From the NCBI GenBank assembly GCA_016218925.1, contig JACRCR010000160.1, positions 1 through 64,000 on the forward strand: a stretch of 64,000 bases of DNA, in the 5' to 3' direction. Of this stretch, positions 1-64,000 are shown one piece after another. The translations under genes were made by a program, and so were the position numbers. The notes under the pieces were generated by a model. It was given only the letters and a program-made list of their open reading frames with translations, did not search any database and was not told the origin of the DNA. This stretch comes from Deltaproteobacteria bacterium (GTDB lineage Bacteria; Desulfobacterota; Binatia; UBA1149; CAITLU01). The stretch's first letter is position 1; every line of letters starts with the position of its first letter.

Positions 1-413
1 ACGAAGCGGGGTACGAGTCCCAAGGTTGTCAGCGTGTTGACGTGGTACCCGTAGAACGGCTCGAACAGAATCACCTCGTCGCCGGGCTCGAGCAGCGCGG
101 TCGCGGCAATCTGGAAAGCGCCGGTGGCGCCGATGGTGACGACTATCTCGCTGTCCGCGTCGTAGTTGAGACCGGCCGTACGCATCCTCGCAGCCAGCGT
201 GCGGCGCAGAGCCTCGACTCCCTCGCATCGTGCGTAGGTGTTGAACCCCTCGGCGACGGCGCCGCCGACCGCGCCGGCCACCGCGTCCGGCACCGGCGTG
301 TCGCAGATGCCCTGCGCGAGGTTGATGCCGCCGACCTTGGCGCATTCGACCGTCATCGCGCGGATGGCGGACTGGGCCAGGCCCTGGATGCGCGGATTGA
401 GCTTCCTGGCCAT
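1..413 (-). CDS. PLP-dependent aminotransferase, class I/II (N-terminal part, cut by window edge)
   Basis: The minus strand reads open from an ATG at 413 to the window edge, giving the first 137 residues. It begins MARKLNPRIQGL and contains the fold-type I aminotransferase pattern: NLAQGICDTPVP, then FNTYARCEGVEALRR, then VTIGATGAFQIAATALLEPG and EVILFEPFYGYH. This layout fits the kynurenine/methionine/aspartate aminotransferase group, where the NLAQG segment binds substrate and the TIGATGAF segment holds the cofactor phosphate. The PLP lysine lies beyond the edge. The gene starts 10 bases after the stop of the upstream crotonase and is probably co-transcribed with it. The substrate cannot be assigned from this fragment. 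Confidence 0.85.
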   Translation of the reverse strand, partial: MARKLNPRIQGLAQSAIRAMTVECAKVGGINLAQGICDTPVPDAVAGAVGGAVAEGFNTYARCEGVEALRRTLAARMRTAGLNYDADSEIVVTIGATGAFQIAATALLEPGDEVILFEPFYGYHVNTLTTLGLVPRF

Positions 414-423
414 GGGGGCGATC

Positions 424-1257
424 TCAGAACTCCTCGTCTATCGCCGCGAGATCTTCGAACGCCGGCTCGCGGCCTTCGCTCTTGGCGACGAAGGCCTCTT
501 TCATGTCGGCGGGCTGAAACATGCCGGTCTGCCAGACCGCGATCTGGCGCAGGCTGTCGGCGATGGTGTGGTCGCGGCCGTAGTTCAGCATCTCCTTGGA
601 GCCCCACACCGCAAGCGGCGAGCGCCGCGCGATGTCGACGGCAATGCCAGTGACCGCGTCGAGCAGCTCGGCGTGGTCATCGAACAGCGCGTTGACGAAT
701 CCGCACGCTGCGGCCTCGCCGGCCTTCAGGCGCCGCCCGGTGTAGGCCAGCTCGCGGGCCAGTCCTTGCGGCATGCAGTAGCCGAGACGCGGAAACGTGC
801 CGACATCGGCGGTCATGCCGATGTTGATTTCCTGGATGCAGAAGAATGCGTCGCGGGTGGCGTAGCGCATGTCGCAGGCCGACACCATGTCGACGCCGCC
901 GCCGATGCAGCCGCCCTGCACGGCGGCGAGGATCGGTACGCGCGCTTCGTCGAGGCACGAGAAGGTCTGCTGGAGTCGCAGCACCAGACGCATCAGGTTG
1001 GCACGCGCACGCCCTGGTTCCTTGCTCGACAGGTCGGGACCGGAAGCGAACACCGACAGGTCCATGCCCGCGGTGAAATGCTTGCCGGTCGACGACAGTA
1101 CGATCGCGCGCGCGGTCCCCTCGCGATCGATCGAGCGAACGATCTGCGGCAGTTCACGCCAGAACCCGCGGGTCATCGAATTCATCGCCTGGGGGCGGGA
1201 AAGCTGGACGTGGGCGACCTTGTCCTTGATCTCGACGTTGAAACACTCGTAGGCCAT
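424..1257 (-). CDS. Crotonase family, delta(3,5)-delta(2,4)-dienoyl-CoA isomerase-like
   Basis: A 277-residue crotonase-fold protein. The start at 1257 (MAYECFNVEI) is preceded by a clear AAGGAG ribosome site; an upstream TTG-type extension looks like 5' leader. The oxyanion-hole segment HFTAGMDLSVF and the second segment GGCIGGGVDMVSACDMRY are typical. The motif CIQEINIGMTADVGTFPRL carries the Glu and Asp that act as bases in dienoyl-CoA isomerases (ECH1), rather than the two-glutamate arrangement of hydratases. Family knowledge suggests it moves double bonds in polyunsaturated acyl-CoAs. It lies directly upstream of the aminotransferase on the same strand. A hydratase/isomerase of another substrate range remains possible. 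Confidence 0.82.
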   Translation of the reverse strand: MAYECFNVEIKDKVAHVQLSRPQAMNSMTRGFWRELPQIVRSIDREGTARAIVLSSTGKHFTAGMDLSVFASGPDLSSKEPGRARANLMRLVLRLQQTFSCLDEARVPILAAVQGGCIGGGVDMVSACDMRYATRDAFFCIQEINIGMTADVGTFPRLGYCMPQGLARELAYTGRRLKAGEAAACGFVNALFDDHAELLDAVTGIAVDIARRSPLAVWGSKEMLNYGRDHTIADSLRQIAVWQTGMFQPADMKEAFVAKSEGREPAFEDLAAIDEEF

Positions 1258-1345
1258 TGGTTTCTCCTTGAAGCTTGAAGCCGCGCGGCAATCTATCACG
1301 GGTGCCGGATCAGGAAACCGCGGCGGCAAGCCGGCTGCGCGCGTT

Positions 1346-3004
1346 TCAATCGTCGTCAGTGTCTTGAAGTCCGGCTCTGCGCAGGATCTCGGCTCTGGCC
1401 GCGTCCACCGTGCGCTGCGCCGCCTCGATGACCTGGGCGACCTTGCGCAAGGCCTGCTCGCCGGCCCTGCGCGCGACTCTCTCGGCCTCGAGCAGCGCGT
1501 CCTCGATGCGTTGATGGGCCTGCGCTTCCAGCTCTTCCACGCGGATCCGAGTGTCGTGCAGAGCCTCGGCCAACGTGCTCCCGGTCGTCGCGTCGGATTG
1601 GTCCGCCAATCTGCGCGCTTCGGCTTCCAGTTCGCGCAGGCGCCGGGCGGTCTCGCTGTCGTTTCCGGGTCGCGGCGGTGGCTGCTCGTGCAGCGGCGCG
1701 AGCGGTGCGGCGTCAGTCTCTATTCGCCGCAATTCGCTCTCGCTCGATTCCTCGCCGGGAAGGTCGGCCGCGCGCAGCGACCACAATTGCACGCGGCCGA
1801 TGTCCTTCAGCGAATGCTGGCGCAGGTTGCGAAAGACGAAACGCGGATCGTGCTCCAAGGCACTGTGCACGTCCTCACTGACGACGACGCTGCCGGGAAA
1901 GGCGACGTGCACGATGCGGCTGGCGAGGTTTACGACGGCGCCGAACACGTCGCCGTCGCGTTCGAGCACGCGGCCGCTGGCCAACGCGACACGGACGTCT
2001 GAGAAGTACTCGTCGCGCCGGTACGCGTCGGTCAGCGCCAGCGCCAGCTCGACGCCGTTGCGTACGTCGTCTGCCATGAACAGCACTTCGTCGCCGATCA
2101 GCTTGACGACACGGCCGCCATGCGCGGTGACGACGTCGTAAGCGATGGTTTCGAAGCGGCCGACTACCTCGGCAAGCTGGTGGTTGGGCAACTCGCGGGT
2201 CTGGGCGGTAAACCCCACCAGATCGGCAAACCCCACGCAGACCCTCTCTCCTTGCTCGGCGGTCGCGCGAACGATGCGGCGCCGCGCGGCCGTGGCAAGA
2301 TGCCGGCGCCACACATTCTCGAGGATGCTCGGCATCAGCGGAACCACGTGAGCCGAGCGCAGTACGGCGCTGCTGGCCGCAACCGGCGCGTCGGTCGTGC
2401 TCTGGCCCGTGACGCCGGCGTGACTGGCGCCGTCGCTCCGGCCGGCGGACTGCCCCTCGACCGCGTCGACCTGGGCGGCCGCGATCCGGTTCAGCGAGGA
2501 TCCGACGACGCGGGCCATCTGCAGAGCCAGGGTCTGATCGAGCGCACCGACGTCGATGAAGTGCACCACCGCTGCGAGCATGCTGACGTCGGCGGCGGTA
2601 AACAGACGCTCTTTCGGTCGCGGATCGGGGAATCCGAGCGCGCGCCAGAACGCCAAAATGCGGTCGGCTCCGAGACCCGCCTCGGCCGCCGCTTCGGTGA
2701 GGTCGAAACGAGGCTCCTCGTTGGCGACGAGGTGTTCGAGCGCGACCAGTTCGAGCGTTCCCTCGGCCTCGGCGCGCTCGACCCTCTCTCGCGCGACGCC
2801 CAACGCGAGCACTGCCTCCCGCAGCGCGTTGCCGTCTTCGCTCACGAAGGGACCCCCGGCTGGATGGCGACCGAGCACCAGCACTGCCTCGCGCAGCGGC
2901 GTTTGCCCGACCGGATTCTTCGCGTTGGCAACCGAGCACCTCCGGCAGTGACGCGCACTGCGCGAGGCCCTAGATGTACCAACGGCATCGATAAGTCGAT
3001 ACAA
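1346..3004 (-). CDS. Class III adenylate/guanylate cyclase with N-terminal regulatory domain
   Basis: About 552 residues from a TTG at 3004; the true start could be further inside. Residues about 60-160 resemble the all-helical regulatory domain of actinobacterial Rv1264-type cyclases (FDLTEAAAEAGLGADRILAFW). The cyclase homology domain follows: GFADLVGFTAQT supplies the first metal Asp, VVKLIGDEVLFM the purine-contacting Lys and second metal Asp, and AVVNLASRIV the Asn/Arg transition-state pair. All catalytic positions appear intact, so activity is expected. The last 110 residues are charged and helical (LRELEAEARRLADQ), probably a coiled coil. No membrane segment is evident. It is transcribed divergently from the flavoprotein at 3085. 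Confidence 0.87.
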   Translation of the reverse strand: MYRLIDAVGTSRASRSARHCRRCSVANAKNPVGQTPLREAVLVLGRHPAGGPFVSEDGNALREAVLALGVARERVERAEAEGTLELVALEHLVANEEPRFDLTEAAAEAGLGADRILAFWRALGFPDPRPKERLFTAADVSMLAAVVHFIDVGALDQTLALQMARVVGSSLNRIAAAQVDAVEGQSAGRSDGASHAGVTGQSTTDAPVAASSAVLRSAHVVPLMPSILENVWRRHLATAARRRIVRATAEQGERVCVGFADLVGFTAQTRELPNHQLAEVVGRFETIAYDVVTAHGGRVVKLIGDEVLFMADDVRNGVELALALTDAYRRDEYFSDVRVALASGRVLERDGDVFGAVVNLASRIVHVAFPGSVVVSEDVHSALEHDPRFVFRNLRQHSLKDIGRVQLWSLRAADLPGEESSESELRRIETDAAPLAPLHEQPPPRPGNDSETARRLRELEAEARRLADQSDATTGSTLAEALHDTRIRVEELEAQAHQRIEDALLEAERVARRAGEQALRKVAQVIEAAQRTVDAARAEILRRAGLQDTDDD

Positions 3005-3084
3005 CTGCCGCGGCCTGGGCGGCGTCCGCGGGGCCGGCTCGTTTCCAGTTCGCGCGGCGGCGTCAGCGCCGAAGGAGGACCACC
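3005..3084. promoter_or_regulatory. Divergent intergenic region between cyclase and flavoprotein genes
   Basis: This 80-base gap separates two divergent genes, so both promoters should lie in it or just inside the 5' ends. On the plus strand GAAGGAGG at about 3069-3076 is a strong ribosome site for the ATG at 3085. No convincing -35/-10 pair was identified. Confidence 0.4.
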
Positions 3085-4800
3085 ATGCATCCTGCCGAAC
3101 CAGTCTCTGATCTGCCTCGTGCGTCCGCGCCCTCGTCGCGCCGCGTGGTCATCGTCGGTGGGGTGGCCGGCGGCGCGTCGTGCGCGGCGCGCCTTCGCCG
3201 CCTCGACGAGAGCTGCGAGATCGTGGTGCTCGACCGCGGCCCGTACGTCTCGTTCGCGAACTGCGGTCTTCCCTACTACGTCGGCAACGTGATCACCGAC
3301 GAGGTCTCGCTGCTGGTGGCTTCGGCGCAGATGTTCCGTGATCGCTTCAACATCACGGTGCACACCGAGACCGAGGCGCTTTCCGTCGACCGCGACGCAC
3401 GTTCGCTGCGCGTGCGAGATCTGCGCAGCGGCCAGGTCCGGGAAGAGCACTACGACGCGCTGGTGCTGGCGCCGGGGGCGGCGCCGATCCGCCCTGCTCT
3501 TGCAGGTGTCGACGCGCCGGGGGTATTCGCGGTGCGCAGCATTCCCGACACCCGGCTGATTCGCGCCTGGATCGACCAGCGGGCGGTCAAACGTGCAGTC
3601 GTCGTCGGCGGCGGATTCATCGGTCTGGAGATGGTCGAGAACCTGCGCCACCGCGGGCTCGAGGTGACGGTGCTCGAAAAGCTCGGCCAACTGATGCCGC
3701 CTCTCGACGCGGAGATGGCGGTGTGGGTCGCGGACCACTTGCGCGAGAAAGGCGTCACGCTGTGCCTCGGCGACGGGCTCGCAGCCATCGAGGCGCAAAG
3801 CGGCGGCGCGCTGGTCGTCGTGGCGGAGAGCGGCGCGCGAATCGAGACCGACCTGGTTATTCTCGCGATCGGTGTACGACCGGAGACCACGCTCGCCAGG
3901 CAGGCGGGTCTGACCATCGGTCCTCGCGGCGGCATCGTCGTCGACCCGCGTATGTGCACCGGCGACCCGAACATTTATGCGGTCGGTGATGCTGTCGAGG
4001 TCCACGACGTTCTGACCGGACAGGAAACGGTGTTGCCGCTTGCAGGGCCCGCCAACCGTCAGGGCCGCATCGCGGCGCAAGCGATCGCCGGACGGCCGGC
4101 CGCGTTTCGTGGCGTGCAGGCCACCGCAGTTGTCGGCGTCGTCGGCATGACGGTGGCATCGACCGGAGCGAGCGAGAAAGGCCTGGTGCGTGCGGGTGTC
4201 AAGAACTTCGCCAAGGTGTACCTGCATCCGGGCCATCACGCCGGGTACTATCCGGGCGCCAGGGCGATCCATCTCAAGCTACTGTTCTCGGTGCCTGACG
4301 GCAGGGTGCTGGGTGCGCAGGCAGTGGGTTTCGAAGGTGTCGAGAAACGAATCGACGTCGTTGCCACTGCGATCCAGTTCGGCGCGACGGTCGATGATCT
4401 GGCCGACGCAGAACTGTGCTACGCGCCGCAATACGGCGCCGCCAAGGATCCGGTCAACATCGCGGGGATGATCGCGCAGAACGTGCTGTCGGGCGATATG
4501 GTGCTGGCGCCGTGGGACGGGGTGAGTGACACCGACGCGTTGCTGGTCGACGTCCGCGAGCCCGAAGAATATGCAGCGGGACACCTCCCGCGCGCGATCA
4601 ATGTGCCGCTGTCCACCATGCGCGAGCGCTACGCGGAGCTTCCTCGCGAGCGCGAAGTGTGGCTGTGCTGCGGGGTAGGCCAGCGCGCCTACTACGCGAC
4701 GCGGTTCCTGGCGCAGAAAGGCTATCGCGCCCGCAATCTGTCGGGTGGATACACGACCTACGGTTCGCTGAAGAGGGCGGGCCTGATCGGATCCGAATGA
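3085..4800 (+). CDS. CoA-disulfide reductase / NADH persulfide reductase-type flavoprotein fused to rhodanese
   Basis: A 571-residue pyridine nucleotide-disulfide oxidoreductase. The FAD-binding VVIVGGVAGGASCAARL is at residues 21-37. The single redox cysteine is in SFANCGLPYY (Cys60), the signature of CoA-disulfide reductases and related NADH oxidases. A second Rossmann motif (VVGGGFIGLEM) binds NAD(P)H. From about residue 480 there is a rhodanese domain whose active loop CGVGQR starts at Cys529. Family knowledge: such fusions reduce CoA or protein persulfides, or elemental sulfur, with the rhodanese presenting sulfane sulfur. Ribosome site GAAGGAGG precedes the start. It may serve sulfur handling or thiol redox balance; no sulfur-oxidation genes lie nearby. 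Confidence 0.88.
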   Translation: MHPAEPVSDLPRASAPSSRRVVIVGGVAGGASCAARLRRLDESCEIVVLDRGPYVSFANCGLPYYVGNVITDEVSLLVASAQMFRDRFNITVHTETEALSVDRDARSLRVRDLRSGQVREEHYDALVLAPGAAPIRPALAGVDAPGVFAVRSIPDTRLIRAWIDQRAVKRAVVVGGGFIGLEMVENLRHRGLEVTVLEKLGQLMPPLDAEMAVWVADHLREKGVTLCLGDGLAAIEAQSGGALVVVAESGARIETDLVILAIGVRPETTLARQAGLTIGPRGGIVVDPRMCTGDPNIYAVGDAVEVHDVLTGQETVLPLAGPANRQGRIAAQAIAGRPAAFRGVQATAVVGVVGMTVASTGASEKGLVRAGVKNFAKVYLHPGHHAGYYPGARAIHLKLLFSVPDGRVLGAQAVGFEGVEKRIDVVATAIQFGATVDDLADAELCYAPQYGAAKDPVNIAGMIAQNVLSGDMVLAPWDGVSDTDALLVDVREPEEYAAGHLPRAINVPLSTMRERYAELPREREVWLCCGVGQRAYYATRFLAQKGYRARNLSGGYTTYGSLKRAGLIGSE

Positions 4801-4812
4801 ATGAACGCGGCG

Positions 4813-4851
4813 AAAAAAAACCGGGCAGCCACGGGGGGAATGGCTGCCCGG
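4813..4851 (-). terminator. Strong intrinsic terminator reading on the minus strand
   Basis: A perfect 11-bp stem (CCGGGCAGCCA at 4821-4831 with its complement at 4841-4851, 9-base loop) is followed, on the minus strand, by eight uridines (A8 at 4813-4820). Read in that direction it is a textbook Rho-independent terminator. Read on the plus strand it lacks a U-tract, although it could still help end the 3085 gene. No minus-strand gene is apparent immediately to its right, so what it terminates is unclear. Confidence 0.75.
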
Positions 4852-5072
4852 CGATGAGACCGGAGACCGCGGTTCGGTGGAGGGAACCTTTGCCGCGACC
4901 GTCTTTCCGGTTCCTGGACGGTGAGGGGTAACACCATCCAGGGGCGCGACGTCCGGAAGAAAAAGGAGGGGAGAAACTTCCGTTACGTCTGCCTTCGCAA
5001 GCGTAGACGGCTACTCCTCGCTTTCATTCGAGGTCTGCCTGGAAAATTTATGACCCGCAGCGGGACTTTCGT
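4852..5072. other. Hairpin-rich spacer, possible minus-strand non-coding RNA
   Basis: This spacer holds several inverted repeats: GGTTC/GAACC at 4871-4888; a two-step stem at 4913-4942 (CCTGGA with TCCAGG, inner GGTG with CACC); CGGAAG/CTTCCG at 4954-4982 with a purine-rich AAGGAGGGGAG in its loop; CGTCT/AGACG at 4986-5009; and CCTCG/CGAGG at 5016-5033. No credible ORF was found on either strand. With the minus-strand terminator at 4813-4851, the simplest reading is a small structured RNA on the minus strand. A structured leader of the plus-strand importer operon is an alternative. Confidence 0.35.
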
Positions 5073-6041
5073 TTGTTGTCGAGCCTGATCAGATCCCGAG
5101 GAAGAAGCGCCGGCGCGATCGGCCTGCTGATCGGCGCCTTGGTGTCGAGTCCGGTCGGTGTTGCGGCGGCCGCCGCCGCGGCGCCCAGTCGTCTGGTGTC
5201 TCTGGTTCCCTCGATCACCGAGACGCTGTTTGCGCTCGGGATCGGCGAGCGCGTGGTCGGGGTCTCGGCCTCCTGCGATTTTCCGGAGCCGGCAAGGACG
5301 CTTGCCAAAGTCGGTACATTCACCGCGCCGGTGGCGGAGGCGATCGTAGCGCTGCGCCCGGATCTGGTGCTCACATCGCCGAGCCCCGGCAACCAGAGCG
5401 CGGTGCGCGCGCTCGAGCGGGCTGGGGTCCGCGTCGCGGTGGTTTATGGAGACGGCGGCATCGAGGAGGCCAGACAGGGGATGCTCGCGGTGGCGGAGGC
5501 GGCCGGCGAGGGCGCGCGCGGGCGCGACCTGGTTGCCAGCATCGACGCTGAACTCGAAGCCGTGCGCCACGCGGTGGCCGGACTGCCGCGACCGAAGGTC
5601 GCAATTGCGGTGGGTCGTGAGCCGCTGATCCTGGCCGGGCCGGCAAGCTATCTCGGAGAACTGGTGACTGCGGCCGGGGGCGACAACGTTGCCGACGCTG
5701 TGGGCGGGCGCTGGCCCCAGGTCGGTCTGGAGTATCTGGTGGAGCGGCGCCCCGAGGTTATCTTCGACTTGTCTATTTCGATGGAAGAGGCTGACAGTTC
5801 TGAGCAATCGCCGAGTGCGATGGACCGTGAGAAAGCCCTGATGCAGGCCTGGGCAAGGCTCGCTTCGGTTCCTGCCGTAGCCGAGCGGCGGGTCTACGCC
5901 GGCGCCGGAGGATGCGCGCGCGCGCAGCGGGGTTCGCCGCTGCTCAGGCCCGGCCCGCGTCTTGGGCAAGCCGCGCGGCTGCTCGCCGCCAGGCTGCACC
6001 CCGAAGTGTCGGGGCTGGCCGGGTCGGAGCGTTGCAAGTGA
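5073..6041 (+). CDS. btuF: Periplasmic substrate-binding protein, BtuF/FecB family
   Basis: About 322 residues starting at a TTG (start uncertain; no strong ribosome site seen). The N-terminus is basic then hydrophobic (GAIGLLIGALVSSPVGVAAA), a signal peptide. The mature part opens with SRLVSLVPSITETLFALG and CDFPEPARTLAKVGTF, closely matching cobalamin-binding BtuF. Later it has RPDLVLTSPSPGNQSAV and LGELVTAAGGDNVAD. The end, LLRPGPRLGQAARLLAARLHPE, is typical of the family. Its stop overlaps the start of the permease gene, so the three genes form a tight operon. Cobalamin is the likely ligand by resemblance; haem or ferric siderophore cannot be excluded. Confidence 0.78.
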   Translation: MLSSLIRSRGRSAGAIGLLIGALVSSPVGVAAAAAAAPSRLVSLVPSITETLFALGIGERVVGVSASCDFPEPARTLAKVGTFTAPVAEAIVALRPDLVLTSPSPGNQSAVRALERAGVRVAVVYGDGGIEEARQGMLAVAEAAGEGARGRDLVASIDAELEAVRHAVAGLPRPKVAIAVGREPLILAGPASYLGELVTAAGGDNVADAVGGRWPQVGLEYLVERRPEVIFDLSISMEEADSSEQSPSAMDREKALMQAWARLASVPAVAERRVYAGAGGCARAQRGSPLLRPGPRLGQAARLLAARLHPEVSGLAGSERCK

Positions 6042-7060
6042 CCCGAGGCCGGCGTGCGCGCCGACTGACTCAGGCCCGTCTGACAGTGGGGCTCGCAGCC
6101 TGCGTCGTCGCGATGCTGGCGGCGATGGCGGTGGGCCTGCTGATCGGCAGCGTCCCGCTCGATTTCTCGGCGGTGTGGGCTGGCGACGGCGGCGCCCGGA
6201 CGATCCTTTTCGATCTTCGTCTGCCCCGGGTGCTGCTCGCGGCGATGGCTGGAGCGGCCCTGGCCGCGTCCGGCGCCGCCCTTCAGCCGACACTTCGTAA
6301 TCCACTGGCAAGTCCCGAGATTATTGGTGTTTCTGGTGGTGCGGCATTGGCCGCTGTCGCCTCGATAGCGCTGCTTCCGGCAACCACTGTGAGTCACATC
6401 GCAGTGCCGGTTTTCTCGTTCGCCGGTGCCGCGGCCTCGAGCGTACTGGTCTACCGCCTGGCCCACGTGCACGGCCGCCTGGACCCTTACACGCAGGTTC
6501 TGCTCGGGGTCATCTTCAACACCTTCGCGGCCGCACTGATCCTGTTGTTGAGCGCGATCGTCGACTTGCAGCGATCTCACTCGATCGTGTTCTGGATGAT
6601 GGGCGGAATCGCCATCGAGCCTTATTCGCTGCTGGCGGTGGTTGCCGCCGCGGTGCTCGGAGCGGTTGCGGTGCTGCTGCGCGACGCTCATTCCCTCAAC
6701 CTCCTGTCGCTCGGGGATGAGACGGCGCGCAGCCTCGGGGTGGATGCCGACGGGGTGCGCCGACGCGTCTTCATGGCCTCGGCTCTGCTGGTCGGCGCGG
6801 TGGTCTCGCTGTGCGGCATCATCACCTTCGCGGGTCTGGTGGTGCCGCACGTGCTCCGGCGACTGCTCGGCAGCGACTGCCGCCTGCTGTTGCCCGCGTC
6901 CTTCTTCGGGGGCGCGGCCTTCCTGGTCGCCTGCGACGCGCTGGCCCGCTGGGTGAGCGCACCCGCCGAGCTGCCGGTTGGTGCCATCACGGCCCTTGCC
7001 GGGGCTCCCTTCTTCGTCTACCTGCTGCGCCGCCGCCCGCTGCGCGAGGAGGCACTGTGA
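6038..7060 (+). CDS. btuC: FecCD/BtuC-type ABC transporter permease
   Basis: A 340-residue, very hydrophobic protein with about ten membrane helices. The GTG at 6038 overlaps the btuF stop and is preferred to an upstream start inside btuF. Family markers include RLPRVLLAAMAGAALAASGA, LQPTLRNPLASPEIIGVSGG, the cytoplasmic coupling segment LGDETARSLGVDADGVRRR, and GIITFAGLVVPHVLRRLLG. Two copies would form the inner-membrane channel of the vitamin B12/iron-type importer with the neighbouring binding protein and ATPase. Its own stop overlaps the ATPase start (GTGA), implying translational coupling. Confidence 0.88.
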   Translation: MTRGRRARRLTQARLTVGLAACVVAMLAAMAVGLLIGSVPLDFSAVWAGDGGARTILFDLRLPRVLLAAMAGAALAASGAALQPTLRNPLASPEIIGVSGGAALAAVASIALLPATTVSHIAVPVFSFAGAAASSVLVYRLAHVHGRLDPYTQVLLGVIFNTFAAALILLLSAIVDLQRSHSIVFWMMGGIAIEPYSLLAVVAAAVLGAVAVLLRDAHSLNLLSLGDETARSLGVDADGVRRRVFMASALLVGAVVSLCGIITFAGLVVPHVLRRLLGSDCRLLLPASFFGGAAFLVACDALARWVSAPAELPVGAITALAGAPFFVYLLRRRPLREEAL

Positions 7061-7899
7061 ACGACCGGGCTCCCGGTGCGGCGGCCGCTGCCGCCGCGCC
7101 GCCGGCGCTTCGACTCAGCGGGGTCTCGTTCGGATACCGCGCCTATGGAGGAGGCGGAGAGCGACTCGTCGACATCTCGCTCGAGGTGAAGAACGGCTCG
7201 AGCCTCGCGATCGTCGGCCCCAACGGATCCGGCAAGACCACGCTGCTTCGCCTCGCAGCCGGTGAACTGACCGCGCAGGAGGGATGCGTGCAGGCGTGCG
7301 GGCTCGAGCCCGCACGTTCGCCGCGCCGTCATCTCGCGCGTCGGGTAGCAGTGGTCAGCGCGCAGACTCTTGTCGGCTTTCCCTACTCCGTCGAAGAAGT
7401 TGTTCTGATGGGAAGGGCCCCGCACGTCGAAGGCTTTCGTCTCGAATCCGACCGCGATCTGGAACTCGCGCACGCTGCGATGCAAGCGATGGACGTGCTG
7501 GCGCTGGCGGAGCGAATCTTCGACAGTCTCTCGAGCGGCGAGAAGCAGCGCGTGGCAGTGGCGCGAGCGCTGACACAGCAGCCCGAGCTGCTGCTCCTCG
7601 ACGAGCCCGGCGCCTTCCTCGACATCAAGCACCAGGTCGCCCTCTATGAGCTGCTGCGCAGGCGCTGCCTCGAAGAGGGATTGACGGTGGTATCGGTGCT
7701 CCACGACCTCAACCTCGCGGCCCTGTATTTCGAGCGAGTAGCCATGCTCTTTCGCGGACGGCTTTTCGCGTACGGAACTCCTGACGAGGTCATCACCTAC
7801 GCCAACGTGCGCGAAGTCTACGAGACCGACGTCTACGTCGACCGCAACCATCTCACCGGCCAGCTCAACGTCCTCCCGCTACCGCGCGCAGTCCGTTGA
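7057..7899 (+). CDS. btuD: ABC transporter ATP-binding protein, BtuD/FecE type
   Basis: A 280-residue ABC ATPase from a GTG at 7057 that overlaps the permease stop. It has Walker A (GPNGSGKTTLLRL), the signature LSSGEKQRVAVARAL, Walker B (LLLLDEPGAFLDI) and the H-loop (SVLHDLNLAAL). The insertion RRVAVVSAQTLVGFPYSVEEVVLMG is usual for FecE/BtuD. It energises uptake through the 6038 permease. Its final codons and TGA lie inside the left arm of the palindromic element at 7885-8080, so the extreme C-terminus may derive from that element. Confidence 0.88.
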   Translation: MNDRAPGAAAAAAAPPALRLSGVSFGYRAYGGGGERLVDISLEVKNGSSLAIVGPNGSGKTTLLRLAAGELTAQEGCVQACGLEPARSPRRHLARRVAVVSAQTLVGFPYSVEEVVLMGRAPHVEGFRLESDRDLELAHAAMQAMDVLALAERIFDSLSSGEKQRVAVARALTQQPELLLLDEPGAFLDIKHQVALYELLRRRCLEEGLTVVSVLHDLNLAALYFERVAMLFRGRLFAYGTPDEVITYANVREVYETDVYVDRNHLTGQLNVLPLPRAVR

Positions 7900-8080
7900 A
7901 AAAGGCCCACGAGCGCGAGCTGGCGACGCGCGAGGATCACGCCTGTCTGTTGAGCCTCGCCCCTCACCAGCTCGGGGCTCGTGGTCGCGGATCCTGGTCG
8001 CTACGACGTACCTCCGGTACGCCTCCGCGCCCAGGACCCGCGCCCGCCTTGCATCTGGACCTTTTTCAACGGACTGCGCG
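7885..8080. repeat. 196-bp palindromic, two-lobed structured element (REP/MITE-like)
   Basis: The ends are a perfect 21-bp inverted repeat (7885-7905 with 8060-8080) containing GTTGAAAAAGG and its complement. Inside are two lobes of further paired segments. Lobe one: 7907-7914/7977-7984, 7917-7923/7967-7973, 7930-7935/7955-7960. Lobe two: 7987-7990/8038-8041, 7992-7997/8031-8036, and an apical CGTACC-TCC-GGTACG at 8007-8021. The whole forms a cloverleaf-like fold as DNA or RNA. From memory it resembles dispersed TTGAAAAA-ended repeats of deltaproteobacterial genomes. It lies between btuD and nuoA. No coding capacity is credible in it. Confidence 0.75.
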
Positions 8081-8222
8081 GATGAGTTTGTCAGAGGAGC
8101 GCGCGCGTCAGCGTCCATGCGCAGACTCGAGCGAGCAGACGGCGAAGAAGCAGGCTTGGAGAAATTGACTTGCTTAAGTGCGAATGTTAACCGGATTAGC
8201 CGCCACGATATCAACGCCTCTC
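8081..8222 (+). promoter_or_regulatory. Leader/promoter region of the nuo operon
   Basis: This stretch between the palindromic element and nuoA should carry the nuo promoter. A TTGACT at 8165-8170 could be a -35 box, but no well-spaced -10 box was found. GTG at 8178 and ATG at 8184 are alternative in-frame starts for nuoA. No ribosome site is obvious before any of them. Confidence 0.3.
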
Positions 8223-8690
8223 ATGCAGTTCGATTACGCCAACGTACTGGTCTTCCTCGGTCTCGGCGCTTTTCTGTGCGCCTTGATGATGTACCTGGGC
8301 GCGCTGCTTCGCCCCGCCAATCCCGAGCGCGCCAAACTGACGACGTACGAGTGTGGAATAGAGGTCGAAGGATCCTCGTGGATCAACTTCAACATCCGTT
8401 TCTACGTCGTCGCGCTGGTGTTCGTGATCTTCGACGTCGAGGTCGCGTTCGTCTATCCGGTAGTGACCGTGTTCAAGCAGTGGGTCGCCGATGGCCACGG
8501 CTTGTTCGCGCTGTCCGAGATAGTTCTGTTCATCGCGATCCTCGTGTGCGGTCTCGTCTACGTGTGGTGCAAGGGCGATCTGGACTGGATGAAGGCGGTG
8601 ACTCCGTCTCCGGTACCGGCGCCGTCTTCCGCTTCGACGGCACGCGGCGTTGCGCCGGTGGCGCAGGGAAGGGCCGATGTCGCTGCTTAA
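8223..8690 (+). CDS. nuoA: NADH-quinone oxidoreductase subunit A
   Basis: Starting at the ATG at 8223 ([11 protein letters not shown]) the protein has 155 residues and three membrane helices, as in the NuoA/ND3 family. The conserved loop [14 protein letters not shown] carries the signature Cys, and [24 protein letters not shown] is the hallmark second helix with its acidic residues. A small Ala/Ser/Pro-rich tail follows the last helix. In-frame starts at 8178 and 8184 would add up to 15 residues; homologues favour 8223. The 3' end overlaps nuoB by 14 bases. It forms part of the membrane arm next to the quinone site. Confidence 0.92.
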
Positions 8691-9186
8691 CACCGTGCCC
8701 GAGATGGTGCTGACCACGAAAGTGGATCAACTCCTGAACTGGACCCGCAAGTCCTCACTCTGGTACATGCTGTTCGGCCTTGCGTGCTGCGCCATCGAGA
8801 TGATGCAGACCGGAGGACCGCGCGCCGATCTCGATCGCTTCGGAATGGCGCCGCGCGCCACGCCGCGCGTGTCGGATCTGATGATCGTCGCCGGCACGCT
8901 GACGCTCAAGATGGCACTGCGCACCAAGGTTCTGTACGAGCAGATGCCCGATCCGAAGTACGTGTTGTCGATGGGCAGCTGTTCGAACTGCGGAGGCCTC
9001 TTCCAGCTCGCGTACTCGGTGTGCGACGGAGTCGACAAGGTGATTCCGGTGGACGTCTACGTTCCGGGATGTCCGCCGCGGCCTGAGGCGCTGACCGAAG
9101 GCCTGATGCTGCTGCAAAAGAAGATGATGCAGGAGCGCTGGCTGGTGCGTGAGCCGCGGCCGCGCGCCGGCGCTGCCCGCGCCTGA
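8677..9186 (+). CDS. nuoB: NADH-quinone oxidoreductase subunit B
   Basis: A 169-residue NuoB/PSST subunit with start ATG at 8677 and ribosome site GGGAAGGG just upstream inside nuoA. It carries the four cysteines that ligate cluster N2, the last electron donor to quinone: the CC pair in [10 protein letters not shown], the Cys of [10 protein letters not shown], and the Cys of [12 protein letters not shown]. The region around [12 protein letters not shown] matches the family. It sits at the junction of the peripheral and membrane arms and works with nuoD. A short Arg/Ala-rich tail ends the protein. Confidence 0.95.
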
Positions 9187-9220
9187 GGCCGGAGAGGCCG
9201 GAAATGACCGCCAGGGGCCT

Positions 9221-9730
9221 ATGAACACAGCGGCGATCCAACAACTTCTCCACGAGCGCTTCGGTTCCGGCGTGGGTCCGGTCGAGAGCGCGCGTCTGAG
9301 CGACGCGGTCGAAGTCGATCCCCTGTCGGTCGACGAGATAGCGTTGTTTCTGCGTGACCAGCCCGATCTCGCCTTCGATTGCCTGAACAACCTTTCCGGT
9401 ACCGACCGGCCCGCGCGCGGCAAGATCCAGGTCACCTACGAACTGTTCTCGTATGTTCACCGCCATGCGTTCGTGCTGAAAGTGGATGCGCGGCGCGACC
9501 GCCCGCAGGTGAAGACCGTCGAGAACGTGTGGCCGGCCGCCAACTGGCTCGAGCGTGAGGTCTACGACCTGCTCGGCGTGGTGTTCCTCGGCCACAGCGA
9601 CCTGCGCCGCCTGTTGCTGCCCGACGACTGGATCGGCTACCCGCTGCGCAAGGACTACGTCGAGGCGCCCGAGTACCACGGCATCTCCACGGTGCGCGAA
9701 AGCATACTCGCGCTACCGGAGCGAAGGTGA
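9221..9730 (+). CDS. nuoC: NADH-quinone oxidoreductase subunit C
   Basis: A 169-residue NuoC/30-kDa subunit; ATG at 9221 is chosen because family similarity begins there. Family segments are [23 protein letters not shown], and [19 protein letters not shown] followed by [18 protein letters not shown], the 30-kDa subunit signature. It is a separate gene here rather than fused to nuoD. It is a structural subunit of the connecting module around NuoD. It follows nuoB by 34 bases and precedes nuoD by 52 bases. Confidence 0.94.
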
Positions 9731-9782
9731 ACGCGTTGCTGAACAGAACGGCGCGCGGTGGGTCACGGAAAAGGCGAGAGCG

Positions 9783-10931
9783 ATGTCGCTAGAACTCGAG
9801 TTCGACGACGGACGCGAAGTCTTCGCGACCGAAGAGATGACCCTCAACATGGGTCCGCAGCACCCGAGTACGCACGGCGTGCTGCGCTTCATCATTCGCG
9901 CCGACGGTGAGGTGATGCGCTCGGCCAAGGCCGACGTCGGCTATCTGCACCGTTCGATCGAGAAGATCGCCGAGAAGGTCGGCTGGCACGGCTTCATGCC
10001 CTACACCGATCGCGTCGACTACGTGGCGGCGATGACGACCAACCAGGCCTGGGCGATAGCCGCCGAAGCTCTCGGCGGTGTGACGGTTCCGCGACGCGGC
10101 GAGTACTGCCGCGTGATCGCCGCCGAACTCGGCCGCATCTGTTCGCACCTGCTCGCCGCTGGCGCGATGGGGATGGACATCGGCGCGATCACCCCGTTCA
10201 CCCACGCGGTACGCGAGCGCGAGCTGATCAACGACCTGCTCGAAGAACTGTGCGGAGCGCGTCTGACGTTCAACTACATGCGGATCGGAGGTGTGGCCTG
10301 GGATCTCCCGCCCGGCTTCGATGCCAAGGTGCTGCGTTTCCTCAACCACTTCGAACCCTATGTCGACGAACTCGACGATCTGCTGTCGAACAACAAGATC
10401 TACATCGAACGTCTGGCCAACGTCGCCGTGGTGTCGCGCGAGCGCGCCATCGCCTACTGTCTGGTGGGTCCCAACCTTCGCGCCAGCGGCGTCAGGTACG
10501 ACATCCGCAAGCACCTGCCGTACAGCGTCTATCCCGAGTTCGACTTCGAGGTGCCGATCGGCACCGGCCGCCACGGCAGCGTCGGCGACTGCTGGGACCG
10601 CTACATCGTGCGCCTCGATGAAATGCGCCAGTCGGCCAGGATACTGCGTCAGGCGCTGGAGGGGCTGCCCGAAGGGCCGGTGATCGCCAAAGTGCCGCGC
10701 AACTACAAGCCCGCCGCCGGCGAAGTCCACGTTCACGTCGAGACCCCGCGCGGCGACCAGAGCTGGTACGTGGTTGCCGACGGCACCGAGTATCCCTACC
10801 GCGTCCACATTCGCACCGGCTCGTTCGCGGCGATGTCGATCATCGAAGAACTCAGCCGAGGCCTGATGGTCGCCGACCTGGTCGCGCTGATCGCCAGCTT
10901 CGACATCGTTGCGCCGGAGGTGGATCGCTGA
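9783..10931 (+). CDS. nuoD: NADH-quinone oxidoreductase subunit D
   Basis: A 382-residue NuoD/49-kDa subunit from the ATG at 9783. It contains [17 protein letters not shown], the loop lining the quinone head-group pocket with its conserved His, then [24 protein letters not shown], and the C-terminal DIVAPEVDR. It descends from the large subunit of [NiFe] hydrogenases, but the nickel-binding cysteines are absent as expected. With NuoB it forms the quinone reduction site. Its TGA overlaps the nuoH ATG by one base, so no other nuo gene lies between them. Confidence 0.95.
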
Positions 10932-12121
10932 TGCGCGCTTATCTCGACGCCGTCGCGGCCGGCTACCCGTCAACGTCGCCGGCTCTGGTGTACCTGCTCG
11001 GGATGCTGGCGTTCGGCGCGCTGGTGGTGTTCGTGTTCATCCTGCCGGTGGCGGGCATAACGAGTTGGGTGGAGCGCCGCGTGTGGGCTCGCATCCAGTC
11101 GCGCATCGGTCCCAACCGTGTCGGTCCCGGTGGCTTCCTGCAGTGGCTTGCCGACGGGCTGAAGAATCTGCTCAAGGAAGACGTCATCCCGGCCGCCGTC
11201 GACGTGCCGATGTTCCGTCTGGCACCGTACGTGGTCGTGGCGGGGTTCTGCGCGGCGTTCGTCGCGCTGCCGTTCGCCGGCTCGCTGATCATCGCCGACC
11301 TCAACATAGGCATTCTCTACATCAGCGCGATCACGTCGCTGGTGGTGATCGGCATCCTGATGGCGGGCTGGTCGTCGAACAACAAGTGGTCGATGCTCGG
11401 AGGCATCCGCTCGGCAACGCAGATCATCTGCTACGAGATTCCGGTAGGACTGTCGATCTTCCCGGCCGTGTTGCTGTCGGGAACGCTGTCGATGCAGGGC
11501 ATCGTGGCCGCGCAGGGCTGGGCACCTACTTCGTGGCACATGTTCCACAGTCCCTTCGCGTTCGTCGCGTTCGTGATGTTCTTCGTTGGAGCGCTGGCCG
11601 AAGGCAACCGCACGCCGTTCGATCTTCCCGAGGCCGACTCGGAGCTGGTGGCGGGCTTCGCCACAGAGTACAGCGGGATGCGTTCCTTGCTGTTCTTCCT
11701 GGCCGAGTGGGGAAACCTCTACGTGATCGGAGTGCTGGTCTCGACGCTCTTCATGGGCGGCTGGCAGGTTCCGCACTTCACCGACAACGCGGTCGTGCTC
11801 ACGGTGGCGCAGTTCGCGACGATGTTCCTCAAAGCCTACTTCTGGGTCTTCGTGGCTATGTGGGTGAGGGCCACCTTGCCGCGCGTGCGCGTCGACCAGT
11901 TCATGACGCTGTGCTGGAAGTACATGGTTCCGATCGGGCTGGTCAACGTGATCGGCGCCGCCACCGTGATGGTCTTGCTTCCGGACGGCAGCATCGTGCT
12001 GCGCTTGATCATGGTGACCGTGGCCGTGGCGATCCTGGTCCAGTTCGCGCGACGTGTGCTGTTCCACCTGCACCGCGCCGACTACGGCAGGCTCGGACGC
12101 ATCGGAGAGGGTGCGGCATGA
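10931..12121 (+). CDS. nuoH: NADH-quinone oxidoreductase subunit H
   Basis: A 396-residue membrane protein with about eight helices. Signatures include GITSWVERRVWARIQSRIGP, NRVGPGGFLQWLADGLKNLLKE, and EGNRTPFDLPEADSELVAGF with the conserved charged residues of the quinone entrance (E-channel). ALPRVRVDQ-like WVRATLPRVRVDQFM near the end is also diagnostic. The ATG at 10931 shares one base with the nuoD stop. It couples quinone reduction to the proton-pumping arm. Confidence 0.95.
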   Translation: MRAYLDAVAAGYPSTSPALVYLLGMLAFGALVVFVFILPVAGITSWVERRVWARIQSRIGPNRVGPGGFLQWLADGLKNLLKEDVIPAAVDVPMFRLAPYVVVAGFCAAFVALPFAGSLIIADLNIGILYISAITSLVVIGILMAGWSSNNKWSMLGGIRSATQIICYEIPVGLSIFPAVLLSGTLSMQGIVAAQGWAPTSWHMFHSPFAFVAFVMFFVGALAEGNRTPFDLPEADSELVAGFATEYSGMRSLLFFLAEWGNLYVIGVLVSTLFMGGWQVPHFTDNAVVLTVAQFATMFLKAYFWVFVAMWVRATLPRVRVDQFMTLCWKYMVPIGLVNVIGAATVMVLLPDGSIVLRLIMVTVAVAILVQFARRVLFHLHRADYGRLGRIGEGAA

Positions 12122-12173
12122 AGCAGGTCGCTCGAGTCGGTGCTTGCAGCGTCACTTTGCCAGGGGGGCACCG

Positions 12174-12782
12174 GTGAGCGCCTACGTCGGTAACATCGTA
12201 GACAGCGTGACGTCGATCTTCGACGGCATGGCGGTAACGTTCTCGCATTTCTTCCGCCGGCCCTACACGGTGCAGTACCCCGACCGGATGCCGGTGCGGG
12301 TGCAGGATGCGCTTCCCTACCGTTACCGCGGTTTCCTCGAAGTCGATCTCGAGATCTGTACCGGCTGCCTGGCCTGCGAGCGTGCGTGCCCGATCGACTG
12401 CATTGCGATCGACGTGCTCAAGAACAAGGAGACCAAGCAGAACCTGCTGGTGCGCTTCGACATTGATCTGGCCAAGTGCATGTACTGCGGGCTGTGCTCG
12501 GAGCCGTGCCCGACCGGCTCGATCCACCACACCAGGGAGTTCGAAGGCGCCGACTACTCGCTCGAGTCGATGGTGCGTCGTTTCGTGCTGGACCCTGTCG
12601 AGACCTACAAGCCAAAGAAGTCCGGTGAGGACGATCCGGCGATCGTGCCGATCCTGGAGCGGGGCATGCGCTACGTGAACGAGTTCGCGGTGCCCGAGGC
12701 CCCGCCCAAACCACCGAAGAAGGACGCCGCGCCAGCCGTCAAGCCGGCGGTCGGCGCCGCCGCTGCGGAGGGACAACCATGA
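12174..12782 (+). CDS. nuoI: NADH-quinone oxidoreductase subunit I
   Basis: A 202-residue ferredoxin-like subunit. The GTG at 12174 is chosen from its ribosome site (CAGGGGGG) and from homology. Two 4Fe-4S motifs are present, CTGCLACERACP and CMYCGLCSEPCP, for clusters N6a and N6b that lead to N2. The N-terminal helix segment FSHFFRRPYTVQYP matches the family. After about residue 165 the protein carries a Pro/Lys/Ala-rich extension (APPKPPKKDAAPAVKP) that is longer than usual. The stop overlaps nuoJ by four bases. The 53 bases between nuoH and this start hold no other gene. Confidence 0.94.
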   Translation: MSAYVGNIVDSVTSIFDGMAVTFSHFFRRPYTVQYPDRMPVRVQDALPYRYRGFLEVDLEICTGCLACERACPIDCIAIDVLKNKETKQNLLVRFDIDLAKCMYCGLCSEPCPTGSIHHTREFEGADYSLESMVRRFVLDPVETYKPKKSGEDDPAIVPILERGMRYVNEFAVPEAPPKPPKKDAAPAVKPAVGAAAAEGQP

Positions 12783-13282
12783 CCGCCGCCGATGCGATGT
12801 TTCTCGCGCTCGCCGCGACGGCTGTGATCGGCGCGGCCGGCGTGGCCTTCTCGCGCCACATCCTTTACTCCGCGTTGTCGCTGATGGTGGCGTTGTTCGG
12901 CGTGGCCGGCCTGTTCGTCACGCTGTCGGCCGACTTCGTCGCCGGTGTTCAGGTTCTCATCTACGTAGGCGGTGTGCTGGTGATCACGCTGTTCGCGGTG
13001 ATGCTCACGCAGGGAATCCAGAACGTCGAGGTTTCCAACCGCGCCGTGGGCAGCGTCGCTGCGGGTCTGCTGACGGCTGGCCTGTTCGTCGTGTTGCTGC
13101 GCGCGATGAGCTCGGCGCAGTGGGTGAAACCTCCCGCTGACGTGCCCACCCAGACTTCGACCTACGGCATCGGCAACGCGCTGCTCGGCCAATACGTGCT
13201 GCCTTTCGAGGTGGCGTCGCTGGTGCTGCTGGCAGTGCTGGTCGGCGCCGTGGTGCTCACGCGCAAGGAAACGGCGGAGTAG
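12779..13282 (+). CDS. nuoJ: NADH-quinone oxidoreductase subunit J
   Basis: A 167-residue membrane protein with five predicted helices. The stretch LSADFVAGVQVLIYVGGVLV, followed by ITLFAVMLTQG, is the conserved third helix of NuoJ/ND6, whose pi-bulge moves during turnover. The start overlaps nuoI by four bases (ATGA), indicating translational coupling. It links the quinone channel with the antiporter-like subunits. Confidence 0.94.
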   Translation: MTAADAMFLALAATAVIGAAGVAFSRHILYSALSLMVALFGVAGLFVTLSADFVAGVQVLIYVGGVLVITLFAVMLTQGIQNVEVSNRAVGSVAAGLLTAGLFVVLLRAMSSAQWVKPPADVPTQTSTYGIGNALLGQYVLPFEVASLVLLAVLVGAVVLTRKETAE

Positions 13283-13308
13283 GGCGCCGGTACGAGGACG
13301 CGGAGGCG

Positions 13309-13635
13309 ATGCTCGGAATGTCGATGACAACGGTAGGTCTCGCGCACTATCTCGTGGTGAGTGTGGTGCTGCTGTGCCTGGGCCTGTACTGCGTGCTGAC
13401 GCGTCGCAACGCGATCGGCGTGCTGATGGGCATCGAGCTGATCCTCAATTCGGCCGGCATCAACTTCGTGGCGGTATCGCGCTACGGCTCGGCAGGCTTC
13501 GACGGTCAGGTTTTCGCGGTTTTCATCATCATGCTGGCGGCTGCCGAATCCGCGATCGGGCTGGCGGTGGTGCTGGGCATCTACCGGCGCATGCGCGCCA
13601 TCGACACCTCGCGTCTGACGACGCTGCAGGGCTGA
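13309..13635 (+). CDS. nuoK: NADH-quinone oxidoreductase subunit K
   Basis: A 108-residue, three-helix subunit matching NuoK/ND4L: HYLVVSVVLLCLGLYCVLTRRN, then GVLMGIELILNSAGINFVA with the buried Glu of the proton path, then IIMLAAAESAIGLAVVL with the second conserved Glu. ATG at 13309 is used; ATG at 13321 is also in frame and would shorten it by four residues. It is spaced 26 bases after nuoJ. Confidence 0.94.
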   Translation: MLGMSMTTVGLAHYLVVSVVLLCLGLYCVLTRRNAIGVLMGIELILNSAGINFVAVSRYGSAGFDGQVFAVFIIMLAAAESAIGLAVVLGIYRRMRAIDTSRLTTLQG

Positions 13636-13650
13636 GGCGGGAAGGGGATC

Positions 13651-15729
13651 ATGCAAGCGATACGTTGGATCGTACTGCTGCCCCTGATCGGCGCGGCCAT
13701 CAACCTGACGCTCGGGTCGCGCATCCAGCGCTCGGCCGGGCGCGCCGCGGTAGCGGTGTTCGGATCCGGCATGGCGCTGGCCAGCTTCGCGATCGCCGTG
13801 ACCGGCTTCATGCGGCTGCGCACTCTGGAGCCCGAGAGCCGCCTGCTGGTAGACACGGTCCTTCCGTGGCTGCACGTCGGCACGCTCGACATTTCTATCG
13901 CGTTCCAACTCGATCCGTTGTCGGCGGTGATGGCGCTGGTCGTCAGCGGGGTGGGAAGTCTCATCCACATCTACTCCTACGGATACATGGACGAAGACCC
14001 CGCGCTGTGGCGCTTCTTCGGGCTCCTGAACCTGTTCCTGTTCGCGATGCTGACGCTGGTTCTGGGCGACAACATCCTGGTGATGTTCGTCGGTTGGGAA
14101 GGAGTGGGCCTGTGCTCGTGGGCCCTGATCGGCTTCTGGTACAAGGACCACGCCAACACCGCTGCCGCCAACAAGGCCTTCCTGTTCAATCGCATCGGCG
14201 ACTTCGCGTTCCTGTGCGGCATGATGCTGCTGTTCTGGACTCTGTCGGGACTGGGGCACGCGACGTTGGTGTTCCGCGAACTCGGCGCGGTCGCTCCGCT
14301 GCTCGAAGGGCAGCTCTTGTGGGGCGTTCCGGTAGTGACGCTGGTGACGCTGGCGCTGTTCATCGGCGCTACCGGCAAGTCGGCCCAGATCCCTCTCTAC
14401 GTCTGGCTGCCCGATGCGATGGCCGGTCCGACTCCAGTCTCGGCGCTGATCCACGCGGCGACGATGGTCACCGCCGGCGTCTACATGGTGAGCCGGCTGC
14501 ACTGCCTGTTCTCGATGGCGCCGGTGACTCTCGACGTGATCGCCGTGACCGGCGCCGCCACAGCGCTGATGGCCGCGACGATCGCGCTCACGCAGAACGA
14601 CATCAAGAAAGTCCTGGCCTACTCCACGGTGTCCCAGCTCGGCTACATGTTCGTGGCGCTGGGCTGCGGCGCCTACGCGGCCGGAGTCTTCCACCTGGTC
14701 ACGCACGCCTTCTTCAAGGCCTGCCTGTTTCTCGGCGCGGGCAGCGTGATCCACGCCTGTCACCACGAGCAGGACATGCGCAGGATGGGCGGGCTGCGCA
14801 CCAAGATGCCGCTGACGTTCTGGACCTTCCTGATTTCGACGATGGCGATCGCCGGGCTTCCGCCGCTGGCCGGATTCTTCTCGAAGGACGAGATCCTGTG
14901 GAAGGCGTTCCAGCGAGAGCCGTTGCTGTGGGGAGTCGGCCTCGTCACCGCGGGTCTCACCGCGTTCTACATGTTCCGGCAGGTCTTCCTGGTGTTCTTC
15001 GGTGAGAGCCGCGCAGGGGCGTCGGTCGAAGCGCACGCGGACCACTCCGCAGCCGGCGCCCACGACGACCACCACGGCCACCACGCTCACGAAGTGCACG
15101 AATCCGCGGCCGCGATCACACTCCCGCTGGTGCTGCTCGCCATCGGCGCGCTCACGGCCGGCTGGCTCGGCATTCCCTCCGCGCTCGGCGGCAGCAACCT
15201 GTTCACCGAATGGCTCGCGCCGGTTTTCGCTGCGGGCGGCGAGCATCACGCAGAGGCCCACGAGGGGCTCGAACTCGAGTACGCTCTGATGGCCGTGTCG
15301 GTGCTGGTGGCGCTCGGCGGCATCACGCTGGCCTATCTCGTCTATCTGCGAAAGAGCCTCAGCGCCGACACGTTCTCGCGGATCGCCCGCGGCGTGCCGT
15401 ACCGTCTGAGCTTCAACAAGTACTACGTCGATGAGATCTACTACGGCACCGTTCTGGCAGGCACGCTCGCTTTGTCGCGGGCGCTCGGCTGGTTCGACAA
15501 GGTCGTCATCGACGGAGTGGTGAACGGCGCCGCGGCCTCGGTGCGCGCGGTGGCCTTCCTCGGCGGCGGCATCGACAAGTTCGTCGTCGACGGCCTGGTG
15601 AATTTCACCGCGCACGTCTTCGACAGCGCTGGCGGCGCGCTGCGCCTCGTGCAGACCGGTAACATCAACGCTTACGTCTACGTCTTGCTGATCGGCGTGA
15701 CGGCCGTCCTGATGGCGGGCGCGTGGTAG
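13651..15729 (+). CDS. nuoL: NADH-quinone oxidoreductase subunit L
   Basis: A 692-residue antiporter-like subunit with about 16 helices and a long C-terminal lateral helix. Landmarks are FQLDPLSAVMALVVSGVGSL, FVGWEGVGLCSWALIGFWY with the key Glu, TGKSAQIPLYVWLPDAMAGPTPVSALIHAATMV with the key Lys, and NDIKKVLAYSTVSQLGYMF. A His/Asp-rich cytoplasmic or periplasmic loop lies near residues 460-490 (HADHSAAGAHDDHHG), which is common but variable in NuoL. A proton pathway is expected. The stop overlaps the region just before nuoM. Confidence 0.96.
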   Translation: MQAIRWIVLLPLIGAAINLTLGSRIQRSAGRAAVAVFGSGMALASFAIAVTGFMRLRTLEPESRLLVDTVLPWLHVGTLDISIAFQLDPLSAVMALVVSGVGSLIHIYSYGYMDEDPALWRFFGLLNLFLFAMLTLVLGDNILVMFVGWEGVGLCSWALIGFWYKDHANTAAANKAFLFNRIGDFAFLCGMMLLFWTLSGLGHATLVFRELGAVAPLLEGQLLWGVPVVTLVTLALFIGATGKSAQIPLYVWLPDAMAGPTPVSALIHAATMVTAGVYMVSRLHCLFSMAPVTLDVIAVTGAATALMAATIALTQNDIKKVLAYSTVSQLGYMFVALGCGAYAAGVFHLVTHAFFKACLFLGAGSVIHACHHEQDMRRMGGLRTKMPLTFWTFLISTMAIAGLPPLAGFFSKDEILWKAFQREPLLWGVGLVTAGLTAFYMFRQVFLVFFGESRAGASVEAHADHSAAGAHDDHHGHHAHEVHESAAAITLPLVLLAIGALTAGWLGIPSALGGSNLFTEWLAPVFAAGGEHHAEAHEGLELEYALMAVSVLVALGGITLAYLVYLRKSLSADTFSRIARGVPYRLSFNKYYVDEIYYGTVLAGTLALSRALGWFDKVVIDGVVNGAAASVRAVAFLGGGIDKFVVDGLVNFTAHVFDSAGGALRLVQTGNINAYVYVLLIGVTAVLMAGAW

Positions 15730-15734
15730 GGACA

Positions 15735-17237
15735 ATGGAATATCTCCTGACTTCGATGACCTTCCTTCCCCTGCTCGGGGCTCTGGTGGTGCTCGCGCTT
15801 CCGCGCGACAACGCGACTCTGGTGCGGTGGACGTCACTGGTGGCCACGGTGCCGAGCCTGCTGCTCGGACTGTGGTTGTTCGAGAACTTCGATCGCTCGG
15901 TCGGGACCATGCAGTTCGTCGAGCGGTACTCCTGGATTCCCGCCTTCAACGTCCAGTACATCATGGGCGTGGACGGGCTCTCGGTGTCGATGCTGCTGCT
16001 GACCGTACTTCTATCGCCGCTGTGCGTGCTCGCGTCGTTCGGCATCGAAAAGGGCGTCAAGGGTTACTTCGCGCTGTTCCTGCTGCTGGAGACCGGCATG
16101 CTCGGCGTGTTCGCGGCCCTCGACTTCTTCCTGTTCTTCATCTTCTGGGAATTGATGCTGCTGCCGATGTACTTCCTGATCGGCATCTGGGGCGGACCGC
16201 GGCGCGAGTACGCCGCGATCAAGTTCTTCCTCTATACGTTGATCGGTTCGGTACTGATGCTGGTCGCGATGCTGGCGCTGTATTTCGCCAACACGCCCCA
16301 CACCTTCGACATGCTGGTGCTGATGGAGAGGGCGCCGACCTACGCGCGCGGGTTCCAGGCGTGGGCGTGGATCGCTCTGTTCATCGGCTTCGCGATCAAG
16401 ATCCCGGCGTTCCCGTTCCACACCTGGTTGCCAGACGCCCACGTCGAGGCGCCGACTGCGATTTCGGTGATCCTGGCCGGCGTTCTGCTGAAGATGGGAA
16501 CCTACGGGATACTGCGGGTCTGCTACCCGATCTTCCCGCTCGCCACCCAGCAGTACGCCTTCTGGGCACTTGCCGCGCTGGGCTGCTGGAACATCGTCTA
16601 CGGGGCCCTGTGCGCGATGGCCCAGAAAGACATGAAGAGCCTGGTCGCCTACTCGAGCATCTCGCACATGGGCTACGTGATGCTCGGCATGGCCACGCTC
16701 ACCCCGCAGGGCATGAACGGTGCCGTCCTGCAGATGTTCAACCACGGCACGGTGACGGCGATGCTGTTCCTGCTGGTGGGCGTCATCTATGACCGGGCCC
16801 ACCACAGGAACATCGACGGGTTCGGCGGCCTGGCTTCGGTGATGCCGGTCTACACCGGCTTCGTCACCATCGCGTTCTTCGCGGCGCTGGGTCTGCCCGG
16901 TCTCTCGGCGTTCATCTCCGAGGTCCTGGTGCTGCTCGGGACCTGGCAGTACTCGCAGCCGCTGGCGATTACGGCGGCCTCGGCGGTGGTGCTGACCGCC
17001 GGCTACATGCTGTGGATGCTGCAGCGCGTGTGGCTCGGGCCGGTCAACGAGAAGTACGTCGCTCTTCCGGATCTGAGCTGGCGCGAGATCGTCACGCTGG
17101 CGCCGCTTGCGGTCATCGTCATCGTCCTCGGCGTCTACCCTCATGCCGTCCTGGATCTGTTCGGTCCCACGCTGGTCGCGCTCGGCGACACGGTGAGTTC
17201 GGCCGCGCCGGTCGTGGCGCAGGCCGCGCTGCGCTGA
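15735..17237 (+). CDS. nuoM: NADH-quinone oxidoreductase subunit M
   Basis: A 500-residue antiporter-like subunit; ATG at 15735 (MEYLLTSMTF) is preferred to a GTG at 15723 that overlaps nuoL. Landmarks: YIMGVDGLSVSMLLLT, FFIFWELMLLPMYFLIGIWG with the conserved Glu, FAIKIPAFPFHTWLPDAHVEAPT with the conserved Lys, and QKDMKSLVAYSSISHMGYV. It forms one of the three antiporter-type proton channels of complex I. Confidence 0.96.
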   Translation: MEYLLTSMTFLPLLGALVVLALPRDNATLVRWTSLVATVPSLLLGLWLFENFDRSVGTMQFVERYSWIPAFNVQYIMGVDGLSVSMLLLTVLLSPLCVLASFGIEKGVKGYFALFLLLETGMLGVFAALDFFLFFIFWELMLLPMYFLIGIWGGPRREYAAIKFFLYTLIGSVLMLVAMLALYFANTPHTFDMLVLMERAPTYARGFQAWAWIALFIGFAIKIPAFPFHTWLPDAHVEAPTAISVILAGVLLKMGTYGILRVCYPIFPLATQQYAFWALAALGCWNIVYGALCAMAQKDMKSLVAYSSISHMGYVMLGMATLTPQGMNGAVLQMFNHGTVTAMLFLLVGVIYDRAHHRNIDGFGGLASVMPVYTGFVTIAFFAALGLPGLSAFISEVLVLLGTWQYSQPLAITAASAVVLTAGYMLWMLQRVWLGPVNEKYVALPDLSWREIVTLAPLAVIVIVLGVYPHAVLDLFGPTLVALGDTVSSAAPVVAQAALR

Positions 17238-17253
17238 GGCGAGGCTGCGCGCG

Positions 17254-18741
17254 ATGGATCTGAGCAACGCCGACTCCCTGGCCTACCACGTCCCCGAGCT
17301 GGTGCTGGCGGGTGGCAGCATCGTGGTGCTGCTGCTCGACCTTTTCACCAGGCTCAAGGCCCGGCTCGGCGAAGTGGCGCTGCTGGTAGTGGCGACTTCG
17401 GTGCTTGCGGTCGGCTTCGGCGCAGGCGCGGACCAGGGCTACCTGTTCAACCGGATGGTGGCGCTGGATTCGTTCGCGCTGTTCTTCAAACTCCTGCTCG
17501 GCTTCGCCGCTCTGGGCGCGATATGGATGTCGACCGGATCGCGCGAACTCGACGGCGAACATCCCGGCGAGTACTACTCGATACTGCTCGCCAGCACGGT
17601 CGGCATGTTCTACATGGCATCGGCCACCAACCTGCTGACCGCGTATCTCGCGCTCGAGTTCGTCAGCCTGACCTCGTACATCCTGGCGGGGTTTCTGCGC
17701 CACCGCGCGCGCGGCGCCGAGGCGTCGCTCAAGTATCTGATCTACGGCGGAGTGGCGTCAGGGGCGATGCTCTACGGCTTCAGTCTGCTGTACGCGCTAA
17801 CCGGCACGCTCGATTTCATCGAGCTCGGCCACAGGCTCTCGACGGTGGCGGCGGTGCCCGGTAACGGGGCGATACTGTTCATCGCGGTGGTGCTGTCGCT
17901 GGCCGGCATCGGATACAAGATCGCGATGGTGCCGTTTCACCAGTGGAGCCCCGACGTCTACGAGGGCGCGCCGCTTCCGATCACCGCGTTCCTCGCGGTG
18001 GGCTCGAAGGCGGCGGGGATGGCTCTGCTGATCCGCTTCTTCTATCCCGCGCTGTCATCGCCGGCGGGCGACGGCACTTGGATTGCGCTGCACGGAGTCG
18101 GGTGGCCGGCGCTGATGAGCGTCGTGGCGATGGCTACGATGACCGTCGGTAACCTGACGGCGCTACGCCAGCAGAACGTCAAGCGCCTGCTCGCCTACTC
18201 GTCGATCGCCCATGCCGGCTACATGTTGATGGGCTTCGTCGTGCTGAGCGACGCCGGGCTGCGGGCGATCCTGTTCTATACGGTCGTCTATTACCTGATG
18301 AACCTCGGCGCTTTCGCGGTGCTGCTGCTGGTGGTGAACCAGACCGGTCGCGAGGACATCGAGGCGTTCCGCGGCCTGGCCTGGAGAGGCGGCGCTCCGG
18401 CGGCCATCGCGATGCTGATCTTCCTGTTCTCGCTCGCCGGGCTTCCGCCGTTCGCCGGTTTCATCGGCAAGGCCTACCTGTTCGCGGCGGTGATCGAGCA
18501 GAAGATGTGGCTGCTGGCGTTCGTCGCGGCTGCCAACAGCGTTGTCGGTCTCTACTACTACGCCCGTGTCGCGCGCGCGATGTTCCTGGATCAGCCGCTG
18601 GCGGGCGATCCCGAGATCGCCGTCGATCTCTCCAACGGGCTGCTGATCGGGATGCTGCTGGCCGGCACGCTGGTGTTCGGTTTGTGGTGGACTCCGATCG
18701 TCAACTTCGCCGACCGCTCCCTGGTGTTCTTCGGCAACTGA
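17254..18741 (+). CDS. nuoN: NADH-quinone oxidoreductase subunit N
   Basis: A 495-residue third antiporter-like subunit. It includes YLALEFVSLTSYILAGFLRH, EASLKYLIYGGVASGAMLYG, YKIAMVPFHQWSPDVYEGAPLP-type sequence split across the conserved Lys helix, and QQNVKRLLAYSSIAHAGYML. It is the last nuo gene. A GC-rich hairpin (18763-18785) follows its stop. The operon therefore reads A-B-C-D-H-I-J-K-L-M-N with no E, F or G. Confidence 0.95.
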   Translation: MDLSNADSLAYHVPELVLAGGSIVVLLLDLFTRLKARLGEVALLVVATSVLAVGFGAGADQGYLFNRMVALDSFALFFKLLLGFAALGAIWMSTGSRELDGEHPGEYYSILLASTVGMFYMASATNLLTAYLALEFVSLTSYILAGFLRHRARGAEASLKYLIYGGVASGAMLYGFSLLYALTGTLDFIELGHRLSTVAAVPGNGAILFIAVVLSLAGIGYKIAMVPFHQWSPDVYEGAPLPITAFLAVGSKAAGMALLIRFFYPALSSPAGDGTWIALHGVGWPALMSVVAMATMTVGNLTALRQQNVKRLLAYSSIAHAGYMLMGFVVLSDAGLRAILFYTVVYYLMNLGAFAVLLLVVNQTGREDIEAFRGLAWRGGAPAAIAMLIFLFSLAGLPPFAGFIGKAYLFAAVIEQKMWLLAFVAAANSVVGLYYYARVARAMFLDQPLAGDPEIAVDLSNGLLIGMLLAGTLVFGLWWTPIVNFADRSLVFFGN

Positions 18742-18762
18742 GTGATCGACCTCGCGGCGCGA

Positions 18763-18785
18763 GGCAGCGCTTCGGGTTCGCTGCC
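18763..18785 (+). terminator. Hairpin after the nuo operon
   Basis: GGCAGCG (18763-18769) pairs with CGCTGCC (18779-18785) across a 9-base loop, 22 bases past the nuoN stop. There is no U-tract after it, so it may be a weak or Rho-assisted terminator or a 3'-end stabilising hairpin. Confidence 0.4.
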
Positions 18786-18797
18786 GTGTCCTGTTGA

Positions 18798-18848
18798 TCT
18801 CAACTCGGACCGATCGAGCGGGCAAATCGAAAGGCGCGACTTGACCCC
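18798..18848 (-). repeat. Dispersed repeat, diverged inverted copy (GGGGTCAAGTCGCG family)
   Basis: Read on the minus strand from 18848, this begins GGGGTCAAGTCGCGCCTTTC and ends GAGTTGAGA. It matches the two tandem copies at 39121-39173 and 39179-39231, with the most divergence in the middle (CCCGCTCGATCGGTC here versus CCGTCGCGACCGGTC). It sits between nuoN and the stop of the small gene at 18849, in opposite orientation to the other copies. Confidence 0.75.
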
Positions 18849-19094
18849 CTACTCTTTTTTCTTGAGTTGGGCGCGGTTCGCTTCGATGAAGGCGCGCAGA
18901 TCGTCGGCCCTGCCGAGCAGCGTTTCCCACTGCTCGACGTAGAGGGTGACCGGGAAGCGGCCCATCCCGTAGACGGAGACGCCGCCTTTCTCGGAGACCT
19001 TGAACGATATCCCGCCGGGCTTGGTCGCCTTCTTCAGCGCTTCGTTCTCGGCTCTGAGCCTCGCGATTTCGGCAGCAGGATCCTCGTACGCCAT
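18849..19094 (-). CDS. Small conserved-looking hypothetical protein (81 aa)
   Basis: Start ATG at 19094 (MAYEDPAAEIARLRAENEAL) with a good GGAGGA ribosome site just before it. The first 25 residues form a short coiled-coil-like helix. The rest, GGISFKVSEKGGVSVYGMGR then FPVTLYVEQWETLL and DDLRAFIEAN, reads like a compact globular domain, and I recall similar short proteins in other bacterial genomes, without a known function. A longer version from further upstream lacks a ribosome site and is Arg-rich. No membrane segment or signal peptide is visible. It stands alone between nuoN and the 19426 gene. Confidence 0.7.
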   Translation of the reverse strand: MAYEDPAAEIARLRAENEALKKATKPGGISFKVSEKGGVSVYGMGRFPVTLYVEQWETLLGRADDLRAFIEANRAQLKKKE

Positions 19095-19425
19095 ACATTC
19101 CTCCGTGTTGACTCGTCTATCAGTCCGAGTTCGGCGAGCACACTGCTCGTTGCGCCGCTCGGGTGCAATCGCACGCTGGAGCGCCGTTCGCTGACGACGT
19201 TTCGTCGTTTCGAGTGGCGATGCAACTGAGCGTTCGGTCATCTGCGTCGCGTTCGATGCGACGACGCGTGCGATCGCGAGCAGCGCAGCGAGATTCTCAT
19301 CGTCGGCTCTTGACGAACACTCACGCGTGGATGTCTATATGGGTCTCTGCCGGCCAACCGCATCGAGGCCGTAACAGTTCATAACGGGATACTGCAGCAT
19401 CGAGGGGTGCTGCCAGGAGGCTTCA
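19095..19425 (+). promoter_or_regulatory. Intergenic region with candidate promoter for the 19426 gene
   Basis: No gene is seen in these 331 bases. A TTGACG at 19310-19315 followed 18 bases later by TCTATA (19334-19339) is a plausible -35/-10 pair, giving an untranslated leader of about 80 bases. The leader ends with AGGAGG before the ATG at 19426. The promoter call is tentative. Confidence 0.35.
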
Positions 19426-21363
19426 ATGGCTCACTTCGATTTTCTCGATAGGAGGACGCTGATCGCGGCGCTGTCCGCGGTCGGACTCGCAGGCGCGATG
19501 ATGGTGGGGGGCACCAGCGCGTTGGCCGCGGGGCCGAGCGCATTCTGCCACACCGTTGACGGGACGTTCACCGATTGCACTCCGGGCCCGCCGGCCGAAG
19601 AGTGGTCGGACATTCCCGGCGATTCATTCCTGAACGGAGGAAGCTTCGTCTACGCGGATCAAAATCCCAGCCACACCACGTTGTATCTGTTGTACGACTA
19701 TCCTCTCGGCACCAGTCCTCTGGGTCCCACCGAGTGCGCTACGATCGACTTCGACGTGCAGGAACTCAACAAACTCGATCACTATCAGGTGCAGGCCGGC
19801 AACTGCGCGACCGGCGGCTTTGACGTGCTGGTCAACAACGTCAAACTTCCGGAGCGACTCGAAGAGGGCCTCGAAGCCGCGGCCGGCTTCGACGTTTCGC
19901 CCAACTCGGGAACTCCCCACCAGATCTACGAACTGTCGGTGCCGCTGGTGCTGGTCTACCAGCCCGACGATCCGCGCTTCTGGACGAGCGGATTCCCGAC
20001 CCCGCCCGCCGATCCCGATCCCAACGCCGATTTCGACGGCGACGGACTCCTCGACACGCAGGACAACTGTCCGTTCACGCCGAACCCGGCGCAGGAGGAC
20101 TCCGACCATGACGGCACCGGCGACGCGTGCACCACTTGCCCGGGAGCTGACGGTGACGGCGACGGAGTCCCCGACGTGACCGACAACTGCCCGAGCGTCC
20201 CGAATCGCAATCAGCGCGACTTCGACGGTGACGGCAAGGGCGATCGTTGCGACTCGTGTCCCAAGTTCGTGGATCCGGTCGAGTGCGGTCCCAAGCTCTC
20301 CGACAGGGACAAGGACGGCGCGGCCGATGGCGCCGACAACTGCCCGCTCGTGTCCAATCCCGATCAAGCCAACGCCGATGGCGACCTGTTCGGCGACCTG
20401 TGCGATCCTTGTCCGCAAGACGCGACGAATAGCTGCGACGCACAAGCGCAGTGCAAATCGTGCTTCCCGGATTCGGACGGTGACGGGGCGCCGGACAATG
20501 CCGACAACTGCCGCTCGGTGGCCAACGCCGACCAGTCCGACCCCGACGCCGATGAAGTGGGCGACCTGTGCGACAACTGCCCGGCTTCGCCGCAGGACGA
20601 CTGCGGCCCTGGCGCCGACAACGACGCTGACGGATTCGCCAACGAAAAGGACAATTGCCCGGGACAGGCCAACCCGGGACAGGACGATAGCGACTTCGAC
20701 GACTTCGGCAACGTCTGCGACCCGTGTCCCGACGATGCCACCAACGGCTGCGTGCGCTGCACCCCGGGCGGAGTACCGCTTCCGCGCAGCACCGGCGGCG
20801 ACCTCATTCAAGGGCACGGCTCGGTGCTGAACGCCAAGTCCGACGGTACCACTACCAGCGAGCCGCGAGCGCAGTGTCCGTCGCCGAATCTGTGCGCCGA
20901 CGACAATCCGAAACTGGTCTACAAGTTCCTGAAGAAGAAGATCGCCGCGCTGATCAAGTGCGCCAAGATGGGCACCGACCCGTGCGACTTGTCTGCCGTC
21001 AACGCGCTCGGAGGAATCTCGCTGGGCTGCCAGGGGGTCGCCGAGTGCGCGGTCGACGGTGCGATCGAGGCACTGCTCGGCGACAACAATCCGCCGCTCA
21101 CTCCGCTCACCGGCGTGTGTGCGCTGGGGATCCTTTCCGACGGCACCAAGTACGTGAAGAAACTGGTGCTCAACCACAGCAAGGGGAAAGACGACCTGAC
21201 CCCGGCCCAGGCCACGCTGAGGAAGAGCATGATCGCCGGCAAGTGCCCCGATCCGCTCGCGGTGCCGGTCAGTCTGGGCGCCGGCTGTGACGGAAAGCCG
21301 ACACGCACCGAGTCGATCGACTGCCTGTTCAGTCAACTCCAGCGCGCCAATCCGCTGCCGTAG
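19426..21363 (+). CDS. Secreted protein with thrombospondin type 3-like calcium-binding repeats
   Basis: A 645-residue exported protein. The signal peptide is at residues 1-35 (LIAALSAVGLAGAMMVGGTSALAA). Residues 36-190 form a domain I do not recognise, containing HTTLYLLYDYPLGTSPLG. From about residue 200 to 440 there are repeats of the form DFDGDGLLDTQDNCP, spaced with paired cysteines, as in thrombospondin type 3/OmpA-linked calcium-binding repeats. The C-terminal 200 residues are Cys-containing and Lys-rich (KLVYKFLKKKIAALIKCAKM). Ribosome site AGGAGG precedes the ATG. It is probably surface-exposed or secreted and stabilised by Ca2+ and disulfides. Two more exported proteins follow on the same strand. 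Confidence 0.85.
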   Translation: MAHFDFLDRRTLIAALSAVGLAGAMMVGGTSALAAGPSAFCHTVDGTFTDCTPGPPAEEWSDIPGDSFLNGGSFVYADQNPSHTTLYLLYDYPLGTSPLGPTECATIDFDVQELNKLDHYQVQAGNCATGGFDVLVNNVKLPERLEEGLEAAAGFDVSPNSGTPHQIYELSVPLVLVYQPDDPRFWTSGFPTPPADPDPNADFDGDGLLDTQDNCPFTPNPAQEDSDHDGTGDACTTCPGADGDGDGVPDVTDNCPSVPNRNQRDFDGDGKGDRCDSCPKFVDPVECGPKLSDRDKDGAADGADNCPLVSNPDQANADGDLFGDLCDPCPQDATNSCDAQAQCKSCFPDSDGDGAPDNADNCRSVANADQSDPDADEVGDLCDNCPASPQDDCGPGADNDADGFANEKDNCPGQANPGQDDSDFDDFGNVCDPCPDDATNGCVRCTPGGVPLPRSTGGDLIQGHGSVLNAKSDGTTTSEPRAQCPSPNLCADDNPKLVYKFLKKKIAALIKCAKMGTDPCDLSAVNALGGISLGCQGVAECAVDGAIEALLGDNNPPLTPLTGVCALGILSDGTKYVKKLVLNHSKGKDDLTPAQATLRKSMIAGKCPDPLAVPVSLGAGCDGKPTRTESIDCLFSQLQRANPLP

Positions 21364-21370
21364 GGAGACG

Positions 21371-22573
21371 GTGGCGCTTCAGCGCAAGGGCGGCGGGTGC
21401 GAGAGGCGGCGGTTTTGCCGCCGCCTCTCGCACCGTGTCGTGGCCGTTCTGGCGCTGTCTCTTGCCGCCGCGGCCGAGGCCGTCCCGGGAGATCCGCTGC
21501 CCGCGTTGTCGCCGGCGCATCTCGTCTGGTTCAACGAAGGCGCCGCCGCTTTCAGCGAAGAGTATGTGGCGGAGGACGGCCTCGGTCCCATTTTCAACGA
21601 CAGGTCGTGCGTTGCGTGTCACTCGACGCCGGCGCCGGGAGGGGGCTCGGAGCGCACGGTCACTCGTTTCGGACGCAGCGAGAGCGGGAACTTCGATCCG
21701 CTGGTGTCGATGGGCGGACCTCTGCTGCAAGCGCAGGCGATCGATCCCGCATGCGTCGAGACGGTTCCTGCGGAGGCCAACGTCATCGTCGGGCGCCTGA
21801 CCACTCCGATGTTCGGCGCGGGCCTGATCGAAGCGATTCCGGACGAAGACATCGCGGCGCTGGCCGACCCGGGTGACAGCGACGGTGACGGCATCTCCGG
21901 ACGGCTGCACATGGTGCAGTATCCGGGACGACCGCGCGTGGGTCGCTTCGGCTGGAAGTCGCAGGAAGCGACTCTGCTGTCATTCTCCTCCGACGCGATG
22001 GTGAGCGAGATGGGCCTGACCAACGCGCTCGCCCCCGGGACCACGGCGCCGGGCGGGGACGTCGCGCTGCTGGCCGCCTGCGAGGCCATCGAAGGCCGGG
22101 CCGATCCCGAGGACGCGGTAGGGCCGGAGGGCTTCACCGATCTGGTCAAGGTCACCAACTTCGCGCGGCTGCTGGCACCGCCCACGCCGTCGGTCCGGCC
22201 GACCGGCAGGGGATGGCGCCTGTTCCGGCGCGCGCGCTGCGAAACCTGCCACGTGGCCCGTTGGAACACCGGTTCGCACACGGTCGAAGAACTCGCTTTC
22301 GTGAGGTTCTATCCGTACAGCGACTTTCTGCTCCACGACATGGGCGCGCTCGGCGATGGGATCGTGCAAGGTGCGGCCGCTGCCACCGAGATGCGCACCG
22401 CGCCGCTGTGGGGGATCGGCGCACGCACGCGCTATCTGCACGACGGTCGCGCGACCAGCCTGCTCGAGGCCGTCCAGGCGCACGGCGGCGAGGCGGCCGC
22501 GTCGCGCGCTCGCTTCGATGCGCTGCCCGCAGTCGGAAAGCGCAAGCTTCTCGATTTCGTCGCCGGACGCTGA
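21371..22573 (+). CDS. Di-heme oxidoreductase-like c-type cytochrome (DUF1111 family)
   Basis: About 400 residues from a GTG at 21371, chosen for its GGGAGA ribosome site; an earlier in-frame start lies inside the previous gene. The N-terminus is Arg-rich then hydrophobic (VVAVLALSLAAAAEA), a signal peptide. Two heme c motifs are present: CVACH at residues 80-84 and CETCH at about 290-294. The region FNEGAAAFSEEY and GPIFNDRSCVACH matches the DUF1111 (DHOR) family, distantly related to MauG and di-heme peroxidases. The end LHDGRATSLLEAVQAHGGEA is also typical. It should be a periplasmic or surface redox protein; the substrate is unknown. Confidence 0.85.
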   Translation: MALQRKGGGCERRRFCRRLSHRVVAVLALSLAAAAEAVPGDPLPALSPAHLVWFNEGAAAFSEEYVAEDGLGPIFNDRSCVACHSTPAPGGGSERTVTRFGRSESGNFDPLVSMGGPLLQAQAIDPACVETVPAEANVIVGRLTTPMFGAGLIEAIPDEDIAALADPGDSDGDGISGRLHMVQYPGRPRVGRFGWKSQEATLLSFSSDAMVSEMGLTNALAPGTTAPGGDVALLAACEAIEGRADPEDAVGPEGFTDLVKVTNFARLLAPPTPSVRPTGRGWRLFRRARCETCHVARWNTGSHTVEELAFVRFYPYSDFLLHDMGALGDGIVQGAAAATEMRTAPLWGIGARTRYLHDGRATSLLEAVQAHGGEAAASRARFDALPAVGKRKLLDFVAGR

Positions 22574-22716
22574 ACAGCCGCGCACCCGATGATGCGCTTC
22601 CCGGGTTGATCGCGAGGCCGGCACCCGGGATTGCTGGCACCGGCACCGAAACTGGCCCAGAATCGCCTCCTCGGCGTGGGGAGACCTGCGCTCACTTCCA
22701 CGCGAGGCGGACGAAC

Positions 22717-23835
22717 ATGGCGGCTAGCAGCGGCAGCGATGGCAAGGGCAACGGCAGTGGCGACGGCAGCAGCGGCTCGCGCGCGGTGCGCGGAAGCGTG
22801 GACCGGCGCCGCAAGGCGAGACCGAGCGCCCGAGTGTCCCTGGCCGCCCTCATCGCGGCCGCCAGTGCGGTCGGCGTTCTCGGACTAGCCGGCTGTGGCC
22901 CGGGCGGTGGCGACGAGACGATTGCGTTCTTCCTGGATCCGACCGCCAAGACGCTGTCGCGAATCCAGTTCGTCGTCGACGTCTCCAGCGGCAAGTTCTC
23001 GGGTCCGGATGGAGGATGCGAAGTCGGTGCAGCCGCCGGACCTCGTTCCATCTACGAGTTGCAGCTGGCCAAAGAGCAGGCCGCCAACGCGAGGGCGATT
23101 GCCGTGACGGACGAGGCGGCGCCGTCTTTCTCTGAGCAGGCGGGTTCTGCTCCGGTCAGTTCAGTGGAGGCGGCCAGCTCCTCGAGTACCTCGAGCTCGA
23201 CGTTGATCACAGGCACGACCTCGACCACCGACACGACGACCACTACCGATGGTCCGACCACGACTACTACGACTACGATCACCACTACGACGACGACCAC
23301 CACCACTACCACCACGCTGACCTCGTCGGTGTGCGGCAACGGCGCGGTAGAGGGGAGCGAGCAGTGCGACGACGGCAACAAGACCAACGGTGACGGTTGC
23401 GACCGCGACTGCGTTACCGAAGTGTGTGGCAACGCCAAGGTGCAGAGCGGCGAGGAGTGCGACGACGGAGATCTGGAGGCGGACGACGGTTGTGACGCCG
23501 CGTGCAAAGCCGAGTTCGTGTTCACCGCGGCCAATTCCGACACCGGACAACTCACCATCACGATCACCAACGGCAAAGGGATAGCACCCGGGGCCACGCT
23601 GGCGTTCTGCAAGTTCGAGCGAGACGGAACCTCCGACCCGGGTTTCGACCTGCTGACGACGATCTGTCTCCTCACCAACGGAACCGCGTGCGAGCACGCC
23701 GCGATCGACGGAGGCGTGAGCGTCAGTACTACGACGACCACCACGACCACGACCACCACCACGTCGAGCACGACGACGACCTCGACGACGACGACGACGA
23801 CAACCATCCGGCAGCTGCTCGGTTCCCAACGATGA
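22717..23835 (+). CDS. Lipoprotein with Thr-rich tracts and two DUF4215 Cys-rich repeats
   Basis: About 372 residues. The first 40 are polar and basic, followed by a hydrophobic segment (VSLAALIAAASAVGVLGLAGC) ending in a lipobox, so a lipoprotein is likely; the long n-region is unusual. After a small domain comes a Thr tract at about residues 150-203, then two DUF4215 repeats, CGNGAVEGSEQCDDGNKTNG (about 206) and CGNAKVQSGEECDDGDLEAD (about 237), which are common in Myxococcota surface proteins. A second Thr tract runs at about 338-366 and the protein ends abruptly in IRQLLGSQR. The Thr tracts are likely spacer or glycosylated stalks. Confidence 0.75.
   Translation: MAASSGSDGKGNGSGDGSSGSRAVRGSVDRRRKARPSARVSLAALIAAASAVGVLGLAGCGPGGGDETIAFFLDPTAKTLSRIQFVVDVSSGKFSGPDGGCEVGAAAGPRSIYELQLAKEQAANARAIAVTDEAAPSFSEQAGSAPVSSVEAASSSSTSSSTLITGTTSTTDTTTTTDGPTTTTTTTITTTTTTTTTTTTLTSSVCGNGAVEGSEQCDDGNKTNGDGCDRDCVTEVCGNAKVQSGEECDDGDLEADDGCDAACKAEFVFTAANSDTGQLTITITNGKGIAPGATLAFCKFERDGTSDPGFDLLTTICLLTNGTACEHAAIDGGVSVSTTTTTTTTTTTTSSTTTTSTTTTTTTIRQLLGSQR
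23170..23325 (+). repeat. ACN-triplet low-complexity tract (poly-Thr coding), copy 1
   Basis: The coding strand is a run of near-uniform ACC/ACG/ACT/ACA codons with a few Ser and Asp codons, giving a Thr-rich linker just upstream of the DUF4215 repeats. Triplet tracts like this change length easily without breaking the frame. Confidence 0.8.
23727..23813 (+). repeat. ACN-triplet low-complexity tract (poly-Thr coding), copy 2
   Basis: A second Thr/Ser triplet tract lies in the last 40 codons of the 22717 gene. It closely precedes the stop codon, which may mean that a domain once followed and was lost through slippage in the tract. Confidence 0.8.
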
Positions 23836-23890
23836 CCGCAACGCGGGTGGCGGCGCACGCACGCACATGCGCGCCCTCGGTTCTTGAAGG

Positions 23891-24343
23891 TCAGGCTTGC
23901 GTCTTGTCGGCGACGACCTCGATCTTGTAACCCGTCACGGTGGTGACGAGTTCGAGGAAGTCGTGGAACGTGACGGGCTTGGAGATGAATGAACTGCCGC
24001 CGAGTTCGTAGGTCTGGTGCACGTCTTCCTCGGCTCTCGAAGTCGTCAGCACGAAGACCGGAATGTCGCGGAACTCCGCATCCGCTTTGATTTCGGCAAG
24101 GCACTCGTGCCCGTTCTTCTTGGGCATGTTGAGGTCGAGAAGGATCAAGCCCGGTCGCGGTGAAGTCCAAGGCTCGGCGAACTTGCCGCGTCGCTTCAGG
24201 TAGTCCATCAACTCTTCTCCGTCACGTACGAAGCGGAGTTCGTTGTCGAGGCGTCTCTCCTCGAGGGCCTCCCGGGTCAGCATGCGGTCTTCTTCATCGT
24301 CGTCGGCGATGAGAATCACGATCGGGGTGCGATCAACCCTCAC
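23891..24343 (-). CDS. Single-domain response regulator (CheY/Rcp-like)
   Basis: A 150-residue receiver domain from a GTG at 24343 with an AAGGAGAAG ribosome site. Acidic pocket residues are in LIADDDEED, the phosphoacceptor is Asp70 in LILLDLNMPKKNG, and the conserved Thr and Lys are in FVLTTSRAEED and FISKPVTF. There is no output domain, so it likely acts by protein contact or in a phosphorelay, as Rcp1-type regulators do with phytochrome-like kinases. Its start overlaps the end of a small predicted membrane protein. No kinase is adjacent here. Confidence 0.88.
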   Translation of the reverse strand: MRVDRTPIVILIADDDEEDRMLTREALEERRLDNELRFVRDGEELMDYLKRRGKFAEPWTSPRPGLILLDLNMPKKNGHECLAEIKADAEFRDIPVFVLTTSRAEEDVHQTYELGGSSFISKPVTFHDFLELVTTVTGYKIEVVADKTQA

Positions 24344-24473
24344 TGGGCAGCTTCTCCTTCGAGCTGGGTGGTTTCTGGCCGAGCAGAAACGCTCGCAGCA
24401 TCTCGGACGAGACGGCGACTCCGAACAGCGCAGCCCATAGCACGAACCGGAACCGCTTTGTAAAGTCCGGCAC
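24333..24473 (-). CDS. Possible 46-aa single-pass membrane protein
   Basis: From a GTG at 24473 the minus strand encodes VPDFTKRFRFVLWAALFGVA then VSSEMLRAFLLG and a charged tail KPPSSKEKLPSEG. It has one hydrophobic segment between basic flanks and stops 11 bases inside the response regulator gene, which would couple the two. No clear ribosome site or homologue is recognised, so it may be non-coding leader. Confidence 0.3.
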   Translation of the reverse strand: MPDFTKRFRFVLWAALFGVAVSSEMLRAFLLGQKPPSSKEKLPSEG

Positions 24474-24594
24474 ACGGCGCCTGGATCCTGTTGCGGGCCT
24501 CGACTTGGTCCGAGTCCTGACGCTTGATTGGCCGGTCGGGGTAGGGCTGCGAGGTCGTTGCGCCGGGTGCGGGTCGCTGGCAGGGGAACTATCC

Positions 24595-25797
24595 ATGCTC
24601 GAGGGTATCCGAGTGGTCGAAGTCGGAGTCTGGGTGGCGGCCCCCGCGGTGGGCGGCCTGCTGGCGGACTGGGGAGCCGAGGTCATCAAGATCGAACCGC
24701 CGGCCGGGGACCCGATGCGAGCGATGTTCCAGGTGTCGATGGGAAGCGATGTTCCCGACAATCCTCCCTTCGACCTCGACAACCGCGGCAAGAAGAGCGT
24801 GGTGCTGGATCTGCGCGGCCAGGCGGGACGCGAGGCGGCGCTGCGCCTGCTCTCGACGGTCGATATCTTCGTCACCAACCTGCGCCCGGCGGCACTGGAG
24901 CGCCTCGGGCTGGGCCACGAACAACTGCTCGCGCGCTTTCCGCGCCTGATCTACGCCAGCGTCACCGGCTATGGGCTCGAAGGCGAGGACCGTGATCGCG
25001 CGGGCTACGATGTCGGAGCGTTCTGGGCCCGCTCTGGAGTTGCCGATCTCTTTCGCCTGCCCGACCAGCCGCCGCTGGCGCTTCGCGGCGGGTTCGGCGA
25101 CCACGTCACCGGGATCGCGACCGTCGCCGGGATCATGGGGGCCTTGTTCGAGCGCGAACGCAGCGGCCGCGGGCGTCTGGTCGAGACCTCGCTGCTGCGT
25201 ACCGGTATGTACTGCATCGGCTGGGATCTCGGCATCCAACTCGTGTACGGCAAGCTGCGGCCCACGCTGGCGCGCACCGAGACCGACAATCCGATGGTCA
25301 ACAGCTACCAGGCCGGCGACGGGACCTGGTTCTGGCTGATCGGACTCGAAGGCGACCGCCATTTCCCGGTGCTGTGCAAGGCCATCGATCGGCCGGACTT
25401 GCCGCTGGACCCTCGCTTCGCCACTCCCAGGCAGCGACGCATCAATCGTCGCGAGCTGATCCGTACTCTCGACGAAATCTTCGTCTCGCGCCCGCGTCAC
25501 AAGTGGGCTGATGCCTTCGATCGCGAAGAAGTGTGGTGGGTTCCGGTGCAGACCCCTGCGCAGGCGGTGCGTGATCGTCAGGCTCTGGCCAACGGCGCGG
25601 TCGTAGAACTGGAGGGCGGCGAGGGTGGGGAGCCGGCCCATTCGGTGGCTTCGCCGGTAGGGTTTCGCCACGCGGATGAGGCCGCTTCGGCACCGCCGCC
25701 GCGTGTGTACGCGCCGGTCCCACGACTCGGACAGCACACGCAGGAGGTGCTGAGGGCCGCGGGTTTCAGCGACGAAGAAATCGACAGGCTCCACTGA
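24595..25797 (+). CDS. CaiB/BaiF (class III) CoA transferase
   Basis: A 400-residue protein from the ATG at 24595. It opens with the family pattern LEGIRVVEVGVWVAAPAVGG followed by LLADWGAEVIKIEPPAGD. RGKKSVVLDLRGQAGREA and LRPAALERLGLGHEQL are typical. The catalytic Asp is expected in AGYDVGAFWARSG, the position that forms the aspartyl-CoA intermediate. Members move CoA between an acyl-CoA donor and a carboxylic acid and work as interlocked dimers. The substrate is not evident; the surrounding region has no committed pathway. Transcribed divergently from the response regulator. Confidence 0.9.
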   Translation: MLEGIRVVEVGVWVAAPAVGGLLADWGAEVIKIEPPAGDPMRAMFQVSMGSDVPDNPPFDLDNRGKKSVVLDLRGQAGREAALRLLSTVDIFVTNLRPAALERLGLGHEQLLARFPRLIYASVTGYGLEGEDRDRAGYDVGAFWARSGVADLFRLPDQPPLALRGGFGDHVTGIATVAGIMGALFERERSGRGRLVETSLLRTGMYCIGWDLGIQLVYGKLRPTLARTETDNPMVNSYQAGDGTWFWLIGLEGDRHFPVLCKAIDRPDLPLDPRFATPRQRRINRRELIRTLDEIFVSRPRHKWADAFDREEVWWVPVQTPAQAVRDRQALANGAVVELEGGEGGEPAHSVASPVGFRHADEAASAPPPRVYAPVPRLGQHTQEVLRAAGFSDEEIDRLH

Positions 25798-25930
25798 CCG
25801 CCGCGCCGCGCGCTGCGACGTTCGACGCGCCGGCCAGTGGCGTCGCACGTTGCGTGCGCGGGTTCGGGGCGTGGCGGGGACCGCCCCGGTGGTGGAACAG
25901 CGACGCCTGCGCCGCTACCATTGCACCAGG

Positions 25931-26554
25931 ATGTGGGGTGGAGGAGGAAGCGCACGCGGCTTTGCGGTGGCCGTGGTGGCGTCGTGGCTCGTTGCGTGCA
26001 GCACCGCGGCGCCGCGCCAGGTGGACGATGCCTGCGCCATCTTCTCGGAGCGCGAAGGGTGGTACGACGACGCGCTGGACGCCAACAAACGATGGGGCGT
26101 GCCGATCTCGATCCAGCTCGCCTTCATACGCCAGGAATCGTCTTTCGAGAGCGACGCCAAGCCGCCCCGCAAGAAATACCTGGGCTTCATACCGGGCCGG
26201 CGTCCCTCCAACGCATTCGGTTATGCGCAGGCGCTGGATTCGACCTGGGACGAGTACCGGAAGGCGACCGGCGAACGTGGCGCCGACCGCGACGAGTTCG
26301 CCGACGCCGTCGACTTCATCGGCTGGTACAATGCCCGCAGTGCCAGACTCTGTGGTCTTCGCAAGGACGACGCCTACGGTCTCTACCTCGCCTATCACGA
26401 AGGGCCGCATGGTTATCGGCGTGGCAGCTACCGTCACAAGCAATGGCTGATGGCCGCAGCCACGCGCGTTGCCAAGAAGGCCGAGCGCTACCGCAGCCAG
26501 CTCCAGCGCTGCGCCAAGGACCTGGAGCGCAAGAAGTTCCTCTGGTTCTTCTGA
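25931..26554 (+). CDS. Lytic transglycosylase-like (SLT) lipoprotein
   Basis: About 207 residues from the ATG at 25931 (MWGGGGSARG). The hydrophobic segment GFAVAVVASWLVACS ends in a lipobox-like site with Cys23, so it is probably a lipoprotein. The motif PISIQLAFIRQESSFESDAK places a candidate catalytic Glu at residue 69, and SNAFGYAQALDSTWDEYRK and FIGWYNARS fit the lysozyme-like SLT fold. It would cleave murein glycan strands, perhaps during envelope growth. An upstream in-frame start at 25850 would hide the signal peptide and is less likely. Confidence 0.75.
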   Translation: MWGGGGSARGFAVAVVASWLVACSTAAPRQVDDACAIFSEREGWYDDALDANKRWGVPISIQLAFIRQESSFESDAKPPRKKYLGFIPGRRPSNAFGYAQALDSTWDEYRKATGERGADRDEFADAVDFIGWYNARSARLCGLRKDDAYGLYLAYHEGPHGYRRGSYRHKQWLMAAATRVAKKAERYRSQLQRCAKDLERKKFLWFF

Positions 26555-26608
26555 AACCGCTCGCGACGACCGATCGATGCGCGAAACCGCCACCGAAATG
26601 ATGCCGGC

Positions 26609-27661
26609 GTGATCGAGCGACTGCGCAATACCTTGGTTGTCTCGCTACTGGGACTTCCGCGTCCGGCTCTGTCGCTGCTGGCGGGGCGCCCCATCGTGCG
26701 CGACGACGCGCCGCTGGACGTACAGGTTCAGACGATGCTGAGGCTGGTTGCCGCCGCCGGCATTCCGTCGGTCGAAACGCTCAGTGCTGCCGATGCGCGC
26801 AAGGTCTTCGCGGCGTCGGCCGGACTTCTGGCCGGTCGTGCGCCGGTGATGTCGCGTGTCGAGAATCGGTGCATCGCAGGGCCGGCCGGTCAGATTGCGC
26901 TACGCATCTACGTCCCGCGCACCGGCAAGGCGCCACATCCGGTGCTGGTGTACTACCATGGAGGGGGGTGGGTGATCGGGAGTCCGGACACTCACGATGT
27001 TCCAGCCCGCTGCCTGGCCGAGCGCAGCGCGTGTATCGTGATCTCGGTCGACTATCGTCTGGCGCCCGAGCACAAGTTCCCCGGGCCTTTCGAAGATGCG
27101 ATGGCGTCGTTTGCGTGGGCGGCGGCCAACGCCGCCTCTTTCGGCGGCGATCCCTCGCGCATCGCGGTGGGAGGCGACAGCGCCGGCGGCAATCTCGCGG
27201 CAGCGGTCGCACAGCAAACGAGCCTGACCGGTCGGCGCGTCCCGGACTTCCAGCTTCTGGTCTATCCGGTGACCGATCTGGGCGCCGAGTCGCGCTCCTA
27301 CGAACTGTTCGCCGATGGCTTCTACTTGACGCGGCCGCTGATGCGCTGGTTTCGAGATCACTATCTGCCCGATTCCACGCCGGCATCGGCGTGGGGCGAG
27401 GATCCGCGCGTCTCACCGCTTCGAGCGCCGAACCTGGCGGGTCTGCCGCCGGCTTGCGTAATGACGGCCGGCTTCGATCCGCTTCGCAATGAGGGCAAGG
27501 CTTACGCCGAGCGGTTGCTCGAAGCCGGAGTCGCCGTCGACTACCGCAACTACCCCACGCTCATCCACGGTTTCTTGTCGATGGCAGGTGTGATCGGGCC
27601 GGCGCGAAGCGCGTTCGCCGACGCGGTGTCGGCGCTGCGTGCCGGGCTCCGCACCGGCTAG
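26609..27661 (+). CDS. Alpha/beta hydrolase, hormone-sensitive lipase family
   Basis: A 350-residue esterase/lipase from a GTG at 26609. YYHGGGWVIGSPDTHD (HGGG at 117-120) forms the oxyanion hole and VGGDSAGGNLAAA carries the nucleophile Ser191. The expected Asp and His of the triad are in FDPLRNEG and LIHGF near residues 290 and 320. VDYRLAPEHKFPGPFEDA is characteristic of family IV lipolytic enzymes. No signal peptide is seen, so it is likely cytoplasmic and acts on short acyl esters. It is 54 bases after the transglycosylase gene. Confidence 0.9.
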   Translation: MIERLRNTLVVSLLGLPRPALSLLAGRPIVRDDAPLDVQVQTMLRLVAAAGIPSVETLSAADARKVFAASAGLLAGRAPVMSRVENRCIAGPAGQIALRIYVPRTGKAPHPVLVYYHGGGWVIGSPDTHDVPARCLAERSACIVISVDYRLAPEHKFPGPFEDAMASFAWAAANAASFGGDPSRIAVGGDSAGGNLAAAVAQQTSLTGRRVPDFQLLVYPVTDLGAESRSYELFADGFYLTRPLMRWFRDHYLPDSTPASAWGEDPRVSPLRAPNLAGLPPACVMTAGFDPLRNEGKAYAERLLEAGVAVDYRNYPTLIHGFLSMAGVIGPARSAFADAVSALRAGLRTG

Positions 27662-27721
27662 TCGCCGGGTCCGGCAGCGTCTTTCGCAGTGCGCGAACGA
27701 ATCGCGTCCGCGCCGACTTGC

Positions 27722-28189
27722 TCATCTCTCGGCAGCGAGCTCGCGTACGACCTGCAGCGCCTCGTCGACGTGCTTGGTTGCCTGGAGCTGAGAGTTGAAA
27801 ACGTGTCGCACCACGCCCTTCTTGTCGATCACGTAGGTGACGCGTCCGGGAAGGATCCACATCGTGGCCGGTACGCCGTAGGCTTTGCGCACTGTATTGC
27901 CTTCGTCGGCCAGCAGCGTGAATGGGAGACGGTGGTGTTTGGCGAAGCCCTCGTGCGCAGAGATCGAATCGCCACTGATGCCGATCACCTCGGCTCCGGC
28001 GCTCGCGAAATCCTCATACGAGTCGCGGAAGCTGCACGCCTCCTTGGTGCACCCCGGGGTTTCGTCCTTCGGGTAGAAGTACAGCACTACGGCGCTCTTG
28101 CCGCGGAAGTCGGCGAGCGACACTCGTGTGCCGTCCTGGCTTCGAAGCCGGAAATCGGGCGCTATCTCGCCCACGCTCACGCTGCCCAT
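27722..28189 (-). CDS. bcp: Thioredoxin-dependent peroxiredoxin (BCP/PrxQ type)
   Basis: A 155-residue peroxiredoxin. FYPKDETPGCTKEACSFRD has the peroxidatic Cys and, five residues later, the resolving Cys of the PrxQ/BCP subgroup. ADFRGKSAVVLYF and VIGISGDSISAHEGFAKHH match the fold. It reduces peroxides with electrons from thioredoxin. The gene converges on the alpha/beta hydrolase and is 67 bases downstream of the methyltransferase on the same strand. Confidence 0.93.
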   Translation of the reverse strand: MGSVSVGEIAPDFRLRSQDGTRVSLADFRGKSAVVLYFYPKDETPGCTKEACSFRDSYEDFASAGAEVIGISGDSISAHEGFAKHHRLPFTLLADEGNTVRKAYGVPATMWILPGRVTYVIDKKGVVRHVFNSQLQATKHVDEALQVVRELAAER

Positions 28190-28256
28190 TGCATCACTCC
28201 TCGACGGGTGTTCCGACTGCTGGCGGTAACGGTCTCGGCGGCGCGACGTCGAGCGC

Positions 28257-28874
28257 TCACGCGAGCGTCGCCGAGCCCCAATAGTTGAACATCAGTGGCC
28301 GGATCCCCGGCAGATATATCGTCTGCAGGTCGTCGACACGGAAGCCGGCGTCTTTGAGCAGCGTCGGTATGTTCCGGTTCATGTTGCAGCCGCCCGACAT
28401 GAACTTCCAGACGGGATTGAGGCGGTTCTGCCACTTGCTCACGGATTCATCCGGGGCAAGTCCGTGCTCGGAGTAGTACATCGAGCCGCCGCTCTTGAGC
28501 ACCCGGCGCATCTCGAGCAGGGCCGCGTGCACGTCCGGAATCGTGCACAGCGTGTAGGTGATGACGATGCTGTCGACGGTCGCGTCGGCGAGCGGAATCT
28601 TCTCGCTCGACAGCGTAACCCAATCCACGTCGATACCGGCCTGCTCGGCGCGCTTTCGCGCCATCACCTGGAGCTCCGGGGAGGGATCGAGTCCGATTAC
28701 CCTGTCGACTCTGGTCTTGTCGTAGAAGGAAAGGTTGAGTCCCGATCCTATTCCGATTTCCAGAACCCTGCCGTGCGCGAGAGGCACGACCTTGGCACGC
28801 TGGCGCATGATGGGGCGGACCCGCATGGTGGCGTCGAGGAGCGGCGCGGCGATGTACTTCTTGTAGATACCCAC
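28257..28874 (-). CDS. Class I SAM-dependent methyltransferase
   Basis: A 205-residue methyltransferase with SAM motif I VLEIGIGSGLNLSFYD (residues 37-52), an acidic loop GLDPSPELQVMARKRA, and motif ITYTLCTIPDVHAALLEMRR followed by VLKSGGSMYYSEHG. It resembles the UbiE/ubiquinone-like methyltransferase type and the METTL7-like group with HMLYSEH-type strand. The acceptor is unknown. It lies downstream of the cytochrome gene and upstream of bcp on the same strand. Confidence 0.88.
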   Translation of the reverse strand: MGIYKKYIAAPLLDATMRVRPIMRQRAKVVPLAHGRVLEIGIGSGLNLSFYDKTRVDRVIGLDPSPELQVMARKRAEQAGIDVDWVTLSSEKIPLADATVDSIVITYTLCTIPDVHAALLEMRRVLKSGGSMYYSEHGLAPDESVSKWQNRLNPVWKFMSGGCNMNRNIPTLLKDAGFRVDDLQTIYLPGIRPLMFNYWGSATLA

Positions 28875-28946
28875 GCCGTATGTATGGAGCGCGGGTGCGG
28901 GACAGGCAAGTCGAGCGGCGGCGTTGTGTTCGAGGAGGAAGCGCCC

Positions 28947-28991
28947 GGTCCCTCCGGCGCGCTGGGAGGAGATGCGCGCGTCGGAGGGACC
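28947..28991 (-). terminator. Long GC-rich hairpin downstream of the cytochrome gene
   Basis: GGTCCCTCCG followed after one mismatch by CGCGC (28947-28962) pairs with the mirror segment at 28976-28991, giving a stem of about 15 pairs. It lies 25 bases past the cytochrome stop on the minus strand. There is no U-tract, so it may block exonucleases or act as a weak terminator before the methyltransferase gene. Confidence 0.45.
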
Positions 28992-29015
28992 CTATCCGGT
29001 TGTCGGTTCCGGACT

Positions 29016-29417
29016 CTACTTCAGGGACAGGGTGTAGTCGGTCAGCGCTTGGATCTCGGCCGCGGAGAGCTTCTCCGTGTACGGCTTCATGACCAACTTG
29101 TCACCTTCTTTGGCCTTCACCCCCTTGGTCATCGAATCGGACACCTTGGCAGCGGTGAGGCCGGCCTTGACGGCGGCGGCTGTCAGATCCTGAACGCCCA
29201 TCTTCTCGCCGGCCTTCGAGCCCTTGCCGTCCTTGCCGTGGCAGGAGGCGCAGTTCTTGGCCCACAGCGCTGCGGCATCCGGAGCCGCGCCTTCGGCCTG
29301 CGCCGAGGTGGCTGCGAAGGCCAGCAACGCAACGACTGCAAGCGCCGACACGGTGCCCAGCGCCAAGCGGCGCTCGATCTTCGAACCCGAGACTGTCTGT
29401 GATGCGATGGAAATCAT
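29016..29417 (-). CDS. Small monoheme c-type cytochrome
   Basis: A 133-residue periplasmic cytochrome. The signal peptide runs to about residue 41 (ALAVVALLAFAATSAQA). The heme motif is CASCH at 56-60, in NCASCHGKDGKG, and a Met ligand is likely in LVMKPYTEKLSAAEI. This pattern is class I, cytochrome c553/c551-like. The start ATG at 29417 has a GAGGGA ribosome site. It probably shuttles electrons in the periplasm; no oxidase or reductase gene is adjacent. Confidence 0.92.
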   Translation of the reverse strand: MISIASQTVSGSKIERRLALGTVSALAVVALLAFAATSAQAEGAAPDAAALWAKNCASCHGKDGKGSKAGEKMGVQDLTAAAVKAGLTAAKVSDSMTKGVKAKEGDKLVMKPYTEKLSAAEIQALTDYTLSLK

Positions 29418-29531
29418 GGCTCTCGTTCCCTCCTAGCTGGCTTTTGCCGTTGTCCAAGGACCGCTACGCAGAGCCGGCCTCGGAGTCATCGTCGATCCGC
29501 GGTTTTTCAAAGCGGGCCGACACGGTGCTGT

Positions 29532-29750
29532 TCAGGCGCGGCGTTGTTCGAATGCGAGGGTGCCCGGCTGCGTTGCGGCCAGCGCGTGCCCGTATCCGCC
29601 AGACAGGGTCTGACTCGAGCGAGTCTCGGTCCTGGCCTTTGCGTCCCCGGTTGCGAGCGCAACGATCGTTGCGAGCGCGGCCAGGACTGCGGCCGCCATT
29701 CCGAGGCGCTGCCGCTGGCGGTCGGCAAGCGCAGCTTCTGTAACACCCAT
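29532..29750 (-). CDS. Small predicted exported or membrane protein (72 aa)
   Basis: ATG at 29750 with a GGAGG ribosome site six bases upstream. The protein starts MGVTEAALADRQRQRLGMAA and has one hydrophobic stretch (AAAVLAALATIVALATG), consistent with a signal peptide or membrane anchor, then a polar tail. It precedes the cytochrome gene on the same strand. I do not recognise the family. The good ribosome site supports translation. Confidence 0.5.
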   Translation of the reverse strand: MGVTEAALADRQRQRLGMAAAVLAALATIVALATGDAKARTETRSSQTLSGGYGHALAATQPGTLAFEQRRA

Positions 29751-30189
29751 TGGGAACCTCCAGGCCGAACCATGATTAGTCGATCAGATGGTTTGGCGGT
29801 CGACGTTGTGGCGTTGCTAACGCAAACCCCGTGCCACGTTCCGCCGCCGCGGTGCTGGTTCGTCCCGGCCGCCACGCGGGTGCGCAGCAGGGTCGCCGGA
29901 AGCTTCGGGACTCGATGTTGCAGCCGATTCGCGCCGTCCCTGCGCCGTCGGGGCGCATCGCGCCGGCCCTCGAGGTCGCCCGCGCTTTGTCAGGCCTGTG
30001 AACGAAAAAGGCGAGGTTCTTCAAAGCTGCGAACGCGGGCTTCGGCCCGGTCCCGGGCATAGCGCCGGGTGGGCCAGACGCCGCGCCGCGGGGCCCGCCC
30101 GGGCCGGCCGAGTTGGCGGGAATGGGGGGCCGGGCGGCTGCGGCGCGGGGCGTGGTTCGACTCCGCTGCGCGCCGCAGGGCGCCCGAAC
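29751..30189. other. Intergenic region without a recognised gene
   Basis: This 439-base, very GC-rich stretch separates the small protein gene at 29750 from the end of the sugar-kinase operon. Short ORFs on both strands are Arg-rich and lack ribosome sites. It holds GC-rich hairpins, for example GGGC-TTC-GGCCC near 30040, and the hairpin at 30138-30178. A GGTTCGACTCC at 30154-30164 looks like a tRNA T-loop but no tRNA fold surrounds it. Confidence 0.5.
30138..30178 (-). terminator. Hairpin after the sugar-kinase operon
   Basis: A perfect 10-bp stem (CTGCGGCGCG at 30138-30147 with its complement at 30169-30178, loop 21 bases) begins 12 bases past the kinase stop on the minus strand. No U-tract follows, so it may be a weak or Rho-linked terminator or a 3'-stabilising structure. 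Confidence 0.4.
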
Positions 30190-31797
30190 TCAACGCCGGG
30201 GGTTGCCCGCAGCGGTCGGTTCGGTTCGGTTCAAGCGGCGATAGATCCGGCGGTTGGCTCTGTGGATCCGCAGGAACGAGTCGTACATCTCGTCATAGAT
30301 CGACCGCAGGCGCGGATCCGGCCGGTAGGTCCGCTCGACCGCGACGGCCGAGGGGATGTCTTCGAGTCGCATCCACCCGAGTCCGATCGCGGCGACGAAT
30401 GCGGCGCCGCGGGCGTTGGCGTGGATCGGGTCCGCGACGGCGTGGATCTCGCGTTCGAGAACGTCGGCGAAGATGCGACACCACAGCGCGGACCTGGCAC
30501 CTCCACCGATGATGCGGATGGGGTCGAGCCGGCGGCGCAGGAATTTCTCGACGTACCCGAGACTCCAGCGCGTGTTGTAGGCCACCCCCTCCAGGACGGC
30601 GCGCGCCATGTGGTCGAGCGTCGTGCGTGGCGAGATGTTGTGAAACGCGCCGCGCAGGTGATGATCGTCGACAGGCGTGCGTTCGCCGTTGAGCCACGGC
30701 GTGAACAGCAGCTTGTCGCTGCCGGCCGGGACCGACGCGGCGATCCGATCGACCAGTTCGTAGCGCGCATCCGGGATCGAGATCCCGAGCAGTTCGTTGC
30801 GGCGGAACACGATGTTGTCGGCGAGGAATCCGAGCGCGCCGCCGGCGAGATCCTGTTCGTTGACGCACTGGTACTTGCCGGGGATGGAGGTCGGAAAGCA
30901 CGCGATGGAGTGCAGAAGATCGGTCTTCTTGAACGGCACGAGGCACTCGATCCACGAGGAAGTTCCGATGTAGAGATGTCCCTCATAGTCGCGCACCGCA
31001 CCCGAGCCGTACAGCGCGCACTGGTGGTCCGGAGAACCGACCACCACGCGCACCCCGGGGCGCAGTCCGATCGCCTCGGCGACCCGCGGGCGCACTGCAC
31101 CGAGCACATCGGTCGACGCACGCAACGGCGGGAGTTTGTCCCGGTCGATGCCGATCATCGCGATGAGTCCGGTGTCGTAGTGCACGTCGTTCGGATCCCG
31201 CGTATCGGTGACCCAGAAGAGCTGCATCGAATCGTACGATGCGGCGAACTCGCCGGTGAGCTGCAGGTTGAGATAATCCTTGCTCGGCAAGAAACGATGC
31301 GTTTGCCGGTAGATCTGCGGGAACTCGTGTTTCACCAGCAGCGCGTGCGCAGCGTCGTCCTTGCCGGACAGCGACGGGGCGCCGCCGGTCTTGGACACCC
31401 ACCTCCAGCAGCGCAGCAGATTGTAACCGAAGATGCTCGGGTAACCGCCCACCACGCGGCGAACGTACGGAGCGCCACGCGAGTCCATCCACGTGAGCGA
31501 CGGCATCAGTGCATCGCCGTTGCGATCGACCGCGACCGTGCTCGAGAAGGTGCTCGACACGCACATCGCTTCGATCGCTTCGGGTGCGACTGCTGCGCGC
31601 CGAACCAGGCGCGAGGAGGCGGCGATCAGCGCCCTCCACCAGTCGTTCGGGTCCTGCTCGGCGCCTCCACCGTCGATGAAGTTCATCGGCGTCTTCTCGA
31701 ACTCGCTGTCGACGACCTCTCCGCCGGCGCGGACGAGCGCGGCTTTGATGCCGGAGGTTCCGTGGTCTATCGCCAGAACGCAGGGGTCGCCGCTCAC
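30190..31797 (-). CDS. FGGY-family carbohydrate kinase (xylulokinase-like)
   Basis: A 535-residue kinase. The N-terminal ATPase phosphate motif is VLAIDHGTSGIKAALV. The catalytic Asp is expected in VVGSPDHQCALYGSG, and the C-terminal signature is in RIIGGGARSALWCRIFADVL followed by ANARGAAFVAAIG. It phosphorylates a sugar, polyol or related hydroxy compound; resemblance is closest to the xylulokinase group but the substrate is not fixed. Its start overlaps the end of the saccharopine-dehydrogenase-like gene by four bases, so the two are co-translated. The pairing with that gene is unusual for a sugar pathway. Confidence 0.88.
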   Translation of the reverse strand: MSGDPCVLAIDHGTSGIKAALVRAGGEVVDSEFEKTPMNFIDGGGAEQDPNDWWRALIAASSRLVRRAAVAPEAIEAMCVSSTFSSTVAVDRNGDALMPSLTWMDSRGAPYVRRVVGGYPSIFGYNLLRCWRWVSKTGGAPSLSGKDDAAHALLVKHEFPQIYRQTHRFLPSKDYLNLQLTGEFAASYDSMQLFWVTDTRDPNDVHYDTGLIAMIGIDRDKLPPLRASTDVLGAVRPRVAEAIGLRPGVRVVVGSPDHQCALYGSGAVRDYEGHLYIGTSSWIECLVPFKKTDLLHSIACFPTSIPGKYQCVNEQDLAGGALGFLADNIVFRRNELLGISIPDARYELVDRIAASVPAGSDKLLFTPWLNGERTPVDDHHLRGAFHNISPRTTLDHMARAVLEGVAYNTRWSLGYVEKFLRRRLDPIRIIGGGARSALWCRIFADVLEREIHAVADPIHANARGAAFVAAIGLGWMRLEDIPSAVAVERTYRPDPRLRSIYDEMYDSFLRIHRANRRIYRRLNRTEPTAAGNPRR

Positions 31798-33017
31798 AAC
31801 TCCATTCTCGTCATCGAGCCATCCGCCGCGATCGTCTCGAATATCAGCAGCGGGGGACGCTTGCCGTCGCCTGCGCGCGGCGTGCCGGCCATGACCTCGG
31901 TGGCCAGGCCGATGAATTCCATCGGATCCAGACAGGCTTCGGGCGGCAACACCCCTTTGGCGGTGATGCTCCCGCGCTGCATCAGCATCACGCCGATCGC
32001 GGCCGGGATTCCGGTGCCCTCGCCGAGCGCGCTTTCGTCGGAGCCCATGTGGACGCGCACCTCACGCGGGTCGCCGTTCTTGCGGCCCTTCACCACCACG
32101 GACATGCAACCGCGCTGCTTGCCGAAGGCAGTTTCTTTCAGGATCCGTTCGCGCTGCTGGAGCAGGAACGCGATCGAGAAATCGTACGGGACCACGTCGT
32201 GTCCGCCGACGTCGATCGGTTCCTTGCTGGTGAGTCCGAGGCGGCACAGCTCACCGGTCAGATTGTAGTACTCGAGCGGCAGTACCGATCCTCTGTTGGT
32301 CACCTGCCGCACCCGCAGGTGCTGCGGCATCGTCACCTGTTCGGGGTGAGGGTACGGATAGGTCGGCGTGGGTCCGAGGACCGGGAAGTCGAATGTCTGC
32401 CGCAGCGCGATGCCGTCCTCGCCGAAATATCTGACGGTTTTCAGCCGGCCCTCCAGAAACATCGGGATGTCGATGCTCATGCAGTGGAAGCGATGTCCGA
32501 TCACTCCGGGACCCTCGGTCGGTTCGCCGCCGTGGCAGTGGAAGATGTCGATCGAGTCGGTCTCGTCCATCTGCGAGTCGGCTATGTACTTCGCGAGCAG
32601 ATTGGTAGCACCGGGGGACGCGCCCATGCCGATCAGTGCGGTGATCCCCGCGCGGCTGGCCGCGTCGTTCATCGCGAGGACGTCGAGCGTCACGTCGACG
32701 TCATCGCAAATGTCGACGTAGTCGATCGCGGCGTCGATCACTGCGGCGAGGATCGTCTTTACCGTCTTGTAGAACGGGCCTACGCAGTTGAGTACGATGT
32801 CTGCACCGTCGATCGCCCTGCGAACGCTGGCCGCGTCGCCGGCGTCGGTCGCCACGAAGCGGACTCGGTCGGCTCCCAGGCCCTCGACGAGCTGGCGGGC
32901 GCGGGCCGCGTTCTGGTCACCGATCACCACCTGCGAAAATTCCGGTCGCTGCGCGAGTGTCCTCACCGCGACGCTGCCAACTGCCCCACAACCACCCAGT
33001 ACGACAACCTTGCTCAT
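31794..33017 (-). CDS. Saccharopine dehydrogenase-like NAD(P)-binding protein
   Basis: A 407-residue protein with the N-terminal Rossmann motif VVVLGGCGAVGSVAVRTLAQ, then GADIVLNCVGPFYKTVKTIL and YVDICDDVDVTLDVLAMND, typical of the saccharopine dehydrogenase family. IGMGASPGATNLLAKY and the C-terminal domain follow the same family, which also includes homospermidine and carboxynorspermidine synthases. The exact reaction is not visible. It has an AAGGAGGT ribosome site and overlaps the kinase by four bases. Confidence 0.85.
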   Translation of the reverse strand: MSKVVVLGGCGAVGSVAVRTLAQRPEFSQVVIGDQNAARARQLVEGLGADRVRFVATDAGDAASVRRAIDGADIVLNCVGPFYKTVKTILAAVIDAAIDYVDICDDVDVTLDVLAMNDAASRAGITALIGMGASPGATNLLAKYIADSQMDETDSIDIFHCHGGEPTEGPGVIGHRFHCMSIDIPMFLEGRLKTVRYFGEDGIALRQTFDFPVLGPTPTYPYPHPEQVTMPQHLRVRQVTNRGSVLPLEYYNLTGELCRLGLTSKEPIDVGGHDVVPYDFSIAFLLQQRERILKETAFGKQRGCMSVVVKGRKNGDPREVRVHMGSDESALGEGTGIPAAIGVMLMQRGSITAKGVLPPEACLDPMEFIGLATEVMAGTPRAGDGKRPPLLIFETIAADGSMTRMEL

Positions 33018-33042
33018 GACTTTCTCGACCTCCTTGTGTTCC

Positions 33043-33060
33043 CGGGCGCCGCGGCGCCCG
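33043..33060. promoter_or_regulatory. 18-bp perfect palindrome upstream of the saccharopine dehydrogenase-like gene
   Basis: CGGGCGCCGCGGCGCCCG reads identically on both strands. It lies 26 bases upstream of the ATG at 33017, just before the ribosome site, and downstream of the TetR gene. It could be an operator, a leader hairpin or a terminator for the TetR transcript. Confidence 0.4.
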
Positions 33061-33145
33061 CGGTGTCATCGTCTCGTGTGCGCGTCGCAGGCTCGCGGCC
33101 GCCCCGTTTCGTTGCCCACTGGCTCGCGACGCGTCGCCGCCGTTC

Positions 33146-33799
33146 TCATCGCGTTTGTTTCAAGGCCAGACGGGCCAGCGCATCGAACGCGGCCAGGCGC
33201 CGCCGGTCGGTGCGCTTGTCTTGCAGTGCCACCGAGTCAATCGCGGCCGCCTGCATCGCCAGAATCAACACGTCGAACGCGTCGTCGAAGTGGGGCGGAG
33301 CGTTGGCGCCGTAGAGTTCTCGTGCCCGCCGCAGCAGGTTGGCCTGGTGCCGCAGCGCCATCGGTCGCAGCGCGGCTCCCAGCGCGCCGTCCGAGCGTGC
33401 CGCGAGATAGACTTCGTTGGTCATCAGGTATTCGGGAGTCGTCATCACCTTCCACAGCGCCTCAACTGAGGCGGCGGCGACGTCGTCCTTCTTTCCGGCC
33501 CGCTCGATCGAACGCCTGTAGCGCGACTCGAGATCTGCGAACACCTGCTCGATCGCCGCGACGATCAGGTCGGCCTTGGTGGGATAGTGGCGGAACAGGG
33601 CTCCCTCCGACACCTGTGCCTCGCGCGCGATCGCTGCCGTGGTGAGCCGCGCGTAGCCCGAATCGACCAGGCATCGGGCAGTGGCGGCGAGCAGCCTGCG
33701 CTGCGTCTCCACGCTGCGATCCTGCTGCGCGACGCGGCGCCGGCCGAGCGCGACCGGGGCTGTGCCGGGCGAAGAGGGACGGGGGACGGGCTTGCGCAC
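33146..33799 (-). CDS. TetR/AcrR-family transcriptional regulator
   Basis: A 217-residue repressor-type protein from a GTG at 33799. The DNA-binding domain is at about residues 28-78: ETQRRLLAATARCLVDSGYA, LTTAAIAREAQVSEGALFRH and YPTKADLIVAAIEQV, the canonical TetR helix-turn-helix. The C-terminal half is helical and should bind a ligand. A 22-bp inverted repeat lies 29-50 bases upstream, overlapping a TAAAAT -10-like box, which suggests autorepression. It is divergent from the acyl-CoA operon at 34082 and may control it; acyl-CoA or a related ligand is a guess from context. Confidence 0.9.
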   Translation of the reverse strand: MRKPVPRPSSPGTAPVALGRRRVAQQDRSVETQRRLLAATARCLVDSGYARLTTAAIAREAQVSEGALFRHYPTKADLIVAAIEQVFADLESRYRRSIERAGKKDDVAAASVEALWKVMTTPEYLMTNEVYLAARSDGALGAALRPMALRHQANLLRRARELYGANAPPHFDDAFDVLILAMQAAAIDSVALQDKRTDRRRLAAFDALARLALKQTR

Positions 33800-33827
33800 G
33801 CGGACTTCTTACCCGGACGGCCGGGTG

Positions 33828-33849
33828 AATGCAAGTGAGCACTCGCATT
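33828..33849. promoter_or_regulatory. Predicted TetR operator
   Basis: AATGC-A-AGTG-AG-CACT-C-GCATT is a 22-bp inverted repeat with a single mismatched pair and a two-base centre. It overlaps TAAAAT (minus strand, 33851-33846), a likely -10 box for the regulator gene. A second, smaller repeat (ACCCGG/CCGGGT, 33811-33826) sits between it and the start codon. Size and position fit a TetR dimer site. The operon at 34082 starts 233 bases away, so control of that promoter is possible but not shown. Confidence 0.6.
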
Positions 33850-34081
33850 TTATCCGCTTCGCCGCGGTCGGCGCGGCCAGACGGCGCGGTGAGCCGCGCA
33901 GCGGCCGGCGCGCAGCTGTCGCGCGCGTCCGTCTCGTCTTGACGGAGCGGTGGTTCGGACGGAAGATCCGCGCCGCAACTGCGAAGAATCACCAGCATCT
34001 ACCACGATTCCGCGTCAGCGCCGGCGCGCAGTAGCGCGACCCGGGCGGCACACGGAAGCCCGAACCTGTCAGGGGGCCTCG

Positions 34082-34948
34082 ATGGAACTGAAAGAAGCAA
34101 TTGGTCGCCGGCGCTCGATGCGCTTTCTCGCGCCGTATCGTCCGGTGGAAAGAGAGAAGATCCAGAAGATGCTCGAAGCCGCCCGGCAGTGTTCGTTCTG
34201 GGGCAACGTCAGAGCGCTGCGGGCCACGGTGATCGAGAAAGCATCGGCGCCGCAGGAGATCCTCGACGCGATCCCGGAAGGATCGGCGCTGGGCGGATTC
34301 CAACTGCGACTGGCGCCGGTGATCATCGTCTGGTGGCTCGACTGGCACGCGATCAAGGTGCAAGGCGACCGGCTGCACGAACTGGTGGAAGCAGGTGCTG
34401 CGGGAATCGACAAGGCCGACAGTCATCGCTACCTCGACGAGAAACTCATCCCGTTCTTCGCCGCTGCCGGCGACAGCCTGAAGACCGGCGGAATGACCGA
34501 GATGGACTGCGGTCAAGGAATCGCCCATGCCACGCTGGTGGCCTTCGAGGAAGGACTCGGCACCTGCCTGCTCGGCTTGCCGGCCCACAAGAAGCTGAAG
34601 AAAGCGCTCGGGCTTCCCGAAGACTCGAAGTTCCTGTGCGTGCAGACGGTGGGCTATCCGGCCGAGCAGCCCGAGGCCGGCGGCCAGCGCCCGCGGCTCC
34701 CGTTCGAAGAGATGTTCACGCTCAACGTCGCCGCCAACCCGTTCCCGCGTGAGCAGAAGGTCGTCGACGAACTCGTGCAAGCCAAACTGATCCAGGCGCA
34801 GGCTCCGCTGCCGTGGCGCTTCGAGGAACTCCAGTACCTCGCCAAGGCTCTCGACATCGCACCGATTTTCGGCGAGGAGTCCGACGGCATCGCGGTTGCG
34901 ATGATGCAGGAGATGCAAGAGGCGATGGAGAAGGGCGGCAAGTCCTGA
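34082..34948 (+). CDS. Nitroreductase-fold flavoprotein
   Basis: A 288-residue protein from the ATG at 34082 (MELKEAIGRRRSMRFLAPYR). That opening is the FMN-contacting RRSxRxF signature of nitroreductases. Further family segments are MTEMDCGQGIAHATLVAFEE and GTCLLGLPAHKKLKKALGLP. The C-terminal 70 residues extend beyond the usual fold and end in a Met/Glu-rich helix (VAMMQEMQEAMEKGGKS). It could reduce an enone or nitro group or serve a CoA-ester reaction. It is first in the plus-strand acyl-CoA operon, 44 bases before the thiolase. Confidence 0.82.
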   Translation: MELKEAIGRRRSMRFLAPYRPVEREKIQKMLEAARQCSFWGNVRALRATVIEKASAPQEILDAIPEGSALGGFQLRLAPVIIVWWLDWHAIKVQGDRLHELVEAGAAGIDKADSHRYLDEKLIPFFAAAGDSLKTGGMTEMDCGQGIAHATLVAFEEGLGTCLLGLPAHKKLKKALGLPEDSKFLCVQTVGYPAEQPEAGGQRPRLPFEEMFTLNVAANPFPREQKVVDELVQAKLIQAQAPLPWRFEELQYLAKALDIAPIFGEESDGIAVAMMQEMQEAMEKGGKS

Positions 34949-34992
34949 TCGAGGCCGGGCAGCGAACCCAGGATCAGATAGGAGAGGCGACA

Positions 34993-36126
34993 ATGGGCGA
35001 TCCGTTCCCGCGCGAGGTTTTCGTGGTCGGCGTCGGCATGACGGCGTTCGGCCGGCATGAAGGCAAGACCATCCAGGATCTGGGACCCGAGGCTGTGCGA
35101 GCGGCGCTGGCCGATGCCGGTCTCGGCTACGAGGCGATCGAGACCGCCTACTGCGGCCACGTGCTGCAAGGCTCGACAGCGGGGCAAAGGGTGCTGTACG
35201 AGCTCGGGATGACCGGCATCCCGATCTTCAACGTGGAGAACGCGTGCGCCAGCGGCACCTCGGCGCTGCGTGCTGCGGCGCTGGCCGTCGGTCATGGAAT
35301 CGCCGACGTCGCGCTGGCCTGCGGCTTCGAAGTGATGGGGCGCGGTGCCATCCCCACCGGAGGGGACGCGCGCCTGGAGCGCGGCGCCCCGGCCGGAGTC
35401 GCTCCGCTTCCCGCGCTGTTCTCGGCGGTCTTCCGCGCTCACGCCGAGCGCTACGGCACCACCCTCGAACAACTGGCCGCGGTCACCGTCAAGAACCGCG
35501 CGTACGGAGCCAAGAACCCGCGTGCCCAGTTCCACGAGGCTGTCACCCTCGACGAAGTGATGGCTTCGCGCGAGGTGGCGCCGCCGCTGCGGCTGCTCAT
35601 GTGCTGCCCGACCACCTCCGGCGCCGCGGCGGTGGTGGTGGCCAGCGCCGATGTCGCGCGCGGGACCCGCAAGCCGATCCGGATCGTGGCGTCCGTGCTG
35701 CGCTCAGACCCGGCGATCGACCGAGGGGACGCGCTGGCGGGAATCACCGAGATCAACTCCGCGGCGATGCGCGCCGCGTTCGAGCAGGCCGGCGTGCGAC
35801 CCGACCAGCTCGATACCGCCGAAGTCCACGACTGCTTCTCGATTGCCGAGATCATCCACTACGAGAACCTCGGCCTGTGCGCGCGCGGCGAAGGCGGCCG
35901 CTTCGCCGAGCAGGGCATCAAAGACGCCCGCGTGAAGGTGAGCACGAGTGGCGGCCTGCTCGCCAAGGGCCATCCGCTCGGCGCCACCGGCGTCGCTCAG
36001 ACCGTCGAGGCCGTCGAGCAGCTTCGCGGCGAGTCGGGCGAGCGACAGGTCCAGGGCGCGCGTCTGGCGCTGGCGCACTGCCAGGGGTTCGGCGGCGCCG
36101 CCGGCGTGCACATCTTCGCGAAATGA
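34993..36126 (+). CDS. SCP-x-type thiolase / acetyl-CoA acetyltransferase-like
   Basis: A 377-residue thiolase-superfamily protein from the ATG at 34993. The nucleophile Cys is in FNVENACASGTSALRAA. EVHDCFSIAEI and TSGGLLAKGHPLGATGVAQ carry the family histidines. This arrangement follows the SCP2-thiolase (lipid-transfer type) subgroup, in which the second catalytic Cys of classical thiolases is replaced; here the C-terminal segment reads AHCQGFGGAAG. It would cleave or condense beta-ketoacyl-CoA, perhaps branched or sterol-type substrates. It precedes the acyl-CoA ligase by 99 bases. Confidence 0.85.
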   Translation: MGDPFPREVFVVGVGMTAFGRHEGKTIQDLGPEAVRAALADAGLGYEAIETAYCGHVLQGSTAGQRVLYELGMTGIPIFNVENACASGTSALRAAALAVGHGIADVALACGFEVMGRGAIPTGGDARLERGAPAGVAPLPALFSAVFRAHAERYGTTLEQLAAVTVKNRAYGAKNPRAQFHEAVTLDEVMASREVAPPLRLLMCCPTTSGAAAVVVASADVARGTRKPIRIVASVLRSDPAIDRGDALAGITEINSAAMRAAFEQAGVRPDQLDTAEVHDCFSIAEIIHYENLGLCARGEGGRFAEQGIKDARVKVSTSGGLLAKGHPLGATGVAQTVEAVEQLRGESGERQVQGARLALAHCQGFGGAAGVHIFAK

Positions 36127-36225
36127 GAGAAGTCGGCGCCGGTTGCTGACCCGACCCCCGGCGGCGGTGTTCACGGCGCCGCGCCCGCTGCGGGCGCTGC
36201 CGGAGCCGATTGTGGAGAAGCTACC

Positions 36226-37824
36226 GTGACGAACGATTTCGAGACCTTCGCGCGAGTGCTCGAGCAGCAGGCGGTTGCCAAGGGCGACGAGACTTTCCTG
36301 CTGTTCGAAGGCGAATGCATCGGCTACGCCGAACTCGACCGCCGCGCCAATCGCATCGCAGCGGCACTGGCGAGGCGCGGCGTCGGGCAAGGCTCGGGCG
36401 TGGCGATCATGATGAACAACTCGCCGGCCTGGCTGGAGGTTTTCTTCGGCACGCAGAAGCTCGGCGCCTACGCGGTGCCGATCAACGTTGCACTGCGCGG
36501 CGAGGGTCTCGGCTATATCATCGACCATTCTGAAGCCGCCACGCTGGTGGTCGACGCCGACCTGCTCGATGCAGTGCTGCCGATCCGCGCCGAGCGCAGC
36601 GGTCTGAGCCGCCTGATCGTCAACACTTCCTATCTGGTGGATCCCGCCACCGCGCCGCCGGTGCCTGCCGACGCTGTCACGCTGGCCGATCTGGCGGCCG
36701 AAGGCTCACCCGAGCCTCGCGATCGCGACCTGACGCCGGGAGGCAAAGCGGTGCTGCTCTACACGTCTGGCACTACCGGGCTTCCCAAGGCGGTGGTGGT
36801 ACAGCGCGGGGGCTTCAGTTGGGCGGGCGTCACCGCTCTGGCGCAGGCCGCCTACGGTCCCGGCGAAGTTCTCTACACCTGCCTGCCGCTCTTCCACGCC
36901 AACGCGCTGTTCCTGAGCGTCATGCAGGCGCTGCGCTGCGCACTGCCGATCGCGATCGGACGCCGTTTCAGTGCCAGCCGTTTCTGGGATGATCTTCGCA
37001 GATACGATGCGAGCACGTTCAACGCGCTCGGAGCGATGATCCCGATCCTGCTCAAACAACCTCCCAGGCCCAGCGACCGGCAGCACCGCGTACACGTCGT
37101 GTTCAGCGCCGCCGCGCCCAAGTGGGCGTGGGAGCAGTTCGAAGAACGGTTCGGAACCAAGATATGGGAGGCCTACGGCGCAGTCGACGGCGGTGGGTTC
37201 ATGCTCTTCAACATGGGCAACGGACCGAAGGGCTCGATGGGCGTGCCGCCGCCCGGCGTGGACGCGCGAGTCTTTCGCGAGGATGGCACCGAGGCCGAGC
37301 CCGGCGAAGTCGGCGAGCTGGTCTTCAAGGTGGACGACCCGGTGGCGCGGCGCGTGGACTACTTCAAGAACGAGAAGGCTTCGGCCGCCAAGATCCGCGA
37401 CGGGTGGTTCCACACGGGCGATCTCGCCTCGCGTGACGATGAGGGGTGGTTCTACTTCGCCGACCGAGCCACCGATTCGCTGCGCCGGCGCGGCGAGAAC
37501 ATCTCCTCGTTCGAGATCGAGAAGATCGTCAATCAACACCCGAGCGTTCTGGAATCGGGGGCGTACGGTGTGCCCTCCGAGCTCGGCGAAGACGACGTCA
37601 TGCTCGCGGTAGTGAAGAAACCCGGCATGGAAGTCACGCCCCAGGAGCTCGTCGCGTTCTGCGAGCAGCGCATGGCCAAGTTCATGGTTCCCCGTTACAT
37701 CGATTTTCGCGACTCGCTGCCCAAGACCGAGACTCACCGCGTGCAGAAGGCCAATCTCAAGAAGGAAGGCGTGACGGCGACCACCTGGGACCGGGAGAAG
37801 ACCGCGCCGCCGCGTCCCGCGTAG
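36226..37824 (+). CDS. AMP-dependent acyl-CoA synthetase/ligase (ANL family)
   Basis: A 532-residue adenylating enzyme from a GTG at 36226 with a GGAG ribosome site. The P-loop is LLYTSGTTGLPKAVVV. Further markers are IWEAYGAVDGGGFML, the hinge region GWFYFADRATDSLRRRGENISSFEIE, and the catalytic Lys region KTETHRVQKANLKKEG near the end. It resembles the crotonobetaine/carnitine-CoA ligase branch (CaiC-like). It activates a carboxylic acid to its CoA thioester, most likely feeding the acyl-CoA dehydrogenases that follow. Confidence 0.9.
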   Translation: MTNDFETFARVLEQQAVAKGDETFLLFEGECIGYAELDRRANRIAAALARRGVGQGSGVAIMMNNSPAWLEVFFGTQKLGAYAVPINVALRGEGLGYIIDHSEAATLVVDADLLDAVLPIRAERSGLSRLIVNTSYLVDPATAPPVPADAVTLADLAAEGSPEPRDRDLTPGGKAVLLYTSGTTGLPKAVVVQRGGFSWAGVTALAQAAYGPGEVLYTCLPLFHANALFLSVMQALRCALPIAIGRRFSASRFWDDLRRYDASTFNALGAMIPILLKQPPRPSDRQHRVHVVFSAAAPKWAWEQFEERFGTKIWEAYGAVDGGGFMLFNMGNGPKGSMGVPPPGVDARVFREDGTEAEPGEVGELVFKVDDPVARRVDYFKNEKASAAKIRDGWFHTGDLASRDDEGWFYFADRATDSLRRRGENISSFEIEKIVNQHPSVLESGAYGVPSELGEDDVMLAVVKKPGMEVTPQELVAFCEQRMAKFMVPRYIDFRDSLPKTETHRVQKANLKKEGVTATTWDREKTAPPRPA

Positions 37825-37864
37825 CCGATCGGACGCCGGTGCGCCGGCGAGCAAGGAGACCGCG

Positions 37865-39112
37865 ATGCAATATCTGGATCTGGACCTCGACCTGACCGAT
37901 CGCGAACGCGAGCTTCGCGCGGCCGCGCACCAGTTTGCGGCCGACGTTCTGCGTCCGGCCGCAAAGGCACTCGATGAGATGCCCGCCGACCGGGTCGTCG
38001 AGAAGAACTCGCCGCTTTACGAGGTGCTGCGCAAAGCCTATCGGCTCGGATACCACACCATCGGTATTCCCGAAGAGCTCGGCGGGCAGGGGCTCTCGCC
38101 GCGCGAGCGCCACATAGTCTCGGAGGAACTCGCCTGGGGCTGCTCGGGGCTGGCGATCGCGATCGGGGTGGCGTCGTTCCCGTCGCTGGCCGCCGCGATG
38201 TCGGGCAACCCCGATCTGATCAAGACCTACGTCACGCCGTTCCTCAGCGACACCGAAGCCAGGATGATCGGCTGCTGGGGCGGCACCGAGCCCAACCACG
38301 GCTCCGATTTCGTCGCTCTGGGAGCGGCCGAGAACAGCAATCCGGCGATCGTTCCGGACGTGCGCGCCAGGCTGGTCGGCGACGAGTGGGTCATCAGCGG
38401 CCAGAAGTCGCAGTGGGTGAGCCTCGGCACCATCGCCACCCACACGCTCGCCTTCCTGTCGGTAGACCCGAGCAAAGGCATGTCGGGCAACGGCGTGTGC
38501 ATCATTCCGCTCGAGCAACCCGGCGTTTCCAAGGGGCCCGCGCTCAACAAGCTCGGCCAGCGCCCGCTCAACCAGGGCGAGCTGTTCTTCGACGACGCGC
38601 GCGCTCCGCAAGACCACATGCTGGTGGGCCCCGAGATGTACGACATGTACGTCGACGGCATTTTGGCGATGGCCAATGCGCTGATGAGCGCGACCTTCAC
38701 CGGCGTGGCGCGCGCGGCCTTCGAGGAGGCGCTGGCCTACAGCAAGACGCGCATTCAGGGCGGCAAACCGTTGTGCGAGCATCAGCTCATCCAGCGGATG
38801 CTCTTCGAGATGTTCATGAAGGTGGAGGCGTGTCGCCGGCTCTCGCGCGCTGCCTACTGTTACAACGCGGTGACGATGCCGCCGGCCGTCGAGTATTCGA
38901 TCGCGGCGAAGGTGTTCTGCACGCAGGCGTCTTTTGACGTGGCGTCGATGGCTCTGCAGATCCACGGTGGCTACGGCCTCAGCAAGGACTACGTCGTCGA
39001 GAAGCTGTTCCGCGACGCGCGCGCGTCGCTGATCGAAGACGGTACCAACGAAGTGCTCGGACTCGCCGCCGCGCGCAAACTGGTCGAGCGCTACGGGAAC
39101 GCGGTGAGCTGA
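37865..39112 (+). CDS. Acyl-CoA dehydrogenase
   Basis: A 415-residue flavoprotein with AAGGAG ribosome site before the ATG. GCWGGTEPNHGSD and the FAD region SGQKSQWVSLGTIATH match the family. At the position of the catalytic Glu of medium-chain enzymes (YEGT) it has IEDGTNEV, so the base may be Asp. It shares VDPSKGMSGNGV and other segments with the dehydrogenase at 51013, suggesting they are paralogues. The substrate is unknown. The tandem repeat follows after its stop. Confidence 0.9.
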   Translation: MQYLDLDLDLTDRERELRAAAHQFAADVLRPAAKALDEMPADRVVEKNSPLYEVLRKAYRLGYHTIGIPEELGGQGLSPRERHIVSEELAWGCSGLAIAIGVASFPSLAAAMSGNPDLIKTYVTPFLSDTEARMIGCWGGTEPNHGSDFVALGAAENSNPAIVPDVRARLVGDEWVISGQKSQWVSLGTIATHTLAFLSVDPSKGMSGNGVCIIPLEQPGVSKGPALNKLGQRPLNQGELFFDDARAPQDHMLVGPEMYDMYVDGILAMANALMSATFTGVARAAFEEALAYSKTRIQGGKPLCEHQLIQRMLFEMFMKVEACRRLSRAAYCYNAVTMPPAVEYSIAAKVFCTQASFDVASMALQIHGGYGLSKDYVVEKLFRDARASLIEDGTNEVLGLAAARKLVERYGNAVS

Positions 39113-39120
39113 AAGCTGGA

Positions 39121-39173
39121 GGGGTCAAGTCGCGCCTTTCGATTTGCCGTCGCGACCGGTCGGAGCTGAGAGG
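39121..39173 (+). repeat. Tandem copy 1 of the GGGGTCAAGTCGCG repeat
   Basis: A 53-bp unit starting GGGGTCAAGTCGCGCCTTTC and ending GAGCTGAGAGG, 9 bases after the 37865 stop. It differs from copy 2 at four positions. A diverged inverted copy lies at 18798-18848. Confidence 0.88.
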
Positions 39174-39178
39174 GTAGG

Positions 39179-39231
39179 GGGGTCAAGTCGCGGCTTTCGA
39201 TATGTCGTCGCGACCGGTCGGAGTTGAGAGG
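39179..39231 (+). repeat. Tandem copy 2 of the GGGGTCAAGTCGCG repeat
   Basis: A 53-bp unit starting GGGGTCAAGTCGCGGCTTTC and ending GAGTTGAGAGG, with a period of 58 bases relative to copy 1. It ends 15 bases before the isomerase ATG and supplies the GAGAGGAAGG that acts as its ribosome site. Confidence 0.88.
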
Positions 39232-39245
39232 AAGGCGCAGGTGCC

Positions 39246-40001
39246 ATGGGCAACGTAACGATCGAACGCGAAGGTGCGGTGGCAGTCTTGCGACTGGCCC
39301 GTGCACCGGTCAATGCGCTGGAACTCGAGTTCGCCCGCGAGTTCGAAACGGCGCTGCTCGAGCTGACGCCCGCGCAAGGGGTAGGTGCCATCGTGCTGGC
39401 GGGCAGCGGCGGTTGCTTCTCGGCAGGCCTCGATCTGAAACGGGTGCCCTTCTACAGCTTCGAACAGCAGCGCGAGATGGTCGCGACGGCCAACCGGATT
39501 CTCGCCTGGCTCTACGGGTGTCCGCTCCCGGTGGTGGCGGCGGTGACCGGACATGCGATCGCCGGCGGTCTGATCTTCGTGCTGGCTTGCGATTATCGCG
39601 TAGGCAGCGGCGCGCCGTGCAAGATCGGTCTCACCGAGGCGCAGGTCGGGATCCCGGTCCCGGCGGTGGCGATGGAGGTGCTGCGGGCGGAGGTCGCGCC
39701 GCACGTGGCACGCGTGCTGGCGCTGCGCGCGCGCAACATCGGACCGCAGGCCGCTCTCGCGTTCGGTGTTCTCGACGAGTTGCAGCCACCCGACCGCGTC
39801 CTGCCGGTGGCGATCGAACGGGCGCATGAAATGGCGGCGATGCCCGTGCAGGGGTACGCGAAGATCAAACGCCAGCTGCGCTCCGAAGCGTTGGCCCGGA
39901 TCGAGGAAATCCTCGCGGGCGGTACCGATCCGATGCTTCGGTCGTGGGTTACAGAGGGCGCCGGAGAGGCCGCCGCCGCACTGTTGCGTGGAGCGAAGTA
40001 G
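39246..40001 (+). CDS. Delta3-delta2-enoyl-CoA isomerase-like crotonase
   Basis: A 251-residue crotonase. APVNALELEFAREFETAL and GCFSAGLDLKRV closely follow the mitochondrial enoyl-CoA isomerase ECI1. In the second catalytic segment, GHAIAGGLIFVLACDYRVG lacks the first hydratase Glu, whereas IGLTEAQVGIPVP keeps the Glu that ECI1 uses as its single base. This supports an isomerase and argues against enoyl-CoA hydratase. It would shift double bonds for beta-oxidation. It lies between the two acyl-CoA dehydrogenases, 36 bases before the second. Confidence 0.85.
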   Translation: MGNVTIEREGAVAVLRLARAPVNALELEFAREFETALLELTPAQGVGAIVLAGSGGCFSAGLDLKRVPFYSFEQQREMVATANRILAWLYGCPLPVVAAVTGHAIAGGLIFVLACDYRVGSGAPCKIGLTEAQVGIPVPAVAMEVLRAEVAPHVARVLALRARNIGPQAALAFGVLDELQPPDRVLPVAIERAHEMAAMPVQGYAKIKRQLRSEALARIEEILAGGTDPMLRSWVTEGAGEAAAALLRGAK

Positions 40002-40037
40002 CACGCCGGCCCGCGGCGGCACAGAGGAGACGAAGCG

Positions 40038-41309
40038 ATGAACGAATTCATGTTGGATGAACGTGCGCGAGCGGCGCAGGACAAGACCCGCGAGTTCGTC
40101 AAGAATGAGGTCGATCCCGAGTATCTGCGGCGCATGGATCGCGACGAGATCCGCTTTCCGCGCGAATTGTACGAGAACTACGCCCGGCACAACCTGCTCG
40201 GGCTCAGGTTCCCGAAGCAGTACGGCGGGCAGGGAATGGACTGGGTCGCCGAATGCGCCGCGATGGGCGAGATCGGCGTGCTCGGCATGGCAGCCGGCTG
40301 CGCCTTCGTGATGCCGTCGATCGTCGGCGAGGCGCTGAACACCTTCGGCACCGAAGAGCAGAAGCAGAAGTATCTGAAGCCGATGCTCGAGGGCAGGCTG
40401 GTGTCGGCAGAGGCCCTGACCGAGCCGCGCGGTGGATCCGATTTCTTCGGTGCCAGCAGCCGCGCCGAAGACCGCGGCGACCATTTCGTCGTTCGCGGCA
40501 TGAAGCGCTTCATCGTCGGAGCCGAAGGCGCGGATTTCTTCCTGGTCTACGTCCGCACCAACACCGCCGACGACGCGCCGCCGCACATGCGCATCAGCGC
40601 GATGATCATCGAGCGAGGCCCCGGCGTCGAGGTGAAGTACCTCTACGGTCTGATGGGAACCCGCGGCGGCGGCACCGGTCGCGTCGTGTTCCGCGACGTC
40701 GTGGTACCCAAGGCCAATCTGGTCGGTCCGTTGCACGGCGGGGCGCTGGTCTTCAACACCATGATGATCCCGGAGCGCCTGTGCAGCGCCGCGCCGGCGC
40801 CGGGCGGCATGCGTGCGTCGCTCGAGGTGGCGATGAACTACGCCGACCGGCGGCGCGCGTTCGGCAAGCCGATCAGGAAATACCAGGCGGTGAGTTTCAT
40901 GATCGCCAAGGCGCAGACATTGCTGGACGCGAGCCACGCGATGATCTTTCAGGCGGCGCGCGCGGCCGATGTCGGTGCTCCCACGGTGCGGCGTATCGTC
41001 TCGGAGACCAAGAAGTTCGTCACCGAGGCGGCCTGGGATGTGGCCAACCTGGCGATGCAGGTGACCGGAGGCATCGGCTACACCGACGTCTATCCGATCG
41101 AGCGCGCGGTGCGCGACACGCGCCTGGCGCAGATCTGGACCGGCACCAACGAGATCATGAGCGGGATGATCCAGCACGACCTCTACGAGGAGTTCCACGC
41201 GCAGCGCGGCCGCTATCGAGACTTCGAGCGCGACGCGATGCACCCGGACGACACCGAGAAGATCTTCGACGACGACGACATGTGGAAGGTCTTCGACAAG
41301 CAGCAGTGA
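40038..41309 (+). CDS. Acyl-CoA dehydrogenase
   Basis: A 423-residue flavoprotein with CaiA-like features: LGLRFPKQYGGQGMDWVAEC, ALTEPRGGSDFFGASS and FVVRGMKRFIVGAEGADFF. GIGYTDVYPIERAVRD precedes LAQIWTGTNEI, where Thr replaces the usual catalytic Glu of medium-chain enzymes; long-chain and isovaleryl enzymes place the base elsewhere, so activity is not excluded. It follows the isomerase closely and is likely co-transcribed. The C-terminal 30 residues are acidic. Confidence 0.9.
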   Translation: MNEFMLDERARAAQDKTREFVKNEVDPEYLRRMDRDEIRFPRELYENYARHNLLGLRFPKQYGGQGMDWVAECAAMGEIGVLGMAAGCAFVMPSIVGEALNTFGTEEQKQKYLKPMLEGRLVSAEALTEPRGGSDFFGASSRAEDRGDHFVVRGMKRFIVGAEGADFFLVYVRTNTADDAPPHMRISAMIIERGPGVEVKYLYGLMGTRGGGTGRVVFRDVVVPKANLVGPLHGGALVFNTMMIPERLCSAAPAPGGMRASLEVAMNYADRRRAFGKPIRKYQAVSFMIAKAQTLLDASHAMIFQAARAADVGAPTVRRIVSETKKFVTEAAWDVANLAMQVTGGIGYTDVYPIERAVRDTRLAQIWTGTNEIMSGMIQHDLYEEFHAQRGRYRDFERDAMHPDDTEKIFDDDDMWKVFDKQQ

Positions 41310-41362
41310 GCGAGCGCTGCCAACCCAGTGCAGGACAGAGAACCGCACACAGGGAGGCCACA

Positions 41363-41722
41363 ATGAACAAGTCAGTGATGATCGCCGCCGTCTTCGTCGC
41401 CGTCAGTGCCGGATCGGCGCTTGCCCAGCTACCGGCTGCTCCGGGCGCGGTGATGCCCTCGCCCAAGGCTGTCGTCGAGGGCGCCAAGCAAGGCGCGACC
41501 GATGCGGCCGGCGCGCAGGTTCAGGGCGCCAAAGACGCCGCCGCTGCCAAGGCCGCGGGCGCGGCGAACCAGGCCACCGGCGGCGCTGCCGCGGCGGCAG
41601 CGGACAAGGCGGCCGCTGCGCAGCAGACGGCCGATCAGGCCAAGCAGGCAGCCGACAGCGCCAAGCAGGCCGGCCAGGCCGCAGAGGGCATGGGCAACAT
41701 GATGAAAGGCGTCGGTCACTGA
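41363..41722 (+). CDS. Ala/Lys/Gln-rich exported protein (119 aa)
   Basis: ATG at 41363 with a strong AGGGAGG ribosome site. A signal peptide (MIAAVFVAVSAGSALAQ) is followed by an almost pure Ala/Lys/Gln/Asp sequence such as ADKAAAAQQTADQAKQAADS, which should form a long amphipathic helix or coiled coil, and a short Gly/Met-rich end. It resembles small Ala-rich periplasmic helical proteins but I cannot name a family. It is last in the acyl-CoA operon, 53 bases after the dehydrogenase. Confidence 0.75.
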   Translation: MNKSVMIAAVFVAVSAGSALAQLPAAPGAVMPSPKAVVEGAKQGATDAAGAQVQGAKDAAAAKAAGAANQATGGAAAAAADKAAAAQQTADQAKQAADSAKQAGQAAEGMGNMMKGVGH

Positions 41723-41759
41723 CCGGGCCTCGTTGCTGGCGTCGCGCGGCCCTTCAGCT

Positions 41760-42776
41760 TCAACGCGACCGGCCGGATGGCGCTTCTTGCCGCGCGTCGG
41801 CGGGTGCGTACATGCTTTCCCAACCGCGCTGCTGCCAGCCAAAACCGCCGGCGGCTTTGACGCGCTGATACTCGCGCGTGCCGTGCGCGTTCTGGAACGC
41901 CCACATCGCGCGCGCCCAGGCGGGCAGATCGGGTATCCAGAAGCGCTGTGGCAGCGGCTCGGCCGGGTGCTCGGCGCCGAGCCGCACGCGCGCCAGGATC
42001 ACGCCTTCGCCTTCTTCGTGCAGCCGCCGCGCCAGCAGCGACCCGTCGGCGGCGACGATCTGCGCCTCCCCCAGATAGTGCGAGCTGTATCGCAGGAACG
42101 GTGCTCCGGGAGTCTGGCACTCGAAATGGGCGCAATGCGCCGCGTGGATTACCGGAGCTCCGACCAGACGCGCGAACCGCGCCGGGGTCGAACGCATGAT
42201 CTCACGGTTTTGCGCGTCCCAGCCCGACCACAGTGTGCGTAGCAGCGGCGCCTGCGGCAGCGTCCACCAGCACGACCCGCCGACGATCATGCGCGCGCGT
42301 CCGCGCAGCCGCGCGACCGTGCGTGTCCGCACCAGTTCCCAGCATACCGCCGCACCTACCGGTCCGAGCGGGCTCTGGATCAGTCCGTCATCGTGGCCGC
42401 CTATGTAGTATGCGTTCTCCCACATCGTCGGTTGGTCTTTGTCGTGCTGTCCGAGCACGCCATCGGGTCCGGCCAGGACGAAGCGGTTGGTTGCATCGCC
42501 GCCGTGAGCCGTGATGAACGATCCGCCGACCACGCCGTGGTACTCGCGTGCGAGGTCGCACAGCAGGCGGGTGGCCGGCCCGTCAGGGGGCAGCGCGACG
42601 TGGCGCAGCGCGAAGTGATAGCCCACCGGGCTGGTGAAGAACTCCGGCAGCACGACCCATTGCGCGCCGCGTCGAAACGCTTCGCGCACCAGCAGCTCCG
42701 CGCGCGCCAGATTGCCCGCCACATCGCCCAGGCGCGCGTCCATCTGGATCGCCGCCGCGGTGATCGTCTGGTCCAT
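41760..42776 (-). CDS. Carbon-nitrogen hydrolase (nitrilase superfamily)
   Basis: About 338 residues from the ATG at 42776; another ATG 18 bases upstream is also in frame. The catalytic triad is visible: Glu45 in VVLPEFFTSP, Lys113 in GQHDKDQPTMWE, and Cys145 in GAAVCWELVRT. It would hydrolyse an amide, nitrile or carbamoyl compound; which one is not clear. The C-terminal 60 residues (RFWIPDLPAWARAMWAFQNA) go beyond the usual domain. It converges on the 41363 gene and is divergent from the kinase at 42932. Confidence 0.9.
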   Translation of the reverse strand: MDQTITAAAIQMDARLGDVAGNLARAELLVREAFRRGAQWVVLPEFFTSPVGYHFALRHVALPPDGPATRLLCDLAREYHGVVGGSFITAHGGDATNRFVLAGPDGVLGQHDKDQPTMWENAYYIGGHDDGLIQSPLGPVGAAVCWELVRTRTVARLRGRARMIVGGSCWWTLPQAPLLRTLWSGWDAQNREIMRSTPARFARLVGAPVIHAAHCAHFECQTPGAPFLRYSSHYLGEAQIVAADGSLLARRLHEEGEGVILARVRLGAEHPAEPLPQRFWIPDLPAWARAMWAFQNAHGTREYQRVKAAGGFGWQQRGWESMYAPADARQEAPSGRSR

Positions 42777-42931
42777 TCGAGTGGTCCCCGGCCGCTGCAT
42801 AGCACGACGCTTCACGAAGGCGGAACCTCCGCGGTGCGGCGCGGCGCCGGTCGGGACGACGTCGCCGGTGTGGGCAGTGTGCCGCCGCTGCGGAGGTCGC
42901 TTCGACCCCGCTCCCGGCATAATCAATAGGT
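42777..42931. promoter_or_regulatory. Divergent region between nitrilase and histidine kinase
   Basis: Both promoters should lie in these 155 bases. A CATAAT at about 42917-42922 could be a -10 box for the kinase gene, with no clear -35 partner. No other element was recognised. Confidence 0.3.
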
Positions 42932-44353
42932 GTGGTCGCATCGCGCGCTGATCAACCAACCGCTTCGCGGAGTGCGGCGCGCGCGGCCGCGCCGGTGGAG
43001 GGCGTCGCTGGTCCGCGACCCGAACAGATCGAAGACCACATGCGTGCTCGGATGCGAGACGTTCTCGCCTCGCGCTCGACCGCTGCGGCGTTGGTAGTCC
43101 TGACCGGAACCGGCGCATTCTGCGCGATCAAACTCTGGTTGACGCCGGGCGCGGCGCTGTCGGGGTATGCGCCGCTGCTCGGGCTCGCGTTGTTTCAGGT
43201 CGTGGTGCTGATGTGCGTGCAGCGCGGCGCGACGACCTCGCTGCTGGAGCGGGTGCTGGTTGCGGACATGGCGGCGGTCTGCGCGGCGATCGCTTGGGCA
43301 GGAGTAGTACCGGGCCGCGCCACGGGTTCGGACTTTTTCCTGATGGGCCTGGCGATGCTCGGCGCCGCGCTGGTGCCGTGGAGACCGCGATCTCAGGCGA
43401 CGCTCGCCGTGGTGGCCGCCATTGCGATCCTCGCCAACGCTTATGGTGCCAACGCAGCGATGACGGGCACGGTGGACTTCCGCACCTTCGTGCCCGCGGC
43501 GGTGCTGCTCGGCGCGTCGGTGTACACCAGTTACACGTTGCAGGCGGCCGAGCTGCAGAGCGCGCGCGCCGACCTGCTGCGGCGAAGCGCCGAAGCGGAG
43601 ACCAGGGAGCAGAGCATGATGCTCGAACGCAATGTCCTGGAGCGCACCGCGGAATTCCAGGCGGCCAACGACGAGCTCGAAGCTTTCAGCTACTCGGTAT
43701 CGCACGATCTGCGTGCACCGCTGCGTGCGATGGACGCTCTGAGTCAGGCGCTGCTCGAGGACTACGGGGCCAGTCTCGACATCGATGCCAGGGACTACCT
43801 GCAGCGCATCCGCGGGGAGACGGGCCGCCTGGGAGATCTGATCGACGATCTCCTGCGTCTCTCCCGGGTGACCAGATCGATCATGACGCGAGAAGTGGTC
43901 GATTTGAGCGCCGTCGCGTCGATCGAGGCGGCGAGGCTGCGCAGTTCGTGCCCGCAGCGCGACGTGCAATTCGTGATCGCGCCCGGCATGCACGCGAGTT
44001 GTGACGGCGCCCTGGTTCGGGTGCTGCTCGAGAACCTGCTCGGGAACGCGTTCAAGTTCACTCGCAAGACGGCGCGTGCACGCATCGAGTTCGGTTTCGA
44101 GCAGCACGACTCCGGCCGCGTCTACGTGGTCAGGGACAACGGAGTCGGCTTCGACATGGCGCACGTCAGCAAGGTCTTCGAGGCGTTCGAGCGTCTGCAC
44201 AGCGCAGACGATTTCGAAGGAACAGGAATCGGGCTGACCACCGCCGACCGGATCGTCCGCCGGCATGGCGGTACCATCACGGCACATGCGCAACCCGGCG
44301 AGGGAGCCACGCTGCGCTTCACGCTGGGGCCCGCGGGGGAGGAGATTTCATGA
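42932..44353 (+). CDS. Membrane sensor histidine kinase
   Basis: Up to 473 residues from a GTG at 42932; ATG at 43040 would remove a polar 36-residue lead. About six membrane helices occupy residues 48-210, a coiled segment follows (LQSARADLLRRSAEAETREQ), then the phosphoacceptor His258 in FSYSVSHDLRAPLRAM. The ATPase domain has NLLGNAFKFTRK, VRDNGVGFDMAHVSKVFEAF and GTGIGLTTADRIVRRHGG. The SHDLRAPL form is typical of phytochrome-like kinases that partner Rcp-type regulators. The adjacent regulator overlaps by four bases, so they form one signalling pair. The signal is unknown. Confidence 0.9.
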   Translation: MVASRADQPTASRSAARAAAPVEGVAGPRPEQIEDHMRARMRDVLASRSTAAALVVLTGTGAFCAIKLWLTPGAALSGYAPLLGLALFQVVVLMCVQRGATTSLLERVLVADMAAVCAAIAWAGVVPGRATGSDFFLMGLAMLGAALVPWRPRSQATLAVVAAIAILANAYGANAAMTGTVDFRTFVPAAVLLGASVYTSYTLQAAELQSARADLLRRSAEAETREQSMMLERNVLERTAEFQAANDELEAFSYSVSHDLRAPLRAMDALSQALLEDYGASLDIDARDYLQRIRGETGRLGDLIDDLLRLSRVTRSIMTREVVDLSAVASIEAARLRSSCPQRDVQFVIAPGMHASCDGALVRVLLENLLGNAFKFTRKTARARIEFGFEQHDSGRVYVVRDNGVGFDMAHVSKVFEAFERLHSADDFEGTGIGLTTADRIVRRHGGTITAHAQPGEGATLRFTLGPAGEEIS

Positions 44354-44790
44354 ACGACCCGATCGTACTGTTGGTCGAAGACAACCCCAACGACGAACTG
44401 CTGACGATTCGCGCGCTGCGCAAGGAGAACATCGCCAACAACATAGTCGTTGCTCGCGATGGCCAGGAGGCGCTCGATTATCTCTTCGGCAACGGAGCGT
44501 ACGCCGGGCGCGATTTGTCGGTCCTGCCGCAGGTGATGCTGCTCGACCTCAAGTTGCCCAAGGTCAGCGGGCTGGAGGTGCTCGCGCGCGTGCGCGCCGA
44601 CGAGAGGCTGAAGGCTCTTCCTGTGGTCATCCTGACGTCGTCGGCAATGGACCGCGACATCGTCGACGGCTATCGCCTCGGCGCCAACAGCTACGTTCAG
44701 AAATCGGTCAGCGCGGAGGATTTCAGGCAGGCAGTGCAGCGGCTCGGGCTGTTCTGGCTCCTGGTGAACAAGGTGCCGAGCACGTTCTGA
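44350..44790 (+). CDS. Rcp1-like single-domain response regulator
   Basis: A 146-residue receiver domain. Acidic residues are in LLVEDNPNDELL, the phosphoacceptor is Asp66 in VMLLDLKLPKVSGLEVL, the Thr is in VVILTSSAMDRD and the Lys is in SYVQKSVSAEDF. No output domain is present. The ATG overlaps the kinase stop by four bases, so it is the direct partner of His258 of the upstream kinase. The extended loop LFGNGAYAGRDLSVLP before the Asp is usual for the Rcp subgroup. Confidence 0.93.
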   Translation: MNDPIVLLVEDNPNDELLTIRALRKENIANNIVVARDGQEALDYLFGNGAYAGRDLSVLPQVMLLDLKLPKVSGLEVLARVRADERLKALPVVILTSSAMDRDIVDGYRLGANSYVQKSVSAEDFRQAVQRLGLFWLLVNKVPSTF

Positions 44791-44896
44791 CCTCCCTGAC
44801 CGATTCGAAGCCGCCCGAGGGACTGCGAGTCCGGATCGCGGCGCGCGGACGCGGCGGCCGCGCATCGATCGAAGGCACGACGAGGAGGACGGCGAT

Positions 44897-45556
44897 ATGG
44901 CGCCAGTTGACGTCTACGAAGCGATGCGCACCACGCGAGCGGTGCGCAGACTGAGGTCCGATCCGATTCCCGACGATGTGCTGCGGCGGGTGCTCGAGGC
45001 CGCGACCTGGGGGCCGACCGGCGGTAACCGTCAGCCGTGGCGCGTGATCGCAGTGCGCGACGCCGCCAAGAAGAGCCGCCTGCAGCAACTCTACGAAGCA
45101 CCCTGGCGTGCCTACTCAGCCGCTCACCGAGAGGCACTGGCGGCGGCGCCGTCCGACGTCAACGAGCGCGATGCGCGGATGCTCGCGGCAGCCGACCACC
45201 TCGCATCGCACCTGGGCGAGGCTCCGGTGATCCTGGTCTTCTGCTTCAACGCCAGGTTGATGGCGATCACCGACTCGGTGCTCGACCGTCCCTCGGTGGT
45301 TGGTGGAGCATCCGTGTACCCGTCGGTGCAGAACACGCTGCTCGCGTGTCGCGCCGAAGGCCTCGGTTGCACGCTGACGACGTTGCTGTGCATCGCTGAG
45401 CCGCAGGTCAAGGAACTGCTCGAGATTCCACAGGAATGGGGCACCTGCGCATTCGTTCCGATCGGCTATCCGGTCGGTCGCGGTCACGGCCCGGTCAGCC
45501 GTCGCCCGCTCGAGACCATGGCGTACGCCGACGCGTGGGGAGAACCGCTTCGTTGA
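44897..45556 (+). CDS. Nitroreductase family protein
   Basis: A 219-residue FMN oxidoreductase: MAPVDVYEAMRTTRAVRRLR is the FMN-phosphate signature, WGPTGGNRQPWRVIAV and GGASVYPSVQNTLLACRAEG followed by LGCTLTTLL match the fold, and FVPIGYPVGRGHGP ends it. Substrate is unknown. It ends one base after the start of the LolA-like gene (TTG/TGA overlap), so it may be the first gene of the export cluster or merely a neighbour. It is more conventional in length than the 34082 protein. Confidence 0.9.
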   Translation: MAPVDVYEAMRTTRAVRRLRSDPIPDDVLRRVLEAATWGPTGGNRQPWRVIAVRDAAKKSRLQQLYEAPWRAYSAAHREALAAAPSDVNERDARMLAAADHLASHLGEAPVILVFCFNARLMAITDSVLDRPSVVGGASVYPSVQNTLLACRAEGLGCTLTTLLCIAEPQVKELLEIPQEWGTCAFVPIGYPVGRGHGPVSRRPLETMAYADAWGEPLR

Positions 45557-46422
45557 GACCGGGCGGCCGACATCACCGCGGATGGCGACTGGCCGCCCGG
45601 TGCGTCGCGACCGTCGTGCTCGCGCGGCTGGGTGTGGCGACGCTGGCGCTTGTGGATGTCGTTGCGCTCGCGTCGCTGGACATCGGTGCGCTCGCACAGA
45701 CGGAGCCGCCCCGGAGCGCCGCGGCCGATGCGCGCGCCGGCGCGCTGGCACGCGAGATTCTCGATCACGTCGACGACCTGTTTCGCGGGCAGGCCAGTCA
45801 CGGGCGTGCGCGCATGAGCGTCACCACCGAGCACTGGCAGCGCAGCCTCGAGCTGGAGTTCTGGAGCAAGGGCAAGGAGCGATCGCTGATCCGCATCACT
45901 GCGCCGAAGAAGGAGCAGGACACCGCCACTTTGCGTTCGGGAAACGACCTGTGGAACTTCCTTCCCAAGGTGAAGCGCGTCGTCAAGCTACCCTCCTCGA
46001 TGCTCGGTGCGTCGTGGATGGGCTCGCACTTCAGCAACGACGATCTGGTCAAAGACAGTCGCATGGCCGACGACTACGCGCTTTCGATCAGTTTTCGTGG
46101 CGTTCGCGACGGCGCCGAGGTGATCGAGGTCACCGGTATCCCGCACCCCGACGCCGCAGTGGTGTGGGGCAAGGTGGTCGTGGAGGTACTGGCCGCCGAC
46201 CGGATGCCGCGGGCTATCGGCTACTACGACGAACAGATGAAACTGGCGCGGACACTGACATACCACGACGTCGCCGCCTTGGGCGGGCGCCGCCTGCCGA
46301 CGCGGATGTCGATGCAGCCGGCCGACGAGACCGCCGAGTCCACCGAGGTGCTCTGGCTCGAGATCGCCTTCGACGTCGATCTGCCGGACGAGATGTTCTC
46401 GCTGCGCAGCCTGCAGCAGTGA
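45553..46422 (+). CDS. LolA-like outer membrane lipoprotein-sorting protein
   Basis: About 289 residues; a TTG at 45553 overlapping the previous stop is the likely start, though a GTG further in is possible. A hydrophobic signal segment (ARLGVATLALVDVVALASLD) is followed by DDLFRGQASHGRARMSVTTE, LEFWSKGKERSLIRITAPKK, LWNFLPKVKRVVKLPSSML and MGSHFSNDDLVKDSRMADDY. These are marks of the LolA_like/outer membrane lipoprotein-sorting protein family, a half-barrel that binds lipid or lipoprotein acyl chains in the periplasm. It is followed by two FtsX-type permeases, an ABC ATPase and a beta-barrel gene, which together suggest a shuttle system. Confidence 0.87.
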   Translation: MRPGGRHHRGWRLAARCVATVVLARLGVATLALVDVVALASLDIGALAQTEPPRSAAADARAGALAREILDHVDDLFRGQASHGRARMSVTTEHWQRSLELEFWSKGKERSLIRITAPKKEQDTATLRSGNDLWNFLPKVKRVVKLPSSMLGASWMGSHFSNDDLVKDSRMADDYALSISFRGVRDGAEVIEVTGIPHPDAAVVWGKVVVEVLAADRMPRAIGYYDEQMKLARTLTYHDVAALGGRRLPTRMSMQPADETAESTEVLWLEIAFDVDLPDEMFSLRSLQQ

Positions 46423-46428
46423 CGTGCG

Positions 46429-47640
46429 ATGATACGGATGGGCTGGCGAAATCTGTGGCGCAACCGGCGGCGCACCGCATTGACGATGACCACGGTGGGT
46501 TTTGCCACCGCGATCCTGGTGCTCACGCAGGCGCTGATGCACGGGATGGTAGAAGGTACCGCGCGCAACGCCACCGACACTTTCGTCGGTGAGGTACAGG
46601 TTCACGCGCCTGGCTGGGTCACCGACCGTTCCTTCTACAATTCGCTGGCGGCGCCGCGTCCGGTTCTGGCCGCGCTCGCCGAGGCTGGCCTGCCCGCGGC
46701 TCCCAGAGCGTACGGCTTCGGCCTGACCGCGCGCGCCAACAAATCGGCAGGCGCGATGTTCTGGGGCGTCGACCCGGCCGCCGAGGCCGGTGCGTTCGAT
46801 CTGCCCGCGAGTCTGGAACGCGGCAGCTTCCTGACGGCGGCGGCCAGCCGCGAGGTGGTGCTGGGGCGCAAGCTGGCGCGCTCGCTCGAAGCTGACGTCG
46901 GCAGCGAAGTCATAGCGGTGGTCGAAGCCGGCGACGGGTCGATAGGCAACGAGCTGTTCACCGTGGTCGGCATTCTGCAGGGACTCGGCGAGACCGCCGA
47001 TCGCAGCGCGGCGATCCTGCACAGCGACGACTTCAACGCTCTCTTCGTAGCCGGCGGGCGCATCCATGAGATCGCCGTCAATACACGCGGCGCGGTCGCG
47101 CCGGATCGGCTCGAAGCTCGTGTGGTCGCGCTCGCCCGCGACGCCGACGTCCGCACCTGGCGCGAACTGCTGCCGATGGTTTCCGACATGCTCGGCGTGC
47201 TCGACGCGAGCCTGTGGATCTTCTCGTCGGTGTTCCTGCTGGCGGCGGGCCTCGGAGTGACCAACACGATGTTGATGGCCGTCTACGAGCGCACCCACGA
47301 GTTCGGCGTGCTCAAGGCGCTCGGAACGCCGCCGCTGCGCATCGCCGCCGATGTCGCCGTCGAGGCGCTGCTGCTGGCGGTGGTCGCCACGGGTATCGGT
47401 GCCGGCGCAGGGACGGCCGGCGCGCTGGCGCTGCAACGCTGGGGAATCGACACCGCTGCCTGGGCAGGTTCGACTTCGCTGGCCGGTGTCGCGTTCGATC
47501 CGATCTGGCGTGCGAGCTTCTCGCTCGGCGCGCTGACGACGCCGGTGCTGACCATGTGGCTCGTCTGTGTGTTGGCGGCCGTGTATCCGGCCGCCTCGGT
47601 GGCCAGGCTGCGGGCTGTCGAAGCCATCGGCCGCACCTGA
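46429..47640 (+). CDS. FtsX/LolC-type ABC transporter permease (first)
   Basis: A 403-residue membrane protein. The N-terminal WRNLWRNRRRTALTMTTVGF precedes helix 1; a periplasmic domain of about 240 residues follows, then three helices from about residue 262. The conserved cytoplasmic loop between helices 2 and 3 reads MAVYERTHEFGVLKALGTPP, the usual FtsX/LolC/MacB ATPase-contact site. This type VII ABC fold couples ATP hydrolysis to lipid or lipoprotein release rather than transmembrane passage. It starts six bases after the LolA-like gene. Confidence 0.9.
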   Translation: MIRMGWRNLWRNRRRTALTMTTVGFATAILVLTQALMHGMVEGTARNATDTFVGEVQVHAPGWVTDRSFYNSLAAPRPVLAALAEAGLPAAPRAYGFGLTARANKSAGAMFWGVDPAAEAGAFDLPASLERGSFLTAAASREVVLGRKLARSLEADVGSEVIAVVEAGDGSIGNELFTVVGILQGLGETADRSAAILHSDDFNALFVAGGRIHEIAVNTRGAVAPDRLEARVVALARDADVRTWRELLPMVSDMLGVLDASLWIFSSVFLLAAGLGVTNTMLMAVYERTHEFGVLKALGTPPLRIAADVAVEALLLAVVATGIGAGAGTAGALALQRWGIDTAAWAGSTSLAGVAFDPIWRASFSLGALTTPVLTMWLVCVLAAVYPAASVARLRAVEAIGRT

Positions 47641-47648
47641 GGAAGGCG

Positions 47649-48890
47649 ATGATCGCACGCATGGCATGGCGCAATCTGTGGCGCCGCAAACGACGGACGC
47701 TGATCACGGTGGCTTCGATCTCTCTGGGTCTGGCGTGCGTGGTGTTCTTCCTTTCGCTCGCTGAAGGTGTCTACGCGCAGCTGGTCGACGACGCGGTGCG
47801 GATGCTGGCCGGCCACGTGACGGTCGAGCACGAGTCGTACCGCGACGCACCGGCGGTCGACCTGGTGGTCGCCGATGCCTCGTCGCTGCGACGCCGCATC
47901 GAAGGCGTGGAGGCGGTAGCAGCGACGAAGCTGCTGATCGCCGGCCAGGGAATCGCCCGAAGCGGACGCGGAGCGGTCGGCGTTTCGATAGTCGGCGTCG
48001 AACCGCAGGTCGAGGCGAAGACCTCGCCGCTGGCGCGCAAGATGATTGCGGGGCGTTATCTCGAGTCCGGCGACGAGAGTCTGGCGGTGATCGGCAGCGC
48101 ACTGGCCGAGCGGCTCGGACTGACCCCGGGCAACAAGCTCGTGATTGCGAGCAACGATCGCGACGGCAACCTGGTCGAGCGACTTTTTCGTGTCAGCGGG
48201 ATCTTCAAGACCGGTGCCGAAGAGATCGACGGCTATCTGGTGGAAGTGCGCCTGGCCGACTCGCGCGGGCTGTTCGGCCTGGGCGCGGACGACGTGACCC
48301 AACTCGGCGTGCTGGTCCGCCCCGGCTACGACCCCGCGCGTCTGCGCGAGCAATTGGCCGCGGCGATCGGCGACGCAGAGATCGGCCGCCTGAACCTGGC
48401 GGTGCGTCCGTGGCAGGAGGTGATTCCCGAACTCGCCGCCTTCATACGTCTCGACCGCGTGTCCGACCACACCTTTCAGGCCCTGCTGGTGGTGCTGGTG
48501 CTGTCGACGATCCTGAACACGCTGGTGATGGCGGTGCTCGAGCGCGAGCGCGAACTGGGCGTGATGCTGGCTCTGGGGACCTCGCGCGGGCGGCTGGCGA
48601 CGCTGGTACTGGTGGAGGCCGCGATTCTGGCCGCGATCGGTTGCACGGCCGGACTCGCGCTCGGCGGCGCCGTTTCGGGTCTCGTACAGGTGTACGGATG
48701 GGATCTGAGCAGCCTGTATCCCAACGGGATGACTCTTTCGGGACTGGCCTTGTCGACGACGATCCATGCGCGCGTGAGCGCGCACAAACTCTTCGTCATC
48801 GGCGCGCTGGTCTTCGCCGCGACGGTGATCCTGGCGCTGTTCCCGGCCTTTCGCGCGGCCCGGGTCAGCGCCCTCGAGGGTGCGCGATGA
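47649..48890 (+). CDS. FtsX/LolE-type ABC transporter permease (second)
   Basis: A 413-residue paralogue of the first permease from the ATG at 47649. WRNLWRRKRRTLITVASISL opens it, the periplasmic domain includes VSIVGVEPQVEAKTSPLARK and RYLESGDESLAVIGSAL, and the coupling loop is AVLERERELGVMLALGTSRG. Two different permeases side by side recall LolC/LolE heterodimers. Its stop overlaps the ATPase start by four bases. Confidence 0.9.
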   Translation: MIARMAWRNLWRRKRRTLITVASISLGLACVVFFLSLAEGVYAQLVDDAVRMLAGHVTVEHESYRDAPAVDLVVADASSLRRRIEGVEAVAATKLLIAGQGIARSGRGAVGVSIVGVEPQVEAKTSPLARKMIAGRYLESGDESLAVIGSALAERLGLTPGNKLVIASNDRDGNLVERLFRVSGIFKTGAEEIDGYLVEVRLADSRGLFGLGADDVTQLGVLVRPGYDPARLREQLAAAIGDAEIGRLNLAVRPWQEVIPELAAFIRLDRVSDHTFQALLVVLVLSTILNTLVMAVLERERELGVMLALGTSRGRLATLVLVEAAILAAIGCTAGLALGGAVSGLVQVYGWDLSSLYPNGMTLSGLALSTTIHARVSAHKLFVIGALVFAATVILALFPAFRAARVSALEGAR

Positions 48891-49636
48891 TTTCGCAGTC
48901 GAGTTGCCGAGGCGCCGGTGGATCCGGCCGCGTGATGCTGCGGCTGGCGTCGGTGACGAAGGAGTATCGCGACGGCGAAGTCGTCGTCCGGGCGCTACGC
49001 GGCGTCGATCTGGAGATCGGCGCGGGCGAATTCGTGGCGATGGCGGGACCTTCAGGCTCGGGCAAGAGTACGCTGCTGCACATCGCCGGAGCGCTCGACC
49101 GGCCGACGGCGGGAAGCGTCGAAGTGGACGGCCACGATCTCGCCACGCTCAGCGAGCGCGAGCTGGCGCGCCTGCGGCGCGACCGCATCGGCTTCGTGTT
49201 CCAGAGTTACAATCTGATCCCGGTGCTGACTGCAGCCGAGAACGCCGAATACATACTGATGCTCCAGGGAGTCGCCGCAGCGGCGCGTCGCCAGCGCGTG
49301 CGTGAGCTGCTGGCGGAGGTGGGTCTGACGGGCCTCGAAGACCGCTACCCGCGCGAACTCTCGGGAGGACAACAGCAGCGCGTCGCGATCGCGCGCTCGC
49401 TGGCTTCGGGTCCGGCTCTGGTGCTGGCCGATGAGCCCACCGCCAACGTCGACACGGCCACGGCCGATTCGCTGCTCGATTTGATGGAAAGGATGCACCA
49501 CCAGCGCGGCGTCACGTTTCTGTTCTCGACTCACGATCCGCGCGTGATGCGCCGCTCTCACCGCTTGCTGGGACTCGTAGACGGACGCATCGAAGGCGAC
49601 GGTGCGCCAGCCGATCTGCTCGATGGCAGGCTCTGA
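48887..49636 (+). CDS. LolD/MacB-type ABC ATPase
   Basis: A 249-residue ATPase; ATG at 48887 overlaps the permease stop, and an alternative ATG at 48935 lies at the start of the conserved domain. Walker A is AGPSGSGKSTLLHIAG, Q-loop FVFQSYNLIPVLTAAEN, signature ELSGGQQQRVAIARSLA, Walker B LVLADEPTANVD, and H-loop STHDPRV. This is the LolD/MacB/FtsE class that drives the two FtsX-type permeases. Its 3' end overlaps the next gene by 14 bases. Confidence 0.93.
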   Translation: MISQSSCRGAGGSGRVMLRLASVTKEYRDGEVVVRALRGVDLEIGAGEFVAMAGPSGSGKSTLLHIAGALDRPTAGSVEVDGHDLATLSERELARLRRDRIGFVFQSYNLIPVLTAAENAEYILMLQGVAAAARRQRVRELLAEVGLTGLEDRYPRELSGGQQQRVAIARSLASGPALVLADEPTANVDTATADSLLDLMERMHHQRGVTFLFSTHDPRVMRRSHRLLGLVDGRIEGDGAPADLLDGRL

Positions 49637-50972
49637 CCCGAGCGTTACCGCCGCTCGCCGCTGCGCGTCGCTGGTCGTAGCGGGGCTGTGGCTGGCGGCG
49701 GCGACGCCCGTCGCGGCGCTGCTCGGTGACGTCGAGGGCAGCGGCGGCCTCGACGCGAACCTGCGCACGACGGTGCTGGGCATCGACAACTACCATGCAC
49801 CTGCGCTGCTGGGCGACCACGACTTCGACATGGCCTCGCAGACCCTGCTGCGCGCCGTCATCGCCGGACGCCCGAGCGACAGCCTGCGCTACGAAGTGCA
49901 CGCCGTGCAGTCACTGGAGCAATCGACCGCGACCGGCGGCGCGGCCGCCGGTCTGGCGTCGCCGGTTGGCCCGTCGTCGTCGAACCGTGAACTGCGATAT
50001 CGCGCGCTCGACTTCACCTGGGCGCAGGACGACCGTGGTCAGTGGCGCAGCGGCCTGGTGCTGGACCGTGCCAACGCGACGTTGCGGCTAGGGGCTTTCG
50101 ACGTGACCGCGGGCCGTCAGGCCATCACTTTCGGCCACACCTTCTTCTGGAGCCCGCTCGACGTGTTCTCGCCGTTCGACGCGCAGCAGTTCGACCGAGA
50201 CTACAAACCCGGTGTCGATGCGTTGCGGGTGGACGGCGATCTCGGCGCTCTCAGCGGCGTCACCTTGGTGGCCAGTGCGGGGCGCAGCATCGACGCGGCA
50301 GGCCAGGCTGCGCACGGCGGCTTTGCCGACGCGTCGTGGACAGGGTCGGCGCTGCTCGCGCGTGCATTCACGAACGTGGCGGGCTGGGACCTGGAGATCC
50401 AGGCGGGCAAGGTGTACGCCGGCTGGCAAGTCGGGCTGGGCGCCACCGGTGAATGGCTCGGAGTGGACCTGCGGGTCGAGATGGCGGCGTTGCGCGCCGA
50501 TTCCAGCCCGCCGCTGGTCATCGACTTGCCGGCGCCGATGCCGGATCTGGTGCGCGATGCCGAGACTCTCGTCGTCGGGGCGGGGCGTCGCTTCGATAAC
50601 TCTCTGGATCTGCACGCGGAATATTTCCTGAACGGCAGCGGCGACGCCGATGATCTGGCGACCTCGCTCGCGCGCGTGTCGGGCGGTGCGTTGCTCGCCG
50701 CCAGCCGTCATCTGATCGGTGTTACCGCGGCCTACGAGCTGCTGCCGATCCTGGTCGCGCGACTGTCGTGGATCGTCTCGCTGGAAGACGGCTCGGGGCA
50801 GGTGCAGCCGGGTCTGACCTGGTCGGCCGCCGACAACGTCGAAGTGTTGCTGGGCGCCTTCGTCTCGCACGGGCAGCGTCCCGATACGCCGGACTCGGGA
50901 TCGGTAGATTTCCGCAGCGAGTTCGGCAGTTATCCGAGCGTGCTGTATCTGCAGCCGAAGATCTACTTCTGA
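49623..50972 (+). CDS. Predicted outer membrane beta-barrel protein
   Basis: About 449 residues from the ATG at 49623. A signal peptide (SLVVAGLWLAAATPVAA) precedes alternating hydrophobic/polar strands such as LRYRALDFTWAQDDRGQWRS and LRLGAFDVTAGRQAITFGHT. The C-terminus, SVLYLQPKIYF, ends in Phe as BAM-assembled barrels do. About 18-20 strands seem possible. I do not recognise a named family, although FWSPLDVFSPFD is like other porin-type proteins found with LolA-like genes. As last gene of the export cluster it may be the outer membrane endpoint of the shuttle. Confidence 0.75.
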   Translation: MAGSDPSVTAARRCASLVVAGLWLAAATPVAALLGDVEGSGGLDANLRTTVLGIDNYHAPALLGDHDFDMASQTLLRAVIAGRPSDSLRYEVHAVQSLEQSTATGGAAAGLASPVGPSSSNRELRYRALDFTWAQDDRGQWRSGLVLDRANATLRLGAFDVTAGRQAITFGHTFFWSPLDVFSPFDAQQFDRDYKPGVDALRVDGDLGALSGVTLVASAGRSIDAAGQAAHGGFADASWTGSALLARAFTNVAGWDLEIQAGKVYAGWQVGLGATGEWLGVDLRVEMAALRADSSPPLVIDLPAPMPDLVRDAETLVVGAGRRFDNSLDLHAEYFLNGSGDADDLATSLARVSGGALLAASRHLIGVTAAYELLPILVARLSWIVSLEDGSGQVQPGLTWSAADNVEVLLGAFVSHGQRPDTPDSGSVDFRSEFGSYPSVLYLQPKIYF

Positions 50973-51012
50973 GCGCCTCGGCGCTATCTCGTGGCAGGCG
51001 CGGAACGCGAGC

Positions 51013-52212
51013 CTACAGCATCGCAATCGCCTTGATCGCCATCACCTCGTTGGTGGCGTCCATGATCTGCAGCAGCTTGGCGTCGCGCATGTACTTCTCC
51101 AGACCGTACTCCTTGGAGATGCCGTATCCGCCGAGTACCTGAACCATCTCTACCGTGTGCTTCATCGCCATGTTGGTCGCGAAGACCCGCGCCGCCGCCG
51201 ACAGCTTGAGGTCTCCGAGCGCGCTCTGCGCCAGAGTCCACGACGCTTTCCACAGCAGCCCGCGCGCCGCCTCGATCGCCTGGAAGCACTCGAAGAAGCG
51301 AAACCCTATCGCTTCGTGCTCGACGATCGGCCTGCCGAACTGCACCCGCTGCTTGGCGTAGCCGAGCGCTTCTTCGTACGCCGCCCTCATCAAACCGACG
51401 GCGAGATAGCCGACTCCGATGTTGCCGACGGTCTTTATGGCATTGTGGATCATCGGATAGTTCTCGCTCGGCGGTACCAGCATGTAATCGGCGGGAATGC
51501 GTGCGCCGTCGAAAGCGACCGCCGCCTGGTTGAGCGCTCTCATGCCGATCTTGTCGAGCGCGTTGCCGCGCTGTACTTTCTCGCCGAGCGGCACCAGGAA
51601 CACACCGGAGCCTGGAATCCCCTTTGACGGGTCGACGCACGCGAAAACCAGAAAGAGGTCGGCGATGCCGCCGTTGCTGACGAAGCTCGACTTCTCGCCG
51701 TCGATCCGCCAATGGCCGCCGTCGCTGGTAGCGCGAGTGGCGTGGTGCACTGAGGGATCGTGATAGTTGCTGCCGTCCGAGCCGATGTTCCCTTCCGAGC
51801 TGCCCCACGCGGTGATGAGAGCACCGGTGTCGTCTTCGCAGTAGGGCCGCACGAACCTTTCGATCATGTCCTTGCGGTCGGGCGCCAGCACGCTGACGAA
51901 CAACGGTGCCACCGGTGCGGCGAGCAACGTGGCGGTGATGCCGATCCCTCCCACGGCCAGTTCTTCCCACACGAGTGCGGTGGTCAGCGGGTCCAGCCCC
52001 ATTCCGCCGAACTCTTCGCGGATTCCCATCTTGCCGAATCCGAGCTCGAAGGCCTGAGCGAGGACGTCTCTGAAAATCGCGCTGGTGAACACTTCGTCGG
52101 GGTTGGCGATCCTGTCGAGCGCGATCTCGGCCGGGCGCAGGACTTCGCGCGCGAATCTTCGCGCGAGTCCCTGGATTTCGAGCTGCTGGCGGGTTGGCGA
52201 GAAGTCGATCAT
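51013..52212 (-). CDS. Acyl-CoA dehydrogenase
   Basis: A 399-residue dehydrogenase from the ATG at 52212, which overlaps the stop of the upstream decarboxylase-like gene. It contains FGKMGIREEFGGMGLDPLTT, ITAWGSSEGNIGSDGSNYHD and VFACVDPSKGIPGSGVFLVP. GGYGISKEYGLEKYMRD precedes LLQIMDATNEV, in which Asp sits where medium-chain enzymes have the catalytic Glu. It is a paralogue of the 37865 enzyme. The pairing with an acetoacetate-decarboxylase-like protein suggests a shared catabolic step, unidentified. Confidence 0.9.
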   Translation of the reverse strand: MIDFSPTRQQLEIQGLARRFAREVLRPAEIALDRIANPDEVFTSAIFRDVLAQAFELGFGKMGIREEFGGMGLDPLTTALVWEELAVGGIGITATLLAAPVAPLFVSVLAPDRKDMIERFVRPYCEDDTGALITAWGSSEGNIGSDGSNYHDPSVHHATRATSDGGHWRIDGEKSSFVSNGGIADLFLVFACVDPSKGIPGSGVFLVPLGEKVQRGNALDKIGMRALNQAAVAFDGARIPADYMLVPPSENYPMIHNAIKTVGNIGVGYLAVGLMRAAYEEALGYAKQRVQFGRPIVEHEAIGFRFFECFQAIEAARGLLWKASWTLAQSALGDLKLSAAARVFATNMAMKHTVEMVQVLGGYGISKEYGLEKYMRDAKLLQIMDATNEVMAIKAIAML

Positions 52213-52979
52213 CTCTCGAATCCCCAGTCGGTGCGTGCGAAGCAGTGCGGAAGGAACGCCGACGAGTCGGCCTCGCCGACGATCTCTCCGGGAAGCATGC
52301 GGTTGGTGCTGGTGAAATAGTACGAAGTGATCGGCTGAACGCATTCGATCTCGTTCCACGGATCGAACGGCGAGGGCTGGAAGGCGATCTCGCCGGGACC
52401 CATCTCGAATGCGTGGTACTCGACCTCGGTCTTTTGTCTGACCACCAGCACCGGGCCTTCGAACCCCGGCTTCAGGTCGGCCCTCGGCATGAACTTGAAC
52501 AGAAAACTCGGGCCGACTTTGAGAGGCGGCTGATCCATCTTCACCTCGAGGTTGGCCGTCACCGTGACGAACCGGACTCCCTTCCTCTCGATCCAGCCGG
52601 TCGCGACATCGCCCTGGCGTGACAGGTGAATGTTGCCGGTCTTCTTGGGAAAACCGTAGATCTCCCTGCCGTTGAAGATCCGATCGTCGCTGCCGTCCAG
52701 AGGCATCGAAAGACAGTAGTTGCCGATCTCTCCGCGGTACTGGCAGCGCACGAAGATCGCGCCCTCGCGATATCCCGGCCCGAGGTTGGTCTCGGGGAAT
52801 CTGCAGATGTAGACCAGCGCCCACGGCTCGGCGGCGGGCTCGAGCGGCGGCGGAAGCAGCCGCGAGACGATCTGCGGCCGTGTCTCGTAGAGCAGCCCGA
52901 GCATCTCGGCCCCCGGAAACTCACGCACCGCGTGCCGGTAGTAACTGTCGATTTCCTCGCTCGACTTTACGAATCCCAC
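52209..52979 (-). CDS. Acetoacetate decarboxylase-family protein
   Basis: A 256-residue protein with REIYGFPKKTGNI, in which Lys112/Lys113 match the Schiff-base Lys and its neighbour in acetoacetate decarboxylase. PETNLGPGYREGAIFVRCQY and MPLDGSDDRIFNGREIYG also fit the family. In classical members the enzyme decarboxylates acetoacetate to acetone; the wider family includes aldolase/dehydratase-type enzymes, so the reaction is open. It overlaps the acyl-CoA dehydrogenase by four bases and is probably co-translated with it. Confidence 0.85.
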   Translation of the reverse strand: MGFVKSSEEIDSYYRHAVREFPGAEMLGLLYETRPQIVSRLLPPPLEPAAEPWALVYICRFPETNLGPGYREGAIFVRCQYRGEIGNYCLSMPLDGSDDRIFNGREIYGFPKKTGNIHLSRQGDVATGWIERKGVRFVTVTANLEVKMDQPPLKVGPSFLFKFMPRADLKPGFEGPVLVVRQKTEVEYHAFEMGPGEIAFQPSPFDPWNEIECVQPITSYYFTSTNRMLPGEIVGEADSSAFLPHCFARTDWGFER

Positions 52980-53059
52980 TGTCGTCTCCTGGTCCGGAAT
53001 CTGCGTGCAGCGGCTTGCACGAAGGCTATCCGGCGGCGGCTGGTTCGCCGTTGGTTACG

Positions 53060-55102
53060 CTACGGATTCGGCTCGCCCGCGGCGCGGAGCCGGACCCGTG
53101 GCAGCGCGAAGAAGAAGGTGCTCCCCTTCGCGAGTTGGCTGTGTGCCCATATTCTTCCGCCGTGGCCCTCGACGATTCCCTTGCAGATGGGGAGCCCGAG
53201 ACCGGCGCCATGGCGGTCGTCACGCGTGGCTTGCCAGTATCTATCGAAGACGTGAATCAGATGTTCGGGCGCGATTCCGCTCCCGCTGTCACTGACCCAG
53301 AACAGCACTTCACCGTCCTGGCTGCTGGTTCCCACTTCGATGCGGCCTCCGGCTGGCGTGAACTTGATCGCGTTGCCGATCAGGTTGGCGAAGACCTGCT
53401 GGATCCGGCGCCGGTCGACCAGTACGCAGGCGTCATCGGTGCGGACCGCCGCCGTGAGCTCCACGTCCAGCGCTATCGCCCGCGCCGCTTCGACCGCGGC
53501 GCCGACCAGATCCGCGCAGGGGTGGGGCTGCCGGTCGTGAACCATCTGCCCGGCTGCCAGCAGCTTCTCGTCGAGCAGGTCGTCGATCAGGCGGTTCATC
53601 TCGTCGATCGATTCGTTGATCAGACGCGCCGCGCGTCTCTCGGACTCGGTCGCGGCGCGAGCTCCGAGCGTGTGGGCGGAGAAGAGTATCGCGGTGAGCG
53701 GACTGCGAAGCTCGTGGGCCACCACCTGGAGCACGTCGTCGCGCGCCGCGGTGGCATGCTGGGCGGCCTGGAACAGCCGCGCATTGTCGATGGCCATGGC
53801 GGCCTGCCGTCCGAGCGCCTCGGCGAGTTGGAGGTCTTCTTCCCCGAAGCGAACGCCTCCGCGGCATCCGAGAAAGACGATGGCGCCGAGCATCCGGTGA
53901 TGCACCGCCAGCGGGATCGTGATCGACCAGGTCGGGTCGAGTCGTTCCAGAAGCCTGCGGTCCTCGCCTTCGATCCCGAGCGCGCCGGCGAAGTCGGGCG
54001 GCAACTCCGCGCAGGACTCGGCCCGGCGCGTCTCGAACACGCGACGCACCATCGGCGGCGGTTCCCCTGGTTCGAGCGACCGTTGCAGGGCCTTGGCGAT
54101 CTCTGCCTTGGCCGGATCGGAGGTCGCGACCTCGAGGCGGCGCACCTGTCCTCGTTCGTCGACGACGTCGACGATGACGAAGTCGGCGACCGAGGCCGAG
54201 GCGAGCCGCGCGATGCTGGCGAGGGTCTTCTCGTGGTCCAGTGACGAAGCGAGCAGCGCCGCGGCTTCGACGAGAAAGCGCTGTCTGGTCTCGCGGCGCC
54301 GGCGTTTTGAAACGTCACGCAATACCGCCGCGGAGATTCGCTGTCCTCCCACCGTGAACGACGAGATCGCGATCTCGGCGGGGAACTGCTCGCCGTCGCT
54401 GCGCCGTCCGACGACCGCACGCTGCTCTCCCGAGGTTCGTGATCCGGGCTGTCGCTCGATGAATCGTTCGATGTGCCGGCGATGGGCGGGACCCGAGCCC
54501 GGCGGGAGCAAGTCATCGAGAGGCCGCCCGAGCATCTCTGCGCTCGAGCGGCCGAATATGCGCTCGGCACCTTGATTGAAAACCGTGACATTCTGGTCGC
54601 CGTCGACGGCGATGATCGCGTCGGTGGCGAGCGTGACGATGCCGGACAATTTTTCTTCCGAAACGCGCAGTCCGTCTTCAGCTACTTTGCGCGGCGTGAT
54701 GTCGAAGCCGGTGCAGAAAACGAGGTCGGTGGCGGGGCTCTCTTCTATCCGCGTCGTGCACCGCCACAGGATTTCGCGGCGCTCGCCACCCTTGGTCATC
54801 CATGAGTTCTCCAGGGTGATCGGGTCGTGACCGGCGGCCAGCGCGGTCATGTGCGCCTCCTGGATCTCCGGGCGGTAGTGCCGCAGCAACTCCGCGCGCT
54901 TGATCGGGTCGCGGACCTCGTCGAGCGTGTAGCCGGAAAGTTCCTCGCAGGCCCGGTTCCAGTACACGACCTCCAGATCGCGATCGAGCACGACGACGAG
55001 CGAACCGACCATGTCGAAGAGGTGAAAATCGTGGCCGATCGCCGGGGTGGCTCCGGGTCCCGGAGCCGCGCTGCCGCGGCTGCGATGTCGCGGGATGCTC
55101 AC
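53060..55102 (-). CDS. PAS-GAF sensor histidine kinase (soluble)
   Basis: A 680-residue kinase without membrane helices. Two PAS domains (about 25-145 and 148-265; LVVVLDRDLEVVYWNRACEE and IIAVDGDQNVTVFNQGAERI) are followed by a GAF domain (about 290-440). The phosphoacceptor is in VVAHELRSPLTAILFSAHTL and the ATPase domain has NLIGNAIKFTPAGG, VSDSGSGIAPEHLIHVFDRY and GAGLGLPICKGIVEGHGG. It lies 51 bases downstream of the hybrid kinase on the same strand, so it may be co-transcribed and act in the same response. Confidence 0.92.
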   Translation of the reverse strand: MSIPRHRSRGSAAPGPGATPAIGHDFHLFDMVGSLVVVLDRDLEVVYWNRACEELSGYTLDEVRDPIKRAELLRHYRPEIQEAHMTALAAGHDPITLENSWMTKGGERREILWRCTTRIEESPATDLVFCTGFDITPRKVAEDGLRVSEEKLSGIVTLATDAIIAVDGDQNVTVFNQGAERIFGRSSAEMLGRPLDDLLPPGSGPAHRRHIERFIERQPGSRTSGEQRAVVGRRSDGEQFPAEIAISSFTVGGQRISAAVLRDVSKRRRRETRQRFLVEAAALLASSLDHEKTLASIARLASASVADFVIVDVVDERGQVRRLEVATSDPAKAEIAKALQRSLEPGEPPPMVRRVFETRRAESCAELPPDFAGALGIEGEDRRLLERLDPTWSITIPLAVHHRMLGAIVFLGCRGGVRFGEEDLQLAEALGRQAAMAIDNARLFQAAQHATAARDDVLQVVAHELRSPLTAILFSAHTLGARAATESERRAARLINESIDEMNRLIDDLLDEKLLAAGQMVHDRQPHPCADLVGAAVEAARAIALDVELTAAVRTDDACVLVDRRRIQQVFANLIGNAIKFTPAGGRIEVGTSSQDGEVLFWVSDSGSGIAPEHLIHVFDRYWQATRDDRHGAGLGLPICKGIVEGHGGRIWAHSQLAKGSTFFFALPRVRLRAAGEPNP

Positions 55103-55153
55103 GCGCCCGTGACTACGCCGTCGCGGCTGCTAACGGAAACCGGACCTGAAACG

Positions 55154-58100
55154 CTACAGTCCGGCAAGGACGTCGAGCAGGCGTTGCTGGTCGGTCCTGC
55201 CCTTGTCCAGGCACGCGGTGGCTCCAGCGGCGCGACTGCGTTCGAGTTCGTCCTGGGTGCACGCACCGGTGAGGATGATCACCGGCAGCCGCTGCCACCG
55301 CGTCGAACGCCGGATCGCATCGGTGAGTCCGAACCCGTCCATGCCAGTCATGTTCACGTCGGTGATGACGGCGTCGACGGTTTCGCGCTCGAGCAGGGCC
55401 AGCGCTTCTTCGCCGGAGGCCGCTTCGATCACTTGATAACCGGCTCTCGACAGCAGCCGCGCTTCCAGGACCCGCTCGTCGCGCGAATCGTCGACGATCA
55501 GGACTCGCCCCGCTCGTTCCCTACTCCGGCGTGTCTCGAGCAACTCGCGCACCTTGCGCAGCAACACGTCGGTCGGGCACGGCTTGGGCACGAATTCGCT
55601 CCCGGGTTCGAGCAGACCATGGCGCACGATGGCGTCGTCGGCGTACCCCGACATGTAGAGGATCCGTGTGCTGGGGCGCAGCGCGATCAACCGCTCGGCC
55701 AGTTGCGGTCCGCTGATCCCCGGCATCACGACGTCGGTGAGCAGCAGATCGATGTTTCCCTGGAATCGTCGAGCGATCTCCAGGCCCTGCTCCCCATCGG
55801 CGGCGGGAAGCGTCCGGTAGCCGTGACTCTCGAGTATCCGGCGGACCACATCGCGAACCGCCGCCTCGTCTTCCACCAGCAGGATGGTCTCCGTGCCTCC
55901 GATCGCCGTGGACGAGGACGTACGCTCGGCGGTCTCCACCGGAGCGTCGACGCGTGGAAGGTAGATGTTGAACGTCGTTCCTTGCCCTGGTTCGCTGTAG
56001 ACGGCGATGTGCCCTCCGCTCTGCTTCACTATCCCGTGCACGGTGGCCAGCCCGAGCCCGGTACCCTTTCCGGGTTCCTTGGTCGTGAAGAACGGTTCGA
56101 AGATGCGCGCGAGGGTCTGCTTGTCCATGCCCTGACCGGTATCGGATATCGAGAACGACACGTACTTTCCCGGGCTGACATCGACGTGCGATCGCGCATA
56201 CGCTTCGTCGAGCTCGGCTTCGCCGGTTTCGATAGTCAGCTTGCCGCCGTCCGGCATCGCGTCGAGTGCATTCAGCACCAGATTCATCACGATCTGGTGC
56301 AATTGGTTGGGATCTACGCGAACGTGCCCGGACGGCGTTTTCGACACGATCGTCAGGTGGACATCCTCGGTGATCAGACTCGTGAGCATGCTCTCGATTC
56401 CGCGCAACTCGGTGTCGAGATCGAGCACCTTGGGTTGGAGGACCTGCTTGCGGCCGAAGGCGAGCAGCTGCGCGGTCAGCGCCGCCGAACGTCGAGCGGC
56501 ATTGTGGATCTCACCGATGGGCCCCAGCATGGCAGGCTGGCCGCCGGCAGCGTCGGCAAGCAGGTCGCAGTACCCGTTGATCACGAAGAGCTGGTTGTTG
56601 AAGTCGTGCGCGATTCCCCCCGCCAGCCGTCCCACCGCCTCCATCTTCTCCGCCTGACGGAACCGTTCTTCGAGGCGCAGCCGCTCGGTGACGTCTTCCT
56701 TGATGGCGATGAAATGGCTGATGTGGCCTTCGTCATTGCGAACCGGAGTGATCGTCTGTCGCTCGGTGTACAGGCTACCGTTCTTGCGGCGGTTGACGAG
56801 CTCTCCTTCCCAGATGTTTCCGGCCAGGATCGTGTCCCACAGGACTTTGTAGACGGAAACGTCCTGCAGGTCCGACTTGAGAAGCTCGCGCGGGTTGCGG
56901 CCGATGGCCTCAGCCCAGCTATAGCCGCTGAGAGCGGTGAAGGCGGGGTTGACCCACTGGATCGCACCGTCGCGGTCGGTGATGACGATCGCGTTGCCCG
57001 CCGACTCCAGAGCGGAGCTCTGCAGGTGCAGCCGCTCCTCGGCCTGTTTGCGCTCGGTGGTGTCCGAGCGGATCGCGACGTATTGAAACGGCTTGCCATC
57101 GGCACCGAGAAACGGGACTACGGTGGTGTCTCCCCAGTTGATGGTTCCATCCCGGGCGCGGTTGGCGAGTTCGCCTTTCCACACCCGTCCGGCGCGCGTC
57201 GTAGCGCGTATCGAGCGCACGAACTCGGGTGAGTAAGTTCCGGGATCGATCAGGCGATAATCTTCACCGACGAGCTGCTCGCGAGCATACTTCGAGATCG
57301 CACAGAAGTTGTCGTTGACGTAGGTGATCTTACCCTTCGCGTCGGTTATCGCGACTATGGCGTGCTGGTCGAGAGCGAATTTCTGATCCCTCAGCTCGCG
57401 GACCACCGAGTCGGTGCGCGTCAGCGCGTCGTCGAGCGTGCGCGAGAGCGCACCGATCTCGTCATCTCCGGCGATCTCGCTCCAGTTCTCAGGAGCGTTC
57501 TCGTGGCGATGTTCGATGAGTTTCCCGATCTTCGCTATCGGGGCGAGGACCAGGCGGTTGAGCATCGCGTATCCGAGAGCGGACAGCAGCAGCAACGCCG
57601 AGAGCAGGGCGAGCGAGAACTCGACGGTCAGACGCCGGATCGCGGCCTGAGAGGGACGCAGATCGAGATGAACGATTACCGCTCCATCGACCAGCGGTCC
57701 GGCCGCCAGTTCCGGCTGGCTGAGAAGCAGCGGCGACGTGAAGTCGAAACGACCGGTACCGCCGTGATAGTGGCTGGAGCTGTGCCTGGTGCGGACAGCT
57801 CTCGCGAAATCGTCTGCGGCATTGTCTACCGGCAATGTGTCAAGAGGTTCGCCGAGCCACGCCACACGCGTCGAGGCCATGATGCGAGCCGGATGGCCGC
57901 CGGCCACGATGATGAGGCTGACCTCCTTTTCCGCGCCGAGCGCGGTGACCACGCGCTGCAACTCACCCTGGCGCGAAATGCTCTCGGCCGCGTAGTTGAG
58001 CGAATTCGCCAGCAATTCGGCGCGTAGACGTACCTTGCTGATGACCAGGTTGCGCGACACCACGTAGGTACCCCACACACCGGCAAGCGACAGGGCAACG

Positions 58101-58171
58101 CCGACCACGATCAACGGTTGCAGGATCTTGCGCCTGAGCGAGCGCGCGACCGGGGTTGGTGCGGCCCTCAT
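55154..58171 (-). CDS. Membrane hybrid histidine kinase with two receiver domains
   Basis: A 1005-residue kinase. Two membrane helices (about 17-38 and 190-213) enclose a periplasmic sensor of about 150 residues; a HAMP-like linker and two PAS domains (about 275-390, 395-515) follow. The His is in GGIAHDFNNQLFVINGYCDL, and the ATPase region has NLVLNALDAMPDGG and GKGTGLGLATVHGIV. Two receivers end the protein, with Asp in LLTDVVMPGISG and VITDVNMTGMDG. Its start overlaps the binding-protein gene by four bases, which argues that the binding protein feeds the kinase's periplasmic domain. Confidence 0.93.
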   Translation of the reverse strand: MRAAPTPVARSLRRKILQPLIVVGVALSLAGVWGTYVVSRNLVISKVRLRAELLANSLNYAAESISRQGELQRVVTALGAEKEVSLIIVAGGHPARIMASTRVAWLGEPLDTLPVDNAADDFARAVRTRHSSSHYHGGTGRFDFTSPLLLSQPELAAGPLVDGAVIVHLDLRPSQAAIRRLTVEFSLALLSALLLLSALGYAMLNRLVLAPIAKIGKLIEHRHENAPENWSEIAGDDEIGALSRTLDDALTRTDSVVRELRDQKFALDQHAIVAITDAKGKITYVNDNFCAISKYAREQLVGEDYRLIDPGTYSPEFVRSIRATTRAGRVWKGELANRARDGTINWGDTTVVPFLGADGKPFQYVAIRSDTTERKQAEERLHLQSSALESAGNAIVITDRDGAIQWVNPAFTALSGYSWAEAIGRNPRELLKSDLQDVSVYKVLWDTILAGNIWEGELVNRRKNGSLYTERQTITPVRNDEGHISHFIAIKEDVTERLRLEERFRQAEKMEAVGRLAGGIAHDFNNQLFVINGYCDLLADAAGGQPAMLGPIGEIHNAARRSAALTAQLLAFGRKQVLQPKVLDLDTELRGIESMLTSLITEDVHLTIVSKTPSGHVRVDPNQLHQIVMNLVLNALDAMPDGGKLTIETGEAELDEAYARSHVDVSPGKYVSFSISDTGQGMDKQTLARIFEPFFTTKEPGKGTGLGLATVHGIVKQSGGHIAVYSEPGQGTTFNIYLPRVDAPVETAERTSSSTAIGGTETILLVEDEAAVRDVVRRILESHGYRTLPAADGEQGLEIARRFQGNIDLLLTDVVMPGISGPQLAERLIALRPSTRILYMSGYADDAIVRHGLLEPGSEFVPKPCPTDVLLRKVRELLETRRSRERAGRVLIVDDSRDERVLEARLLSRAGYQVIEAASGEEALALLERETVDAVITDVNMTGMDGFGLTDAIRRSTRWQRLPVIILTGACTQDELERSRAAGATACLDKGRTDQQRLLDVLAGL

Positions 58172-59166
58172 AGCGGCGGCTCTTTACCGACGAAGATCGC
58201 GGTGAAAGCGTCACTGCGGCGATCGGCTCCTTTGATTTGTCCGCTCTGGCGCATCAGCCGGTCACAGGTGTCGATTGCGGCTGTGAGTTTTCCGCCCGGT
58301 CGCAGATAGTCGGCCTGATCGGACTCGAAGAGGCGTTTGGTGCCGCCCGTCAAAGCCTCGCGAAATTCCGCGGGCGTGATGTTCTCGCGGCCGGCCATTA
58401 TCCGGTCGGCATCGTCCGGATAATGGTCTCGGTACGCGACAGCGCGATGATATGCGCGCAGCAGCTTGGCGATGTCAGCCGGGCGCCGGGCGTTGATCTC
58501 GGCCTCCACTGCGATGACGTCGAGCACTTCGCCGGGGATATCTGCAGTGGAGAAGATTTTGTGGGCCGCGCCGTCGCGCAGCAACCTGATCGAAGTTGGA
58601 GGGTAGGACACCACCGCGTCAGCTTCCCCTTTGCGAAAAACGTCGAGCATCGAGACTTGGTCCATCGGTACCGGCCTGACGTCGGCCAGCGTGAGTCCGT
58701 TTTTCTCGAGGGCGCGCCCGAGCACGTATCCGCCGAGCGACGCCGGTTCGATGGCAATGCGCGCTCCGCGCAAACCGACACCATCGGCGATGCCCGCGCG
58801 GGCCAGGATGACGTCCGCACCGTCGGAGTAGTCGACGACCTGTACGATCTGGGGCGAACGGTCGCAGTTGTCGCGGATCTGCAGCACATCGATCACCGTC
58901 GTCGCGATGACGTCGATCTGGCCGCGTTCGTAACTACGCCGGGCATCGGACAGGCACGAAAACTCGACGATTCGCAGATCCAGCCCTTCGTCGCGGTAGA
59001 AGCCCTTCTCCTGGGCCAGATACAGGAACTCGTAGCCGGGCCACGGATTGATGCCCAGTCGCAGAGAAGGGGCGGCTTCCGGAGAACACCCGATGACGAA
59101 CGAGAGTGCGGCGGTTGTCACCAACGGGCGAAGGTAGCGGGCGATCGGGTTGCGGGTCACCGGCAT
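58168..59166 (-). CDS. Solute-binding lipoprotein, NMT1/SsuA/TauA-like
   Basis: A 332-residue periplasmic binding protein. LSFVIGCSPEAAPSLRLG gives a lipobox with Cys27, and LGINPWPGYEFLYLAQEKGF followed by YRDEGLDLRIVEF matches the ABC nitrate/sulfonate/taurine/thiamin-precursor binding family (NMT1-like). GARIAIEPASLGGYVLGRAL and DAVVSYPPTSIRLL also fit. No permease or ATPase lies nearby; instead the start of the hybrid kinase overlaps it by four bases. The likely role is therefore ligand sensing, with the ligand unknown. Confidence 0.88.
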   Translation of the reverse strand: MPVTRNPIARYLRPLVTTAALSFVIGCSPEAAPSLRLGINPWPGYEFLYLAQEKGFYRDEGLDLRIVEFSCLSDARRSYERGQIDVIATTVIDVLQIRDNCDRSPQIVQVVDYSDGADVILARAGIADGVGLRGARIAIEPASLGGYVLGRALEKNGLTLADVRPVPMDQVSMLDVFRKGEADAVVSYPPTSIRLLRDGAAHKIFSTADIPGEVLDVIAVEAEINARRPADIAKLLRAYHRAVAYRDHYPDDADRIMAGRENITPAEFREALTGGTKRLFESDQADYLRPGGKLTAAIDTCDRLMRQSGQIKGADRRSDAFTAIFVGKEPPL

Positions 59167-59475
59167 TCTCCACGGCTCTCGCGCGCTGCCGCGACGGCGC
59201 GTCGATGAAGTTCACGCTGCTCGTGTCTGAGCGTCCGGCATATGCCCCAGCCGGGCGCGTGCCCCACGCATGTCGAGCCGCGGTCACTATAGTCTTCCTG
59301 AGGCGGATAATTGCAACGCTGTTCATCAAGCCGGCGCCGGACTTCCCTCACCTCGCTCGAGAGCCTATCGTTGTCTGCGTGGCAAGAGGCGAAGCGCGAT
59401 CCGAGGGATACGAGAGGCGGTTATTGCAACGGAAGATCCAACGCTGATGGCCGCCGTTCCTGGGTGGGGCTAGAA
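59167..59475. promoter_or_regulatory. Divergent promoter region with direct repeats
   Basis: This 309-base region separates the binding-protein operon (minus) and the DUF1329 gene (plus). AGGCGGATAATTGCAACG at 59301-59318 recurs with one deletion and one change at 59415-59431. ACTATAGT at 59287-59294 is self-complementary and could be a -10 box in either direction. On the minus strand TTGCAA within repeat 1 sits 19 bases before it, a plausible -35. No gene was found here. Confidence 0.4.
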
Positions 59476-61329
59476 ATGAAAGACGACCAAAGTATCAGCG
59501 GGTCTGTATCGGCGGTCCGACGTCGATTGATCGCGGATCGGAGCGGATTTCTTGTTCTGCACGTTGTCGTGCTGCTGCTTCTCGCGGCCCCCTCCGGCAT
59601 CGCGCAGGAAGCGAGTCCATCTGCAAACGACGCGGGAGGCGCCGGCGCGCCGGCCGCGACGCCCGGTGCGCCGGTCGGCGCCGACATCGAAACGCTGCGA
59701 AAGCTGCTCGGAGTAGCGCCAGCCCCCAAGCCGCAGCCGGTGGTCGAGCCTGAAACGAAGCCGGAGCCTGCGGCGCCTGTTCCCGAGGCCGTGGAGCAGA
59801 AGCAAGAGGAGCCGGCCGCGGCGCCTGTGGCGGTGGAGCCTCCAGCCAAACCCGCCGAGGCCGAGGTGCAGGTGAAGGAGCCGGCCAAGGCGAAGCCCTC
59901 CAAGCCGGCGCCGTCGCGCCAACCGGCGCGGCCCGCAACCGTCAAGACCAAGCGACCGGCCCCGAAACCGGCTCCCGTTCGTCGTGTCGAGCCGGCCACG
60001 CCGAAGACAGTAGAGAAGCCGCCCGCCGAAGCGGCGGGCGGCGAAGCCGGACAACCGCAGGCCGAAGGCGCGAAGACCGATCAGCAAGCAGCGCCGGCCC
60101 CCGCGCCGGTCGCCGCTGCGACCCCCGCTGAAGACCTGCCGTCCGAGGGGACGTTGGTGACCGGCAAGGATCTCGAGCGCTGGCGCCATCTGCTGGTGCC
60201 GGGACAGCAGTGGGCGCTGTCTCGCGGGGCGACCATGCGGGTGGTCAAGCGCGAAGTGATTCCGATGGAGCGTGCGCGCACCGAGGCCACAGAGCGCTAT
60301 CACGCCCAGGTCAGCCTATCGGCGGATAGATTGCACGCAGAGAACTACGTGGCCGGCCTGCCGTTCCCGGTCGTCGATCCGGAGGACCCCGACGCCGGCA
60401 TCAAGCTGATGCTCGATTACGAGGCGCGAATCATCATTGACGACGTAGACGTGCGCAACTTCGCGTGCATGACCGGTGGGCTGGATCCGAAGCTGGGACT
60501 GCGCATCGAACGCGACTTCCGCAACGGGCACCTGCGGCGCCTCTCCTACGTCGGCCGCAACTACGTGCAGCCCAAACCGACCTGGCACACTCCCGATGCG
60601 CTTCGCTCGCGAGAGGTGCTGCATCCGATAACGGAACCGTTCGACCTGAAAGGCGCCGGCTTCAGCTACACCCGCTTCCTGGATACCAGCCGTCCCGACG
60701 ACTCGTGGTTGTACTATCCTCAGACCAAGCGGGTTCGTCGTTTGAGCACCGCGCAGCGTTCCGAGGGCGTGTTCGGACAGGACATCGATCTGGACAGCTA
60801 CGCCGGTTTTTCGGGTTCTCCGGCCTGGAGCGAGTGGCGCTTCCTCGGCGTCAAGACCGTCCTGGCCGTCATGCACGCCGAGAATCTGCCACCGAAGTGG
60901 CTGTCGCCGCCGGCCGATTTCATGTTCGACGACGTCTGGGAGCCTCGCGAGGTGTACGTTCTGGAAGGCCGCTCGCGTCTGGCCGGGTACGCGTTCAGCC
61001 GCCGCATCATCTACCTGGACCGCGAGTCGTTCCTGATCCCGATGAACGAGATCTACGATCTCAAGGGCAACCTGTGGAAGTCCGAGATCCAATCCTGGAG
61101 GTTCGCGACCAAGCCGCGGCCGGAGGCGGTGCGGGCCGTTTACGACGACGTGCAGGGATTCATCCCGGGGATCACGATGTTCGACATGCAGTTCAATCAC
61201 GCGACTCGCTGTGAACTGCCGGCGCACGACGCGCCCGGCGAGGAAGGCTGGTACTACAACTTCGGCGACGCCGAAGGCACCACGGAGGAAGTCTTCATGG
61301 TGTCGGCTTTCATCGGTTCGGGACGTTGA
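59476..61329 (+). CDS. DUF1329-domain exported protein with long Pro/Ala/Lys linker
   Basis: About 617 residues from the ATG at 59476. A signal-anchor or signal peptide (FLVLHVVVLLLLAAPSGIAQ) is followed by about 170 residues of Pro/Ala/Lys/Glu-rich sequence (VKEPAKAKPSKPAPSRQPAR), an extended periplasmic linker like that of TonB. The remaining 400 residues match the DUF1329 family: AGLPFPVVDPEDPDAGIKLM, PDDSWLYYPQTKRVRRLS and FDMQFNHATRC. DUF1329 proteins are thought to be envelope-linked, with a LolA-like half-barrel. Position before a glycyl radical enzyme is unexplained. The linker is much longer than in most members I recall. Confidence 0.82.
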   Translation: MKDDQSISGSVSAVRRRLIADRSGFLVLHVVVLLLLAAPSGIAQEASPSANDAGGAGAPAATPGAPVGADIETLRKLLGVAPAPKPQPVVEPETKPEPAAPVPEAVEQKQEEPAAAPVAVEPPAKPAEAEVQVKEPAKAKPSKPAPSRQPARPATVKTKRPAPKPAPVRRVEPATPKTVEKPPAEAAGGEAGQPQAEGAKTDQQAAPAPAPVAAATPAEDLPSEGTLVTGKDLERWRHLLVPGQQWALSRGATMRVVKREVIPMERARTEATERYHAQVSLSADRLHAENYVAGLPFPVVDPEDPDAGIKLMLDYEARIIIDDVDVRNFACMTGGLDPKLGLRIERDFRNGHLRRLSYVGRNYVQPKPTWHTPDALRSREVLHPITEPFDLKGAGFSYTRFLDTSRPDDSWLYYPQTKRVRRLSTAQRSEGVFGQDIDLDSYAGFSGSPAWSEWRFLGVKTVLAVMHAENLPPKWLSPPADFMFDDVWEPREVYVLEGRSRLAGYAFSRRIIYLDRESFLIPMNEIYDLKGNLWKSEIQSWRFATKPRPEAVRAVYDDVQGFIPGITMFDMQFNHATRCELPAHDAPGEEGWYYNFGDAEGTTEEVFMVSAFIGSGR

Positions 61330-61442
61330 GACGATGACGACTCAGGCCCCGGCGCGGGCGGTGTGGCCACGGCGGCCGGCGTCACGTAGACTCGCCGCCG
61401 CATCGTCTGGGTCGACCGGACCCCGGCGCACCGGAGGCAGCC

Positions 61443-64000
61443 ATGGCCACACAGAGCGCACCGCGACCCCACCACGCCTTCAAGGAGCCGCACGGACTCT
61501 CGCCGCGCATCCAGTGGCTGCGCGACCACTACTTTCGCGGCCTGGGCCGTAGCTGGAACAACGAATTCACCTGCTGGACGACCGGTACGGCGTGGGACGT
61601 CGTCTACGACGAACTCGCCTACTACATCGTTCCCGAGACCTACGCCTTCTTTCAGACCTTCCGGTCCTCGACTCTGCAGGCGGCGCGTCCGGTTCCTCTC
61701 GAGGCCGACTTCTGGAATTGGAGTCTGCCCGAGCGGCGCGCGTGGCTGATCCGCAAGGTGATGGTCGACTGCGTGCCGCAGGAGGTGCTGCCCGGCGACC
61801 TGATAGCCGGAGCTCGGTTCAACATTCTGGTCTCGCGCGCCTGGACCAAGCGTGAGAGTGCGCGCCGCGATCGACTGGTCAACGGGCCGCACGCAATCCG
61901 CGCGGCGGTCAAGTGGTTCCACGAGCACGGCTACGGGAACAGCGGCGCCACTTCGGGTCATCTGATCCCGGGCCACGCGCGCGCGTTGGAAATCGGCTGG
62001 AAGGGGATCCACGACGAGATCGAGAGCGCCTACGAGGCGCTGCCTGCGCGTGACAAGCGCGGCGCGAAAGGTGCCGAGCTGCGTGCGATGAAGACGGCCG
62101 CGACGATGTCTCGCGATGTCGCGGCGAAATATGCCGCGCTGTGCAGTCGCCTCGCCGATGAAGAAGCCGACCCGCTGCGCAAGTCCGAGTTGGTGGCGAT
62201 GGCCGCCAACCTCGAGCGGGTTCCATGGCTGCCGCCGCGCAATTTCTGGGAGGCGCTGCAGGCACTGTGGATCAACCACATGCTGATCATGAGCGACGAG
62301 AACTATCCGGGACCGGGCGTGAGCTTCGGCCGCATGGACCAGTACCTGCTTCCGTACTGGCAGCGCTCGCTCGCCGAAGGCATGGACCGCGAGTTCGGCA
62401 AGGAACTCCTCGAGTGTTTCTGGGTGCACGCCAACACCGCCTATGACGCGATGATCAGGATGGGCGGCAACCAGGGCATCACCGCGGGCTTCGGGCAGTT
62501 GATCAGTCTGTCCGGACTCGGCGCCGATGGGCGCGACATGACCAACGACCTCACCTACGCGATCCTCGAGGTCGTCGACGCGATGTCGCCGATCCTCGAA
62601 CCCAAGCCCAACGTGCGGCTGCACCGCGGCACACCCGAAGTGCTGCTCGACAAGGTAGTCGAGATGATAGCCGCGAGTCAGGGCGCACCGTTTCTGCTCA
62701 ACTTCGACGAACGCTCGATGGCCGGTATGCTGCGCGAGGCCAGGATGGCCGGCTGCGAGCACCTCATCCACGAAGGCAACGTACACGAGTACGCGTCGGT
62801 GGGTTGTCTGGAGAACACGATGGTCGGCAACGACCGATCGGGGACCGTCGATAGCAATCTCAACCTGCTGAAAGCCGTCGAACTGGCGCTGACCGGTGGC
62901 TGCGATCTGGTCCCGGCCGTGGATCCGCTCACCGGCAAGGCGGCGCGGATTACGCGCGACGGCGCGCATACGCCGCAGGCCGCTGACTTTGCCGGTTGGG
63001 AGGACTTCTGGGCGGCCTACGTCGAGCAGACCCGCGCGATCGTGCGGCGCTGTGTGGACCTCTACGAGCGCAGCGAGGCCGCGCGTGCGCAGTTCAGCCC
63101 GACGCCGTATCTGTCGTGTCTGGTCGGCGGATGCATCGAGCGCGGACTCGATATCACGCGGGGAGGCGCGGAGCTGAGCTTCACGACTATCGAGGCGGTC
63201 ACGTTTGCGACCACGGTCGATTCGTTGCTGGCGATCAAGTACCTGGTGTTCGACGCCAAGAAAGCGACCATGATCGAACTGGTGCGGGCTCTGCGCGACA
63301 ACTGGGAGGGGCACGAGACGCTGCAGGCGTGGGCCAAGTTCCGCGCGCCCAAGTACGGGCGCGACGACGACAGCGCCGACGCGATGGCACGCGACGTGAT
63401 GACGGTGTGGACCGAGGAGACCTGGCGGCATCGCACCCGCTCTACCGGGCGCCAGTTCCGTCCGGGCATGCTGAGCTGGAACTACTGGGTGGGCGACGGC
63501 TACGTAATGGCCGCCAGCGCCGACGGACGGCCCAAAGGACGCTTCCTGTCCAACGCGATATGTCCTTCCAACGGAGCAGATACCAACGGCCCCACCGCCA
63601 ACGCGAACTCGGTCGGCAAGGCGCTCGGTGGCAGGGCGCCCGCCGCCCGCGTTTCGGGCAGCGCCAAGGCCGGCGCGAAGCCCGGGGACTTCGGCGACTG
63701 GCAGGACTACGTCAACATGCTGCCCAACGGCGCCAGCCACACGATGACGTTCAGCCCGGCGCTGCTCCGGGACGCCGAGCACCGCGAGAAATTCAAGGCT
63801 TTTCTGCGCGGCTACTGCGAGAATGGCGGCACCGCCTTGCAGGTAAACGTGCTCGACGTCGAGACGCTCAAGGACGCGCAGAAACATCCCGAGGATTACC
63901 GTCACCTGCTGGTGCGCGTGACGGGCTACAATGCTTACTTCACGAGCATCGGCCGCGAGCTGCAAGACGAGATAATCGCGCGCGAGATGCACCAGCAGAT
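61443..64000 (+). CDS. Glycyl radical enzyme, pyruvate formate-lyase-like (3' end beyond window)
   Basis: ATG at 61443, eight bases after GGAGG, opens at least 852 codons to the window edge. The active-site Cys455 is in YASVGCLENTM and is followed two residues later by Glu457, as in the eliminase branch (glycerol dehydratase, choline lyase, hydroxyphenylacetate decarboxylase). The radical site is Gly828 in VRVTGYNAYF. PPRNFWEALQALWINHML and VPQEVLPGDLIAGARF are also typical. It should need a radical SAM activating enzyme, which is not in the window. X-succinate synthases usually lack the Cys-x-Glu motif, so a synthase is less likely. The substrate is unknown. Confidence 0.88.
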   Translation, partial: MATQSAPRPHHAFKEPHGLSPRIQWLRDHYFRGLGRSWNNEFTCWTTGTAWDVVYDELAYYIVPETYAFFQTFRSSTLQAARPVPLEADFWNWSLPERRAWLIRKVMVDCVPQEVLPGDLIAGARFNILVSRAWTKRESARRDRLVNGPHAIRAAVKWFHEHGYGNSGATSGHLIPGHARALEIGWKGIHDEIESAYEALPARDKRGAKGAELRAMKTAATMSRDVAAKYAALCSRLADEEADPLRKSELVAMAANLERVPWLPPRNFWEALQALWINHMLIMSDENYPGPGVSFGRMDQYLLPYWQRSLAEGMDREFGKELLECFWVHANTAYDAMIRMGGNQGITAGFGQLISLSGLGADGRDMTNDLTYAILEVVDAMSPILEPKPNVRLHRGTPEVLLDKVVEMIAASQGAPFLLNFDERSMAGMLREARMAGCEHLIHEGNVHEYASVGCLENTMVGNDRSGTVDSNLNLLKAVELALTGGCDLVPAVDPLTGKAARITRDGAHTPQAADFAGWEDFWAAYVEQTRAIVRRCVDLYERSEAARAQFSPTPYLSCLVGGCIERGLDITRGGAELSFTTIEAVTFATTVDSLLAIKYLVFDAKKATMIELVRALRDNWEGHETLQAWAKFRAPKYGRDDDSADAMARDVMTVWTEETWRHRTRSTGRQFRPGMLSWNYWVGDGYVMAASADGRPKGRFLSNAICPSNGADTNGPTANANSVGKALGGRAPAARVSGSAKAGAKPGDFGDWQDYVNMLPNGASHTMTFSPALLRDAEHREKFKAFLRGYCENGGTALQVNVLDVETLKDAQKHPEDYRHLLVRVTGYNAYFTSIGRELQDEIIAREMHQQ

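Follow-up and report, generated by a model that had tools for sequence, protein, structure and literature searches.

A dispersed repeat family in a Binatia genome resembles the TIRs of a RAYT/TIRYT-type element and carries head-anchored micro-duplications

Introduction

TIRYT elements, or TIRtrons, are RAYT-like genes flanked by TIRs that share the motif GGGGWSAS; their dispersed TIR families are moderately abundant, with some copies arranged as dimers or clusters (Di Nocera et al. 2013, PMC3733652). Most TIRYT were assigned to subclass 2.1 of TnpA-REP, which equals RAYT group 1, by Quentin et al. (2018, PMC6006769); their survey described subclass 2.1 C-termini as Bac_DnaA_C or HTH and saw no REP-like sequences in the vicinity of these genes.

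Here we describe a repeat family in a Binatia genome (GCA_016218925.1), starting from three copies in one window, the 64,000-nt stretch of contig JACRCR010000160.1 that was analysed. As in the TIRYT account (PMC3733652), a Y1 transposase gene lies between inverted repeats with a GGGGWSAS-like motif: GGGGTCAA matches seven of the eight positions of GGGG[AT][CG]A[CG], and relatives with GGGGTCAG match all eight. Copies are likewise dispersed as singles, dimers and clusters, and, as for some TIRs in that account, one overlaps a gene end, that of the transposase gene itself, on contig C180. Unlike the TIRYT described there, this family has more than 130 heads, most of them solitary or in head-to-tail order, and an extra conserved tail. 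It also shows micro-duplications anchored at the heads, of which we found no mention in the parts of that account drawn on here or in a limited literature search. The enzyme resembles TnpA-REP subclass 2.1.2 (PMC6006769) in its length of about 330 aa, its HUH and YxxxNP motifs and conserved serines, its Bac_DnaA_C-like C-terminus and its patchy distribution; unlike the genes of the subclass 2.1 survey, its gene sits amid more than 130 dispersed head copies.

Results

Three copies in the window

The two direct copies (39121-39173 and 39179-39231, both on the forward strand) agree at 49 of 53 positions (92%), in keeping with the period of 58 and the four differences first described, and occupy most of the 133-nt spacer between a dehydrogenase and an isomerase gene (Table 1). 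The diverged inverted copy near nuoN also held up: it is 85–88% complementary over 51–52 nt at 18798-18848, and it really reaches about 18783, beyond the end first noted. These are the only exact heads in the window, and a scan of it with two to three mismatches gave no more further head matches than chance would. A private variant, CGTCGCGACC, is common to copies 1 and 2, which suggests that a copy inserted between the dehydrogenase and isomerase genes and was later duplicated locally.

Table 1. Repeat copies and neighbouring features in the window
Feature	Position	Strand	Comment
TIR-family repeat copy 1 (head 39121-39146, tail up to copy 2)	39121..39178	+	
TIR-family repeat copy 2, head to tail after copy 1	39179..39241	+	
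TIR-family repeat copy 3, full-length	18783..18848	-	
Acyl-CoA dehydrogenase-like gene, upstream of copies 1 and 2	37865..39112	+	L278 same-genus homologue, 84% nt identity
Enoyl-CoA hydratase/isomerase-like gene, downstream of copies 1 and 2	39246..40001	+	71% aa identity in G001
Purine-rich stretch GAGAGGAAGG at copy 2 tail, possible ribosome-binding site	39226..39235	+	by eye, inferred
nuoN-like gene beside copy 3	17254..18741	+	
Small ORF convergent with nuoN; TAG stop abuts copy 3 GGGG head	18849..19241	-	

The second copy had been proposed to supply the ribosome site of the isomerase gene. A purine run, GAGAGGAAGG, does lie 10 nt before the isomerase ATG, but it runs across the end of the 53-nt match, and its role as the ribosome site is a plausible reading made by eye. 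RNA folding of the window copies was no better than that of shuffled sequence, and scans of these copies found no terminator-like site, no promoter-like site and no Rfam match. With folding, terminator and promoter scans negative, nothing shows that copies 1 and 2 affect the operon. They are most likely a tolerated passenger turned spacer, perhaps part of a ribosome site; being spacer DNA from a mobile repeat, they matter little to the acyl-CoA operon.

Elsewhere in the window, the same-genus genome (G001) has different DNA after nuoN, at 18742-22618, with homology returning only near 22619, so about 3.9 kb, including copy 3 and a 645-aa ORF (19426-21363), differs between the species. Within that ORF, 20035-20661 holds six 39-nt repeats encoding Asp-rich D.DGD...D.DNCP-like motifs, which look calcium-binding and thrombospondin type 3-like. 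At 23191-23826, two ACN-rich low-complexity arrays, apparently Thr-rich linkers, lie around Cys-rich CGNG...E.CDDG motifs.

A genome-wide intergenic family

The original prediction called for a genome-wide search for further copies. In the assembly (4.66 Mb, 245 contigs, 94% complete) the 14-mer GGGGTCAAGTCGCG occurs 132 times, 65 forward and 67 reverse, and its reversed control not once; the 23-mer GGGGTCAAGTCGCGNCTTTCGAT matches at 144 places with up to three mismatches, again against 0 in the control. Because about 11 copies sit within roughly 100 nt of a contig end, the true copy number is probably higher. The 53-nt match between the window copies is real, but the family unit seen in aligned copies spans about 66 nt: its 5' edge, at GGGG, is sharp, and a conserved 23-nt head is followed by a weaker tail of about 40 nt (consensus CTCGACCGGTCGGAGYTGAGATSAAGGGTACAGGGG), which is present in 75 of 141 aligned copies. 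Practically all copies start with GGGGT, and the dinucleotide on the 5' flank is purine-purine in 84% of first copies, against a background of 23%. The idea that the tail is an independent repeat was rejected, as almost every tail match directly follows a head, intact or degraded; so was a preference for sites after stop codons, suggested by the TAG beside copy 3, which was seen at 7 of 73 first copies.

The intergenic setting noted in the window extends across the genome: 93 of 108 assessable copies (86%) lie between genes, whereas about 20% of random points are non-coding. These counts come from a simple codon-based gene finder that leaves start codons unrefined; for this reason, and because several of the copies it scored as 'in-gene' are close to a predicted gene end, the true intergenic share is probably 86% or higher. 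Neither outcome that the original prediction had set against itself, a lack of further copies or copies in coding sequence only, was seen. The neighbouring genes are convergent at 33 of 87 copies, same-direction at 42 and divergent at 12, and the repeat runs with transcription in 24 cases and against it in 18. Most copies stand alone or follow one another head to tail; 44 head-to-tail neighbours lie within 90 nt of each other.

The head is only partly palindromic. At least seven of eight pairs, G-T allowed, are kept by 72 of 131 heads; the left arm does not vary, whereas the right arm has changes that are not compensated. A head beside the transposase gene folds at z -5.0, and the window copies fold like shuffles.

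The transposase gene

A Y1_Tnp profile search of the genome found two genes, on contigs C180 and C235, neither of which is the window contig, in agreement with the earlier statement that the window holds no such transposase. The C180 gene encodes 328 aa and matches Y1_Tnp at E 1e-8 and the NCBIfam model REP_Tyr_transpos at 2.6e-20 (72.8 bits, below the cut-off of 80). Its C-terminus resembles DnaA domain IV (DnaA chain of PDB 3pvp, E 7e-4), with a weak, below-cut-off match to Pfam Bac_DnaA_C (E 0.015). H60-Y61-H62 (HUH) and Y119...N123-P124 (YxxxNP) are invariant in the alignment with relatives. As had been anticipated for a RAYT gene, it is flanked by copies: inward-pointing inverted GGGGTCAAGTCGCGGCTTGCGAC heads, two on each side, with the stop codon of the gene inside one of them. 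Judged from its sequence, the C180 gene is the genome's one RAYT-type gene, and its enzyme is apparently intact.

The C235 gene encodes a 155-aa IS200-type protein. It was rejected as the source of the repeats, with no flanking copies seen and the nearest found 26 kb away. By analogy, the family may share Y1 HUH chemistry and insertion beside a short target with IS200/IS605, but the true IS200 gene of this genome lies at a distance from its copies.

Relatives and other genomes

The same-genus genome G001 has zero copies of the repeat and no close RAYT. The dehydrogenase and isomerase genes are neighbours there too (DNA 84% and 81% identical), separated by a repeat-free spacer of 75 nt (acd-ech). 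Because the spacers do not align, that of G001 being unrelated sequence, we regard this as an unoccupied locus and not as a clean empty site. At the nuoN site of G001, homology breaks off at the stop codon of that gene, too early for an empty site to be judged, and the comparison yielded no clean empty site.

In G003, of the same family, there are 17 exact heads; an intact 1142-bp element, with ends identical for 27–29 nt, contains a RAYT that is 58% identical. G002 has 49 heads, and no close RAYT was found in its fragmented assembly (85% complete, 1680 contigs). Both genomes also contain elements of about 75–90 bp (roughly 85 bp in G003) in which two inverted heads surround a short centre, a layout like that of a REPIN or MITE. 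G004, G005 and G006 lack copies as well as a close RAYT; the last two gave only distant RAYT matches, about 35% identical. Further afield, in Desulfobacterota, Gammaproteobacteria, Planctomycetota, Omnitrophota and others, most of the RAYT relatives inspected have inverted GGGGTCA[AG]GTC-like ends.

Three side observations come from these genomes. The nuoN homologue of G003 (L293, G003:C110:18317-19789) has two in-frame TAG codons, which may reflect an assembly error, a pseudogene or another cause. One genome of the same class (G013) gave 23 RAYT-like protein matches, several of them full length, against the one usual copy. In a Thiohalocapsa MAG (L146, reverse strand, about 2300-2860), around 15 GGGGTCAGTTCTCG-type heads form a dense array, packed with partial-head duplications, near a related RAYT.

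Micro-duplications at heads

Thirteen of the 44 head-to-tail pairs share at least 5 bases upstream of GGGG, against 0.35 expected. Perfect 11–16-bp tandem duplications number 21 in the 10.7 kb around heads and 3 in 332 kb elsewhere, an enrichment at copies of about 200-fold, and GGGGTC lies within 18 of the 21. The duplicated unit consists of 5–12 nt of flank plus GGGGTC or GGGGTCA, directly repeated before the full head. In an unbiased scan, the right ends cluster at head positions +6/+7, just after GGGGTC or GGGGTCA (16 events in this genome), with fewer at +2, +15, +24 and +34; in relatives they gather from +6 to +9. Breakpoint microhomology is about as frequent as expected by chance, with none in 21 of 37 events. 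Of 148 genomes of the class, 10 contain the adjacency pattern GGGGTCA-N4-10-GGGGTCARGTC, whereas its reversed control gave no match. The duplications are a property of the head and recur at distant TIRYT loci.

The main rival to an enzymatic origin, and one to which we give a chance a little short of even, concerns only these short head-anchored duplications and attributes them to replication slippage provoked by a hairpin instead of to transposase cutting. The breakpoint lies at the foot of a potential stem, a possible stall point for the polymerase, and tandem duplications are the classic product of slippage. Slippage should favour homology, yet over half of the events have none, and the ends cluster at +6/+7 even at heads whose palindrome is degenerate. 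Alternatively, and this we put forward as possible rather than probable, the micro-duplications are in-vivo footprints of group 1 RAYT/TIRYT action. Each repeat would be cut preferentially at two places, the first a short way into the head and the second some nucleotides before it, and the cut products would be rejoined between sister strands to give the micro-duplications; we propose both the cuts and the rejoining with modest confidence.

Discussion

We conclude, with a probability of about 0.87, that the repeats are non-autonomous TIR copies of a RAYT/TIRYT-type element (RAYT group 1, TnpA-REP subclass 2.1.2) whose autonomous source is the C180 gene. The basis is the copy number, the orientation of the heads around the gene, the intergenic sites, the patchy presence of the family and the intact relatives with perfect TIRs. 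Some observations count against it. First, the tail of about 40 nt seen in solo units is absent from the RAYT element's own ends. Second, G002 carries 49 copies, with no close RAYT found there. Third, no clean empty site turned up, and the heads are only partly palindromic, with window copies that fold like shuffles.

If the repeats are such TIR copies, the enzyme probably binds the conserved 23-nt head as single-stranded DNA and may cut near GGGGTC(A) and in the 5' flank. Heads would then be joined on the 3' side of two purines, in many cases next to copies already present, and insertion of this kind would build the head-to-tail arrays.

The original prediction compared the family to REP elements spread by a tyrosine transposase. 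It was right about the kind, an intergenic family with a flanked RAYT gene, and wrong about the branch, which is that of TIRYT and not of GTAG REPs. It is unlikely that these repeats form a classical REP/REPIN family, tagged with GTAG and mobilised by a RAYT of group 2 or 3. Such families, for example that of E. coli TnpA-REP (PMC8266576), do resemble ours: they are short, intergenic and high in copy, one transposase gene is flanked by copies and a guide-like 5' tag precedes the stem; the partial palindrome and the fold of the RAYT-side copy also point that way. However, the tag here is GGGGTC, the GT[AG]G tag is missing, the palindrome is only partly maintained, with its invariant left arm and its right arm drifting uncompensated, and the enzyme has another C-terminal domain, the DnaA-like one of subclass 2.1. 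Because of this tag, the conservation of the left arm only and the DnaA-like C-terminus, we place the family with TIR/TIRYT and not with strict REPs.

A selected regulatory or RNA element conserved between genes (a terminator, riboswitch or mRNA stabiliser) would fit the largely intergenic sites, the 33 convergent gene pairs and the position in an operon spacer, but is very improbable given RNA folding z values near 0 or positive, no Rfam match or terminator-like site, both orientations relative to transcription and absence from the same-genus genome.

The family is new, the kind of mobile repeat is already known, and the duplication scar is the unusual part. The genome adds to the least understood branch of REP-associated transposases an example that is rich in copies and was probably active not long ago, and it has repeats where one survey found none associated with such transposases. 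An intact-looking enzyme, more than 100 substrates, a repeat-free relative of the same genus and the scar together allow a substrate, a target preference and cut sites to be proposed from sequence. If the footprint reading of the micro-duplications is true, they would map, by inference, the cleavage sites of a large group of transposases on which we found no biochemistry, and this map would hold across phyla, since the same signature is seen at TIRs in unrelated lineages.
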